Shown here: positions 1-64,000 of the stretch, in pieces
Layout of the letters: every line of letters starts with the position of its first letter
Position numbering within the stretch: position 1 is the first letter of the stretch
Source of the DNA: Aquitalea aquatica
Lineage (GTDB): Bacteria; Pseudomonadota; Gammaproteobacteria; Burkholderiales; Chromobacteriaceae
DNA length: 64,000 nucleotides
Reading direction: 5' to 3'
Assembly: GCF_013911085.1 (NCBI RefSeq)
Contig: NZ_JACERN010000039.1
Coordinates: 310,001-374,000 of the forward strand
The notes under the pieces: generated by a model
What the model saw: only the letters and a program-made list of their open reading frames with translations
The model's database searches: none
Told to the model about the DNA's origin: nothing
Translations under genes and position numbers: made by a program

Positions 1-328
1 AAAATCGCGCAAGGTGGCGGAATCGCTCAAGGCCAATCGCCAGTTGCTGGCGGCGGCAGCCATCGAAGTCGTCCCGATGGATGCGTTGCTGTACCTGAAA
101 AGCTGTCGAGAACAATTTGACATCATCTTCGCCGATCCGCCCTATGACTCAAGCTTGCTGCAGCAGGTATTGCCCTTGCTGCAGTCGCTGCTGGCTACTG
201 ACGGCGTATTGTATTTCGAAGCCAGACACTGGCCAGAAAGTTTGCCAGGCTGGCAGATCGTGAAGCAGGACAAGGCCGGCATGGTGCATTACGCGCTGGT
301 CCGGCCGATTGCTGAAGAATCGCTGTAA
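1..328 (+). CDS. rsmD: 16S rRNA (guanine966-N2)-methyltransferase, 3' part
   Basis: This is the C-terminal part of an RsmD-family methyltransferase that modifies G966 of 16S rRNA using S-adenosylmethionine. The reading frame is open from base 2, so the N-terminal SAM-binding half lies upstream of the window. The catalytic motif DPPY appears in the context IIFADPPYDSS, followed by the usual late Rossmann strands (VLYFEARHW). The gene ends 99 bases before a ferredoxin gene. In many relatives coaD lies next to rsmD, but there is no coaD here. The family call is strong although only about 108 residues are visible. Confidence 0.9.
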   Translation, partial: KSRKVAESLKANRQLLAAAAIEVVPMDALLYLKSCREQFDIIFADPPYDSSLLQQVLPLLQSLLATDGVLYFEARHWPESLPGWQIVKQDKAGMVHYALVRPIAEESL

Positions 329-409
329 TACGTAGGCGGGTCGCCGCATAAAGATATAACGGGGCGAACTTGCGACCACGCTGTACGGATGACACAATCA
401 ATACTGTGA

Positions 410-679
<270 letters not shown>

Positions 680-710
680 GTGAAGCTAAGTGCTTGATGC
701 AAAAGACAGG

Positions 711-741
711 GCCCCGCAGTTTGCGGGGCTTTGTTCTTTTT
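711..741 (+). terminator. Rho-independent terminator after the ferredoxin gene
   Basis: A perfect 7 bp stem GCCCCGC/GCGGGGC (711-717 with 723-729) with loop AGTTT is followed by a T-rich tract to 741. It separates the ferredoxin transcript from the tRNA/tuf transcription unit. Confidence 0.9.
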
Positions 742-777
742 CTGGCAAAAATAATGAAAAAAAATGCAGTACAGGTG

Positions 778-806
778 TTGACGAAGGAGGAGGGTATCTA
801 TACTAT
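778..806 (+). promoter_or_regulatory. Probable sigma70 promoter of the tRNA-tuf operon
   Basis: A TTGACG -35 box lies at 778-783. The -10 region reads TATACT at 799-804 (15 base spacer) or TACTAT at 801-806 (17 base spacer). A GC-rich discriminator follows, as is usual for stringently controlled stable-RNA promoters. It sits just upstream of tRNA-Tyr. Confidence 0.65.
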
Positions 807-818
807 TCGGGTCTCTCA

Positions 819-904
819 GGGGGGGTTACCCCAGCGGTCAACGGGTCCGGACTGTAAATCCGGCGGCTCAGCCTTCGAAGGTTCGAATCCTTCTCCCCCC
901 ACCA
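819..904 (+). tRNA. tRNA-Tyr(GUA)
   Basis: A class II tRNA with anticodon GTA in the loop CTGTAAA, a long variable arm, and the T-loop TTCGAAT. The acceptor 5' strand is seven G and pairs with TCCCCCC (one G-U pair). The 3' CCA is encoded at 902-904. It is the first gene of the tRNA-Tyr/Gly/Thr-tuf operon, like the E. coli thrU-tyrU-glyT-thrT-tufB unit. Confidence 0.97.
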
Positions 905-957
905 GAATTTTTTACGTCTTGGCGGCGTGTAGTTTGAAGGCCGTATAGTTGTTGCAG

Positions 958-1031
958 GCGGGTGTAGCTCAATGGTAGAGCAGAAGCCTTCCAAGCTTAC
1001 GACGAGGGTTCGATTCCCTTCACCCGCTCCA
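958..1031 (+). tRNA. tRNA-Gly(UCC)
   Basis: Acceptor GCGGGTG (958-964) pairs with CACCCGC (1021-1027). The anticodon loop CTTCCAA gives anticodon TCC, read as glycine GGA/GGG. The D-loop, the T-loop TTCGATT and the encoded CCA are all present. The first pair of the anticodon stem (27-43) appears to be a G-A mismatch. Confidence 0.97.
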
Positions 1032-1052
1032 AGCGTTAATGCCTGTTAAAGG

Positions 1053-1127
<75 letters not shown>

Positions 1128-1166
1128 CCCATTTGTTTGTAGTTATTCAAATCAGGAAATTTTGCC

Positions 1167-2357
1167 ATGGCTAAGGAAAAGTTCGAGCGGACCAAACCGC
1201 ACGTAAACGTCGGCACCATCGGTCACGTTGACCATGGTAAGACCACCCTGACCGCAGCGATCACCACCATTCTGTCGAAGAAGTTCGGTGGCGAAGCCAA
1301 GGACTACTCCCAGATCGACAGCGCGCCGGAAGAAAAGGCACGTGGTATTACCATTAATACCGCTCACGTAGAATACGAAACCGAAGCACGTCACTACGCT
1401 CACGTAGACTGCCCGGGTCACGCCGACTACGTTAAGAACATGATTACCGGTGCAGCCCAGATGGACGGCGCTATTCTGGTATGTTCAGCTGCTGACGGCC
1501 CGATGCCGCAAACTCGCGAACACATCCTGCTGTCCCGTCAGGTTGGCGTACCGTTCATCATCGTTTACCTGAACAAGGCTGACCTGGTTGACGACGCTGA
1601 GCTGCTGGAACTGGTTGAAATGGAAGTGCGCGATCTGCTGTCTTCCTACGACTTCCCGGGCGATGACACTCCGGTGGTAATCGGTTCGGCTCGTCTGGCA
1701 CTGGAAGGCGACCAATCCGAAATGGGCGAACCGTCCATCTTCCGCCTGGCCGATGCGCTGGACTCCTACATCCCGACTCCGGAACGTGCTGTTGACAAGC
1801 CGTTCCTGCTGCCGATCGAAGACGTATTCTCCATCTCCGGTCGTGGTACTGTAGTAACCGGTCGTGTAGAGCGTGGCATTGTTAAGGTTGGTGAAGAACT
1901 GGAAATCGTGGGCCTGAAGGCAACCGCGAAGACCACCTGCACCGGTGTTGAAATGTTCCGCAAGCTGCTGGATCAAGGTCAGGCTGGTGACAACGTAGGC
2001 GTTCTGCTGCGTGGTACTAAGCGTGAAGACGTAGAGCGTGGTCAGGTTCTGGCCAAGCCGGGCACGATCACCCCGCACACCAAGTTCGCTGCTTCGGTCT
2101 ACGTACTGAGCAAGGACGAAGGCGGCCGTCACACCCCGTTCTTTGCTAACTACCGTCCGCAGTTCTACTTCCGTACTACCGACGTGACTGGTGCAGTAAC
2201 CCTGTCCGAAGGCGTGGAAATGGTAATGCCGGGTGACAACGTGGAAATCACCGTAGAACTGATCGCTCCGATCGCTATGGAAGAAGGTCTGCGTTTCGCC
2301 ATCCGTGAAGGCGGCCGTACTGTTGGCGCCGGCGTGGTAGCAAAAATTATTGCTTGA
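1167..2357 (+). CDS. tuf: Elongation factor Tu, copy 1
   Basis: EF-Tu (396 residues) delivers aminoacyl-tRNA to the ribosome as a GTP complex. The GTPase motifs are GHVDHGKT (residues 19-26), DCPGH (81-85) and NKAD (136-139). Domains 2 and 3 follow, with RGTVVTGR and the C-terminal VAKIIA. The start is preceded by AGGAAA. The protein is identical to that of the second copy at 17762. The DNA is also identical by eye except for codons 2, 3 and 6, and for six of the last seven codons plus the stop (TGA here, TAA there). This pattern points to recent gene conversion. Confidence 0.99.
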
Positions 2358-2370
2358 TTAATAGGTTTAT

Positions 2371-2446
2371 AGGCCAGTAGCTCAATTGGTAGAGTATCGG
2401 TCTCCAAAACCGAGGGTTGGGGGTTCGAGACCCTCCTGGCCTGCCA
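2371..2446 (+). tRNA. tRNA-Trp(CCA)
   Basis: Acceptor AGGCCAG (2371-2377) pairs with CTGGCCT (2436-2442). The anticodon loop CTCCAAA gives anticodon CCA. The discriminator is G2443 and CCA is encoded at 2444-2446. It lies 13 bases after the tuf stop codon and just before a terminator, and is the conserved tRNA upstream of secE in beta- and gammaproteobacteria. Confidence 0.98.
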
Positions 2447-2450
2447 ATTA

Positions 2451-2484
2451 AGACCAGCCGGCGCTTTGCGCCGGTTGGTCTTTT
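2451..2484 (+). terminator. Rho-independent terminator between tRNA-Trp and secE
   Basis: A 14 bp stem (2451-2464 with 2468-2481, one G-U pair) with loop TTT is followed by TTTT. It closes the tRNA-tuf operon. It lies inside the longest open frame of secE, which argues that the true secE start is downstream of it. Confidence 0.9.
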
Positions 2485-2513
2485 GTCGCATACGCGCAGA
2501 GAACATTCCACAC

Positions 2514-2870
2514 ATGGAAATGCAAGATAAACTCAAGCTGGCTCTGGCCGGTCTGCTGGTAGTGGCCGGTGTTGTTGGCTTCTACATGATTCCTGAAGAT
2601 CAGGGTGTATTGCGCGCACTGGCATTCATTGCTGGCGTCGCGCTGGCGGCAGGTGCGGTGTGGTTGTCGCATCCGGGCAAGGATTTTGTTGCCTATGCCA
2701 ATGACTCGCTGGTCGAGGCGCGCAAGGTCGTGTGGCCGACGCGCAAAGAAGCCATGCAAATGACCGGCATGGTTTTCGTCTTTGTTCTGGTATTGGCCCT
2801 GTTCATGTGGATGGTGGATTCGGGTCTGTCCTGGTTGTTTTACGATGTAATTCTTGGTCGAGGTAGATAA
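2514..2870 (+). CDS. secE: Preprotein translocase subunit SecE
   Basis: SecE is an inner-membrane subunit of the SecYEG channel that clamps SecY. At 118 residues it is the three-helix proteobacterial form, with hydrophobic segments at about residues 8-25, 33-51 and 82-105. The conserved cytoplasmic hinge [13 protein letters not shown] precedes the last helix. The frame is open further upstream, but that stretch is the terminator hairpin, so I place the start at ATG 2514 (ATG 2520 is an alternative). The stop TAA shares its last base with the ATG of nusG, indicating tight coupling. Confidence 0.96.
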
Positions 2871-3403
2871 TGGCAAAGCGCTGGTATGTTGTGCATGCTT
2901 ATTCTGGTTTTGAGAAGAGTGTGCAGAAAGCGCTGCGTGAGCGCATCGAGCGTTCCGAGGTTGCTGACCTGTTTGGCCAGATCCTTGTTCCGGTCGAAGA
3001 GGTGGTGGACGTCAAGAACGGTCGCCGCTCCATTACCGAGCGCAAGTTCTTCCCCGGTTATGTGCTGGTTGAAATGGATATGACCGACGATACCTGGCAC
3101 CTGGTGAAAAGTACTCCCAAGGTGACGGGTTTTGTTGGTGGTACGGCTAACCGCCCGGCGCCGATTTCCAAGAAGGAAGTCGAAGCCATCATGCAGCAGA
3201 TGCAAGAGGGTGTGGAAAAGCCGAAGCCGAAAGTGCTGTTTGAAGTGGGTGAAAAGGTCCGTGTTATCGACGGCCCTTTCAATGACTTCAATGGTTCGGT
3301 GGATGAGGTCAATTACGAGCGCAACAAGTTGCGTGTGTCTGTGCAGATTTTTGGTCGCGATACGCCGGTTGAGCTGGAATTCAGTCAGGTAGAAAAGCTG
3401 TAA
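2870..3403 (+). CDS. nusG: Transcription termination/antitermination factor NusG
   Basis: NusG (177 residues) binds the RNA polymerase clamp through its N-terminal NGN domain ([19 protein letters not shown]), and Rho or ribosomal S10 through the C-terminal KOW domain ([20 protein letters not shown]). Both domains are intact and the length is normal. It overlaps secE by one base. A strong promoter begins just after its stop codon, so rplK is transcribed separately as well as by read-through. Confidence 0.98.
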
Positions 3404-3409
3404 TTCTGC

Positions 3410-3438
3410 TTGGCAGTTAGTTAGTAAGCGTATATACT
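3410..3438 (+). promoter_or_regulatory. Strong sigma70 promoter for rplKA
   Basis: TTGGCA (3410-3415) and TATACT (3433-3438) are separated by exactly 17 bases, each matching consensus at five of six positions. The promoter starts seven bases after the nusG stop codon and corresponds to the L11 operon promoter of E. coli. The leader from about 3445 to 3501 is GC-rich and could hold the L1 autoregulatory site, but I cannot fold it confidently. Confidence 0.8.
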
Positions 3439-3501
3439 GTTGCGCTTTCGTCCGGGAAGCGAGTGCACGCTCGCGCTATACCCATTTTAGGAGTTTTAAA
3501 C

Positions 3502-3933
3502 GTGGCAAAGAAAATTGTCGGCTATGTAAAGCTGCAAGTGCCCGCTGGTAAGGCTAACCCGTCTCCTCCGATCGGTCCGGCTCTTGGTCAGCGTGGTCTG
3601 AACATCATGGAATTCTGCAAGGCGTTCAACGCCCAGACCCAGGGCATCGAGCCGGGTCTGCCGATTCCGGTTGTGATCACTGCTTATGCAGACAAGTCCT
3701 TCACCTTCATCATGAAGACGCCCCCGGCGACCATTCTGTTGAAGAAGGCTGCTGGTATCAAGTCCGGCTCCGCCAAGCCGCATACCGACAAGGTAGGCAA
3801 GGTAAGCCGTGCTCAGCTGGAAGAAATCGCCAAGACCAAGCAGCCGGATCTGACCGCTGCTGATCTGGATGCTGCTGTACGCACCATCGCCGGCTCCGCC
3901 CGCTCGATGGGTCTTGAAGTGGAGGGTGTGTAA
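3502..3933 (+). CDS. rplK: 50S ribosomal protein L11
   Basis: L11 (143 residues) binds the GTPase-associated centre of 23S rRNA and is needed for stringent factor activation. The N-terminal segment [20 protein letters not shown] with [11 protein letters not shown] and the C-terminal rRNA-binding domain ending [11 protein letters not shown] are typical. The frame is open upstream, but GTG at 3502 has TAGGAG eight bases before it and matches the family N-terminus. It is followed directly by rplA, whose ATG comes right after the stop. In relatives, L1 represses this mRNA. Confidence 0.98.
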
Positions 3934-4629
3934 ATGGCCAAGATTTCCAAGCGCCTGCAAACCCTGAAGGCAACTGTTGATCGCAACAAGCTGTACGCTG
4001 TTGAAGAAGCAATTGCTCTGGTTAAGACTGCAGCTACTGCCAAGTTTGATGAGTCGATCGATATCGCCATCAATCTGGGTGTTGATCCGCGTAAATCCGA
4101 CCAAGTCGTTCGTGGTTCGGTTGTGCTGCCGCGTGGTACTGGTAAGTCGGTACGCGTTGCTGTATTTGCTCAAGGCGCCAACGCCGAAGCCGCCAAGGCT
4201 GCCGGTGCTGAAGTTGTCGGTTTCGACGACCTAGCCGAGCAAGTCAAGGCCGGTAACCTGAACTTCGACGTTGTAATTGCTTCCCCGGATGCAATGCGCG
4301 TTGTTGGTCAGCTGGGTCAGATCCTTGGTCCGCGTGGTCTGATGCCGAACCCGAAGGTTGGTACTGTTACCCCGAACGTTGCCGAAGCCGTGAAGAACGC
4401 CAAGGCCGGTCAGGTTCAATACCGTACCGACAAGGCAGGTATCATTCACGCCACCATCGGTCGCGCTTCTTTCGAAGCCGATGCGCTGCGTGAAAACTTC
4501 GCCGCACTGGTTGATGCCCTGGTGAAAGCCAAGCCGGCAGCTTCCAAGGGCGTGTATCTGAAGAAGATCGCCGTATCCAGCACCATGGGTATTGGCGCTC
4601 GTGTAGATACCAGCTCGATCAGCGCCTAA
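3934..4629 (+). CDS. rplA: 50S ribosomal protein L1
   Basis: L1 (231 residues) forms the mobile L1 stalk at the E site and, in relatives, represses its own operon by binding the rplK leader. The family signature around [19 protein letters not shown] is present. Length is normal for betaproteobacteria. The ribosome site GGAGGG lies within the last codons of rplK. A GC-rich hairpin (4644-4667) follows the stop without a T tract, so it may act as a processing site or a partial attenuator. Confidence 0.98.
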
Positions 4630-4643
4630 GCTGACGCGAGTGA

Positions 4644-4667
4644 GGCAGGGCGGCTTGCCGCCTTGCC
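4644..4667 (+). other. Hairpin after rplA
   Basis: An 11 bp inverted repeat with a TT loop starts 15 bases after the rplA stop. There is no T run, so it is not a standard terminator. A second smaller hairpin (4682-4697, GGCAAGC-TT-GCTTGCC) follows. Both lie between rplA and the L10 leader. Confidence 0.5.
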
Positions 4668-4701
4668 ATTGGCTTTGGGCTGGCAAGCTTGCTTGCCGGA
4701 T

Positions 4702-4800
4702 TGTCAAAGACCGTAGGTGCCGCAAGGCTTAATCGCAAGCCACTGCCCAGTGGTCTGTATCCTACGCAGATGGTGTACCCGAAAGTAGGCTTCTGAAGAG
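4702..4800 (+). promoter_or_regulatory. Ribosomal protein L10 leader (rplJL autoregulatory element)
   Basis: The segment carries the recognisable elements of the L10 leader known upstream of rplJ in many bacteria. These are AGACCGTAGGTGCCGCAAG near the start, a CTTAATCGCAAG hairpin, CCTACGCAGATGGTG pairing back to the first GTAGG, and a final GTAGGC element. In E. coli the L10-L7/L12 complex binds this RNA and represses rplJ translation. Here a tRNA-Thr gene lies between this element and rplJ. I recognised it from memory of the E. coli leader, without a covariance search. Confidence 0.75.
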
Positions 4801-4806
4801 TTCAGG

Positions 4807-4881
<75 letters not shown>

Positions 4882-4973
4882 GTTTCCCTTCTCTATGTTG
4901 TCTCCTGATACAGGTCGCCGCTGCAAAGCGGAGCAGAAATTTTTCTGCTTCATTTCAGTCTAGGAGGTAGACC

Positions 4974-5468
4974 TTGAGTCTCAATATCGAAGATAAAAAG
5001 GCAGTCGTCGCTGCTGTAGCTGCCGAGCTGGCCGCTGCTCAGACCCTCGTCATCGCCGAATATCGGGGCATCGAGGTAAGCAGCATGACCAAGCTGCGCG
5101 CTCAGGCGCGTGAGCAAGGCGTTTACCTGCGCGTTCTGAAGAACACGCTGGTACGCCGTGCGGTAGCTGGTACCCAATTCGAAGCGCTGGCCGAACAAAT
5201 GGTTGGCCCGCTCGTTTACGGTATCTCTACTGATCCGGTTGCTGCTGCCAAGGTGCTGCATCAATTTGCCAAGGCTGACGACAAGATCATCGTCAAGGCA
5301 GGTTCTTACAATGGCGACGTGCTGAATGCTGCTCAGGTTGCTGAGCTGGCTTCCATCCCGAGCCGTGAAGAACTGCTGTCCAAGCTTCTCTACGTTATGC
5401 AGGCTCCGGTCGCAGGCTTCGCCCGCGCACTGGCAGCACTGGCAGAGAAGCAAGCCGAAGCCGCTTAA
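4974..5468 (+). CDS. rplJ: 50S ribosomal protein L10
   Basis: L10 (164 residues) anchors the L7/L12 dimers to the GTPase centre of the ribosome. The N-terminal rRNA-binding region ([31 protein letters not shown]) and the C-terminal helix that carries the L7/L12 dimers ([15 protein letters not shown]) are present. The start is a TTG at 4974, supported by AGGAGG at 4962-4967 and by the family N-terminus. A TTG start for this highly expressed gene may belong to its translational control. It is co-transcribed with rplL. Confidence 0.97.
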
Positions 5469-5504
5469 CTTATTTGATTCTTATAGAATTCAGGAGATTT
5501 TTAC

Positions 5505-5873
5505 ATGGCAATCACCAAAGAAGACATCCTCGAAGCCGTTGCTGGTCTGACCGTAATGGAACTGAACGACCTGGTTAAGGCGTTCGAAGAGAAGTTCGGC
5601 GTTTCCGCTGCTGCCGTTGCCGTTGCTGGCCCGGCTGCTGGTGCCGCTGCTGTTGAAGAAAAGACCGAGTTTGACGTTGTTCTGAACGCCGCTGGCGACA
5701 ACAAGGTAAACGTGATCAAGGTTGTTCGTGCTATCACCGGTCTGGGCCTGAAAGAAGCCAAGGACATGGTTGACGGCGCTCCGAAGACCGTGAAAGAAGC
5801 CGTTTCCAAGGCTGAAGCTGAAGAAGTTCTGAAGCAACTGACCGAAGCCGGTGCCAAGGCTGAAATCAAATAA
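5505..5873 (+). CDS. rplL: 50S ribosomal protein L7/L12
   Basis: L7/L12 (122 residues) is the multi-copy stalk protein that recruits translation factors. It has the N-terminal dimerisation domain, an Ala/Val-rich hinge (about residues 35-50, [19 protein letters not shown]) and the C-terminal factor-binding domain with [16 protein letters not shown]. Acidic composition and length are normal. It lies 36 bases after rplJ and is followed by an attenuator-like hairpin before rpoB. Confidence 0.99.
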
Positions 5874-5895
5874 TCTTCTTTGAAAAAAGAAGGTG

Positions 5896-5925
5896 AGGCT
5901 GGCGGAGAAATCCGCCAGCCTTATT
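5896..5925 (+). terminator. rplL-rpoB attenuator hairpin
   Basis: A perfect 11 bp stem (5896-5906 with 5911-5921) with a GAAA tetraloop is followed by only a short T stretch. It occupies the position of the E. coli rplL-rpoB attenuator, which lets only a fraction of transcripts continue into rpoBC. Confidence 0.75.
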
Positions 5926-6028
5926 GCGCTTGTAATTGGCCGAAACAAAGATAGTAAAAGCCAGCAATTACCCGGCGTGGCTGCTGACTTTTGGTTTCTT
6001 GCGCCACTACCACCTCGATGGAGACTCT

Positions 6029-10204
<4,176 letters not shown>

Positions 10205-10214
10205 TTGGGTGAGA

Positions 10215-10237
10215 AGGCGCGGCATCATGCCGCGCCT
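10215..10237 (+). other. Hairpin in the rpoB-rpoC spacer
   Basis: A perfect 10 bp stem (10215-10224 with 10228-10237) and loop TCA lies in the 56-base spacer. There is no T run, so it is more likely an mRNA processing or stability element than a terminator. Confidence 0.5.
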
Positions 10238-10260
10238 CCTGTCCCCTGACTGGAGACGCA

Positions 10261-13200
10261 ATGAAAGCTCTGCTCGACCTCTTTAAGCAAGTAACGCAAG
10301 AAGAAGAGTTTGATGCGATTAAAATCGGCATCGCCTCACCCGACAAGATCCGTTCCTGGTCTTATGGTGAAGTTAAAAAGCCGGAAACCATCAACTATCG
10401 TACCTTCAAACCGGAACGCGACGGCCTGTTCTGCGCCCGCATTTTCGGACCGGTAAAAGACTACGAATGCCTGTGCGGCAAGTACAAGCGTCTGAAGCAC
10501 CGTGGCGTGATCTGCGAAAAATGCGGCGTGGAAGTGACCTTGTCCAAGGTTCGCCGCGAACGCATGGGTCACATCGAACTGGCCAGCCCGACCGCGCACA
10601 TCTGGTTCCTGAAGAGCCTGCCGTCTCGTTTGGGCATGGTGCTGGACATGACCCTGCGCGACATCGAACGCGTACTGTACTTCGAAGCATTTGTCGTGAC
10701 CGACCCGGGCATGACCCCGTTGCAATACCGTCAGCTGCTGACCGAAGAAGACTTCCTGGACAAGGAAGACCAGTACGGCGAAGAGTTCGTCGCCATGATG
10801 GGTGCCGAAGCCGTACGCGAATTGCTCAAGCGTCTGAATCTGGATACCGAGATCGAGACCCTGCGTCGCGAGCTGGAAGCCACCAATTCCGATACCAAGA
10901 TCAAGAAGATCGCCAAGCGCCTGAAGGTGCTGGAAGCCTTCCAGCGTTCCGGCATGAAGCCGGAATGGATGATTCTGGAAGTGCTGCCGGTGCTGCCGCC
11001 GGAACTGCGTCCGCTGGTACCGCTGGACGGTGGCCGTTTCGCCACCTCCGACCTGAACGATCTGTATCGCCGCGTCATTAACCGTAACAACCGCCTGAAG
11101 CGCCTGCTGGAGCTGCGTGCGCCGGACATCATCGTGCGCAACGAAAAGCGCATGCTGCAGGAATCGGTTGACTCGCTGCTGGACAACGGTCGTCGCGGCA
11201 AGGCCATGACTGGCGCCAACAAGCGTCCGTTGAAGTCGCTGGCTGACATGATCAAGGGTAAGGGCGGTCGCTTCCGTCAGAACTTGCTGGGTAAGCGCGT
11301 GGACTACTCCGGTCGTTCCGTGATTACCGTAGGTCCGACCCTGCGTCTGCACCAGTGCGGTCTGCCGAAAAAGATGGCGCTGGAACTGTTCAAGCCTTTC
11401 ATCTTCCACAAGCTGGAAGTCATGGGCCTGGCCTCCACCATCAAGGCTGCCAAGAAGTTGGTCGAGCAGGAAGTGCCGGAAGTCTGGGACATCCTGGAAG
11501 ACGTGATTCGCGAACATCCGGTGCTGCTGAACCGTGCGCCTACCCTGCACCGTTTGGGTATCCAGGCATTCGAGCCGGTACTGATCGAAGGCAAGGCCAT
11601 CCAGCTGCACCCGCTGGTCTGCGCGGCATTCAACGCCGACTTTGACGGTGACCAGATGGCCGTTCACGTGCCGCTGTCGCTGGAAGCACAGATGGAAGCC
11701 CGCACCCTGATGCTGGCCACCAACAACGTGCTGTCGCCGGCCAACGGCGACCCGATCATCGTGCCGTCCCAGGATATCGTGCTGGGTCTGTACTACATGA
11801 CTCGCGACAAGGTAAACGGCAAGGGCGAAGGCATGGTGTTTGCTGACACCAAGGAAGTGCATCGTGCCTACGAAACCCGTCAGGTCGAGCTGGCTACCCG
11901 CATTACTGTCCGCCTGAAAGAATGGGAAAAGGATGAGCAGGGCGAATTCCAGCCGGTGATCAAGCGCTACGACACCACTGTCGGTCGCGCCATCCTGTCT
12001 GACATCCTGCCGAAGGGCCTGCCGTTCGAGCACATCAACAAGGCGCTGAAGAAGAAAGAAATCTCCAAGCTGATCAACGTATCGTTCCGCCGTTGCGGCA
12101 TTCGCGATACCGTGATCTTTGCCGACCAGTTGATGTACACCGGTTTTGCCTACTCCACCCGTGGCGGTATCTCGATTTGCGTGGACGACATGCAAATCCC
12201 GGGCAAGAAGGTCGAGCTGCTGGGCGAAGCCCAGAAAGAAGTCAAAGAGATCGAAGAGCAGTACCGTCAAGGTCTGGTTACCCAGGGCGAACGCTACAAC
12301 AAGGTTGTGGATATCTGGGGCCGTACCGGCGACAAGATCGCCAAGGCCATGATGGACGAGCTGTCCAAGCAGAAGGTGCTGGATCGCGACGGTAAGGAAG
12401 TGGATCAGGAATCCTTCAACTCCATTTACATGATGGCCGACTCTGGTGCGCGGGGTTCCGCAGCACAGATCAAGCAGCTGGCCGGTATGCGGGGTTTGAT
12501 GGCGAAGCCGGACGGTTCCATTATCGAAACGCCGATTACCGCCAACTTCCGTGAAGGTCTGACGGTTCTGCAGTACTTCATCTCTACGCACGGTGCCCGT
12601 AAGGGTCTGGCGGATACGGCCTTGAAGACGGCTAACTCCGGTTACCTGACGCGTCGTCTGGTGGACGTGACCCAGGATCTGGTGGTGATCGAGGACGATT
12701 GCGGTACCAACAACGGCTTCGTGATGAAGGCGGTTCTGCAAGGCGGTGACGTGATCGAAGCCCTGCGTGACCGTATCCTGGGTCGCGTGACCGCGGTAGA
12801 CGTGGTGGATCCGTCCACTGGCGAAACCGTTCTGGAAGCCGGCACCCTGCTGGACGAGCACATGGTTGATGTGATCGACAGCCTGGGTATCGATGAAGTC
12901 AAGGTTCGCACTGCCATTACCTGCGACACCCGCTATGGTCTGTGTGCCAAGTGCTACGGTCGCGACCTGGCACGCGGCAAGCGTGTCAATGCCGGCGAAG
13001 CTGTTGGTGTGATTGCAGCCCAGTCGATTGGTGAGCCGGGTACCCAGCTGACCATGCGTACCTTCCACATTGGTGGTGCCGCATCGCGAAATGCTGCTGC
13101 CAGCCAGGTAGAAGGCAAGTCGAACGGTACCGTACGCTTCTCCAGCCAGATGCGTTATGTCGCCAACTCCAAGGGCGAGCTGATCGTGATCACCCGTTCC

Positions 13201-14454
13201 GGCGAGGTGGTGATCCATGACGATATGGGCCGCGAGCGCGAACGTCACAAAGTACCGTACGGTGCCACGCTGATGGTGACCGACGGTCTGGTGATCAAGG
13301 CTGGTGCAGTCCTGGCAACCTGGGACCCGCATACCCGCCCGATCATTACCGAATACGCTGGCCGCGTGAAGTTCGAAAACGTGGAAGAGGGCAATACCGT
13401 TGCCAAGCAGACCGACGAAGTGACCGGTCTGTCCACCCTGGTGGTGATCGATCCGAAGCGTCGTGCCGGTTCGCAGTCGAAGATGCTGCGTCCGCTGGTG
13501 AAGCTGCTGGACGAAAACGGCCTGGAAGTGAAGCTGGCGGGTTCCGATGCCTCGGTATCCATTACCTTCCAGGTTGGCGCCATCATTACCGTGCGTGACG
13601 GTCAGGATGTGGGCAAGGGTGAGGTACTGGCCCGTATCCCGCAGGAATCCTCCAAGACCCGCGATATTACCGGTGGTCTGCCGCGTGTGGCCGAGCTGTT
13701 CGAAGCCCGTTCGCCGAAGGATGCCGGCATGCTGGCCGAGGTGACCGGTACCGTATCGTTCGGTAAGGACACCAAGGGCAAGCAGCGTCTGATCATTACC
13801 GATCTCGAGGGTAGCGGTTACGAAAACCTGATCCCGAAAGACAAGCACGTACTGGTGCACGATGGTCAGGTGGTGAACCGTGGTGAATCCATTGTCGACG
13901 GTCCGGTTGATCCGCACGACATCCTGCGTCTGCAGGGTATCGAGGCGCTGGCCCGCTACATCGTGCAGGAAGTGCAGGAAGTGTACCGTCTGCAGGGCGT
14001 GAAGATTAACGACAAGCACATCGAGGTGATCATTCGCCAGATGCTGCGTCGTGTCATCATCTCCGACAGCGGCGACACCGAGTTCATCCAGGGCGAGCAG
14101 GTAGAACGCGCCGATGTACTGGAAATGAACGACAAGATGCTGGCGGAAGGCAAGGAACCGGCGCAGTACGAAAACGTACTGCTGGGTATTACCAAGGCAT
14201 CCTTGTCCACCGATTCCTTCATCTCGGCGGCTTCCTTCCAGGAAACCACCCGCGTGCTGACCGAAGCAGCCATCATGGGCAAGAAAGATGATCTGCGCGG
14301 TCTGAAGGAGAACGTGATCGTGGGCCGTCTGATTCCGGCTGGTACCGGTCTGGCTTACCACCGTACCCGTCGTCGTCAAGGCCTGGGCTTGGACACTACG
14401 CACTCGCAACTGCTGGAAGAACAGCCAGTAGACGAAGTGGAAAACAACAGCTGA
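10261..14454 (+). CDS. rpoC: DNA-directed RNA polymerase subunit beta'
   Basis: The beta' subunit (1397 residues) carries the catalytic centre. The N-terminal zinc ribbon [20 protein letters not shown], the magnesium loop NADFDGDQ with aspartates 460, 462 and 464 (the same numbering as E. coli), and the second zinc site [13 protein letters not shown] are all present. The trigger-loop region [20 protein letters not shown] is intact. The start has CTGGAGACG upstream. A strong bipartite terminator follows, so rpoBC ends here. Confidence 0.99.
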
Positions 14455-14479
14455 TTTTGCTAAAACCAGCTGAGTGTTG

Positions 14480-14528
14480 AAAAAACGCTGCGCCATCAAC
14501 GATTAACGTTGCGGGCGCAGCGTTTTTC
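14480..14528 (+). terminator. Terminator after rpoC
   Basis: A 14 bp stem pairs 14481-14494 with 14514-14527 and encloses a nested CAACG/CGTTG hairpin. The distal arm ends in TTTTT. It separates rpoBC from the str operon promoter immediately downstream. Confidence 0.85.
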
Positions 14529-14530
14529 AT

Positions 14531-14560
14531 TTGACGGTAAGTGATTGACTAAAATATAAT
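14531..14560 (+). promoter_or_regulatory. str operon promoter
   Basis: TTGACG (14531-14536) and a perfect TATAAT (14555-14560) are 18 bases apart, 59 bases upstream of rpsL. This is one of the two best -10 boxes seen in the window. Confidence 0.8.
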
Positions 14561-14618
14561 CCTCCGTCCTTCTGGAGACGTGTTGTCTGCAGAATGAATC
14601 AACTAGGAACTGATAGTA

Positions 14619-14990
14619 ATGCCAACCATTAACCAACTCGTTCGCAAGGGCCGCACGGTCCTGACCGTGAACAGCAAGGTGCCTGCGCTGGAAGCCTGCC
14701 CGCAGAAGCGTGGCGTGTGCACCCGTGTTTACACCACCACCCCGAAAAAGCCGAACTCCGCTCTGCGTAAAGTGTGCAAGGTTCGTCTGACCAACGGCTT
14801 CGAAGTGATCTCCTACATCGGTGGTGAAGGCCACAACCTGCAGGAACACTCCGTAGTGCTGATCCGTGGCGGTCGTGTAAAAGACTTGCCGGGTGTGCGT
14901 TACCACACTGTGCGCGGTTCGCTGGATACCGCCGGTGTTAAAGACCGTAAGCAGTCCCGCTCTAAGTACGGTGCAAAGCGTCCTAAGTAA
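14619..14990 (+). CDS. rpsL: 30S ribosomal protein S12
   Basis: S12 (123 residues) sits at the decoding centre and governs fidelity. The loop [16 protein letters not shown] and the segment [16 protein letters not shown] keep the wild-type lysines whose change gives streptomycin resistance in E. coli, so streptomycin sensitivity is expected at this locus. It is first in the rpsL-rpsG-fusA-tuf-rpsJ unit. The 98-base spacer to rpsG is similar in length to the E. coli spacer to which S7 binds for autoregulation. Confidence 0.99.
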
Positions 14991-15088
14991 TTGGGATGTA
15001 CTAGCGGCGGCCTGAGGTCGTCGAGTAAGTGACTGCTTTTAATGGGTGGTCATGAGCCCAAGCTCAACTGAATATTGAAGGAAGTAAC

Positions 15089-15559
15089 ATGCCAAGACGC
15101 AGAGAAGTCCCCAAGCGCGAGATTCTGCCGGATCCGAAGTTCGGTTCCCAAGATCTGTCCAAGTTCATGAACGTAGTGATGATCGACGGCAAAAAAGCTG
15201 TTGCAGAACGCATCATCTACGGCGCACTGGCCCAGATCGAAAAGAAGACCGGCAAAAACGCACTGGAAGTGTTCAATAGCGCACTGACCAATGCCAAGCC
15301 GGTTGTAGAAGTAAAAAGCCGCCGTGTAGGTGGTGCTAACTATCAAGTTCCTGTTGAAGTTCGTCCGTCCCGTCGTATGGCTCTGGCTATGCGTTGGCTG
15401 CGTGACGCTGCGCGTAAGCGTGGCGAAAAGTCCATGGACCTGCGCCTGGCTGGTGAGCTGATCGACGCGGCCGAAGGTCGTGGCGGTGCCATGAAGAAGC
15501 GTGACGAAGTGCATCGTATGGCAGAAGCCAACAAGGCCTTCTCGCACTTCCGTTTCTAA
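15089..15559 (+). CDS. rpsG: 30S ribosomal protein S7
   Basis: S7 (156 residues) nucleates assembly of the 30S head and lines the E site. The N-terminus [20 protein letters not shown] and the region [20 protein letters not shown] match the family, with length as expected. In E. coli it represses translation of the str operon by binding the rpsL-rpsG spacer. The same spacer here is 98 bases long and could fold, but I did not verify the site. Confidence 0.99.
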
Positions 15560-15586
15560 GCTCAACCACACAATAAGGTGTAGATC

Positions 15587-17686
15587 GTGGCTAGAAAGAC
15601 CCCCATTGAGCGCTACCGTAACATCGGTATCTCGGCTCACATTGACGCCGGTAAGACAACCACTACCGAGCGTATTCTGTTTTACACCGGTGTTAACCAC
15701 AAAATCGGTGAAGTTCACGATGGCGCCGCCACCATGGACTGGATGGAGCAGGAGCAGGAACGTGGTATTACCATTACCTCTGCTGCCACCACCACCTACT
15801 GGAAGGGTATGGGCCTGCAGTACCCGGCTCACCACTTCAACATCATCGATACCCCGGGTCACGTGGACTTTACCATTGAGGTAGAGCGTTCCATGCGTGT
15901 ACTGGACGGTGCCGTGATGGTTTACTGCGCTGTGGGCGGTGTTCAGCCCCAGTCGGAAACCGTATGGCGTCAGGCCAACAAGTACAAGGTTCCGCGTATC
16001 GCTTTCGTGAACAAGATGGACCGTCAAGGTGCCAACTTCTTCCGTGCGGTTGAACAGGTGAAGACTCGCCTGCGTGGCAACCCGGTACCTATCGTTGTGC
16101 CGATCGGTGCTGAAGACGGTTTCACCGGCGTGGTTGACCTGCTGAAGATGAAAGCCATCATCTGGGATGAAGCCTCGCAAGGCATGAAGTTCGAGTATGG
16201 CGATATCCCGGCCGACCTGGTTTCCGTGGCCGAAGAATGGCGCGAAAAGATGGTTGAAGCCGCTGCTGAAGTTAGCGACGAAATGATGGACAAGTACTTG
16301 GGCGGCGAAACGCTGACTGAGGAAGAAATCGTTGATGGTCTGCGTCAGCGTACCCTGCGTTGCGAAATTCAGCCGATGCTGTGCGGTTCCGCGTTCAAGA
16401 ACAAGGGTGTTCAGCGCATGCTGGATGCCGTGATTGAACTGCTGCCTAGCCCACTCGACGTGCCGCCGGTTCCGGGCGAACTGGATGATGGCTCCCCGGT
16501 TACCCGTCAGGCTTCCGACGATGAGAGCTTCTCCGCTCTGGCCTTCAAGCTGATGAATGACCCGTACGTAGGTCAGCTGACCTTCTTCCGCGTTTACTCT
16601 GGTGTGGTGAAGTCCGGTGATACCGTACTGAACTCCGTTAAGGGTAAGAAGGAGCGTATCGGCCGTATCGTACAGATGCACGCCAACGACCGTAAGGAAA
16701 TCGAAGAAGTACGCGCTGGTGACATCGCTGCTGCTATCGGCCTGAAGGAAGTGACCACCGGTGAAACCCTGTGCGCCGTTGATGCTCCGCTGATTCTGGA
16801 ACGCATGGAGTTCCCGGATCCGGTGATTCACGTTGCCGTTGAGCCGAAGACCAAGGCTGACCAGGAAAAGATGGGCGTTGCCCTGAATCGCCTGGCCAAG
16901 GAAGACCCGTCTTTCCGCGTGCGTACTGACGAAGAATCCGGCCAAACCATTATTTCCGGTATGGGTGAACTGCACCTGGAAATTCTGGTTGATCGTATGC
17001 GTCGTGAGTTTGGTGTTGAAGCCAACGTGGGTGCTCCGCAGGTTGCCTACCGCGAAACCATTACCAAGACTGTTACCGACGTGCAAGGTAAGCACGCCAA
17101 GCAGTCCGGTGGTAAGGGTCAGTACGGTGATTGTACGATTACCCTGGAGCCGTCTGGCGAAGGTAATGGCTACAAGTTCATCGACGAGATCAAGGGTGGT
17201 GTGATTCCGCGTGAATTCATTCCGTCGGTTGACAAGGGTATCCGTAACTCGTTGAGCAACGGTATTCTGGCTGGCTTCCCGGTAGTTGACGTAACCGTAC
17301 GTCTGACTTTCGGTTCCTACCACGATGTTGACTCCTCGCAAATCGCCTTCGAACTGGCCGGTTCTATCGCTTTCAAGGAAGCCATGCGCCGTGCCGGCCC
17401 GTGCATCCTCGAGCCGATGATGGCTGTTGAAGTTGAAACGCCGGAAGAGTACATGGGCGACGTGATGGGTGACCTGAACCGTCGTCGCGGCATCGTGCAA
17501 GGTATGGACGATGATGGTCTGGGTGGCAAGAAGATCAAGGCCGAAGTACCGCTGGCCGAGATGTTCGGTTACTCCACCGACCTGCGTTCCGCTACCCAGG
17601 GTCGTGCTACCTACTCCATGGAGTTCAAGCACTACTCTGAAGCGCCGAAGCATGTTGCTGAAGCCGTAATGGCCGCCAAGAAGTAA
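15587..17686 (+). CDS. fusA: Elongation factor G
   Basis: EF-G (699 residues) is the translocase GTPase. The GTPase motifs are [16 protein letters not shown] and NKMD, followed by domains II-V including the [11 protein letters not shown] region of domain IV. The start codon is GTG at 15587, preceded by TAAGGTG, and gives the expected [20 protein letters not shown]. It lies 27 bases after rpsG. A 12 bp hairpin (17697-17725) separates it from the second tuf gene. Confidence 0.99.
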
Positions 17687-17696
17687 TGCGCGCTGA

Positions 17697-17725
17697 AGCT
17701 GGCCGGAACCGGTTTCCGGTCAGCT
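17697..17725 (+). other. Hairpin between fusA and the second tuf gene
   Basis: A 12 bp stem with one G-U pair and a five-base loop is followed by CTGATC without a T run. It may be an mRNA processing or stability site that uncouples tuf from fusA. Confidence 0.55.
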
Positions 17726-17761
17726 CTGATCTAATGTTCTTTAATTAAGGATTTTTGCAAA

Positions 17762-18952
17762 ATGGCAAAAGAAAAGTTTGAGCGGACCAAACCGCACGTA
17801 AACGTCGGCACCATCGGTCACGTTGACCATGGTAAGACCACCCTGACCGCAGCGATCACCACCATTCTGTCGAAGAAGTTCGGTGGCGAAGCCAAGGACT
17901 ACTCCCAGATCGACAGCGCGCCGGAAGAAAAGGCACGTGGTATTACCATTAATACCGCTCACGTAGAATACGAAACCGAAGCACGTCACTACGCTCACGT
18001 AGACTGCCCGGGTCACGCCGACTACGTTAAGAACATGATTACCGGTGCAGCCCAGATGGACGGCGCTATTCTGGTATGTTCAGCTGCTGACGGCCCGATG
18101 CCGCAAACTCGCGAACACATCCTGCTGTCCCGTCAGGTTGGCGTACCGTTCATCATCGTTTACCTGAACAAGGCTGACCTGGTTGACGACGCTGAGCTGC
18201 TGGAACTGGTTGAAATGGAAGTGCGCGATCTGCTGTCTTCCTACGACTTCCCGGGCGATGACACTCCGGTGGTAATCGGTTCGGCTCGTCTGGCACTGGA
18301 AGGCGACCAATCCGAAATGGGCGAACCGTCCATCTTCCGCCTGGCCGATGCGCTGGACTCCTACATCCCGACTCCGGAACGTGCTGTTGACAAGCCGTTC
18401 CTGCTGCCGATCGAAGACGTATTCTCCATCTCCGGTCGTGGTACTGTAGTAACCGGTCGTGTAGAGCGTGGCATTGTTAAGGTTGGTGAAGAACTGGAAA
18501 TCGTGGGCCTGAAGGCAACCGCGAAGACCACCTGCACCGGTGTTGAAATGTTCCGCAAGCTGCTGGATCAAGGTCAGGCTGGTGACAACGTAGGCGTTCT
18601 GCTGCGTGGTACTAAGCGTGAAGACGTAGAGCGTGGTCAGGTTCTGGCCAAGCCGGGCACGATCACCCCGCACACCAAGTTCGCTGCTTCGGTCTACGTA
18701 CTGAGCAAGGACGAAGGCGGCCGTCACACCCCGTTCTTTGCTAACTACCGTCCGCAGTTCTACTTCCGTACTACCGACGTGACTGGTGCAGTAACCCTGT
18801 CCGAAGGCGTGGAAATGGTAATGCCGGGTGACAACGTGGAAATCACCGTAGAACTGATCGCTCCGATCGCTATGGAAGAAGGTCTGCGTTTCGCCATCCG
18901 TGAAGGCGGCCGTACTGTTGGCGCCGGCGTTGTTGCCAAAATCATCGCCTAA
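17762..18952 (+). CDS. tuf: Elongation factor Tu, copy 2
   Basis: This second EF-Tu gene (396 residues) encodes a protein identical to copy 1, with the same GTPase motifs [13 protein letters not shown] and NKAD. It is in the str operon, the ancestral tufA position, between fusA and rpsJ. Its codons 2, 3 and 6, six of its last seven codons and its stop codon (TAA) differ from copy 1. The upstream sequences also differ, so the two are separate genes rather than an assembly duplicate. Confidence 0.99.
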
Positions 18953-18966
18953 TCGGAGCAGATAAT

Positions 18967-19278
18967 ATGCAAAGCCAGAAAATCCGCATCCGCCTGAAGG
19001 CCTTCGATTACAACCTGATCGATCGCTCTGCCCAGGAGATCGTTGAAACCGCCAAGCGTACTGGTGCTGTTGTTAAGGGCCCGGTTCCGCTGCCGACCAA
19101 AATCGAGCGTTTCAACGTACTGCGTTCCCCGCACGTGAACAAGACTTCCCGCGATCAGCTGGAAATCCGTACTCACCTGCGTCTGATGGACATCGTAGAT
19201 CCGACCGACAAGACAGTTGATGCTCTGATGAAGCTCGACCTGCCGGCCGGTGTGGATGTGGAAATCAAGCTGCAGTAA
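18967..19278 (+). CDS. rpsJ: 30S ribosomal protein S10
   Basis: S10 (103 residues) is a 30S head protein and, as NusE, a partner of NusB and NusG in antitermination. The segments [20 protein letters not shown] and [20 protein letters not shown] match the family. It starts 14 bases after tuf, so here it belongs to the str transcript. A strong terminator-like hairpin lies between it and rplC, which in E. coli would be in the same operon. Confidence 0.99.
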
Positions 19279-19311
19279 TGACTGGAAACCTAGTAATTGT
19301 GAGCTAAGTGC

Positions 19312-19341
19312 TTGCGATTGCTAAATTTCTTGTGATACATT
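19312..19341 (+). promoter_or_regulatory. Possible promoter upstream of rplC
   Basis: TTGCGA (19312-19317) and TACATT (19336-19341) are 18 bases apart. The match is moderate. The hairpin that follows begins almost at the predicted start site, so this promoter is uncertain. Confidence 0.35.
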
Positions 19342-19379
19342 AGCGGACTCGCAATTTTGCGAGTCCGCTTTTGTTTTTG
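19342..19379 (+). terminator. Terminator or attenuator between rpsJ and rplC
   Basis: A 12-13 bp inverted repeat (19342-19354 with 19357-19369) is followed by a T-rich tract (TTTTGTTTTTG). It is a good intrinsic terminator by eye and lies 53 bases before the rplC start. It may attenuate read-through from the str genes into the S10 genes. In E. coli the comparable L4-responsive leader lies upstream of rpsJ instead. Confidence 0.75.
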
Positions 19380-19422
19380 TATGCCGGTCAATCGTAATCG
19401 GCGCCTGCAAAAGGAAATAAAC

Positions 19423-20067
19423 ATGAGTTTAGGTCTTGTCGGTCGCAAAGTCGGCATGACCCGCATTTTTGCTGAAGACGGTGCATCCGTCCCGGTAACT
19501 GTGCTGGACATGTCTGCTAATCGCGTCACACAAATCAAAACCGCTGAAGTTGATGGCTACTCCGCCGTTCAAGTAACCTTCGGCACCCGTAAGGCAAACC
19601 GCGTTAATAAGGCGGCTGCCGGTCACTTCGCTAAAGCTGGCGTTGAAGCAGGTCTGGGTCTGAACGAATTCGTTCTGTCCGCAGAAGCTCTCTCCGCTCT
19701 GAAGCCGGGTGATGCATTGTCCGTTGAAATCTTTGCCGTAGGCCAACTGGTTGATGTAACCGGTACCTCCAAGGGTAAGGGCTTCTCCGGTGTGATCAAG
19801 CGTCACAACTTCTCTTCCAACCGTGCTTCCCATGGTAACTCGCGTTCGCATAACACGCCGGGTTCCATCGGTCAGGCTCAGGATCCGGGTCGTATTTTCC
19901 CGGGTAAGCGCATGGCTGGTCAGTACGGCAACGTCAAGAGCACTGTTCAGTGCCTGGAAGTTGTTCGTGTTGATGCCGAGCGTCAGCTGCTTCTGGTTAA
20001 GGGTGCCGTTCCTGGCGCCAAGAACGGCGACGTAGTCGTTCGTCCTAGCGTGAAGGCAGGTGCGTGA
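19423..20067 (+). CDS. rplC: 50S ribosomal protein L3
   Basis: L3 (214 residues) is an early assembly protein that reaches the peptidyl transferase centre. The frame is open upstream, but the family N-terminus [20 protein letters not shown] starts at ATG 19423. The signature around [20 protein letters not shown] and [20 protein letters not shown] is present. The glutamine in GQAQDPG is the residue methylated by PrmB in E. coli. The stop TGA overlaps the rplD start by one base. Confidence 0.98.
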
Positions 20068-20687
20068 TGGAATTGAAAGTAATCAATAGCCAAGGTCAGG
20101 CTGCTGGCAGCCTGCAGGCATCCGAGACTCTGTTCGGTCGCGAATACAACGAAGCTCTGGTTCACCAGGTTGTGACTGCATTCCTGGCGAATGCTCGCAG
20201 CGGTAACCGTGCCCAGCTGACTCGTGCTGAAGTACACCACTCCACCAAGAAGCCGTTCAAGCAAAAGGGCACTGGTAACGCACGTGCCGGTATGACTTCT
20301 ACTCCGAACCGTCGTGGTGGTGGTCGTGCTTTCCCGAATAGCCCGGACGAGAATTTCTCGCAGAAGGTTAACCGCAAGATGTTCCGCGCTGGTATGGCAG
20401 CTATTCTGTCCCAGCTGGTTCGCGACGAACGTCTGGTTGTGGTTGATTCGCTGTCGGTTGAATCGCCGAAAACCAAGGAATTCGTAGGTGTGGTTAAGTC
20501 CATGGGTCTGGAACAGGCTCTGTTCATTACCCGTGAACTGGACGAAAACCTCTATCTGTCTTCGCGCAATCTGCCGAACGTGCTGGTGATCGAAGCACAA
20601 CAAGCTGACCCGTACAGCCTGCTGCGTTTCAAGAAGATCGTCATCACTCGTGAGGCGGTGCAGCATCTGGAGGAGCAGTGGGCATGA
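20067..20687 (+). CDS. rplD: 50S ribosomal protein L4
   Basis: L4 (206 residues) lines the exit tunnel, and in E. coli it also represses the S10 operon. The extended loop [20 protein letters not shown] and [20 protein letters not shown] are typical. I chose ATG 20067, which overlaps the rplC stop, over the in-frame GTG at 20064. The end overlaps rplW by four bases (ATGA). Confidence 0.98.
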
Positions 20688-20992
20688 ATCAAGAACGTCT
20701 GTTGCAAGTAATTCTGGCCCCGGTTGTTTCCGAAAAGAGCACCATGGTTGCTGAGAAGCATCAGCAAGTTGTATTCCGTGTTGCTACCGATGCTACCAAG
20801 CCGGAGATCAAGGCTGCGGTTGAAATGCTGTTCAATGTAAAAGTTGAAGGCGTATCCACCGTTAACGTCAAGGGCAAAGTAAAACGCTTTGGCCGTACCT
20901 TTGGCCGTCGTAAAGACTGGAAAAAGGCTTACGTTAGCCTGGTTCAGGGTCAGGAAATCGATCTGACCGCCACCCCGGCCGCTGCGGAGTAA
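20684..20992 (+). CDS. rplW: 50S ribosomal protein L23
   Basis: L23 (102 residues) sits at the tunnel exit and docks trigger factor and SRP. It begins [20 protein letters not shown] and includes the conserved [23 protein letters not shown] 20684 is preferred over the in-frame GTG 20678 because GGAGGAG at 20669-20675 is correctly spaced only from the ATG. It overlaps the rplD stop by four bases. Confidence 0.98.
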
Positions 20993-21003
20993 GGAGATAG
21001 AGC

Positions 21004-21837
21004 ATGCCTATCGTTAAAGTAAAACCGACTTCCGCGGGTCGTCGTGCAGTTGTCAAGGTGGTTCACCCTGATCTGCATAAAGGCGCTCCGCACGCCGCTC
21101 TGGTAGAGAAAAAATCTTCCACTGCTGGCCGTAATAACAATGGCCGTATCACTACCCGTCACATGGGTGGTGGTCACAAGAAACATTACCGTCTGGTCGA
21201 CTTCCGTCGCAATAAGGATGGCATCCCGGCTAAAGTGGAACGCATCGAATACGATCCGAACCGCACCGCCCACATTGCCCTCCTGTGCTACGCCGATGGC
21301 GAACGCCGCTACATCATCGCTCCGCGCGGTGTGAAGCCGGGTGCTGTTCTGCTGTCCGGTGCTGAGGCTCCGATCAAGGCTGGTAATACTCTGCCGATCC
21401 GTAACATCCCGGTGGGTACTACTATCCACTGCGTTGAGCTGCAACCTGGCAAGGGCGCCCAGATGGTTCGTTCCGCTGGTGGTTCTGCCATGCTGCTCGC
21501 TCGCGAAGGCGTTTACGCTCAGCTGCGTCTGCGTTCCGGCGAAATCCGTCTGGTGCATGTCGATTGCCGTGCGACTGTTGGCGAAGTGAGCAACGAAGAG
21601 CATTCCCTGCGCAAGCTGGGTAAGGCTGGTGCTAGTCGCTGGCGTGGTATTCGTCCGACCGTTCGCGGTACGGCGATGAACCCGGTCGATCACCCGCATG
21701 GTGGTGGTGAAGGCCGTACTGGTGAAGGCCGTGTGCCGGTTAGCCCATGGGGCACTCCGACTAAGGGCTTCCGTACCCGTCGCAACAAGCGTACCGACAA
21801 TATGATCGTACGCCGTCGCTATTCTACTAAAGGGTAA
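21004..21837 (+). CDS. rplB: 50S ribosomal protein L2
   Basis: L2 (277 residues) is a core 23S rRNA-binding protein needed for subunit joining and peptidyl transfer. It shows the N-terminal OB-type and SH3-type domains and the C-terminal signature [14 protein letters not shown] with the conserved histidine. Length is normal. It is followed by rpsS with only six bases between the stop codon and the chosen start. Confidence 0.99.
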
Positions 21838-21843
21838 TTGACA

Positions 21844-22122
21844 ATGGCACGTTCGCAGAAAAAAGGCCCGTTCGTTGATCTGCACCTTCTGAAGAAGGTC
21901 GACGCGGCGCGTGCAACCAGTGACAAACGTCCGATCAAAACCTGGTCGCGTCGTTCGACCGTCCTGCCGGACTTCATTGGTTTGACCATCGCGGTTCACA
22001 ACGGTCGCACCCATGTGCCTGTTTATGTTTCCGAAAACATGGTCGGTCATAAACTGGGCGAATTCTCGCTGACTCGTACCTTCAAAGGCCACGCGGCCGA
22101 TAAGAAGGCGAAGAAGAGATAA
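21844..22122 (+). CDS. rpsS: 30S ribosomal protein S19
   Basis: S19 (92 residues) is a 30S head protein that contacts S13 and the large subunit. It starts [20 protein letters not shown] at ATG 21844. An in-frame TTG at 21838 adjoins the rplB stop but would add two residues not usual for the family. The signature [20 protein letters not shown] is complete. Confidence 0.98.
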
Positions 22123-22131
22123 GGTGAAGCG

Positions 22132-22461
22132 ATGAGAGTATCTGCAAATCTGAAAAGCGTCCGCCTGTCGGCACAAAAGTGCCGCCTGGTGGCCGATCTG
22201 ATCCGCGGTCAATCCGTTGGTCAGGCTTTGAATATCCTGGCCTTCTCCCCGAAGAAGGGCGCGGTTATTGTGAAGAAAGTGCTGGAATCTGCCATCGCTA
22301 ACGCCGAGCACAACGAAGGCGCTGACATTGACACCCTGCGTGTCACCAGCATCTTTGTTGACAAAGGCGCTAGTCTGAAGCGTTTCACTGCCCGTGCTAA
22401 GGGTCGTGGTAATCGCATCGAAAAGCAGACCTGCCACATCTCGTTGACCGTTGGCAATTAA
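22132..22461 (+). CDS. rplV: 50S ribosomal protein L22
   Basis: L22 (109 residues) lines the nascent peptide tunnel. The start [20 protein letters not shown] and the hairpin region [20 protein letters not shown] with [15 protein letters not shown] match the family, with no tunnel-loop changes that would suggest macrolide resistance. It lies nine bases after rpsS and ten before rpsC. Confidence 0.99.
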
Positions 22462-22471
22462 GGGGTAAGAA

Positions 22472-23173
22472 ATGGGTCAGAAGATTCATCCGACGGGATT
22501 CCGTCTTGCCGTTAACAAAAACTGGTCTTCCAAGTGGTTCGCCAATTCGAAGAATTTCCCGGAAATGCTCATGCAAGACCTGGAAGTTCGCGAATACCTG
22601 AAGAAGCGCCTGGGTCATGCGGCTGTTGGTCGTGTCACCATCGAGCGTCCGGCCAAGTCCGCACGCATTACCATTCACAGCGCCCGTCCGGGTGTGGTGA
22701 TTGGTAAAAAAGGTGAGGACATCGAAGTTCTGAAGCGCGAACTGCAAGCTCGTCTGGGCGTGCCGGTTCACGTGAATATCGAAGAAGTTCGCAAGCCGGA
22801 ACTGGACGCGCAAATCATCGCCGACGGTATCGCTTCGCAGCTGGAAAAGCGTGTGATGTTCCGTCGTGCCATGAAGCGTTCCATGCAGAACGCCATGCGC
22901 ATGGGCGCCCAGGGCATCAAGATCATGTCCTCCGGCCGTCTGAACGGTATCGATATCGCTCGTAGCGAATGGTATCGCGAAGGCCGCGTGCCGCTGCATA
23001 CCCTGCGTGCCGATGTTGACTACGCTACCTCTGAAGCCAAGACTACCTACGGTATCATTGGCATCAAGGTATGGGTTTACAAAGGTGAGCTGAAGCCGGG
23101 TCAAGTAGCGCCGGCTCCGGTTGCGACCGAGAAGAAAACGAGAAAGGGCCCACGCAATGCTGCAGCCAACTAG
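22472..23173 (+). CDS. rpsC: 30S ribosomal protein S3
   Basis: S3 (233 residues) is at the mRNA entry channel. It has the N-terminal segment [20 protein letters not shown], the KH domain with the GXXG loop ([11 protein letters not shown]) and the C-terminal S3 domain. Its last 17 bases overlap the start of rplP, which suggests translational coupling. Confidence 0.99.
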
Positions 23174-23573
23174 ACTCAAGTACCGTAAACAGCATAAAGG
23201 CCGCAACACTGGTATCGCTACCCGTGGTAACAAGGTGAGCTTTGGTGATTTCGGTTTGAAGGCTGTTGGTCGCGGTCGTCTGACTGCACGTCAGATCGAA
23301 GCGGCCCGTCGTGCCATGACTCGTCACATCAAGCGTGGCGGTCGTATCTGGATCCGTATTTTCCCGGACAAGCCGATTACTTCCAAGCCTGCTGAAGTAC
23401 GTATGGGTGGGGGTAAGGGTTCTCCGGAATACTACGTGGCCGAAATCCAGCCTGGCAAGATGCTGTACGAAATGGACGGTGTTAACGAGGAACTCGCTCG
23501 TGAAGCTTTCCGTCTGGCCGCAGCCAAGTTGCCGATCGCCACTGTGTTTGTAACTAGACAGGTAGGTCAGTAA
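23157..23573 (+). CDS. rplP: 50S ribosomal protein L16
   Basis: L16 (138 residues) binds near the A site and helps tRNA accommodation. The start is [20 protein letters not shown] at ATG 23157, inside the end of rpsC. The frame is open upstream, but those residues are not family-like. The segment [20 protein letters not shown] and the arginine-rich RMGGGKG loop are present. Length matches the family and its stop overlaps the rpmC start by one base. Confidence 0.98.
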
Positions 23574-23761
23574 TGAAAGCGTCCGAACTGAAAGCCAAAA
23601 CTGTTGACGAGCTGAAAGTGGAACTGCTGAGCCTCCTGAAGGCCCAGTTTGCCCTGCGCATGCAGCACGCTACTCAGCAACTCGCCAAGACCTCTGAACT
23701 GAAGAAAGTGCGTCGCGATATCGCTCGTGTACGTACCGTTCTGAAAGAAAAGGCAGTTTAA
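23573..23761 (+). CDS. rpmC: 50S ribosomal protein L29
   Basis: L29 (62 residues) is a small helical protein at the tunnel exit and part of the SRP/trigger factor docking area. It begins [20 protein letters not shown] and ends in the [17 protein letters not shown] helix. Its ATG overlaps the rplP stop. Confidence 0.98.
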
Positions 23762-23762
23762 G

Positions 23763-24026
23763 ATGAGCGAAACCAAAGTTGTACGTACGCTGACCGGCAC
23801 TGTCGTCAGCGACAAGATGGATAAGACTGTAACCGTTCTGGTCGAGCGCAAGGTTAAGCACCCGATCTACGGTAAAATTATCCGTCGTTCCAAGAAGTTC
23901 CACGCACACGACGAGAACAACGAGTTCAAGGCCGGTGACATCGTAGTAATTAGCGAGTCCCGTCCCCTCTCGAAGACCAAATCGTGGGTGGTAACTGCCC
24001 TGGTAGAGAAATCTCGCCAGGTATAA
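23763..24026 (+). CDS. rpsQ: 30S ribosomal protein S17
   Basis: S17 (87 residues) is a primary 16S rRNA-binding OB-fold protein. The signature [20 protein letters not shown] and [20 protein letters not shown] are present. It is the last gene of the S10 group here, and a strong promoter begins four bases after its stop codon. Confidence 0.99.
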
Positions 24027-24029
24027 GAC

Positions 24030-24058
24030 TTGCAAGGGGCGAAAGTCCCTTGTATAAT
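24030..24058 (+). promoter_or_regulatory. spc operon promoter
   Basis: TTGCAA (24030-24035) and a perfect TATAAT (24053-24058) are separated by 17 bases. The spacer carries an inverted repeat CAAGGG-N8-CCCTTG (24033-24052) whose arms touch both boxes. It lies just after rpsQ and about 180 bases before rplN, in the position of P-spc in E. coli. Confidence 0.85.
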
Positions 24059-24124
24059 GGCCATCTTCTTATCCGTGTCGGATAGGAATTCCGCCCTTAC
24101 GGGGTCCAAAACTGGCCGTTTGAC

Positions 24125-24150
24125 ACGCCACAGTCTTGCTGTGGCGTTTC
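24125..24150 (+). other. Leader hairpin upstream of rplN
   Basis: A perfect 9 bp stem (24125-24133 with 24139-24147) and a TCTTG loop are followed by only TTC. It lies in the 5' leader of the spc transcript and could be a weak attenuator or an mRNA stability element. Confidence 0.45.
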
Positions 24151-24230
24151 GTCTGTTTGGTCTTGCTCTTATGCGAGAAACCGGCAGGTGAAAGTGACGG
24201 ATAAAGTTGGATTAGAAAGGTAATCATCAA

Positions 24231-24599
24231 ATGATCCAAATGCAGACCATGCTTGAGGTCGCTGACAATACCGGTGCGCGTCACGTTATGTGCATCAAGG
24301 TGTTGGGCGGTTCCAAGCGTCGCTATGCAAGCGTTGGCGACATCATCAAGGTGAGCATCAAGGATGCTGCTCCGCGCGGTCGCGTCAAAAAAGGCGACGT
24401 GTACAACGCAGTAGTAGTACGCACTGCCAAGGGCGTGCGTCGTCCGGACGGCTCGTTGATCAAGTTTGATAGCAACGCTGCCGTTCTGCTCAACAACAAG
24501 CTTGAGCCGATTGGCACTCGCATCTTCGGGCCCGTGACGCGTGAACTGCGTACCGAGCGCTTCATGAAGATCGTGTCGCTTGCTCCTGAAGTGCTGTAA
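24231..24599 (+). CDS. rplN: 50S ribosomal protein L14
   Basis: L14 (122 residues) lies at the subunit interface and forms bridges with 16S rRNA. It opens with [20 protein letters not shown] and contains the family motif around [20 protein letters not shown]. It is the first gene after the spc promoter. Confidence 0.99.
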
Positions 24600-24608
24600 G
24601 GAGGTCGC

Positions 24609-24923
24609 ATGCGCAAAATTCGTAAAGGTGATGAAGTCGTAGTAATCACCGGTAAAGACAAGGGTAAACGCGGCACCGTTCTGCGTGTTCTGGAAGAGAA
24701 ACTGGTTGTTGAAGGCGTGAACATCGCCAAGAAACACCAGAAGCCGAATCCGGTCCGTGGTGTTGCTGGTGGTATCGTCGAAAAGATCATGCCTGTTGAC
24801 GCTTCCAACGTCGCTATTTTCAATCCGGCTAGCCAAAAGGCTGACCGCGTAGGCTTCAAGACTCTTGAAGACGGCCGCAAGGTACGCGTGTTCAAGTCCA
24901 ACGGCGAAGTTATCGGCGCGTAA
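24609..24923 (+). CDS. rplX: 50S ribosomal protein L24
   Basis: L24 (104 residues) initiates 50S assembly and carries an N-terminal KOW motif ([20 protein letters not shown]). Length equals that of E. coli. The ribosome site GGAGG overlaps the end of rplN, nine bases upstream of the start. Confidence 0.99.
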
Positions 24924-24935
24924 GGAAAAGCAAAC

Positions 24936-25475
24936 ATGGCACGTTTCTACGATTTCTACAAAGACAGCGTAGTGCCGGAACTGATGAAACAGTTCGGCTA
25001 CAAGTCGATCATGGAAGTACCGCGCATCGAGAAGATCACCGTCAACATGGGTGTGGGCGAAGCTGTTGCCGATAAAAAGGTAATGGAGTTTGCCGTGGGC
25101 GATATGGAAAAGATCGCCGGCCAGAAGCCGGTTGTCACCACCGCTCGCAAATCCATCGCTGGCTTCAAGATTCGCGATGACTATCCGGTCGGCTGCAAGG
25201 TAACCCTGCGCCGTGAACGCATGTACGAATTCCTGGACCGTCTGGTGACCATCGCGTTGCCGCGTGTCCGTGACTTCCGTGGTGTTTCCGCCAAGTCTTT
25301 TGATGGCCGCGGCAACTACAACATGGGCGTCAAGGAACAGATCATCTTCCCGGAAATCGAGTACGACAAGATCGATGCTCTGCGTGGTATGAACATTACT
25401 GTTACCACTACGGCGAAGACTGACGAAGAGGCCCGCGCACTGCTGGCCGCGTTCAAGTTCCCGTTCAAGGGTTAA
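24936..25475 (+). CDS. rplE: 50S ribosomal protein L5
   Basis: L5 (179 residues) binds 5S rRNA and contacts the P-site t[23 protein letters not shown], the signature [16 protein letters not shown], and [20 protein letters not shown] are as expected. In E. coli the S8 repressor site is at the start of this gene. I could not confirm an equivalent fold here. Confidence 0.99.
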
Positions 25476-25479
25476 GCAC

Positions 25480-25785
25480 ATGGCAAAACTTGCACTGATC
25501 AAGCGTGAAGAGAAGCGCGTTAAGGTGGCTGAAAAATTTGCCGCTAAGCGCGAAGCCCTCATCGCTACCATCAACAATCAAAGCCTCTCGGAAGAAGAAC
25601 GCTTTGCCGCTCGCCTGCAACTGCAGCAGCTGCCGCGCAATGCTTCCCCGGTTCGCCAGCGTCGTCGCTGTGCTATCACCGGTCGTCCGCGTGGTGTGTT
25701 CCGTAAATTTGGTCTGGGTCGTAACAAACTCCGCGAAATCGCCATGAAGGGCGAAATTCCGGGTGTTGTTAAGGCCAGCTGGTAA
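25480..25785 (+). CDS. rpsN: 30S ribosomal protein S14 (zinc-independent form)
   Basis: S14 (101 residues) is a 30S head protein. This is the long form without the CxxC zinc-binding pairs. It contains [20 protein letters not shown] and the conserved C-terminal [11 protein letters not shown]. It starts four bases after the rplE stop. Confidence 0.98.
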
Positions 25786-25799
25786 TAGGAGATACATAA

Positions 25800-26195
25800 A
25801 TGAGCATGCACGATCCTATTTCCGATATGTTGACCCGCATCCGTAACGGCCAAATGGCTTCCAAGGTGGCTGTTGCAATGCCGTCTTCCAAGCTGAAAAT
25901 TGCGCTGGCACAGGTGCTGAAAGAAGAAGGCTACATCGAAGATTTCGCCGTTGCCGGCGAAGCCAAGAAGCCTGTTCTTGATATCCAGCTCAAGTACTAC
26001 GCTGGCCGTCCGGTGATCGAGCGCATTGACCGCGTTTCGCGTCCTGGCCTGCGCGTATACAAGGGCTCCACCGAAATCCCGAAGGTAATGAATGGTCTGG
26101 GCGTAGCGATTCTGTCTACCTCCAAGGGCATCATGACCGATCGTAAAGCACGCGCTGCCGGTATCGGCGGTGAGCTGCTCTGCGTTGTGGCGTAA
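25800..26195 (+). CDS. rpsH: 30S ribosomal protein S8
   Basis: S8 (131 residues) is a primary 16S rRNA-binding protein and, in E. coli, the repressor of the spc operon. [20 protein letters not shown] and the C-terminal motif [20 protein letters not shown] are present. An internal ATG at 25806 is a possible alternative start, but MSMHDPI is common in betaproteobacteria. Confidence 0.98.
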
Positions 26196-26204
26196 GGGGG
26201 TCAA

Positions 26205-26738
26205 ATGTCTCGCGTAGCTAAGAATCCCGTAGCCATTCCGGCTGGCGTCGAAGTGAAATTCGGTGCTGCAGAAGTGACCGTAAAGGGTGCCCTGGGCTCC
26301 CTGAGCGCCGCTCTGTGCAATGACGTTGAAATCAAGTTCGACAACAACGAACTGACTTTCGCGGCTAAAAACGACAGCAAGTTCGCACGTGCCATGTCCG
26401 GCACCCTGCGTGCTCTGCTGAACAATATGGTACTTGGTGTCTCCAAGGGCTTCGAGAAGAAGCTGCAGCTGGTAGGCGTGGGCTATCGTGCCCAGGCTCA
26501 AGGCGACATCCTGAACCTGTCTCTGGGTTTCTCTCACCCGGTAGCTCACCAGATGCCTGCTGGCATCAAGGCTGAGACTCCGACTCAGACCGAGATCCTG
26601 ATCAAGGGTGCTGACAAGCAACTCGTTGGCCAGATCGCTGCCGAAATCCGCGCATACCGTTCCCCGGAACCCTATAAGGGTAAGGGCGTTCGTTACGCTG
26701 ATGAGGTTGTGGTTCTGAAAGAAACCAAGAAGAAGTAA
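26205..26738 (+). CDS. rplF: 50S ribosomal protein L6
   Basis: L6 (177 residues) sits near the sarcin-ricin loop and the factor-binding site. It has two repeated alpha/beta domains and the C-terminal signature [14 protein letters not shown]. Length is normal. Spacing to its neighbours is 9 and 13 bases. Confidence 0.99.
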
Positions 26739-26751
26739 CTGAGGCACTGAC

Positions 26752-27105
26752 ATGGACAAGAAACAAGCTCGACTCCGCCGTGCACGTAAAACCCGTGCTC
26801 GGATTGCGGAGCTCAAGATGGTGCGTCTCACTGTTTACCGCACCAACAGCCACATTTATGCCCAGATCATTGATGAAACTGGCAGCAAGGTACTGGCAAG
26901 TGCTTCCACTCTGGAAGCCGAAGTACGCGCTGATGTTTCCAATGGTGGCAATGTGACCGCTGCAGCCGTAGTCGGTAAGCGCATCGCTGAAAAAGCCAAG
27001 GCAGCCGGTATTTCGACCGTGGCATTTGACCGTTCCGGTTTCAAATACCATGGCCGTATGAAGGCTGTGGCAGACGCAGCCCGTGAACACGGTCTCGTAT
27101 TCTAA
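26752..27105 (+). CDS. rplR: 50S ribosomal protein L18
   Basis: L18 (117 residues) binds 5S rRNA with L5 and L25. The basic N-terminus [20 protein letters not shown] and the C-terminal [20 protein letters not shown] are typical. Confidence 0.99.
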
Positions 27106-27118
27106 TTCGGAGTGAAGA

Positions 27119-27637
27119 ATGGCTAAGCACGAAATGGAAGATCGTGGCGACGGTCTGGTCGAGAAGATGATCAGCGTCAACCGCGTCACCAAAGTGGTTA
27201 AGGGCGGCCGTATTATGGCTTTCTCCGCCTTGACCGTCGTTGGTGATGGCGATGGCGGCATCGGTATGGGCAAAGGTCGTTCCAAGGAAGTTCCGGTTGC
27301 CGTACAAAAGGCAATGGAACAGGCCCGCCGCAATCTGGTAAAGATCCCGCTGCGTAATGGTACCCTGCACCACACCGTATCGGGTAAGCACGGTGCTACT
27401 ACCGTCTTTATCCAGCCGGCTAAAGAAGGTACTGGTGTTAAGGCCGGTGGCCCGATGCGTGCAATTTTTGACGCAATGGGTATTCACAATGTTTCGGCCA
27501 AGATTCATGGTTCCACCAACCCGTATAACGTGGTTCGTGCAACTCTGGACGGCCTGAGCAAGATTAGCACCGCCTCTCAGGTTGCCGCCAAGCGCGGTCT
27601 GACCGTTGACGAGATCCTGGGGGTTAATCATGAGTAA
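27119..27637 (+). CDS. rpsE: 30S ribosomal protein S5
   Basis: S5 (172 residues) acts at the mRNA entrance and in decoding fidelity. The double-stranded RNA-binding-like N-terminal domain includes [20 protein letters not shown] and [20 protein letters not shown], and the C-terminal domain contains GLTVDEILG. The spectinomycin loop shows no obvious deletion. The gene end overlaps rpmD by eight bases. Confidence 0.99.
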
Positions 27638-27815
27638 CGCCAACACTGTAAAGGTAACTCTGGTAAAGAGCCTGATCGGTCGTCTGGAATCCCACAAGGC
27701 TTGCGCCCGTGGTCTGGGTCTGAAAAAGATCCGCCAGACTGTGGAAGTGCTCGATACCCCTGAAAACCGTGGCATGATCAACAAGATCAGCTACCTGCTC
27801 AAATTCGAGGGCTAA
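27630..27815 (+). CDS. rpmD: 50S ribosomal protein L30
   Basis: L30 (61 residues) is a small 23S rRNA-binding protein. The core [20 protein letters not shown] and the [11 protein letters not shown] segment match the family. The start is ATG 27630, inside the end of rpsE. The longer upstream frame reads through rpsE and is not family-like. Confidence 0.97.
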
Positions 27816-27818
27816 GAG

Positions 27819-28250
27819 ATGCTGCTGAACACCATTCAACCCGGTGACGGCGCCAAGCATGCGAAGCGTCGTGTAGGTCGCGGTATTGGTAGCGGCCTGG
27901 GTAAGACTGCCGGTCGTGGCCATAAAGGTCAAAAGAGCCGTGCAGGTGGTTTCCACAAGGTCGGTTTTGAAGGCGGTCAAATGCCGCTGCAACGTCGCCT
28001 GCCGAAACGTGGCTTCAAGTCGCTGACGGCTCGCTTCAATGCAGAGGTTCGCCTGTCCGAACTGAACTTGCTGCCGGTCGATGAAATCGATCTGTTGTCG
28101 CTCAAGCAAGCTGGTCTGGTTGCTGCTCAGGCTCTGGTAGCCAAGGTAGTACTGTCTGGCAAGATCGAGCGTGCTGTTAAGCTGCGTGGTATTGCAGCGA
28201 CTGCCGGCGCTCGCGCTGCCATCGAAGCTGCCGGCGGCAGTATTGAATAA
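27819..28250 (+). CDS. rplO: 50S ribosomal protein L15
   Basis: L15 (143 residues) is an assembly protein of the 50S core. The glycine- and arginine-rich N-terminal extension ([20 protein letters not shown]) and the [19 protein letters not shown] motif are characteristic. It starts three bases after rpmD and precedes secY by 11 bases. Confidence 0.99.
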
Positions 28251-28261
28251 GGCGCACTTAC

Positions 28262-29581
28262 GTGTCGAATACTTCTCTAGTGGGAAATGCCAATAAATTT
28301 GGTGATTTGAAGCGCCGTATCATGTTTTTGATCGGAGCTTTGATTGTTTACCGCATCGGCGCTCATATTCCGGTGCCTGGTATCAATCCTGCCGAACTAG
28401 CGAAGTTGTTCCACACGTCGCAGACGGGCCTGCTCGACATGTTCAACATGTTCTCGGGCGGTGCCCTCTCGAGATTTACGGTATTTGCCCTGGGCATCAT
28501 GCCGTACATCTCTGCTTCCATCATTCTTCAGCTCGCTTCCGAGGTTTTACCTAGCTTGAAGCAGCTGAAGAAGGAAGGCGACGCGGGACGTCGTAAGGTA
28601 ACCCAGTACACACGTTATGCAACCGTATTGCTGGCCTCGTTTCAGAGTTTCAGTATCGCGGTAATGCTGTTTAAGCAGCCTAACCTGGTGGTGACTGCCC
28701 AGTGGGAGTTCTACCTGACAACCGTGGTAACCCTGGTTACCGGCACCATGTTCCTCATGTGGCTGGGTGAGCAGATTACCGAGCGTGGTATCGGCAACGG
28801 TATCTCGCTGATCATCTGTGCAGGTATTGCATCAGGTGTTCCGGCTGCCATTGGCAAGACGCTCACGCTGACCAGTCAAGGCTCGCTGCCCATCCTGTTT
28901 ACCATCGTGCTGTTTGTTGGTGTTGCACTGATGACCTACGTTGTTGTGTTCGCAGAACGCGGCCAGCGTAAGGTATTGGTCAACTATGCCAAACGGCAGG
29001 TTGGTAATCGTGTCATGCAGGGCCAGAGCACGCATATGCCGCTCAAGCTCAACATGGCAGGGGTGATTCCGCCGATTTTTGCATCCAGTATCATTCTGTT
29101 TCCTGCCACTATTCTTGGTTGGCTCGGTAACAATGAAAGCCTGGGTTGGCTCAAGGGCGTGGCTGACAAGCTGCATCCCGGACAGCCCATCTATGTGCTG
29201 CTGTATGCAACGGCCATCATTTTCTTCTGTTATTTCTACACTGCTCTCGTTTTCAATCCGAAAGAGACGGCAGATAACCTGAAGAAAAGTGGTGCTTTCA
29301 TCCCAGGTATCCGTCCAGGTGAGCAGACTTCGCGTTACATCGAGAAGATCATTCTGCGGCTGACACTTATCGGTGCGATCTACATTACGCTGGTTTGTCT
29401 GTTGCCGGAATTCCTCATCTTGAAGTGGAATGTACCGTTCTACTTCGGTGGTACATCACTGCTGATTATCGTGGTGGTCACCATGGATTTCATGGCTCAG
29501 GTTCAGTCCTACGTACTGTCGCATCAGTATGAGAGCTTGCTGAAGAAGGCTAACTTCAAAGGCAATGCCCTTACCCGCTGA
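28262..29581 (+). CDS. secY: Preprotein translocase subunit SecY
   Basis: SecY (439 residues) is the pore-forming inner-membrane subunit of the Sec translocon. About ten hydrophobic segments are visible, with the plug region after the first and the cytoplasmic loop near [20 protein letters not shown] used by SecA and ribosomes. The start is GTG at 28262. The gene following it in relatives, infA, is present only as a pseudogene. Confidence 0.99.
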
Positions 29582-29604
29582 CACACGTGTTCTCGCTGGG
29601 TTAT

Positions 29605-29818
29605 ATGGCTAGGTAAGACACCATCCAGATGCAGGGTGAGATCAGGCAGTGGTACTTAGGTGCTACTGCAGGATCAAACTTGAGAATGGACACGTAGTAA
29701 TTGGGCGTAAACAGTAATGACACAGATGTCCCATCTGTGTCCTGGCTGTTTACAAGGTTACGGTGGAGCTATTCCATCCGATTTGACCTCTGCCCGTATC
29801 GTGTTCCGTGCGAAATAA
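29605..29818 (+). pseudogene. infA: Decayed infA (translation initiation factor IF-1)
   Basis: The 273-base gap between secY and rpmJ contains the remains of infA in the normal position. ATG GCT AGG is followed by an in-frame TAA at codon 4 (29614-29616), then DTIQMQGEI in the same frame. A one-base loss shifts frame to IKLENGHVVIG (29673-29705), followed by stops at 29715 and 29718. The tail resumes with VTVEL (29757-29771), and after another one-base loss DLTSARIVFRAK ends at TAA 29816-29818. The total is five bases shorter than a 72-codon infA. With a stop codon and several indels, a sequencing error is unlikely. IF1 is essential in E. coli, so a functional copy should exist elsewhere. This is inferred from my own alignment to the family sequence. 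Confidence 0.9.
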
Positions 29819-29854
29819 CGCACTCGCTCTTTTAGAGTAACGAAAGGAACTGAC

Positions 29855-29968
29855 ATGCGAGTACAGCCTTCGGTAAAGAAGATTTGCCGTAACTGCAAAA
29901 TCATCCGTCGCAATCGCGTAGTTCGCGTGATCTGCACGGACCCGCGTCACAAGCAAAAGCAAGGCTAA
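29855..29968 (+). CDS. rpmJ: 50S ribosomal protein L36
   Basis: L36 has 37 residues. It begins [20 protein letters not shown] and ends [10 protein letters not shown]. The zinc ribbon residues are present (C-x2-C, then a third cysteine and a histidine), so this is the zinc-binding form. The start ATG at 29855 has AAAGGAAC upstream. It follows the infA pseudogene by 36 bases and remains intact. Confidence 0.97.
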
Positions 29969-29971
29969 CAT

Positions 29972-30000
29972 TTGTTAGACCTGACTTTGCGTGTTACAAT
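29972..30000 (+). promoter_or_regulatory. Probable promoter of the alpha operon (rpsM-rplQ)
   Basis: TTGTTA (29972-29977) and TACAAT (29995-30000) are 17 bases apart, beginning just after the rpmJ stop codon and 39 bases before rpsM. Box quality is moderate to good. Confidence 0.6.
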
Positions 30001-30038
30001 CGCAAACTTTTCAAGGTCTTAAGGCTTAAGGAAAGAGT

Positions 30039-30401
30039 ATGGCCCGTATTGCAGGGGTAAATATCCCCAATCATGCGCATGCCGTTATCGGCCTGCAGGC
30101 AATTTTCGGCATCGGTCAGACTCGCGCCCAGCAGATTTGTGTTGCTGCCAGCGTGAATCCCTCCACCAAGGTGAAGGATCTGACAGAAGCTGAGATGGAA
30201 ACTCTGCGTGAAGCAGTGGCGAAGTTCACCGTTGAAGGTGACCTGCGTCGCGAAATCACTATGAGCATCAAGCGTCTGATGGACATGGGCTGCTATCGCG
30301 GTCTGCGTCATCGTCGTGGCCTGCCGTGTCGCGGTCAGCGCACTCGCACTAACGCTCGTACCCGCAAGGGACCGCGTAAGGCGATCGCCGGCAAGAAGTA
30401 A
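30039..30401 (+). CDS. rpsM: 30S ribosomal protein S13
   Basis: S13 (120 residues) bridges the 30S head to the 50S subunit. [20 protein letters not shown], the helix-two-turn-helix region, and [20 protein letters not shown] near the basic C-terminus are present. It is the first gene of the alpha operon. Confidence 0.99.
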
Positions 30402-30417
30402 CTAAAGGAACACAGAA

Positions 30418-30813
<396 letters not shown>

Positions 30814-30831
30814 TTCGGAGAGTGTGAGAAC

Positions 30832-31452
30832 ATGGCACGTTATATCGGCCCGAAATGTAAGCTCGCTCGTCGTGAAGGCACCGACCTTTTCCTGAAGAGC
30901 GCGCGTCGTGCACTGGATTCCAAGTGCAAACTGGACACCCCTCCTGGCCAGCATGGCGCTCGTAAGAGCCGCCTGTCTGACTACGGTGTCCAGCTGCGTG
31001 AAAAGCAGAAAATCCGCCGTATCTATGGCGTACTCGAGCGTCAGTTCCGCAACTACTTTGCGGAAGCTGTGCGTCGTAAAGGCTCCACTGGTGAAAACCT
31101 GCTGAAGCTGCTCGAGGCCCGTCTGGATAACGTTGTATATCGCATGGGCTTTGGCTCCACTCGTGCAGAAGCACGTCAGCTGGTAAGCCACAAGGCTATC
31201 GTTGTGAACGGCCAGGTAGTTAACATTCCGTCTTTCCAGGTTAAAGCTGGTGACGTTGTGTCTGTCCGCGAAAAGGCCAAGAAACAGGCCCGTATCGTAG
31301 AAGGTCTGGCTCTGGCTGAGCAAGGTGGTTTCCCTACTTGGGTGTCGGTTGACTCCAAGAAGATGGAAGGCGTCTTCAAATCTGCTCCGGAACGTTCCGA
31401 ACTGTCTAGCGATATCAACGAACAACTCGTTGTGGAATTCTACTCCAAGTAA
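30832..31452 (+). CDS. rpsD: 30S ribosomal protein S4
   Basis: S4 (206 residues) is a primary 16S rRNA-binding protein and, in E. coli, the repressor of the alpha operon. The N-terminal [20 protein letters not shown] and the S4 RNA-binding fold ([20 protein letters not shown], then [11 protein letters not shown]) are complete. Confidence 0.99.
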
Positions 31453-31475
31453 TCGCTAGCTCTTAGGGAATGACT

Positions 31476-32459
31476 ATGCAAAACAGCGCTTCGGAATTTT
31501 TGAAACCTCGTCTGATTGACGTGCAGCCGGTCTCTGCGACCCATGCACGCGTATCGATGGAGCCGTTCGAGCGTGGGTACGCCCACACTCTGGGAAACTC
31601 GCTGCGCCGCATTCTGCTGTCGTCGATGCCGGGCTTTGCTCCTACCGAAGTGACTATCGCTGGCGTTTTGCATGAGTATTCCGCTCTTGATGGCGTGCGT
31701 GAGGATGTCGTAGACATCCTCCTCAACCTCAAGGGCGTAGTGCTTAAGCTGCATGGTCGTGACAGTGTTGTGCTGACCCTGAAAAAGGAAGGCGAAGGCG
31801 CTGTCTTGGCTGGCGATATCGAGTTGCCGCATGACGTGGAAGTGATCAATCCGGAACACGTGATTGCTCATCTCTCCGTTGGTGGCAAAATCGACATGGA
31901 GATCAAGGTCGAAAAAGGCCGTGGCTATCAGCCTGTGTCTGTTCGGTCCATGCATGAAGAAAACCGTTCCATCGGTACCATTCAACTGGATGCTTCCTTC
32001 TCGCCGGTTCGCCGTGTGAGTTTTGCAGTGGAAAGCGCCCGTGTTGAGCAACGTACCGACCTCGACCGCCTGGTTCTCGATATTGAGACCAACGGCGTCA
32101 TCGAACCGGAACAGGCCGTGCGTAATGCGGCACGTATTCTGATGGATCAGCTGTCGATCTTTGCTGACCTCCAAGGCACAGCGGTTGAAGAAGTCGTTGA
32201 AAAGGCGCCGCCGATCGATCCGATCTTGCTGCGTCCGGTAGACGATCTTGAACTGACGGTTCGTTCGGCCAACTGCCTGAAGGCAGAGAACATTTACTAC
32301 ATCGGCGATCTGATCCAGCGTACTGAAACCGAGCTTCTGAAGACTCCGAACCTCGGTCGCAAGTCGCTGAACGAGATCAAAGAAGTTCTCGCTTCTAAGG
32401 GCCTGACTCTCGGCATGAAGCTCGAGAATTGGCCTCCGGCTGGTCTGGAAAAGCCGTAA
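31476..32459 (+). CDS. rpoA: DNA-directed RNA polymerase subunit alpha
   Basis: Alpha (327 residues) dimerises to start polymerase assembly and contacts activators and UP elements. The N-terminal domain has [20 protein letters not shown]. The C-terminal domain contains [20 protein letters not shown] and [20 protein letters not shown] place the start at ATG 31476 because AGGG at 31465-31468 is correctly spaced. The upstream in-frame ATG 31470 is too close to it. Confidence 0.98.
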
Positions 32460-32483
32460 GTTTGAGACTAAAGGACATTAACA

Positions 32484-32879
32484 ATGCGTCATCGTTACAG
32501 TAATCGTAAACTGAACCGCACGACCAGCCATCGTCTGGCGATGCTGCGCAACATGGCGAATTCGCTGCTGAAGCACGAAGTTATCGTGACCACGCTGCCG
32601 AAAGCCAAGGAACTGCGTCGTGTGGCCGAGCCGCTGATTACGCTCGGCAAAAAGCCGTCTCTCGCCAACCGTCGTCTGGCGTTTGACCGCACTCGTGACC
32701 GCGATATCGTGGTTAAACTCTTCGACGAACTCGGCCCGCGCTTCTCCGCCCGCAATGGTGGTTATGTGCGTATTCTGAAGTACGGTTTCCGCAAGGGCGA
32801 CAACGCCCCGATGGCTCTGGTAGAGCTGGTGGATCGTGCAGAAGATGCCGTCGCAGTCGTAGATGACTCCGCTGAGTAA
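32484..32879 (+). CDS. rplQ: 50S ribosomal protein L17
   Basis: L17 (131 residues) sits near the tunnel exit. [20 protein letters not shown] and the conserved [20 protein letters not shown] identify it. It is the last gene of the ribosomal block and is followed by a strong terminator. Confidence 0.99.
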
Positions 32880-32895
32880 TATTCAGTGAAGTTGT

Positions 32896-32925
32896 GAAAA
32901 AAGCCAGCGTAAGCTGGCTTTTTTC
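32896..32925 (+). terminator. Terminator after rplQ
   Basis: A 13 bp stem (32896-32908 with 32913-32925) and a GTAA loop, rich in A on one arm and T on the other. It ends the 32 kb ribosomal block. The 130 bases after it up to the next gene show no further features. Confidence 0.92.
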
Positions 32926-33059
32926 ATTTCTACATCTGTTTCAGCCCAGAATTGCTTCTTTGTGCTGATCAGCATGGAGTTTGACTGGTTCAATTGCGAT
33001 GTTTGGCAGTTCTGGCGCAATGGCACCGCTTTAGCGGGCCATTATGCCGTGTTGTTGAT

Positions 33060-33857
33060 TCAGAATGCGTAGCGTGATTCCACCACTTCCACTGCAGCGC
33101 CCAACTCCAGTATCCCTTCGCTGCGGGCGATCAGGTTGACCCCAAAACAGATGCCCTCGGGTAGTTGGCGGGTACGAATCAAGGTATGCATCGGCTCGTT
33201 GTTGCTGGAGAATTCGCCGGTTTGTGGATCAACCGTGGTTAGCTGGCAGCGGGTGCAGGGCTTGGCCACATCAAACAGCATGTCGCCAATGCGAATCACG
33301 CTCCAATCATCTTCCTCATAGGGCAAGGCATCCGTAATCACCAGATTCGGGCGGAAGTGACGCAGGCTGACTGGCTGTGCCAATTCCTGATTCAAGGTAT
33401 CCAGCGAAGCCTGATTGACCAGCAGATAAGGGTAGCCGTCGGCAAACGACATGGGCGTGTTGCCATTTTGCAGGGTGCGGCGTGATTGCATGCCCAGCCA
33501 CAGCAACTTGCACGGAATACCCATGTACTGGCTAAGCCAGTCATCCACCTTGCTATCACCGTGCAGGGCGCTGAATTCATCTTTCCAAACCGCAGTGACC
33601 ACGGGCTGGGTATAAACCTGAGTCATGGCCATCACTGCCGACATACCGGGTGCTTTCAGCAGCATGCCGCCGGGAATCAGATCCATTTCAATCAATACCA
33701 TGCGCGGAAATTCGCGGGCGGTCAGAAAACGACCTTCCGCTGTAACCAGCAGCCATTCACGATCGTGCAGCAAGCCCTGTTGGCTGGCATAGGCACGGCT
33801 ATAGGCAATACCACGGGCAGATTTCATCGGATGCACGAACATTTGGCTCAGTTGCAT
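33060..33857 (-). CDS. MOSC domain protein, YcbX-like
   Basis: This 265-residue protein combines an N-terminal MOSC beta-barrel domain (MQLSQMFVHPMKSARGIAYS, with HDREWLLV) and a C-terminal MOSC domain. The conserved cysteine motif KPCTRCQLTTVDPQTG probably holds a molybdenum cofactor in the YcbX/mARC manner. Family members reduce N-hydroxylated compounds and need an electron donor. Unlike E. coli YcbX there is no fused C-terminal ferredoxin domain, so a separate partner is required. The next gene, 36 bases upstream on the same strand, encodes a regulator with no evident link. Confidence 0.88.
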   Translation of the reverse strand: MQLSQMFVHPMKSARGIAYSRAYASQQGLLHDREWLLVTAEGRFLTAREFPRMVLIEMDLIPGGMLLKAPGMSAVMAMTQVYTQPVVTAVWKDEFSALHGDSKVDDWLSQYMGIPCKLLWLGMQSRRTLQNGNTPMSFADGYPYLLVNQASLDTLNQELAQPVSLRHFRPNLVITDALPYEEDDWSVIRIGDMLFDVAKPCTRCQLTTVDPQTGEFSSNNEPMHTLIRTRQLPEGICFGVNLIARSEGILELGAAVEVVESRYAF

Positions 33858-33893
33858 AAATACTCCGCTAACAATGGTGGTTTGCTGCTCATG

Positions 33894-35312
33894 CTAGCAC
33901 TGCTGGCCAGCTCTGGCACGGGTGTGATCCTGCAGGAAGCGCCATAAGCGCTCATCCTGGCTGTAGGCCACATTGAAGCGCAGCCAGTTGCTGGCTTCGC
34001 CGTAGGGGCGGAACAAGTGCCCTGGGGCCAGTAGGATATCCTGCTTCAAGGCCTGTTCTGCCAACTGCATGCTGTCGATGGTGTGTGGTGGCCTGGCGCA
34101 CAGAAACAGCCCGTTGGCAGGACGGGTAAACAGCTCCCATCCCAGTGCGTGCAAACGCTCGGCTGCAAGAAACTGTGCTTCTGCCAGGCGAGACCTCAGC
34201 TTTTCCACCTGACGGCGGTAGCGACCTTCGTTCAGCATTTCCAGCACCACTCGCTCGTTCAGCTCCGGTGTGGTCAGGCCGGACATCATTTTGTAGCGCA
34301 GCAGCTTTTCCACACTATCGGCCGGACAGGCGATAAAACCCACGCGCAAGCCCGGCGACAGGGTCTTGGAAAAACTGTCGATGTAGATGACACGACGCAG
34401 GCCATCCAGTGCAGCCAGTGTGGGTTGGCGGCCATGGGTGAAGTCACCCGAGACATTGTCTTCTACCAGCAACAAATCGTATTGCTCGGCCAACTTGAGT
34501 ACCTGATGCGCCGTTTGCACCGAATAACTGGCACCGGTGGGGTTTTGCAGCCAGGGGTTGGTGAAGAAGGCGCGTGGCCGATGCGTTTCAAGCAAGGTTT
34601 GCAAGGCAGGGATATCCGGTCCTTGCTCGGTCCACGGCACGCCCACCAGGTTGAAACCACGAAATGCCAGGCAGGACATCAGATTGCAATAGCCCGGATC
34701 GTCTACCAGGATGGTATCGCCGGGGCGCAGTAGCGCACAGGCCACCATATCGAGCGCCTTGCTGGCACCCTGCGTCAGCAGAATGTCGTCGCCCTGTACC
34801 GGTACACCTTTTTCTGCCAGCTGTTGTGCAAGTTGCCGGCGTAATACCGGATAACCTTTGGGGTCGCCATAACGCAGATTCATGTCACCATGCCGTGCCA
34901 GCGCACGCAGGGCTTTCTGCTGGGCCACGATGTCATACCAGGCGGGAGGCAGCCAGCCACAACCAGCCTGCAAGGCCTGTTCTGAATGCTCGTAGACATT
35001 GCGCAACAGCCAGTGTTCATCGATGGGCAGATCTTCCAGACGCGCCGCCTGGCGCAGGCTACTGGCACGCTGACGCGCTTCCACGTAAAAGCCCGAACCC
35101 GGCCGCGAACGCAGATAGCCCTGTGACAGCAAGCGGTCGTAGGCCTCGACTACGGTAAACGGGCTGACACCATTATCCGTAGCGAAGCGGCGTATCGAGG
35201 GTATGCGTGTGCCGGGCCGCCAGTGGCCGGCGTCGATGGCTTGGCTAATGGCACTGACAATGGCGTCGACCAAGGTCTGGCCGGCTTGTGGACTGATGCT
35301 CAGGCTGGTCAT
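33894..35312 (-). CDS. MocR-type (GntR/aminotransferase) transcriptional regulator
   Basis: The 472-residue protein joins an N-terminal GntR winged helix (residues about 10-80, RIPSIRRFATDNGVSPFTVV) to a class I aminotransferase-like domain. The PLP lysine is K316 in DSFSKTLSPGLRVGF. Members such as GabR, TauR and PdxR use PLP to sense amino compounds. It is divergent from the beta-alanine aminotransferase and mmsA genes and most likely controls them. The 178-base spacer carries a direct repeat AACTGTACC that may be its operator. The effector is unknown; beta-alanine or a related amine is my inference. Confidence 0.92.
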   Translation of the reverse strand: MTSLSISPQAGQTLVDAIVSAISQAIDAGHWRPGTRIPSIRRFATDNGVSPFTVVEAYDRLLSQGYLRSRPGSGFYVEARQRASSLRQAARLEDLPIDEHWLLRNVYEHSEQALQAGCGWLPPAWYDIVAQQKALRALARHGDMNLRYGDPKGYPVLRRQLAQQLAEKGVPVQGDDILLTQGASKALDMVACALLRPGDTILVDDPGYCNLMSCLAFRGFNLVGVPWTEQGPDIPALQTLLETHRPRAFFTNPWLQNPTGASYSVQTAHQVLKLAEQYDLLLVEDNVSGDFTHGRQPTLAALDGLRRVIYIDSFSKTLSPGLRVGFIACPADSVEKLLRYKMMSGLTTPELNERVVLEMLNEGRYRRQVEKLRSRLAEAQFLAAERLHALGWELFTRPANGLFLCARPPHTIDSMQLAEQALKQDILLAPGHLFRPYGEASNWLRFNVAYSQDERLWRFLQDHTRARAGQQC

Positions 35313-35361
35313 GGTTGTTTTCCACAGGAGGCAAGCAGGCAGCTAGCTGCTGTGCTTGCTG

Positions 35362-35424
35362 AACTGTACCGGTTAATTTACCGATACGGTCGTAGCAAAT
35401 ATCTGCATAACTGTACCTGTAATT
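35362..35424 (+). promoter_or_regulatory. Candidate MocR operator (direct repeat)
   Basis: AACTGTACC occurs at 35362-35370 and again at 35409-35417 in the same direction, 47 bases apart. Each copy is followed by an AT-rich stretch containing TAATT. Direct repeats of this size are typical binding sites for MocR regulators, and the site is between the regulator and its likely target genes. No experimental evidence is visible. Confidence 0.5.
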
Positions 35425-35490
35425 GTATTGGTGTGATGACTAAATTGTCAGACATCAGGCAGAGACGACTGCCGTCAGGAGGAAGAACAC

Positions 35491-36807
35491 ATGACCGAAC
35501 TCAATATGGACGCATTCTGGATGCCGTTTACGGCTAACCGCCATTTCAAGAGCGCACCGCGCATGCTGGTGAGCGCTGATGGCATGTACTACAAGGACGA
35601 TGCTGGCCGCGACATCATGGATGGCTGTGCCGGCCTGTGGTGTGTGAATGCCGGTCACAATCGCAAGCCGATTGTCGAAGCCATCCAGAAGCAGATCGCC
35701 ACCCTGGATTACGCGCCGCCCTTCCAGATTGGCCATCCCAAGGCTTTCGAGGCCGCGGAAAAGCTGGCAGCCATGGCGCCCAAGGGTTTGTCCAAGGTGT
35801 TCTATGTCAACTCCGGTTCCGAAGCCGCTGACACCGCACTGAAGATGGCGGTGGCCTATCACCGCGTGCGCGGTGATGCGGCCCGCGTCAAGCTGATCGG
35901 CCGTGAGCGTGGTTATCACGGTGTCAACTTCGGTGGTATTTCGGTCGGCGGCATTGCCGGCAACCGCAAGCTGTTCCCGGTGGCCCTGCCGACGGTAGAT
36001 CACCTGCGCAGCACCCACGATCTGGGCCGCAATGCCTTTACCCGTGGTGAGCCGGAATTCGGTGCCGAATTCGCCGACGAGCTGGAAGCGCGCATTACCA
36101 CCCTGCATGACCCGTCGACCATTGCCGCCGTGATTGTCGAGCCGATGGCCGGCTCCACCGGCGTGCTGATTCCGCCCAAGGGCTATCTCAAGCGCTTGCG
36201 TCAGATCTGCGACAAATACGGCATCTTGCTGATTTTTGATGAAGTGATCACCGGTTTTGGTCGTCTGGGTGCGGACTGGGCTGCCAACAAATTCGATGTA
36301 CTGCCCGACATCATCACCTGCGCCAAGGGCCTGTCCAATGGCGTGGTGCCGATGGGCGCGCTGCTGGTCAAGCCGGAAATTCACGATGCCTTCATGGCAG
36401 CGGCGGCTGATCGTGCCATCGAATTCCCGCATGGTTATACCTATTCCGCACACCCGCTGGCCTGCGCGGCCTCCATTGCCACGCTGGACCTGTACCAGGA
36501 AGAGGGCTTGTTCCAGCGTGCCGCCGCCTTGTCCGGCCAGTTCGAAACCAAGGCGCACCAGCTCAAGAGCGTGAAAAACGTCAAGGACATCCGCAACCTG
36601 GGCCTGGTGGCCGGCATTGAACTCGACAGCCGTCCGGGTGCCCCGGGTGCGCGTGGCTTTGATGTCTTCCTCAAGTGCTGGGAAGCCGGTGTGCTGGTGC
36701 GCTTTACTGGCGACATCATCGCCGTATCGCCGCCGCTGATCATCAGCGAAGCTGAAATCGACCGCTTGTTCGCCGTAATTGGCGACGCTATCCAGGCCAC
36801 GGCCTGA
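35491..36807 (+). CDS. bauA: Beta-alanine (omega-amino acid):pyruvate aminotransferase
   Basis: This class III PLP aminotransferase (438 residues) transfers the amino group of beta-alanine or other omega-amino acids to pyruvate, giving malonate semialdehyde and alanine. [20 protein letters not shown] closely resembles the Pseudomonas omega-amino acid aminotransferase. Visible motifs are [23 protein letters not shown], the PLP aspartate in [12 protein letters not shown] and the catalytic lysine near residue 279 in TCAKGLSNG. The start has AGGAGGAA upstream. It is followed after 35 bases by mmsA, which uses its product. Confidence 0.93.
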
Positions 36808-36842
36808 ACGTATACCTCCAGCAAGAACGGACAGGATTCAAG

Positions 36843-38330
36843 ATGAAAACCATTGCACATTTTATTGGCGGCGAACTGTATCAGGGCCAGAGCGGCCGCG
36901 TGGCCGATGTTTACAATCCGGCGCTGGGCGAAGTGGTGGCCCAGGTTGGTCTGGCCAGTGTGGATGAAGTGAACGCGGCGGTAGCCAATGCTCGCCGCGC
37001 TTTCCCGGCCTGGGCCGAGACCTCGCCGCTGAAGCGCTCGCGGGTGATGTTCAAGTTCAAGGAGCTGCTGGAAGCCAATCAGCGTCAGCTGGCTGAAATC
37101 ATCTCCGCCGAACACGGCAAGGTGGTATCGGATGCGCTGGGCGAGGTGACCCGTGGTCTGGAAGTGGTGGAGTTCGCCTGTGGTATTCCGCAACTGCTCA
37201 AGGGTGAATTCACCGAGCAGGTGGGTACTGGCATCGACAGCCACTCCATGCGCCAGCCGCTGGGGGTGGTGGCCGGTATCACACCGTTCAACTTCCCGGC
37301 CATGGTGCCGCTGTGGATGTTGCCGGTAGCCATTGCCTGCGGTAACTGCTTCATTCTGAAACCGTCGGAGCGCGATCCGTCGGCCGCTCTGTTCCTGGCC
37401 GATCTGCTGCAGCAGGCCGGCCTGCCGGATGGCGTGTTCAATGTGGTGCATGGTGACAAGCTGGCAGTGGATACACTGTTGACCCACCCGGATGTGGCCG
37501 CCATCAGCTTTGTCGGTTCCACGCCGATTGCCCAGTACATCTATGAAACCGGGGCCCGCCACGGCAAGCGTGTACAGGCACTGGGTGGTGCGAAGAACCA
37601 TATGGTGGTGATGCCGGATGCCGATCTGGATGGCACGGTGGAAGCGCTGATGGGCGCCGGTTACGGTTCGGCCGGCGAACGCTGCATGGCCATTTCGGTT
37701 GCGGTTGCCGTGGGTGATGTCGCGGACAAGCTGGTTGAGCGGCTGAAGGCCCGTGCGGCCACGCTGAAAATCGGCGTGGGTGCCGATGCCGCAGCCGAGA
37801 TGGGCCCGCTGGTAACCCGTCAACATCGCGACAAGGTCAAAGGCTATGTCGACCAGGGTGTGGCCGAAGGCGCAACATTGTTGCTGGACGGGCGCGATTA
37901 TCAGCACCCTGGCCATGAGAACGGTTTCTTCCTCGGCCCCTGCCTGTTTGATCACGTCACTCCGGAAATGACCATCTACAAGGAAGAGATTTTCGGGCCG
38001 GTATTGTCGGTGGTACGCGTACCGGACTTCGATAGCGCGGTGAATCTGATCAATGCCCATCCCTATGCCAATGGCACCGCCATCTTTACCCGCTCCGGTG
38101 GCGCGGCACGCGAGTTCTCGCACCGCATCCAGGTGGGCATGGTCGGCGTGAACGTGCCGATTCCGGTACCGATGGCCTTCCATAGCTTTGGTGGCTGGAA
38201 AGCCTCGCTGTTTGGCGACCATCACATGCATGGTCCGGAAGGGGTGCGTTTCTACACCCGCATGAAGACCATCACCAGCCGCTGGCCGGAAAAACTGACT
38301 GCCGAATTCGTGATGCCCACCATGAAATAA
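36843..38330 (+). CDS. mmsA: CoA-acylating methylmalonate/malonate-semialdehyde dehydrogenase
   Basis: This aldehyde dehydrogenase (495 residues) oxidises malonate or methylmalonate semialdehyde to acetyl- or propionyl-CoA with NAD and CoA. Motifs are [15 protein letters not shown], the cofactor loop [11 protein letters not shown] and the catalytic cysteine near residue 281 in GSAGERCMA. Its position after bauA suggests degradation of beta-alanine to acetyl-CoA. A strong terminator follows, so the two genes form one operon. Confidence 0.95.
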
Positions 38331-38373
38331 GGACGACCCAGAGGCGGAGCCTGCGGGCTACCCATCTCTTTTG

Positions 38374-38398
38374 ACCCGGCCCAAGGCCGGGTTTTTTT
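38374..38398 (+). terminator. Terminator after mmsA
   Basis: An 8 bp stem (ACCCGGCC with GGCCGGGT) with loop CAA is followed by seven T. Confidence 0.92.
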
Positions 38399-38603
38399 AT
38401 GTCTGTTGTGGTCGCGGTACCGCTAGGAATAGCCGGATTTGATGAAATTGAGGGTGTATTCTGAAAGATGCTCCTCTAATTTGAAATATATCCATGGGTA
38501 AACCCCTGTGGCTTGTTACCGGCATCGCGGTAGAATGACGATGTGCTGATATTTAGAGCAGTTGCTTGCTAGAAACACTGCCAACGGGACTAGAGAGAAA
38601 ACC

Positions 38604-40244
38604 ATGGGAAAAAATACCGGAATGAGCTTGCGCGCACGGCTGATCGCCTGGCTATTGCTGGTGGCCTTGCTGATCTGTGCCTTGAGTGGGCTGGCCTTGT
38701 TCAACCAGCGCAATGCCATGTTGCATGACCGACAGGACAAGACGCGCAATCTGACGGAAAGCGCGCTGGGTGTGATCAGCAGCTATGAAGCGCTGGAAGC
38801 CAGTGGCAAGCTGAGTGAGGCACAGGCCAAGCAGATGGCCGCCGCCGCCTTGATGGCCAGTCACTATGACAAGAAAGAATATTTCTTTGGCTACGACCAG
38901 AACTGGAACTACGTCATCCATGGGGCCAAGGCCGCCATGCTGGGTAAAAACGTACAGGGGATGAAAACCCCGACTGGTGTCGATCTGGGGCAGCTGTTCC
39001 AGGAGACGGTCAGCAAGGGAAATGGGCAGGGTTTCGCCGAATATGTGTGGGACAAGCCGGGCTTTGATCAGCCGCAGCCGAAGATTTCCTATTTGATGAC
39101 CAGTGCGCGCTGGCACTGGGTGATTGGTACCGGCATTTACCTGGATGATGTCCACGCCGCTTTCATGCAGCAGCTGTGGCTCACCCTGCTGGAAGTGGCG
39201 GCCATCCTGCTGCTGCTGCTGATTGCCGGGGTGTTCCTGATGCGCAGCATTCTGGGGCAGTTGGGGGCCGACCCCGGCGATACCATGCGCGTGGTGCGCC
39301 GTATCGCCGATGGCCACCTGGATACCGTGGTGCCCTTGCAAGCCGGTGACAAGAGCAGCGTGATGGCTGCGGTGGCCGACATGCAGCAGCACCTGAAGCA
39401 GCTGGTGCGCGAGATTGCCGACGAGGCCGGCCGCTTGTCGCAGATGAGTTCCGACGTGGCGCGCCGCTCCGATGCCGTGGTTAGTGGGTCCGACCGGCAA
39501 AGTGAAGCGGCGGCTGCCATGGCGGCTTCGATCGAGCAGCTTACCGTCAGCATCAATCATATTTCCAGCCATGCCCAGGACGCACGCAACCTGTCGCAAG
39601 AATCAGGCCGCTTGTCACGGGAAGGGGGCGAGGTGATTTCCAGCGCGGTGAGCGAAATGCACCGTATTAATGAATCGGTGGATCAGGCGGCGGTGACCAT
39701 TGCCGATCTGGCCAGCAAGACCCAGACCATCTCCAGCATCATGCAGGTGATCAAGGATATTGCCGACCAGACCAATCTGCTGGCACTTAACGCGGCGATC
39801 GAGGCAGCACGTGCCGGCGAGATGGGCCGTGGCTTTGCCGTGGTGGCCGACGAGGTGCGCAAGCTATCCGAGCGCACTGGGCAGGCTACCCAGGAAATTG
39901 CCGGCATGATCCAGGAAATCCAGACCAGTTCGGACCAGTCGCGTGCCTGTATGGAAGAGGCGGTAGGACGGGTGAAAACCGGTTTGCAACTGGCAGTGCA
40001 GGGCGGCGAGGCCATCTCGCATATTCGCGACAGTGCCACCGGGGTGGTGGACGTGGTGAACGAGATTTCTCATGCGCTGAAAGAGCAGGGCAGTGCCAGT
40101 AATGAAATCGCCCAGCATGTGGAACAGATTGCCCGCAGCGCCAGCAGCAATGCCGCAGAATCCGCCGGTACTTCGCAGGAAGTGCAGGCCATGCATAGCC
40201 TGGCCAGTGATTTGCGCCAGTTGGTGTCGCGCTTCCACGTTTGA
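38604..40244 (+). CDS. Methyl-accepting chemotaxis protein with single Cache sensor
   Basis: This chemoreceptor (546 residues) has a first membrane segment at residues 12-34, a periplasmic single-Cache-2 type domain to about 190 ([14 protein letters not shown], then [15 protein letters not shown]), a second membrane segment at 191-214 and a short HAMP-like linker. A cytoplasmic signalling domain follows with the hairpin tip [20 protein letters not shown]. The frame is open from 38562, but ATG 38604 gives the basic N-terminus and is preceded by AGAGAG. The ligand is unknown. No CheR-binding C-terminal pentapeptide is evident. No chemotaxis operon is next to it. Confidence 0.94.
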
Positions 40245-40262
40245 TCTGGCCCCGTGCCAAGG

Positions 40263-40289
40263 AAAAAGCCCTCGGATGAGGGCTTTTTT
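40263..40289. terminator. Bidirectional terminator between the chemoreceptor gene and lnt
   Basis: An 11 bp stem (40263-40273 with 40278-40288) and loop GGAT, with A5 on one side and T6 on the other, between two convergent genes. It can serve both strands. Confidence 0.88.
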
Positions 40290-40290
40290 G

Positions 40291-41805
40291 TTATGCCGCA
40301 GCTTCCGGCGGGCGGCTGCTTTGCCGCCGCTGCCAGGCCCCCAGGCCGATGGCCAGCAGCAGCAGGGCGATGCAGCTGCTGATCACCGGCTGGTTGCCGT
40401 GCTGCATATAGGGAGTTAGGCCCTGATAATCCTGCACCATGCCCTCCAGCACTTGTTGGGTGAAGGGAGCGGCCACGCTGGCAATCTGGCCATCGGGGCG
40501 GATGATGGCGGTCATGCCGGTATTGGTGGCGCGCAGCATGAAGCGGCCGGTTTCCAGCGCCCGCGCCTGTGACAGCTGCAGATGCTGGCTCATGGCCACG
40601 CTTTTGCCAAACCAGGCCAGATTGCTGACATTGGCCAGTATGCCGGCCTGTGCCGCCGGGCCGATCAGCTCTTCGCCAAAGCTGTCTTCATAGCAGATAT
40701 TGAAGGCGATCTTGTGGCCGGCCAGCAGCAGCGGAGCCTGGTTGGCACCGCCACGGCTGAAACCGGACAGCGGCATGTTCATGTACTGGTAAATCCAGCC
40801 GATCAGCGCCGGCAGCGGGATGAACTCGCCAAACGGTACCAGGTGATCCTTGGCGTAATAGGGCTGGGCGCTGTCGGTGAGGGTAACCACTGCGTTCAGG
40901 TAGCCACGGCCATCGTTGGTGCGGCGTGGAATGCCGGTGGCCAGGGCCATGTTCTTGCGGCGGGCATCGCCAGCAATCATGGTCAGATAGCCAGAGGGCA
41001 GATCGTCCAGGAATACCGGCAGCGCGGTTTCCGGCAGGATCATCACATCGGCCTGGGTGCTGGCCACCTGCTGGTAATAAATCTTCAGGGTTTCCTCGAA
41101 GGTAGCCGGGTCCCATTTGATGGCCTGGGCAATATCACCCTGTGCCAGCGCCACGCGGTAGGGCTTGCCTGCCGGGGTCGTCCAGTTGATGGATTGCAGC
41201 CAGAAACCACCACTCCACAGCAGGGTGATGCCGATCACCGCGGCCATGCGCTGCAGGCGGCTGCCAGTGGCGACCAAGACCAGCGCACCGGCGCTGAGAG
41301 CCACCAGCCAGCTGGCCAGATGGATGCCGCCGATGGGAATGAAACCGGACAGCGGGCTTTCCGTTACTTGCGAATAACCGATGGCGCCCCAGGGAAAGCC
41401 GGTCATCACCCAGCTGCGTAGCCATTCGCCCAGCTCCCACAGTGCGGGGAAGGCGAGCAGCCAGCGCACCCAGGGCCGCTGGTCGATGCGCGTGGTCAGC
41501 CAGCAGGCCAGCCCTGGCCAGATGGCCAGATAGGCTGGCAGCAGTAGCACCAGCGGAGCGGCCAGCAGGGCGGGCAGGCCGGCAACATCGTGCAGGCTGT
41601 GGTAGATCCAGTTGAAGTTGCTGGTGTAGGCGGCCACACCCCAGACATAGCCAGTGCGGAAGGCTAGTTGTGGGTTGCGTTGCACCAGTTGTGCCAGCGC
41701 CGCCAGCGACAGTGGCAGCAGACCATACAGCCGGTACGGCGCAAAGCCGTACAGGGTCAGGGCGCCGGCGATGGCGGCGGCAATCAGCACAAACAGGGTG
41801 CGCAT
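40291..41805 (-). CDS. lnt: Apolipoprotein N-acyltransferase
   Basis: Lnt (504 residues) adds the third acyl chain to outer-membrane lipoproteins at the periplasmic face of the inner membrane. An N-terminal multi-helix region (about residues 1-200) precedes a nitrilase-fold domain with the catalytic triad E259 (MILPETALP), K319 (AKDHLVPFGEFIP) and C371 (NICYEDSFGEE). A final membrane helix near the C-terminus is present. It is last in the miaB-ybeZ-ybeY-corC-lnt cluster. Confidence 0.96.
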   Translation of the reverse strand: MRTLFVLIAAAIAGALTLYGFAPYRLYGLLPLSLAALAQLVQRNPQLAFRTGYVWGVAAYTSNFNWIYHSLHDVAGLPALLAAPLVLLLPAYLAIWPGLACWLTTRIDQRPWVRWLLAFPALWELGEWLRSWVMTGFPWGAIGYSQVTESPLSGFIPIGGIHLASWLVALSAGALVLVATGSRLQRMAAVIGITLLWSGGFWLQSINWTTPAGKPYRVALAQGDIAQAIKWDPATFEETLKIYYQQVASTQADVMILPETALPVFLDDLPSGYLTMIAGDARRKNMALATGIPRRTNDGRGYLNAVVTLTDSAQPYYAKDHLVPFGEFIPLPALIGWIYQYMNMPLSGFSRGGANQAPLLLAGHKIAFNICYEDSFGEELIGPAAQAGILANVSNLAWFGKSVAMSQHLQLSQARALETGRFMLRATNTGMTAIIRPDGQIASVAAPFTQQVLEGMVQDYQGLTPYMQHGNQPVISSCIALLLLAIGLGAWQRRQSSRPPEAAA

Positions 41806-41806
41806 G

Positions 41807-42661
41807 TCAGTCGTGGCTGCTCTCGAGGGTATTGGGGTGCAGACGTTCTACCAGCAGGGTTTGCAGGCGGCGGCTGTCAGCACGCAATACGGTGAAGCGT
41901 AGCGAACCGGATTCCACGGTTTCACCACGTTTGGGCAGATGGCCGATCAGCGAAATCACCAGGCCGCCCACGGTATCGACGTCGTCGTCATCGTAGCTGG
42001 TGGCGAAGTATTCGTTGAAGTCAGCCACTTCGGTGAGGGCGTTGACACGATAACGCTGGTCGCGTACCGGCACGATATTGTTGTCGTCTTCTTCGAAGTC
42101 GTATTCGTCTTCGATGTCGCCGACGATCTGTTCGATCACATCCTCGATGGTCACCAGACCGGACACGCCGCCGTATTCGTCCACCACGATGGCCATGTGG
42201 TTGCGGTTGGAGCGAAATTCGCGCAGCAGTACGTCGAGCGGCTTGGATTCCGGCACGAACACGCCAGCGCGCAGCGTGGCGCGCAGATCGAAGGTTTTGG
42301 GCGCATGGAAGTAATGCAGCAGATCCTTGGCCAGCAGAATGCCCAGCACGTCGTCCTTGTTATCGCCGATTACCGGAAAGCGCGAGTGGCCGGTGCGCAG
42401 CACATCCGGCAGCAGGCGCTCGATGGGGTCGTCGATACGGATGACGTCCATCTGGCTGCGCGGAATCATCACGTCGCGGGCGGTCAGGTCACTGACTTCC
42501 AGCACGCCTTCGATCATGGCCAGCGCTTCAGCGTCCAGCAGATTGCGTTCAAAGGCGGAGTGCAACAGGGTAATCAGCTCCTCGCGGTCTTCCGGTTCGC
42601 GCAGGAGCATGGCGGACAAGCGTTCCAACAGGCTGGGCTTGTGTTTACTGGGGTCTTCCAT
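41807..42661 (-). CDS. corC: CorC/YbeX-type CBS-pair protein
   Basis: This 284-residue cytoplasmic protein has an N-terminal acidic region, two CBS domains (about residues 65-190, beginning TARDVMIPRSQMDVIRIDDP, with the linking VVDEYGGVSGLVTIEDV) and a C-terminal CorC/HlyC transporter-associated domain. It lacks the membrane DUF21 domain. Proposed roles are magnesium/cobalt efflux support or ribosome-linked functions, and neither is certain. It starts four bases after ybeY ends and is followed by lnt one base later. Confidence 0.93.
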   Translation of the reverse strand: MEDPSKHKPSLLERLSAMLLREPEDREELITLLHSAFERNLLDAEALAMIEGVLEVSDLTARDVMIPRSQMDVIRIDDPIERLLPDVLRTGHSRFPVIGDNKDDVLGILLAKDLLHYFHAPKTFDLRATLRAGVFVPESKPLDVLLREFRSNRNHMAIVVDEYGGVSGLVTIEDVIEQIVGDIEDEYDFEEDDNNIVPVRDQRYRVNALTEVADFNEYFATSYDDDDVDTVGGLVISLIGHLPKRGETVESGSLRFTVLRADSRRLQTLLVERLHPNTLESSHD

Positions 42662-42665
42662 GGGG

Positions 42666-43172
42666 TTAGCGTTTTTCCTCTAGATAGGGATCGGGATATC
42701 CTAACTTCGCAAGAATGACAGTTTCAAGCGTTTCCATGATTTCCGCTTCTTCGTCATCCTCGTGATCATAACCTTGCAAGTGCAACATGCCGTGCACCAG
42801 CAGGTGGGCATAGTGGGCCATCAGGTCTATGCCTTGCTCGGCGGCTTCTTTTTCCACCACCTCGGTACACAGCACCAGATCGCCAAATAGCGGCAGATCG
42901 GCAATGTTCTCGCCTTCATTCAGCGCAAAAGACAGCACATTGGTGGCGTAGTCCTTGCCGCGGTAGGTGTGGTTGAGGCTGCGGCCTTCTTCACTGCCCA
43001 CCAGCAGGATGCTGACCTGGGCCTGCTGCACATCGGCTTGCAGGGCAGCCTGACAGCAACGGCGGATCAGTTTGGCATCGGGCAGTTGCTGTGCCTGGCT
43101 GCGGTCTTCCAGCGTCAGTTGCAGACGGGCGGCTAGGCGCGTCAGCGGGTTATTTCGCTTGGCTTGTTTCAT
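42666..43172 (-). CDS. ybeY: Endoribonuclease YbeY
   Basis: YbeY (168 residues) is a zinc-dependent single-strand endoribonuclease used in 16S rRNA 3' maturation and ribosome quality control. The metal-binding motif H-x3-H-x5-H is at residues 127, 131 and 137 ([16 protein letters not shown]), and the conserved [12 protein letters not shown] is upstream. Its start overlaps the end of the PhoH-like gene by 23 bases, the usual coupling of this pair. Confidence 0.97.
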
Positions 43173-44109
43173 CGTTCTTCAATTGATAGTGGTCGTAGGC
43201 ATCGACAATTTTCTGCACCAGTGGATGGCGCACCACGTCTTCGCTCTGGAAATGATGGAAATGGATGCCGCGTACCTGGCCCAGAATCTTTTCCACTTCC
43301 ACCAGCCCGCTTTTCTGGTGGCGCTGCAAGTCGATCTGCGTCACGTCACCGGTAATGACTGCACGCGAGCCAAAGCCGATGCGGGTGAGGAACATCTTCA
43401 TCTGCTCCGGCGTGGTGTTTTGCGCCTCGTCCAGAATGATGAAAGCATTGTTGAGCGTGCGGCCACGCATATAGGCCAGCGGGGCGATTTCGATCAGGTT
43501 CTTCTCGAATAGCCGGGTGACGCGGTCGAAGCCCATCAGGTCGTACAGCGCGTCGTACAGCGGGCGCAGGTAAGGGTCTACCTTCTGCGCCAGATCTCCG
43601 GGCAAAAAACCCAGCTTTTCGCCGGCTTCCACCGCCGGGCGTACCAGCACGATGCGCTTGATGGCATCGCGCTCCATGGCATCCACCGCGCAGGCCACCG
43701 CCAGGTAGGTTTTGCCGGTACCGGCCGGGCCAATGCCGAAGGTAATGTCATGCTGGCTGATGGCCTTGATATAGCCGCTCTGGCGCGGGGTGCGCCCGCG
43801 CAGGTCGCCACGGCGGGTCAGCAGCACCGGCACATCGGCATCCTGCTGCTCGTGCTGGCGTACTTCCACCAGTTCCAGCTGCACGTCGTCGATGGAGATA
43901 TCACGCTTTTCCGCCAGTAGATACAGCCGGGTCAGGCTGTATACCGCCAGATCGGCGTGCTCGCCGCTGCACTTGAAGTGCTCGCCACGGCGCTGGATCT
44001 GTACATCCAGACCGGTTTCGATCTGCTTGAGGTTTTCATCCAGCGGGCCGCACAGGCGGGCCAGCCGTTCATTGTCGACCGGATTGAAACTGAGAGGAGT
44101 GGTATTCAT
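43150..44109 (-). CDS. ybeZ: PhoH-like ATPase (YbeZ)
   Basis: This 319-residue PhoH-family NTPase partners YbeY. The Walker A motif is GPAGTGKT at residues 127-134, Walker B is FIILDEAQN, and an N-terminal KH-like region is present. The frame is open to 44175, but [20 protein letters not shown] at 44109 matches family N-termini. No good ribosome site precedes it, so the start is the least certain part. It likely works in RNA processing with YbeY. Confidence 0.94.
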
Positions 44110-44128
44110 CGTGTAGGCGAAAGGTGGT

Positions 44129-44479
44129 TCAGTGGCTGAACAGCAAGGCAAACCAGAAGCTGGCTTCCAGTACAAGCAGCACGCTGGCCAGCAGGGTCAG
44201 CAGCATGAACAGGCCATTGCGCAGGCCGGCCAGGCTGAGCTTGTCCAGCAGATACAGCAGCAGGGCATACAGCGCCAGCGTGCCGCCAATGGCCGCCGGG
44301 CCGATCAGCAGCAACAGCGAGCGGCTACCCCAGCCGCCATTCACGCCGGGCTGACCCAGCAACAGGCTGGGCACGAGTAACAGCGGCAGGATGATGAGGC
44401 AGGCCAAGGCTGCCCGGCGGGCGTGGCGGCTGAGCGGACGGGGCACCAGCAATAGCTGGCTAGCGGAGTTCTGGCTCAC
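44129..44479 (-). CDS. Small integral membrane protein of unknown function
   Basis: I do not recognise this family. The 116-residue protein has a basic N-terminus (RPLSRHARRAALACL) and three clear hydrophobic segments at about residues 25-42, 53-78 and 90-113, with GxxG-rich turns between. Its start overlaps the stop of the YciI-like gene by four bases (ATGA), so it is co-translated with it. It lies inside the miaB-ybeZ cluster, where E. coli has no gene. No catalytic residues are visible. Confidence 0.75.
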   Translation of the reverse strand: MSQNSASQLLLVPRPLSRHARRAALACLIILPLLLVPSLLLGQPGVNGGWGSRSLLLLIGPAAIGGTLALYALLLYLLDKLSLAGLRNGLFMLLTLLASVLLVLEASFWFALLFSH

Positions 44480-44781
44480 GGCGCTGGCTCCTCCGCCGGG
44501 ACGGCCAGCACTTCCAGCCCGGGGGCGGTCATGCTGGGGTGAAATTCGGTGATGTCGTAACGCGCCAGCCCAGCCAGGGCGAACGGGTCCTGTGCCAGCC
44601 TTTGTTGAAGGGCATGGCGATCACCTCTGGCCAGAATAATGCCACCCGTGCGCGGTTCCTTGCGACCGGAGGCGAGAAACAGCCCGTCGGCGTAGCACTG
44701 TTTCAACCACAGCACATGCTGTGCCAGCTGGGCGTCGATCTCTTCCAGCGGGGCGATATAACTGAGTGCAACTATAAACAT
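44476..44781 (-). CDS. YciI-like protein
   Basis: The protein has 101 residues from ATG 44781. It starts MFIVALSYIAPLEEIDAQLA and contains HVLWLKQCYADGLFLASGRK, the usual pattern of the YciI/YCII dimeric ferredoxin-like fold. The histidine in HVLWLK matches the conserved histidine of the family. A longer start at 44832 would overlap miaB by 29 bases. AAAGG eight bases before ATG 44781 favours the shorter form. Function is unknown; some relatives act in dechlorination or peroxide-linked metabolism. Confidence 0.82.
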   Translation of the reverse strand: MFIVALSYIAPLEEIDAQLAQHVLWLKQCYADGLFLASGRKEPRTGGIILARGDRHALQQRLAQDPFALAGLARYDITEFHPSMTAPGLEVLAVPAEEPAP

Positions 44782-44803
44782 GACGGGCCTTTGCGCGGGG
44801 GGT

Positions 44804-46138
44804 TTACGCGGTTTCGTGGGTGAGGATTTCACCCATCAGCGAGTGCGGACGGGCATCGGTAATCACCACGTCTACCATCTGCTTGAGCAGGCGCGGCTGG
44901 CCAACAAAATTCACCACCCGGTTGTTGGCCGTGCGGGCTGCCAGCATGTTCGGGTCTTTCTTGGAGATATTCTCCACCAGCACGCGCTGCACGCTGCCGA
45001 CCATGCTCTGGTTGATGGCATAACCGCGAGCCTCAATGACTTCGTTCAGCGCTTCTAGCCGGCGCACTTTTTCCGTGTGCGGGGTGTCGTCGACCAGATT
45101 GGCGGCCGGCGTGCCAGGGCGGGCGCTGTAGATGAAGACATAGCTGAAGTCGAATTCCAGGTCTTTGACCAGCTTCAGGGTTTGCTCGAAATCCGCTTCG
45201 GTTTCACCCGGGAAGCCGACAATGAAGTCGGATGACAGGCACAGGTCCGGGCGCAGCACGCGCAGCTTGCGGATGATGGACTTGTATTCCAGCCCGGTAT
45301 AGCCGCGCTTCATGGCGGTCAGGATGCGGTCGGAACCGCTTTGTACCGGCAGGTGCAGGTGCGATACCAGCTTGGGCAGCTTGCCGTAGCAGTCGATGAT
45401 GCGCTGGGTGAATTCACGCGGATGGCTGGTGGTAAAGCGCAGTCGCTCCACGCCCGGCATTTCGTGTACGTATTCCAGCAGCAAGGCGAAGTCGGCAATC
45501 TCGCCATCCGCCATCAGGCCGCGATAGGCGTTGACGTTCTGCCCCAGCAAGGTGATTTCCTTCACGCCCTGCTGGGTGAGACCGGCGATTTCGGTCAGCA
45601 CATCTTCAAACGGGCGCGATACTTCCTCACCACGGGTATAAGGCACCACACAGAAGGAACAGTACTTGGAGCAGCCTTCCATGATGGAGACAAAGGCTGC
45701 AGCACCGTCGACCTTGGCCGGCGGGATGTGGTCGAATTTCTCGATCTCGGGGAAGGAAATATCCACCTGGGCCGCGCCGCTGTGCTGGCGGGCGCGGATC
45801 ATCTCCGGCAGGCGGTGCAGGGTTTGCGGGCCGAATACCACATCCACATACGGCGCGCGTTTGACGATGGTATCGCCTTCCTGCGAGGCCACGCAGCCGC
45901 CGACGCCGATGATCAGGTCGGGGCGGGCTTCTTTCAGCGGGCGGATGCGGCCGAGGTCGGAGAATACTTTTTCCTGGGCTTTTTCCCGCACGCTGCAGGT
46001 GTTGAACAGGATGACGTCGGCTTCTTCGGGATTGTCTGTCTTGATCATGCCTTCGGCATCGCCCAGAACGTCGACCATTTTGTCAGAGTCGTATTCGTTC
46101 ATCTGGCAGCCAAAGGTCTTGATGTATACCTTCTTCAT
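44804..46138 (-). CDS. miaB: tRNA-2-methylthio-N6-isopentenyladenosine synthase
   Basis: MiaB (444 residues) is a radical-SAM methylthiotransferase that thiomethylates i6A37 in tRNAs reading UNN codons. The N-terminal cluster cysteines are C11, C48 and C82 ([33 protein letters not shown]). The radical-SAM C-x3-C-x2-C is C156, C160, C163 ([19 protein letters not shown]), and a C-terminal TRAM domain closes the protein. It heads the miaB to lnt cluster. Confidence 0.97.
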
Positions 46139-46174
46139 TGCTACGCGGATTCCAGCTGGTTCATTGGGTGGGCC

Positions 46175-46552
46175 TTACTGCTGACGCTGCTGCAGCAGCT
46201 CGATTTCAGCATCGCTCAGCACCCAGATACGGTTGATATTGCCTTGCAGATCCAGCGTGATGCCGACCGTCTGCCCCACCAGGGTGGGCAACTGGCCGGT
46301 GAGCAGGAAGCGGTTGTCGCCGTCGTAGATGCGCAGGCCAGGTGCGGTGGCATAGCTCTGACCGGTGGGGATCAGTGTCGCCAGCAGCGCGCGCAGCAAG
46401 GAGCTTTCGCTCTTCACGAAAGTGACGGTGTTGTTGTCCACGCTGGAGATGGTGCCGGCCAGGATATTGGCGGGCAGCAGTCTGTTCACGGCTATGGCTG
46501 GCAGTGACAGCAGGCAGAGCAAGAGGGCGGTGATGAGTGTTTTCATAATCAA
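46175..46552 (-). CDS. Small secreted protein of unknown function
   Basis: No family recognised. The 125-residue product starts with a likely signal peptide (MKTLITALLLCLLSLPAIA, from the second ATG at 46546), so a periplasmic location is expected. The mature part looks beta-rich, with AGTISSVDNNTVTFVKSESS and a repeated VGQTV/NRLL pattern, and ends in a charged glutamine-rich tail. It lies 36 bases upstream of miaB on the same strand. Its own upstream region is the long spacer before rbsK. Confidence 0.72.
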   Translation of the reverse strand: MIMKTLITALLLCLLSLPAIAVNRLLPANILAGTISSVDNNTVTFVKSESSLLRALLATLIPTGQSYATAPGLRIYDGDNRFLLTGQLPTLVGQTVGITLDLQGNINRIWVLSDAEIELLQQRQQ

Positions 46553-46993
46553 ATGAATGTGTTGGCCGATTTTAGCACAGCCGGCCTGCTGGCGCAGGGG
46601 ACTTGTCGGCAGCGCCAGCGCGGCTTTTTCCTGCTGCGGTGCGGCAAGGGCAAGTAGGAATCCTTATCGGGCAAGGGGGCGATGATTTGTGCGCTGCAAC
46701 TACATATTCACCGTGATTGGCACCGTCGTGGTGCATGTCATGGGCTAAGGCCGGCACCTGGTGGATGGTCTTGCACCATGGTGTGGTTTTTTTTCGCTGC
46801 CATGTAGTTGAAAACTTACATTTATTGCGTGTTGTGCTTCCACCGACATGCCGGCTCTGCTATAAGTTCACCCAATTGCTGATTACGTTTTAGCCTTTAA
46901 TGAACAGCGGCCTGCCACTGCCTGCGTCAGCCGTGTCACATGACACCGCCGCGCTTGCGCTTGTTGGTGGCGCTGCGCCTGGAAAGACAAGAC
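46553..46993. other. Divergent intergenic region before the ribose operon
   Basis: This 441-base spacer separates the minus-strand secreted protein from rbsK. It holds a GC-rich hairpin (46588-46619) with T5 a few bases downstream, a CACCATGGTG palindrome near 46780, TATAAG at 46861-46866 that could be a -10 box, a Cra-like sequence (46878-46894) and the inverted repeat GTGTCA-CA-TGACAC (46933-46946). I see no convincing gene; a 61-codon minus-strand frame here has no ribosome site. Confidence 0.6.
46878..46894 (+). promoter_or_regulatory. Candidate operator for the LacI/Cra-like regulator
   Basis: GCTGATTACGTTTTAGC resembles the asymmetric Cra site (GCTGAAACGTTTCAGC) with one extra T in one half. 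It lies 12 bases after a possible TATAAG -10 box, a position where a repressor would block transcription of rbsK and the genes after it. The regulator encoded at the end of the operon is Cra-like, which is why I connect them. Confidence 0.4.
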
Positions 46994-47881
46994 ATGAGCC
47001 GAGTTTTGCTGATCGGTAGCATCAACATGGACCTGGTGGTGGAGGCGGACAGCTTTCCACGCCAGGGTGAAACCCTGTTCGGCCACCGCTTTGCCACTTA
47101 TCCCGGAGGCAAGGGTGCCAATCAGGCGGTGGCCGCTGCCCGGCTGGGCGCGGCAGTCAGCCTGATCGCCTGCCTGGGCAAGGATGCATTTGGCGACCAG
47201 TTGCTGGCCGGCCTTAAGGCCGAGGGCATCGATACCCGCTGGATCAGCCGCGTGGATCAAGCCACCGGCATGGCCAGCATTACGCTGGCCGGTGGTGACA
47301 ATGCCATCATGGTGGTACCCGGTGCCAACCACGCGCTGCAGCCCGCCCAGCTGGATGCGGCCGAGCAGGCCTTCATCGACGCCGATGTGGTATTGGCCCA
47401 ATTGGAGGTGCCACTGGCCACGGTAGAGCATGCCGCCATGCTGGCGGCGCGCCATGGCAAGCCCTTCATCCTGAATCCGGCCCCGGCCCAGTCCTTGCCG
47501 GAAAGCTTGCAGCAGCAGGTTTCCCTGCTGACTCCCAATGAATACGAACTGGCCATCGCCCTGGCCAGCCAGCAGCCCTGGCAGCAATTGCTGAGCAGCC
47601 GCCCGGCAGGCATCGTGATGACCCAGGGCAGCCAGGGTGCCAGTTATGCCGACGCGCAGGGCAGCCTGCAGCAGATTGCCGGTTTCCCGGTGCTGGCGGT
47701 GGACAGTACCGGTGCCGGCGATACCTTTAATGGTGCGCTGGCGGCATTCTGGCCGCTGGGTCTGGCCGAGGCGGTGCGTTGTGCCAATGCCGCCGCGGCG
47801 CTGTCGGTGACCAAGCAGGGCGCGCAGAGCGGCATGCCCACGCTGACCGAACTGCAATATTTTCTGGAACAACACGCATGA
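46994..47881 (+). CDS. rbsK: Ribokinase
   Basis: Ribokinase (295 residues) phosphorylates D-ribose to ribose 5-phosphate in the cytoplasm. The PfkB-family motifs are YPGGKGANQAVAAARLGA (sugar site) and DSTGAGDTFNGALAAFW with the catalytic aspartate near residue 243. ATG 46994 is chosen because GGAAAG precedes it by seven bases and it gives the family N-terminus MSRVLLIGSINMDLVVEADS. The frame is open to 46940. Its stop overlaps rbsD by four bases (ATGA). Here rbsK is first in the operon rather than fifth as in E. coli. Confidence 0.96.
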   Translation: MSRVLLIGSINMDLVVEADSFPRQGETLFGHRFATYPGGKGANQAVAAARLGAAVSLIACLGKDAFGDQLLAGLKAEGIDTRWISRVDQATGMASITLAGGDNAIMVVPGANHALQPAQLDAAEQAFIDADVVLAQLEVPLATVEHAAMLAARHGKPFILNPAPAQSLPESLQQQVSLLTPNEYELAIALASQQPWQQLLSSRPAGIVMTQGSQGASYADAQGSLQQIAGFPVLAVDSTGAGDTFNGALAAFWPLGLAEAVRCANAAAALSVTKQGAQSGMPTLTELQYFLEQHA

Positions 47882-48276
47882 AAAAACTGGGACATCTGAA
47901 CCGCGACATCGCCCGCGTGCTGGCGGGCATGGGCCATACCGATAGCCTGGTGATTGCCGACTGCGGCCTGCCAATTCCGCCTGGGGTGGAATGCATCGAC
48001 CTGGCACTGGCGCTGGGCGAGCCGGGTTTTGCCCGTGTACTGGAAACCGTCCTCGCCGATTTCCAGTGTGAGCGCGCGGTGTTTGCCGACGAGTGTCGCG
48101 CACATAACCCGGTGGTGGTGGAAACGGCTGCGGCCTTGTCGCGGCAGGGCGTGGCGCTGGAGTGGGTGAGTCATGAAGAATTCAAGCAACGCTGTCAGGC
48201 TGCGCGGGTGGTGATCCGCACCGGCGAGTGCACTCCCTACGCCAATGTGATTCTGCATTCCGGCGTGATTTTCTGA
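47878..48276 (+). CDS. rbsD: D-ribose pyranase
   Basis: RbsD (132 residues) interconverts pyranose and furanose forms of ribose, supplying the form used by ribokinase. The catalytic histidine is H20 in LAGMGHTDSLVIADCGLPIP, and the C-terminal signature TGECTPYANVILHSGVIF is present. It overlaps rbsK by four bases and lies ten bases before rbsA. Confidence 0.96.
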   Translation: MKKLGHLNRDIARVLAGMGHTDSLVIADCGLPIPPGVECIDLALALGEPGFARVLETVLADFQCERAVFADECRAHNPVVVETAAALSRQGVALEWVSHEEFKQRCQAARVVIRTGECTPYANVILHSGVIF

Positions 48277-48286
48277 GGACCAGACC

Positions 48287-49777
48287 ATGAATGTCGTCAT
48301 GCAGGGCATCAGCAAGGCTTTTGGCCCGGTCCGCGTGCTGGAAGAGGTCGACTTTGCCATTGCCGGCGGCGAAATCCACGCCCTGATGGGCGAAAACGGC
48401 GCCGGCAAATCCACGCTGATGAAGATTCTCAGCGGGGTATACCGTAGCGACGGTGGTTCCATCCGCATTGATGGCCAGCCGGTGGAGATTCGCTCCACCC
48501 GTCAGGCGGAAGCCTGCGGCATTGCCATCATCCACCAGGAACTGAACCTGATTCCGCAACTGTCGGTGATGGAAAACCTGTTTCTAGGCCGCGAGCCGTC
48601 GCGCTTTGGCGTGATCGACAGCGCCCGCATGCGGCGTGAAGCCGCAGCCCAGCTGGCCGCATTGGGTGCCAGTGCGATCGATCCCGAGGCGGAAGCCGGC
48701 AGCCTGTCCATCGGCCAGCAGCAGATGGTGGAAATTGCCAAGGCGCTGGCCATGGATGCCCGCCTGCTGATCATGGATGAGCCTACTGCTGCGCTGACCG
48801 AACGCGAGATCGATACCCTGTTCGGCCTGATGCAGGCGCTGAAGGCACGCGGTGTGGCCATTGTGTATGTGTCGCACCGCATGGAAGAGATATTCCGCAT
48901 CTGCGACAAGATCAGCGTGTTGCGTGATGGCCGCTTTGTTGGTGAGCGGGTGATTGCCCGCACTGACTTTGATGAAGTGGTGCGCATGATGGTGGGGCGC
49001 GAGATTGGTGATCGATTCCCGCGCCGCACCGCCGCACCGGGTGCCGTACGCCTGCAGGTAACGGGGCTGGCCGATGCGCAGCATGTACGCGATATCAGTT
49101 TCGAGGTGCGCGCCGGCGAAGTGCTGGGCGTAGCCGGCCTGATGGGTGCCGGGCGCAGTGAAATCCTCAAGACCCTGTTCGGCCTGAACCGTCGCAGCGC
49201 AGGGACGGTGCTGCTGGACGGACAGCAAGTGGCGCTGGATAGCCCCGGTGCGGCGATTGCCGCCGGACTGGCGTTTGTAACGGAAGACCGCAAGAGCCAG
49301 GGCCTGGTGCTGGGCATGTCGGTACGCGAAAACGCCACCCTGGTGCATCTGCCGCAATACGCGCGGCTGGGTGTGGTGTCGGACGCGGCCGAGCAGCAGG
49401 CGGTGGCGGGGCTGATCGAGCAGTTGCGTATCCGCACCCGCGACGCCGAGCTGGAAGTGAAATCGCTGTCCGGTGGCAATCAGCAAAAAGTGGTGTTTGC
49501 CAAATGGCTGGCGCAGCCACCCAAGGTGCTGTTGCTGGACGAACCCACGCGCGGGGTGGATGTGGGCGGCAAGGCCGAGATTTATCACATCATCAACCAG
49601 CTGGCTGCTGCTGGCGTTGCCATCGTGATGGTGTCGTCGGAGCTGCCGGAAGTGATGGCCATGAGCAACCGCATCCTGGTGATTCATGAAGGTCGCCAGA
49701 CCGGTCTGTTCGAGGCGGCCAGCGCCACCCAGGAAAGCATCATGGCGGCCGCCACCGGCACCGCGCATGCCGCCTGA
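48287..49777 (+). CDS. rbsA: Ribose ABC transporter ATP-binding protein
   Basis: RbsA (496 residues) is the double-ABC ATPase of the ribose importer. The first domain has Walker A GENGAGKST, signature LSIGQQQMVEIAKAL and Walker B LLIMDEPTAAL. The second has the degenerate Walker A GLMGAGRSE, signature LSGGNQQKVVFAKWL and LLLDEPTRGVDVGGK. The altered second P-loop is normal for sugar ABC ATPases of this class. Confidence 0.97.
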   Translation: MNVVMQGISKAFGPVRVLEEVDFAIAGGEIHALMGENGAGKSTLMKILSGVYRSDGGSIRIDGQPVEIRSTRQAEACGIAIIHQELNLIPQLSVMENLFLGREPSRFGVIDSARMRREAAAQLAALGASAIDPEAEAGSLSIGQQQMVEIAKALAMDARLLIMDEPTAALTEREIDTLFGLMQALKARGVAIVYVSHRMEEIFRICDKISVLRDGRFVGERVIARTDFDEVVRMMVGREIGDRFPRRTAAPGAVRLQVTGLADAQHVRDISFEVRAGEVLGVAGLMGAGRSEILKTLFGLNRRSAGTVLLDGQQVALDSPGAAIAAGLAFVTEDRKSQGLVLGMSVRENATLVHLPQYARLGVVSDAAEQQAVAGLIEQLRIRTRDAELEVKSLSGGNQQKVVFAKWLAQPPKVLLLDEPTRGVDVGGKAEIYHIINQLAAAGVAIVMVSSELPEVMAMSNRILVIHEGRQTGLFEAASATQESIMAAATGTAHAA

Positions 49778-49798
49778 TTTCAGAGCAAGGAATACACA

Positions 49799-50737
49799 AT
49801 GACTCCAAAACAAAAAGCCACCCTGCAGCGTCTGGGCCCCTTTATCGCCCTGGTGCTGGTGTCGGTGGGACTGGCTGTGCTCAGCCCGGATTTCCTCACC
49901 GTGGCCAATCTGCTGAACGTGATGCGCCAGGTGTCCATCAATGCGCTGATTGCCTTTGGCATGACGCTGGTGATCCTGCTGGGCGGCATTGATCTGTCGG
50001 TCGGTTCCATTCTCGCGCTGTCCTCGGTGGCCATCGCTACCCTGATCCAGGCGGGGGTCAACCCGCTGCTGGCTACCCTGCTGGGGGTACTGGGAGGCGG
50101 GCTGATGGGCCTCTTTAACGGGCTGGTGATCAGCAAGGGCAAGGTGGCACCGTTCATCGCCACCCTGGCCTCGATGACCATTCTGCGTGGCCTGGCACTG
50201 GTGGTGTCTGGCGGCAGCCCGATTACCGGTTTCAACAGCGATCTGTTCTCCATGCTGGGGGGTGGCTATGTAGCCGGGCTGGTGCCGATTCCGGTGGTGT
50301 GGATGCTGATCATGTTTGGCCTGTTTGCCTTCCTGCTGAAGAAAACCGTGTTCGGCCGCCATGTGTACGCCACCGGCGGCAACGAAGAAGCCGCCCGCCT
50401 GTCCGGCGTGAAGGTGGATCAAATCAAGCTGTGGGTCTACACCCTGTCCGGTGCCATGTCGGCCATGGCCGGCGTGGTGCTGACCTCGCGGCTGAATTCG
50501 GCACAGCCGACGGCCGGCAGCGGTTACGAGCTGGATGCCATCGCCGCCGTGGTACTGGGCGGCACCAGCCTCACCGGCGGGCGCGGCTGGATCTTCGGCA
50601 CGCTGATGGGCGCGCTGCTGATCGGCGTGCTCAATAACGGCCTTAACCTGCTGGGGGTGTCGTCCTTCTATCAGCAGGTGATCAAGGGTGTAGTCATTTT
50701 GCTGGCGGTGCTGATCGACCGCAGCGGCAAGAAGTAA
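49799..50737 (+). CDS. rbsC: Ribose ABC transporter permease
   Basis: RbsC (312 residues) is the membrane channel of the importer. It has eight to ten hydrophobic segments and the permease loop EEAARLSGVKVDQIKLWVYT that contacts RbsA. GGIDLSVGSILALSSV and GGTSLTGGRGWIFGTLMGAL are family signatures. It lies 21 bases after rbsA. A perfect hairpin (50760-50778) separates it from rbsB. Confidence 0.97.
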   Translation: MTPKQKATLQRLGPFIALVLVSVGLAVLSPDFLTVANLLNVMRQVSINALIAFGMTLVILLGGIDLSVGSILALSSVAIATLIQAGVNPLLATLLGVLGGGLMGLFNGLVISKGKVAPFIATLASMTILRGLALVVSGGSPITGFNSDLFSMLGGGYVAGLVPIPVVWMLIMFGLFAFLLKKTVFGRHVYATGGNEEAARLSGVKVDQIKLWVYTLSGAMSAMAGVVLTSRLNSAQPTAGSGYELDAIAAVVLGGTSLTGGRGWIFGTLMGALLIGVLNNGLNLLGVSSFYQQVIKGVVILLAVLIDRSGKK

Positions 50738-50759
50738 GTACTGGTTTTCGTATCAACAA

Positions 50760-50778
50760 TGGCCCTGCGCCAGGGCCA
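50760..50778 (+). other. Hairpin between rbsC and rbsB
   Basis: TGGCCCTG-CGC-CAGGGCCA forms a perfect 8 bp stem with a three-base loop and no T run. Its position matches the idea that the binding-protein mRNA is kept more stable than the permease mRNA. Confidence 0.55.
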
Positions 50779-50816
50779 GTCAACGCAAGCTAAATCATTA
50801 ATCAGGGAGACTCACC

Positions 50817-51758
50817 ATGAATCGCATTCTTCACCCGCTGCTGGCCAGTCTGCTGGTATTCGGCATTGCTGCCTGTTCCAAGCAAGGCCCGGACAGCGCT
50901 GCTCCGGCTGCAGCCAGTGCACCTGCCGCTGCTGCCGATGGTCAGGTAACCGTCGGCCTGGCGGTATCCACTCTTAACAACCCCTTCTTTGTTTCGCTGC
51001 GCAAGGGTGCCGAAGACGAAGCGCAGAAGGACGGTATCAAGCTGATTACCGTGGATGCACAGGACGACCCGGCCAAGCAGCAGGCCAGCGTGGAAGACCT
51101 GATCCAGAAGAAGGTCAGCGTTATCCTGATCAACCCGACCGACTCCGCCGCCGTAGCCAATGTGGTGAAAGAAGCCACCGGCAAGGGCATCAAGGTGGTG
51201 TCGCTGGACCGTAGCGTGAACGGTGCCGAAGTCAGCGCCCATATTGCCTCGGACAACGTGGCTGGCGGCAAGATGGCTGGCGAGTTCCTGCTGGAGAAAC
51301 TGGGCGGCAAGGGCCGTATCGTCGAGCTGGAAGGCATCGCCGGCTCGTCTGCTGCACGTGAGCGCGGCGAAGGCTTCCACAAAGTGGTGGATGGCAAGGC
51401 CGATGTGAAACTGCTGGCCAAGCAGCCGGCTGATTTCGACCGTGCCAAGGGCTTGTCGGTGATGGAAAACATCATCCAGGGTAATAAGGACATCCAGGGT
51501 GTGTTTGCGCATAACGACGAAATGGCTCTGGGTGCGCTCAAGGCCATTCAGGCTGCGGGCCTGAAAAACGTGGTGGTAGTGGGCTTTGATGCCACCGCCG
51601 ATGCCGTGGCCGCAGTGAAAGCCGGCACGCTGGCCGCCACCGTGCAGCAGCAGCCCGAGCTGATCGGTCAGTATGGTATCCAGACTGCCAAGAAGCTGGC
51701 TGCCGGCCAGAGCGTGGACAAGTTCATCCCGGTGCCGCTGAATCTGATCAAGCAGTAA
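50817..51758 (+). CDS. rbsB: Ribose-binding protein, predicted lipoprotein
   Basis: RbsB (313 residues) captures ribose outside the inner membrane and delivers it to RbsC. The mature part shows the fold start VTVGLAVSTLNNPFFVSLRK and the ligand-site stretches IVELEGIAGSSAARERGEGF and GVFAHNDEMALGALKAIQAA. The N-terminus LLASLLVFGIAACSKQ contains a lipobox (IAAC) with the cysteine near residue 20, followed by an Ala/Pro-rich linker. It should therefore be lipid-anchored, unlike the soluble E. coli RbsB. It is encoded after rbsC in the same operon. Confidence 0.95.
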   Translation: MNRILHPLLASLLVFGIAACSKQGPDSAAPAAASAPAAAADGQVTVGLAVSTLNNPFFVSLRKGAEDEAQKDGIKLITVDAQDDPAKQQASVEDLIQKKVSVILINPTDSAAVANVVKEATGKGIKVVSLDRSVNGAEVSAHIASDNVAGGKMAGEFLLEKLGGKGRIVELEGIAGSSAARERGEGFHKVVDGKADVKLLAKQPADFDRAKGLSVMENIIQGNKDIQGVFAHNDEMALGALKAIQAAGLKNVVVVGFDATADAVAAVKAGTLAATVQQQPELIGQYGIQTAKKLAAGQSVDKFIPVPLNLIKQ

Positions 51759-51768
51759 GAAGCCATCT

Positions 51769-51793
51769 GCCGGAGGGGCTGCCTCACTCCGGC
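51769..51793 (+). other. Hairpin after rbsB
   Basis: GCCGGAG (51769-51775) pairs with CTCCGGC (51787-51793) across an 11-base loop. It has no T run, so it would be a weak terminator at most. A second repeat, AACCCCC with GGGGGTT (51825-51831 with 51850-51856), lies before the regulator gene. Confidence 0.35.
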
Positions 51794-51895
51794 CGGCTTG
51801 TAATACAATTGCTACATCGCGCATAACCCCCGCTGCTGTCATGGTTGCCGGGGGTTGTTGCCATCTGTGATCAATTCCTGACAGGAAAGCCCGCC

Positions 51896-52900
51896 GTGAC
51901 TGCCTACAAGCGTCTCACCATCGATGATATTGCCAGTCTCGCCGGCGTTTCGCGCACCACGGCCAGTATGGTGCTGAACGGCCATGCCGAACGCTACCGT
52001 ATTGCACCGGCCACGGTGCTGCGGGTGGAAAAAGTGGCACGCGAGCATCACTTCAACCCGTCGCAGTCGGCACGCTCGCTGCGCAGCAAGCGCAGCAACA
52101 GCATCGGGCTGGTGATTCCCGATCTGACCAACTCGGCCCATGCCGCGCTGGCCCAGGCCATGGAAAACCTGTGCCGCGCCAGGGATTATCAACTGGTACT
52201 GGTGACCAGCGACGAGGACCCGGCACGCGAGGCCGAAGGCATGGCACATCTGGTGGCGCGGCAGGTGGATGGCATGGCGGTGGTGCCCTGCAGCAGCGAT
52301 GCTACCCGCTATCAACCGTGGACTAGCCGGCTGCCGCTGGTGTTTGTCGACCGGCGCATTGACGGCAGTGGCATACCTTCCGTGGTGACCGATGCCACCG
52401 ATACCGTGGCGCGGCTGATCGGCAGCAAACTGGAGGAGGGCGTGCGCGAGGTGGTGTATTTTGGTGGCCAGCCCACGCTGTCGCCCAGTCGCGACCGTCT
52501 GGCCGGCTACCGCCAGGCCTTGCAGTCACACGGGCTGGCCGAGCAGGCGCACTGGGTGCAGGAGCGCGATTTCCAGCGCGCTTCCGGTTTTGCCATGATG
52601 CAGCAGTGGCATGCGCGTGAAGGGCGCTATCCGCAGGCCTTGTTTACCGCCTCCATCACCTTGCTGGAAGGGGTGCTGTCCTTCATGAGCCAGACCCATC
52701 ATTTGCGTGAAGCGCCATCCTGTCTGATGACTTTTGACGATCATCCGCTGCTGGATTGCCTGCCGATTCCGGTGGATGCCATCGTGCAGGATGGACAGTT
52801 GATGGCGGATCAATGCCTGCAACAGATCTTTTCCCTGTTGCAGGGCCAGCCACCGGCCAAGGCCGATGTGGCAATCTCTGCCAGAATCACCAGCCGTTAA
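51896..52900 (+). CDS. LacI-family (Cra/FruR-like) transcriptional regulator, probable rbs regulator
   Basis: This 334-residue regulator has an N-terminal LacI helix-turn-helix (LTIDDIASLAGVSRTTASMV) and a periplasmic-binding-protein-like effector domain (SIGLVIPDLTNSAHAALAQA onward). The hinge and core resemble Cra/FruR more than E. coli RbsR. The GTG start at 51896 is supported by AGGAAAG seven bases upstream. The frame is open to a TTG at 51845. Its place directly after rbsB suggests that it represses the rbs operon, with ribose or a ribose phosphate as effector, but this is inferred from context alone. Confidence 0.9.
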   Translation: MTAYKRLTIDDIASLAGVSRTTASMVLNGHAERYRIAPATVLRVEKVAREHHFNPSQSARSLRSKRSNSIGLVIPDLTNSAHAALAQAMENLCRARDYQLVLVTSDEDPAREAEGMAHLVARQVDGMAVVPCSSDATRYQPWTSRLPLVFVDRRIDGSGIPSVVTDATDTVARLIGSKLEEGVREVVYFGGQPTLSPSRDRLAGYRQALQSHGLAEQAHWVQERDFQRASGFAMMQQWHAREGRYPQALFTASITLLEGVLSFMSQTHHLREAPSCLMTFDDHPLLDCLPIPVDAIVQDGQLMADQCLQQIFSLLQGQPPAKADVAISARITSR

Positions 52901-53034
52901 GTCATGTCGGCCCGACCATTTCATGGTCTGCGGCGGATGTATGCCATTGACATCTATTTTTCAGAGTGGTGAGTGACGCTCTGCCCACAGCATGCTAATG
53001 TCGGGCGGCTGTCATTTATCTGCAAGGACGTTCC

Positions 53035-55971
53035 GTGTCTGCTCGATTTCCCGCCATGTTGCGGTTGGCTGTGGTCTATGCCCTGATCGGCGTTCCTTCT
53101 CTGTATAGTGCGATTCCGCCAGGCTATACCGCACCGGTGTTTCCGGCTGCCGGCATCGCCATGATGTCCTTGCTGCTGTGGGGGCGCGCGCTGTGGCCGG
53201 GCGTGCTGCTGGGTTCGCTGCTGGTGCAGTTGGTGGCCAGCTGGCAAGCCGGTGTGCAAGGCTGGGCCTATCTTGCCCTGCTGGTGGTGCCGCTGGCGGC
53301 GACCGTGCAGGCGCTCGGCTCATGCTGGCTGATCCGGCGCTGGATCGGCTGGCCTAATCCGCTGGATCGTGCAGACAGCGTGATCCGGCTGATGTTGTTC
53401 ATCATTCCCCTATCCTGTCTGCTCAGTAGCGGCATCAGCGTGCCAGCGCTGGCGGCGCTGGGGGTGCTGCCGGCTAGCGATCTGCTGTTCAATGCCTGGA
53501 ACTGGTGGCTGGGCGATACCTTTGGCTGCCTCATCATGCTGCCACTGATGCTGGCGTGGTTTGGCCGCCCGCGTAGTGAATGGCGCGCCCGCAGTCCTGC
53601 ATTGCTGTGGCCGATGTTGCTGACTGCGCTGACCATGGTCGGGTTCAGTGCCCTCATTCATCACTGGGAAGCGCTACGGGTACAAAGCCAGTTCAACCGC
53701 GATGCCGGCCAGATTGAACTGGCGTTGAAAAAGCGGCTGGACATGCAGTTGGATGGCATGCTGGCCCTGCAACAACTGCAGACGTATTCCTCAGGTGGTT
53801 CTGCTGACCAGTGGCGCGAACTGACGGCGTCCTGGCTGGCGCGGCTGCCGGGTACGCAAAGCCTGGGCTGGTGCCCGCTGGTCAGCGATGCCGAGCGTGC
53901 CGCCTTCGAAGACAGTGCGCTGGCCGGTGCGACCATTCTGGCGCGCGATGCCGCTGGCCATGTCGCGCCATCGCCGCAGCGTCCTTCCTATTTGCCCGTC
54001 CGCTATATCGAACCATTCGCCAGCAACAAGCGTGCCTTGGGGCTGGACATCCTGTCCTCGCCCGAGCTGGCCAGCACTATCCGGCATAGCCTGCAGAGTG
54101 GCCTGCCGGTGGCCAGCCCCGCCATTCGCCTGGTGCAGGAAGCGCAACAGCAGAAGGGCGTGGCGCTGTATCAGGCGGTATATGCCCCGCTGGATGACAG
54201 CCAGCATCAGGTGCTGCGCGGGGTGGTGTCCAGCCTGTTCCGCATGGATGACATCGTGTCCAGTACCCTGCAGCATGGTGTGCGTCGCGATATCGAAGTC
54301 TGCTTGATTGATCGGGATGGCGCGCCCGGTTTCCACCGCCTGTCCGGCCCGGCCAATTGTGGCAAGGATGGCTGGTTCGGCCAGCGGCCGCATTTGCTCA
54401 GCCAGTTTTCCTTTGCCGGACGCAATTGGGCATTGCGCCTGCGTGCCAGCGAGGATTATCTGGCCGGACTGCGCAGCTGGCTGGAGTGGATCACCTTTGT
54501 GGTGGGGCTGGCCATGACCGGCCTGTTTGGTGGTTTTCTGCTGATTGTCACCGGCTATACCCGGCGCATCGAAGGTGAGGTGCAGCAGCGTACCGCCGAG
54601 CTGGCCGATACCAACCAGCAATTGCAAACCCAGCTGGATGCCACGCGCAAGGCCGAGGCCAATGTGACTTATCTGGCCTTGCACGACAGCCTGACCAGCC
54701 TGCCCAACCGGGCCTGCTGGCTGACCATGGCCCGCCATGCCATGGCCGAAAAGGACAAAACTCAGCTGGCGGTGCTGTTTCTGGACATGGATGAATTCAA
54801 GACGGTCAACGACAGCCTGGGCCATCCGGTGGGTGATCAGCTATTGGTTAGCATTTCGCGTCGCCTGCAACAGCCACTGCCGCCCGATGCCATGCTGGCC
54901 CGGCTGGGTGGCGACGAATTTGTCATCCTGCTGCCTTACCAGCAGCAGGCGCAGCTGGATGCGCTGGGCGAACAGTTACTGGCATTGTTTGACCCGGCGG
55001 TGGTGGTGGAGCAGCACGAACTGCGCTGCACGGTGAGTATCGGGGTGGCACTGTTTCCGCAAGACGGGCAAGACCCGGACACCCTGCTGCGCCATGCCGA
55101 CATGGCCATGTATGCAGCCAAGGAAGCAGGGCGTGACACCTTGCGCTACTACACCCCGGACATGAATACCCAGGCCATGGAACGGCTGACGCTGGAGCGC
55201 GACCTGCGCCGGGCGCTACAGGACGACCCGACACAACTGGTGCTGTACTACCAGCCGCAGCTGGATGCCGATACTGGCCGCTGCATCGGTTGCGAGGCGC
55301 TGGTGCGCTGGCGTCATCCCCTGCGCGGGCTGATGTTGCCCGGCGAGTTCATCAGCCTGGCCGAGCGCAGCGGGCTGATTGTCGAGCTGGGGCGCTGGGT
55401 GCTGGCCGAGGCTTGTGCCGAACAGGCGCGTTGGGCCGCCGCCGGACTGCTGCTGCCGGTATCGGTCAATCTGTCGCCGGTGCAGCTGGAGCGCAGTGAT
55501 CTCACGCCTTATGTGCGCGGGCTGGTACAACGCTACCAGATCGCTCCCGGCATGCTGGAGCTGGAGCTGACCGAAGGAGCGCTGATGAGCGAGGATGCGC
55601 GCCATCTGGAGGTGTTCAATGCGCTGATGCAACTGGGCTGCCGCTTTGCGCTGGATGATTTCGGCACCGGCTATTCCTCGCTGTCCCGGCTCAAACGTTT
55701 TCCCATCAGCCGCTTGAAGATAGACCAGGCTTTTGTCAGTACCTTGCCGGGTAGTGGCGATGACGAGGCCGTGGTGCGCGCCACCTTGTCGATGGCACGT
55801 GACATGGGCATGGATGTGGTGGCCGAGGGGGTGGAAACCGATGGTCAGCATCACTGCCTGCTGGCCATGGGCTGCACCCAGATGCAGGGCTACCGGTTTG
55901 CCCGGCCGATGCCGGCTGCCGAGCTCTATCACTTTGTCGCCCGGCTACCGCAGGCGCAGGGGGCGAGCTGA
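53035..55971 (+). CDS. MASE1-CHASE-GGDEF-EAL cyclic-di-GMP protein
   Basis: The 978-residue membrane protein combines an N-terminal MASE1 multi-helix sensor (about residues 1-220), a periplasmic CHASE domain (about 230-440), one membrane helix (about 485-505), a short coiled coil, a GGDEF domain and an EAL domain. The active-site GGDEF is at residues 625-629 and EAL at 754-756, with the dimer loop DDFGTGYSSLSRLKRFPISR. Both motifs look intact, so it may make or degrade cyclic-di-GMP depending on signal. The inhibitory RxxD site before GGDEF is missing (PLPPDAMLARL). The start is GTG with AAGGACG upstream. Confidence 0.94.
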   Translation: MSARFPAMLRLAVVYALIGVPSLYSAIPPGYTAPVFPAAGIAMMSLLLWGRALWPGVLLGSLLVQLVASWQAGVQGWAYLALLVVPLAATVQALGSCWLIRRWIGWPNPLDRADSVIRLMLFIIPLSCLLSSGISVPALAALGVLPASDLLFNAWNWWLGDTFGCLIMLPLMLAWFGRPRSEWRARSPALLWPMLLTALTMVGFSALIHHWEALRVQSQFNRDAGQIELALKKRLDMQLDGMLALQQLQTYSSGGSADQWRELTASWLARLPGTQSLGWCPLVSDAERAAFEDSALAGATILARDAAGHVAPSPQRPSYLPVRYIEPFASNKRALGLDILSSPELASTIRHSLQSGLPVASPAIRLVQEAQQQKGVALYQAVYAPLDDSQHQVLRGVVSSLFRMDDIVSSTLQHGVRRDIEVCLIDRDGAPGFHRLSGPANCGKDGWFGQRPHLLSQFSFAGRNWALRLRASEDYLAGLRSWLEWITFVVGLAMTGLFGGFLLIVTGYTRRIEGEVQQRTAELADTNQQLQTQLDATRKAEANVTYLALHDSLTSLPNRACWLTMARHAMAEKDKTQLAVLFLDMDEFKTVNDSLGHPVGDQLLVSISRRLQQPLPPDAMLARLGGDEFVILLPYQQQAQLDALGEQLLALFDPAVVVEQHELRCTVSIGVALFPQDGQDPDTLLRHADMAMYAAKEAGRDTLRYYTPDMNTQAMERLTLERDLRRALQDDPTQLVLYYQPQLDADTGRCIGCEALVRWRHPLRGLMLPGEFISLAERSGLIVELGRWVLAEACAEQARWAAAGLLLPVSVNLSPVQLERSDLTPYVRGLVQRYQIAPGMLELELTEGALMSEDARHLEVFNALMQLGCRFALDDFGTGYSSLSRLKRFPISRLKIDQAFVSTLPGSGDDEAVVRATLSMARDMGMDVVAEGVETDGQHHCLLAMGCTQMQGYRFARPMPAAELYHFVARLPQAQGAS

Positions 55972-55975
55972 TCTT

Positions 55976-55993
55976 GCTTGCGCCAGCGCAAGC
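55976..55993 (+). other. Hairpin after the GGDEF-EAL gene
   Basis: GCTTGCGC-CA-GCGCAAGC is a perfect 8 bp inverted repeat a few bases after the stop. There is no T run, so terminator activity is doubtful. Confidence 0.35.
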
Positions 55994-56079
55994 CGCTGCC
56001 GGATAGCACTGACGCCAGCCTGGCGGCTGTGGCATAACAGGCCGGCTCACCATCCTGCTGTCGAAGGGAGAATCTTGCT

Positions 56080-56736
56080 GTGAAAATTCCATCTACTGTC
56101 GCCTTGCAGCTGATGCATGGCAGCCATTACGCTACGCTGGCCAGCCATTCCACACAGCTGCCCGGCTATCCCTATGCCACGGTATTGCCCTATGTGCTGG
56201 ATCAGGCGCACCGGCCCTTGCTGCTGATCAGTGCCCTGGCCGAGCACACCCGCAACCTGCTGGGTGATGGCCGCTGCAGCTTGTCTGTTGTGGAGGACGG
56301 TGTGAGCGATGTGCAGGCTGGTGCCCGGTTGACCCTGCTGGCCGATGCGCAGCGTATCGAGCCTGAACCCGCGCTGCTGCAACGCTTTTGTCGCTATCAG
56401 ACGGCAGCAGAGGACCTGCTGCAGCTTGATTTCATGTTCTTCCGCCTGCAGCCCTTGCGGCTGCGCTATATCGGCGGCGTCGGGCGTATGGGCTGGCTGG
56501 AAGCGCCGGAGCTGGATGGCCCGCCGCAACTGACCTTGGAAGAAGAAGCTGCACTGTTGCGCCAGGCGGTGGTGGCCGATGGCATTCAGCTGCTGGGACT
56601 GGACACCCTGGGGGCCGACTACCGGGTGGCCGACACGCCAGGACATCAGCGGCTGCAGTGGCCGGACGCCATGCCCTCGGGCGAGGGCTTTGCTGCTGCG
56701 GCCTTGCAGGCATTGGCCGCGCTGGCGCCGGGCTAG
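56080..56736 (+). CDS. HugZ/CREG-like FMN-binding split-barrel protein
   Basis: The 218-residue protein has the PNP-oxidase-like split barrel (residues about 1-110, HYATLASHSTQLPGYPYATV with HRPLLLISALAEHTRNLLGD) and a C-terminal DUF2470-type half (EEEAALLRQAVVADGIQLLG). The family includes HugZ haem oxygenases, but key haem-ligand histidines cannot be confirmed by eye. GTG 56080 has AAGGGAG upstream. No haem uptake genes are nearby, so the role remains open. Confidence 0.8.
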   Translation: MKIPSTVALQLMHGSHYATLASHSTQLPGYPYATVLPYVLDQAHRPLLLISALAEHTRNLLGDGRCSLSVVEDGVSDVQAGARLTLLADAQRIEPEPALLQRFCRYQTAAEDLLQLDFMFFRLQPLRLRYIGGVGRMGWLEAPELDGPPQLTLEEEAALLRQAVVADGIQLLGLDTLGADYRVADTPGHQRLQWPDAMPSGEGFAAAALQALAALAPG

Positions 56737-56764
56737 TGGTCACCGGCGCAGCCAGCAGGCTGGT

Positions 56765-57466
56765 CTAGAAGGACTCCATCGGCAGCAGATAGCGCCACTG
56801 TGCGGCAGGCAGGTCACCCATGCCCAGCTTGCCGATGCGGATGCAGCGCAGGGCCAGCGGTTGCAAACCCAGCCCCTGACAGATGGCAGCCAGTTGGCCG
56901 GGCTGTACTGCCGTCAGCACCAGTCGCAGTTGGCGGTCGCTCTGGCGGCTCACTTTCAGGCCGCGCGGGGCTTTGCCTGGCAGTTTCAATTGCTGCAGGC
57001 GCTGTTTGAGTTCTTCTGCAGCGGGTGCCGCCTCCAGCTGAATCAGGTATTCCTGCTCGGCATCGGCCAGCTTGCGTGCCAGTTTCTTGTCCAGTGTCAG
57101 TGCCACCAGGCCATGACAGCCCGGTTCCAGCGCACCGGCTTGTTGTAGCGGCTTCAGATGACGCGGATTGAAGACCACCTCGCTGCCATCCCGTGCGGCG
57201 CGGGTGTCTGGGGTAATCAGGGTTGATAGCGGCAGGGACTCGGCCGTGGCACGATGCAGCAGCAGGCTGATGCTGAGCTCACCCAGCGTCATGCGTGGCT
57301 TGTCCAGTTCGATGCGCTGTTCTGGCCGTACGCGGCTGCCCAGTTGCTGCACCAGTTGGCCATCCACCCTGACCCGTCCCTGTTCGATGAAAGCATCGGC
57401 TTCACGGCGCGAGCACAGCCCCAGTTCGACCATGCGTTTGGACAAACGCAGTTCCTGTTCACTCAT
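56765..57466 (-). CDS. RsuA/RluB-like S4-domain protein, likely catalytically dead
   Basis: The 233-residue protein has an N-terminal S4 RNA-binding domain (ELRLSKRMVELGLCSRREAD, residues about 5-55) and a pseudouridine-synthase-like domain. In active RsuA, RluB, RluE and RluF enzymes the catalytic motif is GRLDxxTxGLLLLT. Here it reads GALEPGCHGLVALTLDKKLA (residues 111-130), so the catalytic aspartate is replaced by E114 and the preceding arginine by alanine. The protein may bind RNA without isomerising uridine. The start has no strong ribosome site. Confidence 0.85.
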   Translation of the reverse strand: MSEQELRLSKRMVELGLCSRREADAFIEQGRVRVDGQLVQQLGSRVRPEQRIELDKPRMTLGELSISLLLHRATAESLPLSTLITPDTRAARDGSEVVFNPRHLKPLQQAGALEPGCHGLVALTLDKKLARKLADAEQEYLIQLEAAPAAEELKQRLQQLKLPGKAPRGLKVSRQSDRQLRLVLTAVQPGQLAAICQGLGLQPLALRCIRIGKLGMGDLPAAQWRYLLPMESF

Positions 57467-57554
57467 TGCGGTACTCCAGTGGGATCGACGCAGGGTCGGG
57501 GTCGGCGATTATCCGCCTGCGCCCCGGTGCTGGCAATCGTGCCGCCGTGATTAA

Positions 57555-57694
57555 GAAGCTGTTCACGATCTAGGGAGTAAGGGGCAAGGCCAAGCGAAAG
57601 GACGTGAAAAAGCGCAATGGAGATGGTATCCATGAACGTTTTGAGTGGCTTTCAACGCAGGATCACCCGCGTATTGCCGGTCGTGAACAGCCTC
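57555..57694. mobile_element. Putative MITE (non-autonomous inverted-repeat element)
   Basis: A 140-base segment is bounded by 16-base terminal inverted repeats, GAAGCTGTTCACGATC at 57555-57570 and the complement of GAGGCTGTTCACGACC at 57679-57694, matching at 14 of 16 positions. It contains no gene. Ends of this kind (GCTGTTCACGA) recall IS5-family elements. I see no convincing target duplication; the flanks are TAA and TCA, both fitting a TNA target. The right end abuts the stop codon of the HD-GYP gene. Copy number outside the window is unknown. Confidence 0.55.
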
Positions 57695-58972
57695 TCAGGT
57701 GGGTTTCCCTGTCGGCAGCGCAGCCGACATGGCCCCATGCATGTCGCGTGCTGCCACCGCCAGAATGGCCGGATCAATGCGCTGTTGCGCCGCCAGTTGC
57801 TGCAGGGTGGCCAGCACCGCGTCGGCACTGAGTCCGGCACGATAGGGCCTGTCCTGGGCCAGTGCCTGGAAAATGTCGGCCACGCGCAGGATGCGTGCTT
57901 CGATGCACATGCTGGCTGCACTCAGATGGAAGGGATAGCCGCCGCCATCCGGCTCTTCGTGGTGATAGGCAGCCCAGCAGGCGATTTCTTCAAAGCCGCG
58001 GATATGTCGCAGGATCTGGTAGGTTTCAAAGCTATGGGCATTGATCAGGCTGCGTTCGCGGCTGGTGAGCCCGGCGGGCTTTTCCAGAATTTCATCCGGC
58101 ACGCGCAGCTTGCCCAGATCATGCAGCAGGGCGGCGATTTCCAGCTGGTCGCAACGGCCAGGCGTCAGCCCTAGTCGCTCGGCCAGCCAGCGCGACAGCC
58201 CGGCCACGCCTTGCGAGTGGCGCGCGGTAAACGGGCTTTTGGCATCGACAATGCAGGAAAACAGCGTGGCCAATTGCTTGAGCTGTGCCGTGCTGGCAGT
58301 GCAGGGCAGGCTGAGCTCGCGCATATCCTGCAGCATGCCGGCAATACCGCGTGGCTCCAGCTGCAACCAAAAGGCTTCGGCCTGCGATGCTTGCAGAAAA
58401 GCCTCGACCAGCTGTGGGGCAAAGTGCTGGCCGCTGCGCTGGGCGATCTGCTCTCGAATAGCCGGCGTGTGGCTCAGCAGCTCGCCACCGCTGTAGAAGG
58501 CCGCGGCCATGGCGTCTACCCGGTCTACCAGATAGATCAGGTTGGCCTGCTCGGCTATTTCGCGACAGAGGCCAGGCATGGCCACCAGTTTTTCCCACGG
58601 GGTGTGGTGATAGCGTACCGGCTCGGCCATGGCTGCCAGCGGGGTAAAGCCGGCCAATAGCGCTGCACCGGTCAGGCAATGCTGTTGGGAGCCGGCCCAG
58701 TCGAACTCGCTGACCAGGTGGTGATGGGTGCGGGTGGAGGAGACGCCGACATCGTGCAGCAGGCCCAGATCGAACAGAAAGCTGGCCTGTGCCCGGCTCA
58801 GGCCCAGCGTCAGTGCGCAGTGATAAGCCATGATGCCGACCCGCTTGCCGTGGGCCACGTCATCGATGCCCACCAGATCAAGGGCATCAGACAGTGCGTG
58901 AATCACTTCGCGCAGGTCGACATGGATGCTGCAGTCGTCATGGACGCTGCGGCTGGCGGTGACATTGGACAT
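57695..58972 (-). CDS. Tandem HD / HD-GYP domain protein
   Basis: The 425-residue protein holds two HD modules. The first has HGKRVGIMAYH (residues 41-51) and LLHDVGVSS (HD at 73-74). The second has ARHSQGVA, ALLHDLGKL (HD at 284-285), AYHHEEPDGGGYPF (HHE 337-339, GYP 345-347) and ILRVADIFQALAQDRPYR. The second is a full HD-GYP domain, likely a cyclic-di-GMP phosphodiesterase. Start at ATG 58972 gives MSNVTASRSVHDD; the frame is open to 59023. There is no membrane segment. Its 3' end abuts the MITE-like element, so its C-terminus may have been altered by that insertion. Confidence 0.92.
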   Translation of the reverse strand: MSNVTASRSVHDDCSIHVDLREVIHALSDALDLVGIDDVAHGKRVGIMAYHCALTLGLSRAQASFLFDLGLLHDVGVSSTRTHHHLVSEFDWAGSQQHCLTGAALLAGFTPLAAMAEPVRYHHTPWEKLVAMPGLCREIAEQANLIYLVDRVDAMAAAFYSGGELLSHTPAIREQIAQRSGQHFAPQLVEAFLQASQAEAFWLQLEPRGIAGMLQDMRELSLPCTASTAQLKQLATLFSCIVDAKSPFTARHSQGVAGLSRWLAERLGLTPGRCDQLEIAALLHDLGKLRVPDEILEKPAGLTSRERSLINAHSFETYQILRHIRGFEEIACWAAYHHEEPDGGGYPFHLSAASMCIEARILRVADIFQALAQDRPYRAGLSADAVLATLQQLAAQQRIDPAILAVAARDMHGAMSAALPTGKPT

Positions 58973-59211
58973 GGCGGGCTTTCGCAGGCAAACAAATGAC
59001 TGGCCTTGATGCCAGTCCCTCATTTCAATCTAATGCATGGCGGGGGTTGGCGAAAGCCGCAAATCCGGCTTGGAGTTTGTTTTCTATCTGCGCTACGCGG
59101 GTGATCCTGCATTGAAATCCGTTAAAAATGCGCAGAAACAGGCTATTCATTGCGTTTATTCACGCCCTTGCACCTTGGCTGTTCCTTCCTTTGCAGATGG
59201 TACCCAGGCTG

Positions 59212-60822
59212 TTATAGCCGATACGCCGCCACAATTTCCTGCATGCGCCGGGCCGATGCATCCAGCGCCTGCGCTGCCGTGGCGGCTGCCGAGGCATCGC
59301 TGTTGGTGCTTTGTGCCATCTGGGCGATCTGGTCTACCTGTACCGCGATATCGGTGCTGGCACTGGCCTGTTCACGGATGGATAGGGTGATGTTACCCAC
59401 CAGCCCCACCAGGTCGCGGGTGGTGTCACCGATGCGGACAATGGCTTCTTGCGCCATATCGGCCCGCTGCATGCCGCTTTCCACTCTGGCCACGGTAGCG
59501 GCCATGGCCTTGCCGGTTTGCTCGTTGCTGCCGGCAATGGCGCTGATCACGCTGTTGATCTCGCTGGTCATGCTGCTGGTGCGTTCGGCCAGCTTGCGTA
59601 CCTCGTCTGCCACCACGGCAAAGCCGCGTCCCTGCTCGCCGGCCCGTGCTGCTTCGATGGCGGCGTTCAGTGCCAGGAGATTGGTCTGGTCAGCCACCTC
59701 CTTGATGACCGAAACCGCCGAAACGATGGAGCGCGCCTGTTCGCCCAGCTGGCGCACGCTATGCGAGGCGGTGCCCACCGTGCCGGCAATGTCGCGAATG
59801 TCGCTGACGGTACTGCTGACCACCTGTCCGCCACTGCCTGCCAGCTCGCCGGCGTTCACCGCCTGCTCGTTGGTGGCGGCCGCCTGCATGCCGACATGAT
59901 TGATGCTGACGGTCAGCTGCTGCACGGTGGCAGCCACGCTGGCCGAGATATCGCTCTGCCGGGCAGCCGTACCGGCCACTTCGTCTGATGCGCGTGCGAC
60001 ATCGGCAGAGGCCACGGTCAACTGACGGATATTGCCGGTCAATGCGCTCAGGCTGCCCTGCAATCTGCCAATCAGGCTGTTGAAAGCACTGGCGGTGGCA
60101 CCCAGCTCGTCATCGCTGTCCTGTGGGGCGCGGCGGGTGAAGTCAAGCGAATCGGCAATGCCGCTAATGGCATTCTGCAAACCGTTGATCGCCCGGGACA
60201 GTGAACGTGCCAGCGACCAGCTCATGCTGCCTACCACCAGCAGGCAGAGCAGCACGGTGGCAAGGCTGAGCAGCTGCACGAACTGCAGCAGCCCGGTGGC
60301 TTGGCCGGCTTCCTGTTGTGTCAGCTGGTAGTTGTAATGCAGATGGCTTTCGCCGGCAGCCAGCACGGCGCGCGCCGTGGGCACCAGCTGACGCAGCGCC
60401 GATTTGGCTGCCACGATATCGCCGTTTTCGGTGGCTTCAAAATAGGGCTTGAGCACCCGGGCGTAGTCGTCCAGCCGGGCCTGGTCCTGTGCCAGCAGGC
60501 GCTGGTCTTCGCTGCTGAGGGCCAGTGCGTGATAGCTTTTCAGTGCGGCACGGGCATCCTGCTCTTCATCAGCAATGGCCTTGGGCAAGCGTTGCAATTC
60601 ATTGGCATTGTCGCTGGCGCCTAGCAGCAGCGAATCGACAGTCATTTTCAGCGTATCGGTCTGAAAGCGCTGCAGGGTCTCTACGCTGGGCAGGTCGCCC
60701 TCCAGCAGGCGCTGGATGAATTGCCCCAGACTGAACTGGGTATAAGCCATGACGCTTCCCAGCATGCACAGCCCCGTCGTGGTAACGATGGCCAGCATGG
60801 TAAGCCTGGACTTGATCTGCAT
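59212..60822 (-). CDS. Methyl-accepting chemotaxis protein with 4HB sensor
   Basis: This 536-residue chemoreceptor has membrane segments at about residues 7-27 and 180-205 enclosing a four-helix-bundle sensor, a HAMP domain (about 206-260) and a signalling domain with the conserved tip [20 protein letters not shown]. The ligand is unknown. A GGAG ribosome site precedes the ATG. In its 5' leader is an 8 bp GC-rich hairpin (60855-60874). It is unlinked to chemotaxis operons and probably joins a receptor pool encoded elsewhere. Confidence 0.94.
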
Positions 60823-61228
60823 GGTGCACTCCCTGTTGTGCGCTTCTTCGCCAGCGGCTGCCGACAGGCAGCCGTTCCCGCTGCCTGTAGCGCAAGGCTG
60901 CAGGCATGATTTGATCTGAAACTGATCGGGTGAGGGGAGTCGTAGCAGACGAACTACTGCCGGCTTTTACCGTTTTTTATCGTTTTATCACTACTGCCAG
61001 CTATTTTTTGCCGCGTTGCCCTGCGTTGTGCTGGCCTGTTTCTTTATTGTGCTGGGCAAGCAAGGCAGTAGTTATGCAGAAATTTGATCAAACATGCAAG
61101 ATATTTTGCCGGGTGTCGATGCGATTGGCCATGCAGGCTGCGGCGCGGGCGCAACGAATTGCTGCGCGGAGTTGGGTGGAGGAAAAGCAAAAAGGCCAAC
61201 TCGTGGGAGCTGGCCTTTTTGGTAATGC
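60823..61228. other. Intergenic region between chemoreceptor and tRNA-Met genes
   Basis: The 406 bases contain the 5' leader of the minus-strand chemoreceptor, with the hairpin CGGCTGCC-GACA-GGCAGCCG at 60855-60874, an AT-rich stretch near 60960-61020, and the tRNA terminator at 61189-61221. I found no gene and no clear sigma28-type promoter. Confidence 0.5.
61189..61221 (-). terminator. Terminator of the tRNA-Met operon
   Basis: On the minus strand, AAAAAGGCCAGCTC pairs with GAGTTGGCCTTTTT across loop CCAC (one G-U pair) and ends in T5. It lies eight bases beyond the 3' end of the second-transcribed tRNA-Met. Confidence 0.88.
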
Positions 61229-61305
<77 letters not shown>

Positions 61306-61337
61306 GTGAAGCCTGACAAGTCAAACTTCGCAAACTG

Positions 61338-61414
<77 letters not shown>

Positions 61415-61446
61415 ACGTTTCTCGATGCGCTTGCACCGAGACGCGA

Positions 61447-61475
61447 ACTATACGCAGCGTTTTTTCGGCTGTCAA
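61447..61475 (-). promoter_or_regulatory. Strong promoter of the tRNA-Met pair
   Basis: On the minus strand a perfect TTGACA (61475-61470) and TATAGT (61452-61447) are separated by 17 bases, and a GC-rich discriminator follows. The first tRNA starts about 33 bases after the -10 box. Confidence 0.85.
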
Positions 61476-61511
61476 CCAAAAATGCGTGCGGCCTGCGGCG
61501 GGCTTGTCGCC

Positions 61512-62663
61512 TTACAAGGTGTGGCAGCGGTCGCCCTGGCTAAAGCCCTGCCAGTCGATGCTGACGCCACGGCCAAAGCCGATCACCTTGAACAGCTCGC
61601 CCATCTCCTGCATCGACAGCAGTTTTTGCACCATGGCCACCACCGGCAGATAGCTGGCGCTGTCGTCGGCATCCAGTTCACCCAGTAGCTGGGTGATGCC
61701 GGCATTGATCAGGAATTGCGCCTGGGTGGTGTAGCCGATCAGGTCCAGCCCGGCGTCGATGCCGGACTGGGCAATGGCGGTGAAATCCACGTGGCAGGTC
61801 AGGTCCATCAGGCCGGGCAGGAAGAAGGGGTCATCCACCGTGTGGTGGCGGTAATGGCCAATCAGCGTGCCCATATGACGTTGCGGATGGTAGAACTCGC
61901 TCGCCGGGTAGCCGTAATCCACCAGCAAGATGGCCCCGCGCACCAGATGGCGCGCCAGGGTGTGGATAAAGGCGGTGTTGCTCAGGCTCAGTTCGCTGAT
62001 ATAGCCCTCTTGCCGGATATTCAGCGCTGCGGCCGGTTGTTGCAGGGCCGGGTCCTGGATGGGGCGGTCTTGCCAGATGAATTGCTCGCCCTCCAGCGCC
62101 ACCCCGCGTTGCTGCGGTTCGGGTGTCCAGTGCAACAGCTCGCAGGGCATGGCATCCAGTACTTCGTTGCCGATTACCACGCCGTCCAGTTCCGCCGGCA
62201 GCACGCTCAGCCATTGCAGGCGGTCGGCCAGATGGGGCAGGGTGGCGCGGATGGCCGTTTGCTGGCGCTCGATCAGGTCGGCCGACAGGTCGATGATGAT
62301 GTACTGTTCCGGCAGGCAGCCCAGCTTTTCCAGTTCGGTCAGGATGTCGATGGCCAGCTTGCCGGTGCCGGCACCGAATTCATATAGCTTGCCGGCGGTT
62401 TGCGGCAGCAGCTCGGCAATCTGCCGGGCCAGGGTGCGACCAAAATAGGCCGACATTTCCGGTGCGGTGGTAAAGTCACCGGCGCTGCCCAGCTTGTGGC
62501 TACCGGCCGAGTAATAGCCCAGGCCCGGCGCGTACAGCGCCAGCTCCATATAGCGGGAAAAGGGAATCCAGCCGCCAGCGTCGCTGATGGCCTGGCGGAT
62601 ATGGGTGCACAGTGCCTGGCTGGTGGCCAGTGCCGCCGTGCTGGGGGCGGGTAAGGTGGTCAT
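61512..62663 (-). CDS. MidA/NDUFAF7-family SAM-dependent methyltransferase
   Basis: The 383-residue class I methyltransferase shows SAM motif YEFGAGTGKLAIDILTEL, the family stretch GNEVLDAMPCELLHW, and the N-terminal RYMELALYAPGLGYYSAGSH. The mitochondrial relative NDUFAF7 methylates an arginine of a complex I subunit; bacterial substrates are not established. ATG 62663 has AGGA upstream at good spacing; the frame is open to 62786. It is divergent from the SDR gene, with 140 bases between the two starts. Confidence 0.88.
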   Translation of the reverse strand: MTTLPAPSTAALATSQALCTHIRQAISDAGGWIPFSRYMELALYAPGLGYYSAGSHKLGSAGDFTTAPEMSAYFGRTLARQIAELLPQTAGKLYEFGAGTGKLAIDILTELEKLGCLPEQYIIIDLSADLIERQQTAIRATLPHLADRLQWLSVLPAELDGVVIGNEVLDAMPCELLHWTPEPQQRGVALEGEQFIWQDRPIQDPALQQPAAALNIRQEGYISELSLSNTAFIHTLARHLVRGAILLVDYGYPASEFYHPQRHMGTLIGHYRHHTVDDPFFLPGLMDLTCHVDFTAIAQSGIDAGLDLIGYTTQAQFLINAGITQLLGELDADDSASYLPVVAMVQKLLSMQEMGELFKVIGFGRGVSIDWQGFSQGDRCHTL

Positions 62664-62803
62664 GGAATGCATCCTGCTACAATGTGCGGCGATTGTGGGC
62701 GAAAGCAGGGCGCGGGAGAAGAGGCAGCGCGCATTTTGTTGCCGTCTACCGTTGGCTGGCGCGGGTCGCCGGCAGCGGGCAACCATTCGGAGATGAACAG
62801 CAG

Positions 62804-63577
62804 ATGGTGCTACAGCAAGAAGCAGCCGAGCAGGTGCTCGAACAGCGCGTGGTGTTGATTACCGGTGCGGCGCGCCGGGTAGGCGCGGGCATTGCCCGCC
62901 TGTTGCATGCGCGTGGTGTGCGGCTGGTGTTGCATTATCGCGGCTCGCGCGGTGAGGCCGAGGTGCTGGCGGCCGAGCTCAATGGCCAGCGTCCGGGTTC
63001 GGTGCGGCTGGTGCAGGCCGATCTGCTGGATACGCAGGGCTTGCAGCAGCTGGCAGCGCAGGCGCTGGCGGCGTTTGGCCGGCTGGATGGCCTGGTCAAC
63101 AATGCCTCCAGCTTTTTCCCCACCGAGCTGGGTGAGATCGATGAGCTGGCCTGGCACGACCTGATGGGCAGCAATCTCAAGGCACCGCTGTTCCTCAGCC
63201 AGGCGCTGGCACCCGCATTGCGGCGCAGTGGCGGGGCCATTGTCGGCATTTCCGATATTCATGTAGAGCGGCCGATGAAGCGCCACGTGGTGTACAACCT
63301 GGCCAAGGCCGGCCATGCCCAGCTGATCCGCAGTCTGGCGCTGGAGCTGGCGCCGGATGTGCGGGTGAACGGCGTGGCACCGGGGGTGAATCTGTGGCCG
63401 GAGGGCGAAGCCTCTTTCGATGCGGCCGAGCGCGCGGCCATCGAAGCCACCATTCCGCTGCAGCGCACCGGTCAGCCGGATGATATCGCCCGTGCAGTGG
63501 CCTTTTTGCTGCTGGATGCCAGCTATGTCACCGGCCAGATTCTGGCGGTGGACGGCGGGCGCAGCATCGTGCTGTAG
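62804..63577 (+). CDS. Pteridine reductase-like short-chain dehydrogenase
   Basis: This 257-residue SDR shows the cofactor motif TGAARRVGAGIARLL (the TGxxxRxG form of pteridine reductases), NNASSFFPTELG, the catalytic VYNLAKAGHA (Y-x3-K), and the C-terminal YVTGQILAVDGGRSI. It probably reduces dihydrobiopterin or dihydrofolate with NADPH, like FolM/PTR1. ATG 62804 is chosen for the family N-terminus and a GGAGA ten bases before. It precedes ttcA by 100 bases, in the same direction. Confidence 0.88.
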   Translation: MVLQQEAAEQVLEQRVVLITGAARRVGAGIARLLHARGVRLVLHYRGSRGEAEVLAAELNGQRPGSVRLVQADLLDTQGLQQLAAQALAAFGRLDGLVNNASSFFPTELGEIDELAWHDLMGSNLKAPLFLSQALAPALRRSGGAIVGISDIHVERPMKRHVVYNLAKAGHAQLIRSLALELAPDVRVNGVAPGVNLWPEGEASFDAAERAAIEATIPLQRTGQPDDIARAVAFLLLDASYVTGQILAVDGGRSIVL

Positions 63578-63677
63578 GTCTGGCCACCACAGCTGCAGGC
63601 CATGCCGGGAAAGAGCGTGGATTTTGGCGGGGAAAAACAGTAAAATCGCCTGTTTTTCAATTTCTTAGCCGTACCCC

Positions 63678-64000
63678 ATGTCCGAACAGAACGCCGTACT
63701 CGACGACAAGGCCAAAAAGGCCTCCTTCGAGGGTAATAAACTGGCCAAGCGCCTGCGTCACCATGTGGGTGATGCCATCAATGATTTCAACATGATCGAG
63801 CAGGGCGACCGGATCATGGTGTGTCTGTCCGGCGGCAAGGATAGCTACACCATGCTGGACATCCTGCTGGGTCTGCAAAAATCCGCCCCTATCGACTTCT
63901 CCATCGTGGCGGTGAATCTGGACCAGAAACAACCTGGCTTCCCGGAAGACGTGCTGCCTGGTTACCTGGCGTCCATCGGTGTGGAATATCGCATCATCGA
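63678..64000 (+). CDS. ttcA: tRNA 2-thiocytidine biosynthesis protein, 5' part
   Basis: The first 107 residues of TtcA are visible before the window ends. TtcA uses ATP and an iron-sulfur cluster to thiolate C32 of certain tRNAs. The PP-loop motif [19 protein letters not shown], the N-terminal [20 protein letters not shown] and [18 protein letters not shown] are diagnostic. The cluster cysteines lie beyond the window. Confidence 0.95.

Follow-up and report, generated by a model that had tools for sequence, protein, structure and literature searches.

Recurrent loss of infA from the spc operon in Aquitalea and two families of its order, with a vacated stretch that may be retained as folded mRNA

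What is left of infA between secY and rpmJ in Aquitalea aquatica, where has its protein function gone, and why does the vacated stretch still look conserved? The locus lies in a 64,000-nt stretch of the genome (the window), where an intact secY (28262-29581; SecY 99% identical to that of A. pelogenes) is followed by a 273-nt secY-rpmJ spacer (29582-29854) containing the dead infA (29605-29818), then by intact rpmJ (L36, 29855-29968) and, as the gene after rpmJ, intact rpsM (S13, 30039-30401), all on the + strand. In Proteobacteria, infA belongs to the ancestral secE and spc operons, according to the part of PMC8046335 available to us, and an expression table in the accessible part of PMC7742992 places infA2 of B. 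pertussis between secY and rpmJ. The first-pass annotation had described a decayed infA with a stop at codon 4, kept in the order secY-infA-rpmJ beside intact rpmJ and rpsM, and each of these points was borne out. Direct reading places the ATG at 29605-29607 and a TAA at codon 4 (29614-29616), after which the reading frame is lost; the fragment ARIVFRAK is the C-terminal end of the dead gene, closed by the old-gene stop TAA at 29816-29818. No full-length open frame, and hence no translatable IF1 frame, runs through 29605-29818 on the + strand, and the longest + strand ORF beginning in the spacer has 44 codons and a translation unlike IF1. The spacers of 10 Aquitalea genomes could be aligned with the intact-infA spacers of G068, G010 and G011, with the secY-rpmJ order preserved. 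A new small ORF in the spacer was considered and rejected, as the longest ORFs vary by species and none, by eye, recurs across the genus. A plasmid search gave no match.

An error of sequencing or assembly in a functional infA has a practically negligible probability. The homologous spacer was found in 10/10 Aquitalea genomes (our own included); the GCTAGGTAAG lesion at codon 4 is common to eight of the ten, and G008 carries a different lesion. The infA locus is ruined in eight of the nine sister genomes, the ninth (G009) holding a degenerate but open copy of 71 codons with a TTG start (57 bits), with dN/dS of 0.16-0.21 vs 0.02-0.11 in intact pairs. Because the ruined locus recurs in the separate assemblies of sister genomes, and three of the ten Aquitalea assemblies (G001, G004 and G005) are single-contig, sequencing error is excluded for the window. 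Error may account for part of the decay in one of the 24 dead members of the family, G018, which deserves less weight because its genome is 80% complete and its secY lies in two pieces.

The first-pass annotation had also stated that the absence of any other infA would point to sequencing error, and had proposed that an older duplicate took over. The genome-wide search that it called for returned one PF01176 match, an intact infA at C6:33855-34046, on a contig other than that of the spc operon, which speaks further against an error. This second infA matches TIGR00008 at 108.3 bits (cut-off 61.15); its product of 87 residues carries a C-terminal extension and matches solved IF1 chains (E 2.8e-24), and the genes next to it encode an EAL-domain response regulator and an amino acid permease. 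Of the 61 family genomes, 55 have an infA that does not lie beside secY, a distribution that, in place of an IF1 tree, dates the second copy before the genus and before the loss. The proposed takeover is thus supported: the older infA elsewhere would supply IF1, presumably being expressed and sufficient. Two Aquitalea genomes contain, besides the usual second copy, an extra infA with a different C-terminal tail (L197, G001:C1:2762120-2762311; L199, G004:C1:2320888-2321079).

Alignment with related genera, likewise suggested at the outset, revealed that the loss is genus-wide in Aquitalea and recurrent in the family, in agreement with the earlier view that a core translation gene has been relocated. 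Among the 61 family genomes, 31 contain both copies, six the spc copy only, and 24 have lost the spc gene, with residual PF01176 matches at the spc site in three of these (G009, G069 and G072). The spacers behind these counts comprise 54 that were read and five read later, plus G022, assigned from sequence, and G013, judged intact via a PF01176 match beside SecY. In a second family of the same order (f5, 43 genomes), 14 genomes contain both copies, nine the spc copy only, and 20 lack the spc copy (g14, g40, g44, G085, G088 and G094), based on 30 spacers read, nine more, and four genomes (G087, G095, G097 and G099) judged by PF01176 position alone. At least one infA was present in all 104 genomes of both families. 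The nine f5 genomes G111-G119 have an intact spc infA. Extraction yielded a spacer from 39 of 40 loci (G135 was lost). On the secY-rpmJ tree of 54 genomes at least five changes are needed, four of them forced by well supported branches; assuming irreversible loss, seven losses were counted by eye, or six should G072 and G073, whose placement the tree leaves unresolved, be sisters. Since the classes with both copies, with the spc copy only and with the spc copy lost were found in two families, the sequences indicate an older duplication followed by repeated departures of infA from the spc operon. At least three lineages hold only a short spacer between secY and rpmJ: 128 nt in G015, 118-131 nt in G057, G131 and G127, and 12 nt in G054; the search for other infA copies covered genomes other than G131 and G127. 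Three separate dead lineages (G009, the G036 clade and the g9 clade) no longer have the start codon of the old infA, which went through ATG to TTG or a small deletion.

The vacated stretch itself is predicted to fold strongly. The spacer 29582-29854 has folding z-scores of -6.0 (60 dinucleotide shuffles) and -5.6 (100 shuffles), and the consensus fold of the 10 Aquitalea spacers comprises 81 pairs on the + strand. Helix 2 (7 pairs) joins 29589-29595, before the old start codon, to 29681-29687 in the old KLENG codons and is invariant in 10/10 Aquitalea. A hairpin over the old infA start (29596-29634) consists of helices 3-5, of which helices 3 and 4 never vary, and is followed by hairpin HP1 (helix 6, 29635-29680), where six of the 16 consensus pairs have changed on both sides. 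The long-range helix 7 (16 pairs) joins 29688-29707 in the old GHVV codons to 29791-29806 in the old ARIVFR codons; 98.8% of its cells are paired in the 10 Aquitalea, and 11 pairs are invariant. Between its arms lie HP2 (helix 8, 29708-29752), whose inner stem of 10 bp (29719-29741) has its counterpart in an inverted repeat of intact infA, and HP3 (helices 9 and 10, 29755-29789). HP4 (helix 11, 29808-29823) lies over the old stop codon, and HP5 (helix 12, 29826-29838) just 5' of the rpmJ ribosome binding site. The invariant blocks, translatable fragments included, pair with one another, namely the pre-start segment with the KLENG codons, the GHVV with the ARIVFR codons, and the two small pre-rpmJ hairpins within themselves, and the variable parts are hairpins that change in sequence with their stems mostly retained. 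The fragments KLENGHVV and ARIVFRAK, which the first-pass annotation had noted as readable, are indeed present on the + strand; what it missed is that they are more than slow-decaying leftovers and pair in a conserved predicted mRNA fold. Helices 2, 3, 4, 11 and 12 are invariant in Aquitalea apart from a gap, and therefore no covariation is seen there.

Neither a promoter nor a strong terminator was found on the + strand of the Aquitalea spacer; the terminator scan gave one weak + strand site of 5 pairs at HP4 and one - strand site at HP2. In most rows of g40 (A2 columns 130-147) and in g14 (A3 columns 120-140), the region enclosed by the long-range helix contains a box resembling an extended -10 element (TGCTATATT, TGTTATAGT or a close variant), perhaps a promoter for downstream genes. 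The idea that the fold opens the rpmJ binding site was rejected as weak, because openness lies above the shuffled mean in 16/19 dead spacers tested but also in 6/8 intact ones, and the site is barely more open than with shuffled upstream sequence.

Does this fold reflect selection, or is it what an ordinary pseudogene would leave behind, with infA decaying neutrally and the hairpins being residues of the coding gene or chance? We consider the latter improbable, and it is now disfavoured. The intact gene does already contain the inverted repeats, and divergence of the spacer is in places near that of secY synonymous sites (0.19 vs dS 0.32 for G000-G001; 0.20 vs 0.23 for G000-G003). Pair retention and double changes, on the other hand, exceed several nulls, which included shuffles, slid partners, rewired pairs and substitution models, none of them accounting for phylogeny. 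In Aquitalea (10 sequences), 97.5% of cells are paired vs 95.0% in shuffles, and 13 pairs show changes on both sides vs 4.4. The corresponding values are 93.5 vs 89.1% and 13 vs 7.3 in g40 (7 sequences), and 95.8 vs 91.0% and 11 vs 3.2 in g14 (6 sequences). In each of the three groups 0/500 shuffles reached as many both-side changes, so that compensatory changes lie above shuffles, which ignore kinship. 'Further pair types' in g40 were not above shuffles (135/500). Slid partners gave 30-53% paired, a control in which the folds are favoured because they were derived from the same sequences as were counted. Both g14 and g40 are dead genera of the second family in which PF01176 detects no infA at the spc site, yet their spacers fold at z -3.9 to -6.7, which also argues against the hairpins being coding residues.

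The fold of one species alone was also applied to another and scored against random sites, or the same sites with random bases. From G000 to G001, 7/89 pairs were broken vs 22.9 (random sites) and 14.8 (same sites), and from G001 to G003, 3/91 vs 13.0 and 8.8. The same-site null was not beaten for G000 to G008 (p 0.07), G000 to G003 (p 0.09) or two G009 comparisons (p 0.58 and 0.64), and this scoring carries no information on close species pairs, G000 to G005 for example. Among eight intact comparisons, breaks fell below both nulls for G024 to G016 and below one of them for G014 to G010; secY controls were mostly near the null. Watson-Crick double changes were further counted against composition-matched rewired partners, in tests that, like those of base skew, covered groups other than g40 and took each species pair both ways, which makes their p values too small. 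Dead Aquitalea gave 31/99 changed pairs vs 2.7%, g44 17/116 vs 6.1%, g14 18/200 vs 5.5% and dead Chromobacterium (g7) 5/58 vs 2.0%, a weak signal for that clade, and g9, with too few changes, gave 0/12. Intact genes also exceed the rewired null (14/142 vs 1.3% in the first family and 10/139 vs 1.8% in the second), so the fold seems to be under some constraint in living genes too. Covariation and pair retention are thus signs of constraint at the RNA level, and the spc infA is therefore a pseudogene for the protein only, with a possible function at the RNA level.

Simulated neutral decay points in the same direction: in most runs carried as far as dead Aquitalea have diverged, the structure is gone. 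With 74 substitutions introduced into G068, G010 and the barely broken G009 (36 runs), mean z was -0.8 to 0.2 and the minimum -3.2, vs observed values of -5.6 in G000, -3.6 in G008 and -3.4 in G001; dead G003 (-2.7) and G006 (-3.0) lie within the simulated range. As a test of dead versus alive, the z-score was rejected, because dead spacers (mean -3.95, n=24) and intact ones (-3.31, n=30) overlap; spacers of nine intact f5 genomes reach -3.6 to -6.6. Background z averaged -1.6 over 95 operon windows (spacer included) and -1.2 over the 14 other intergenic gaps of the window, one of which is at -5.6. The intact infA genes are predicted to carry much of the dead-spacer fold. That structure is special to intact spc infA was not upheld by codon permutation (-1.64 vs -1.63 for other operon genes); with codons drawn from the operon, intact spc infA is moderately more structured (-2.52 vs -1.27).

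The hairpins could alternatively be made at the DNA level, by template switching at imperfect inverted repeats that perfects palindromes in unconstrained DNA. HP1-HP3 are close inverted repeats, and the strand test is non-significant for disjoint Aquitalea pairs (p 0.08), g7, g9 and g44. On the mRNA strand, however, pairs changed on one side only are G-U more often than A-C, both in the larger Aquitalea set (34 to 5; p 0.007 against a rewired null of 2.2 to 1, from counts taken both ways) and in g14 (75 to 18; p 0.016 under the rewired null, likewise). Retention extends to the long-range helix, whose two arms are separated by about 80 nt or more, and is there due mostly to invariant pairs and one-sided changes. 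Palindrome making is accordingly quite improbable, slightly more so than neutral decay, and the structure probably acts in the mRNA. An earlier binomial test of G-U against A-C (42 to 10) gave way to the rewired null, since a ratio of 104 to 58 in secY controls showed that base composition inflates it.

The main rival is a specific regulatory RNA, an element between secY and rpmJ that binds a ribosomal protein or other factor, or is an RNase III site, and sets the output of rpmJ and the alpha operon, with the infA coding sequence overlaid on a pre-existing element. The order of elements (hairpin, long-range helix, HP4, HP5, rpmJ start) is alike in two families, and the covariation in intact genes would also fit. 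Hairpin sequences and loops nevertheless vary between lineages, some lineages hold only a short spacer, and Rfam 15 at curated thresholds gave no match inside 29582-29854. We regard this element as unlikely on present evidence, while giving it more weight than any other alternative.

Combined with the above analysis, the account that we favour as probable, by some margin short of certainty, combines genuine pseudogene status at the spc site with the supply of IF1 by an older infA elsewhere and with a dead stretch retained as folded mRNA, likely as a shield; the best reading is that the protein function was relocated while the RNA structure remained. Much of the fold was, by prediction, already present in the coding gene, and the covariation counts suggest that the dead stretch of secY-rpmJ mRNA would have been retained as a chain of hairpins plus a long-range helix partly via compensatory changes. 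The most likely purpose is that about 270 untranslated nt inside an essential ribosomal operon would need folding, and the fold would keep Rho and RNase E from cutting expression of rpmJ and the downstream genes. As stated in the accessible part of PMC13323073, Rho monitors RNA that is not being translated, and the E. coli factor recognises the dinucleotides CC and UC. Dead spacers are folded and have C below G, modestly in Aquitalea (skew -0.09) and more strongly in other groups (-0.10 to -0.32), with -0.03 in G009 and -0.07 and -0.10 in intact spacers. Lineages with short spacers would have no need for the fold. A broader version can be offered tentatively, as a real possibility that falls short of probable: the spc infA would be a dual-purpose sequence whose frame is made expendable by the second infA and whose fold persists and improves as an anti-polarity insulator, repeatedly and in at least two families. 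Such a noncoding insulator would separate secY from the rpmJ-alpha operon genes, which are essential.

Several neighbouring elements were also observed in the window. The rpsQ-rplN gap (24027-24230) holds a strongly folded leader, with 270-nt windows down to z -5.2, which is a candidate spc leader and had no match in the Rfam search; it contains two hairpins, the first beside a promoter-like TATAATGG box and the other formed by CCACAG/CTGTGG, and the first hairpin varies with its pairing kept (six genomes; 6/19 gaps parsed). For coding sequence, the 5' part of secY (28225-28764) has unusually strong structure, at z -4.2 to -5.8 in 270-nt windows and with a codon-permutation z of -5.0 over the first 216 nt. 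Between rpmJ and rpsM there is a promoter-like site at 29972-30000 with TG before the -10 box, and a sub-threshold Alpha_RBS match (28.9 bits vs 38) lies at the rpsM start (30004-30071).

Taken as a whole, the two families offer a natural series from living to dead gene in a bacterial operon that is among the most conserved, and the old duplication can be seen there with either result side by side, the spc copy lost or the second copy absent. This suggests that a coding sequence can be dropped while its encoded RNA shape is kept, and provides a testable case of how operons tolerate mid-operon gene loss without polarity. Among the matches listed in our literature search, no paper dealt with an RNA in the secY-rpmJ spacer, or with bacteria whose spc operon had lost infA. 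Alpha_RBS (RF00140), the S4 target of the alpha operon, is likewise a cis RNA structure in the same gene cluster; its position differs, being downstream of rpmJ and about 150 nt past the secY-rpmJ spacer. Chloroplast infA was reportedly lost in parallel, with nuclear copies, as Millen et al. are said to have described in 2001. The present case resembles it in the gene concerned and in parallel losses that leave pseudogenes, and differs in concerning a bacterial chromosome, without organelle transfer, and a spacer that keeps its structure. Closer at hand, the part of PMC8046335 available to us describes rpmJ and rpsN as lost from the spc operon with pre-existing second copies behind them, rpmJ three times; here, too, a core operon gene is gone and an older homologue lies elsewhere. 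Unlike the losses in that part of the paper, the present one concerns infA, shows stages of decay, and has left a stretch whose RNA structure still seems to be conserved.
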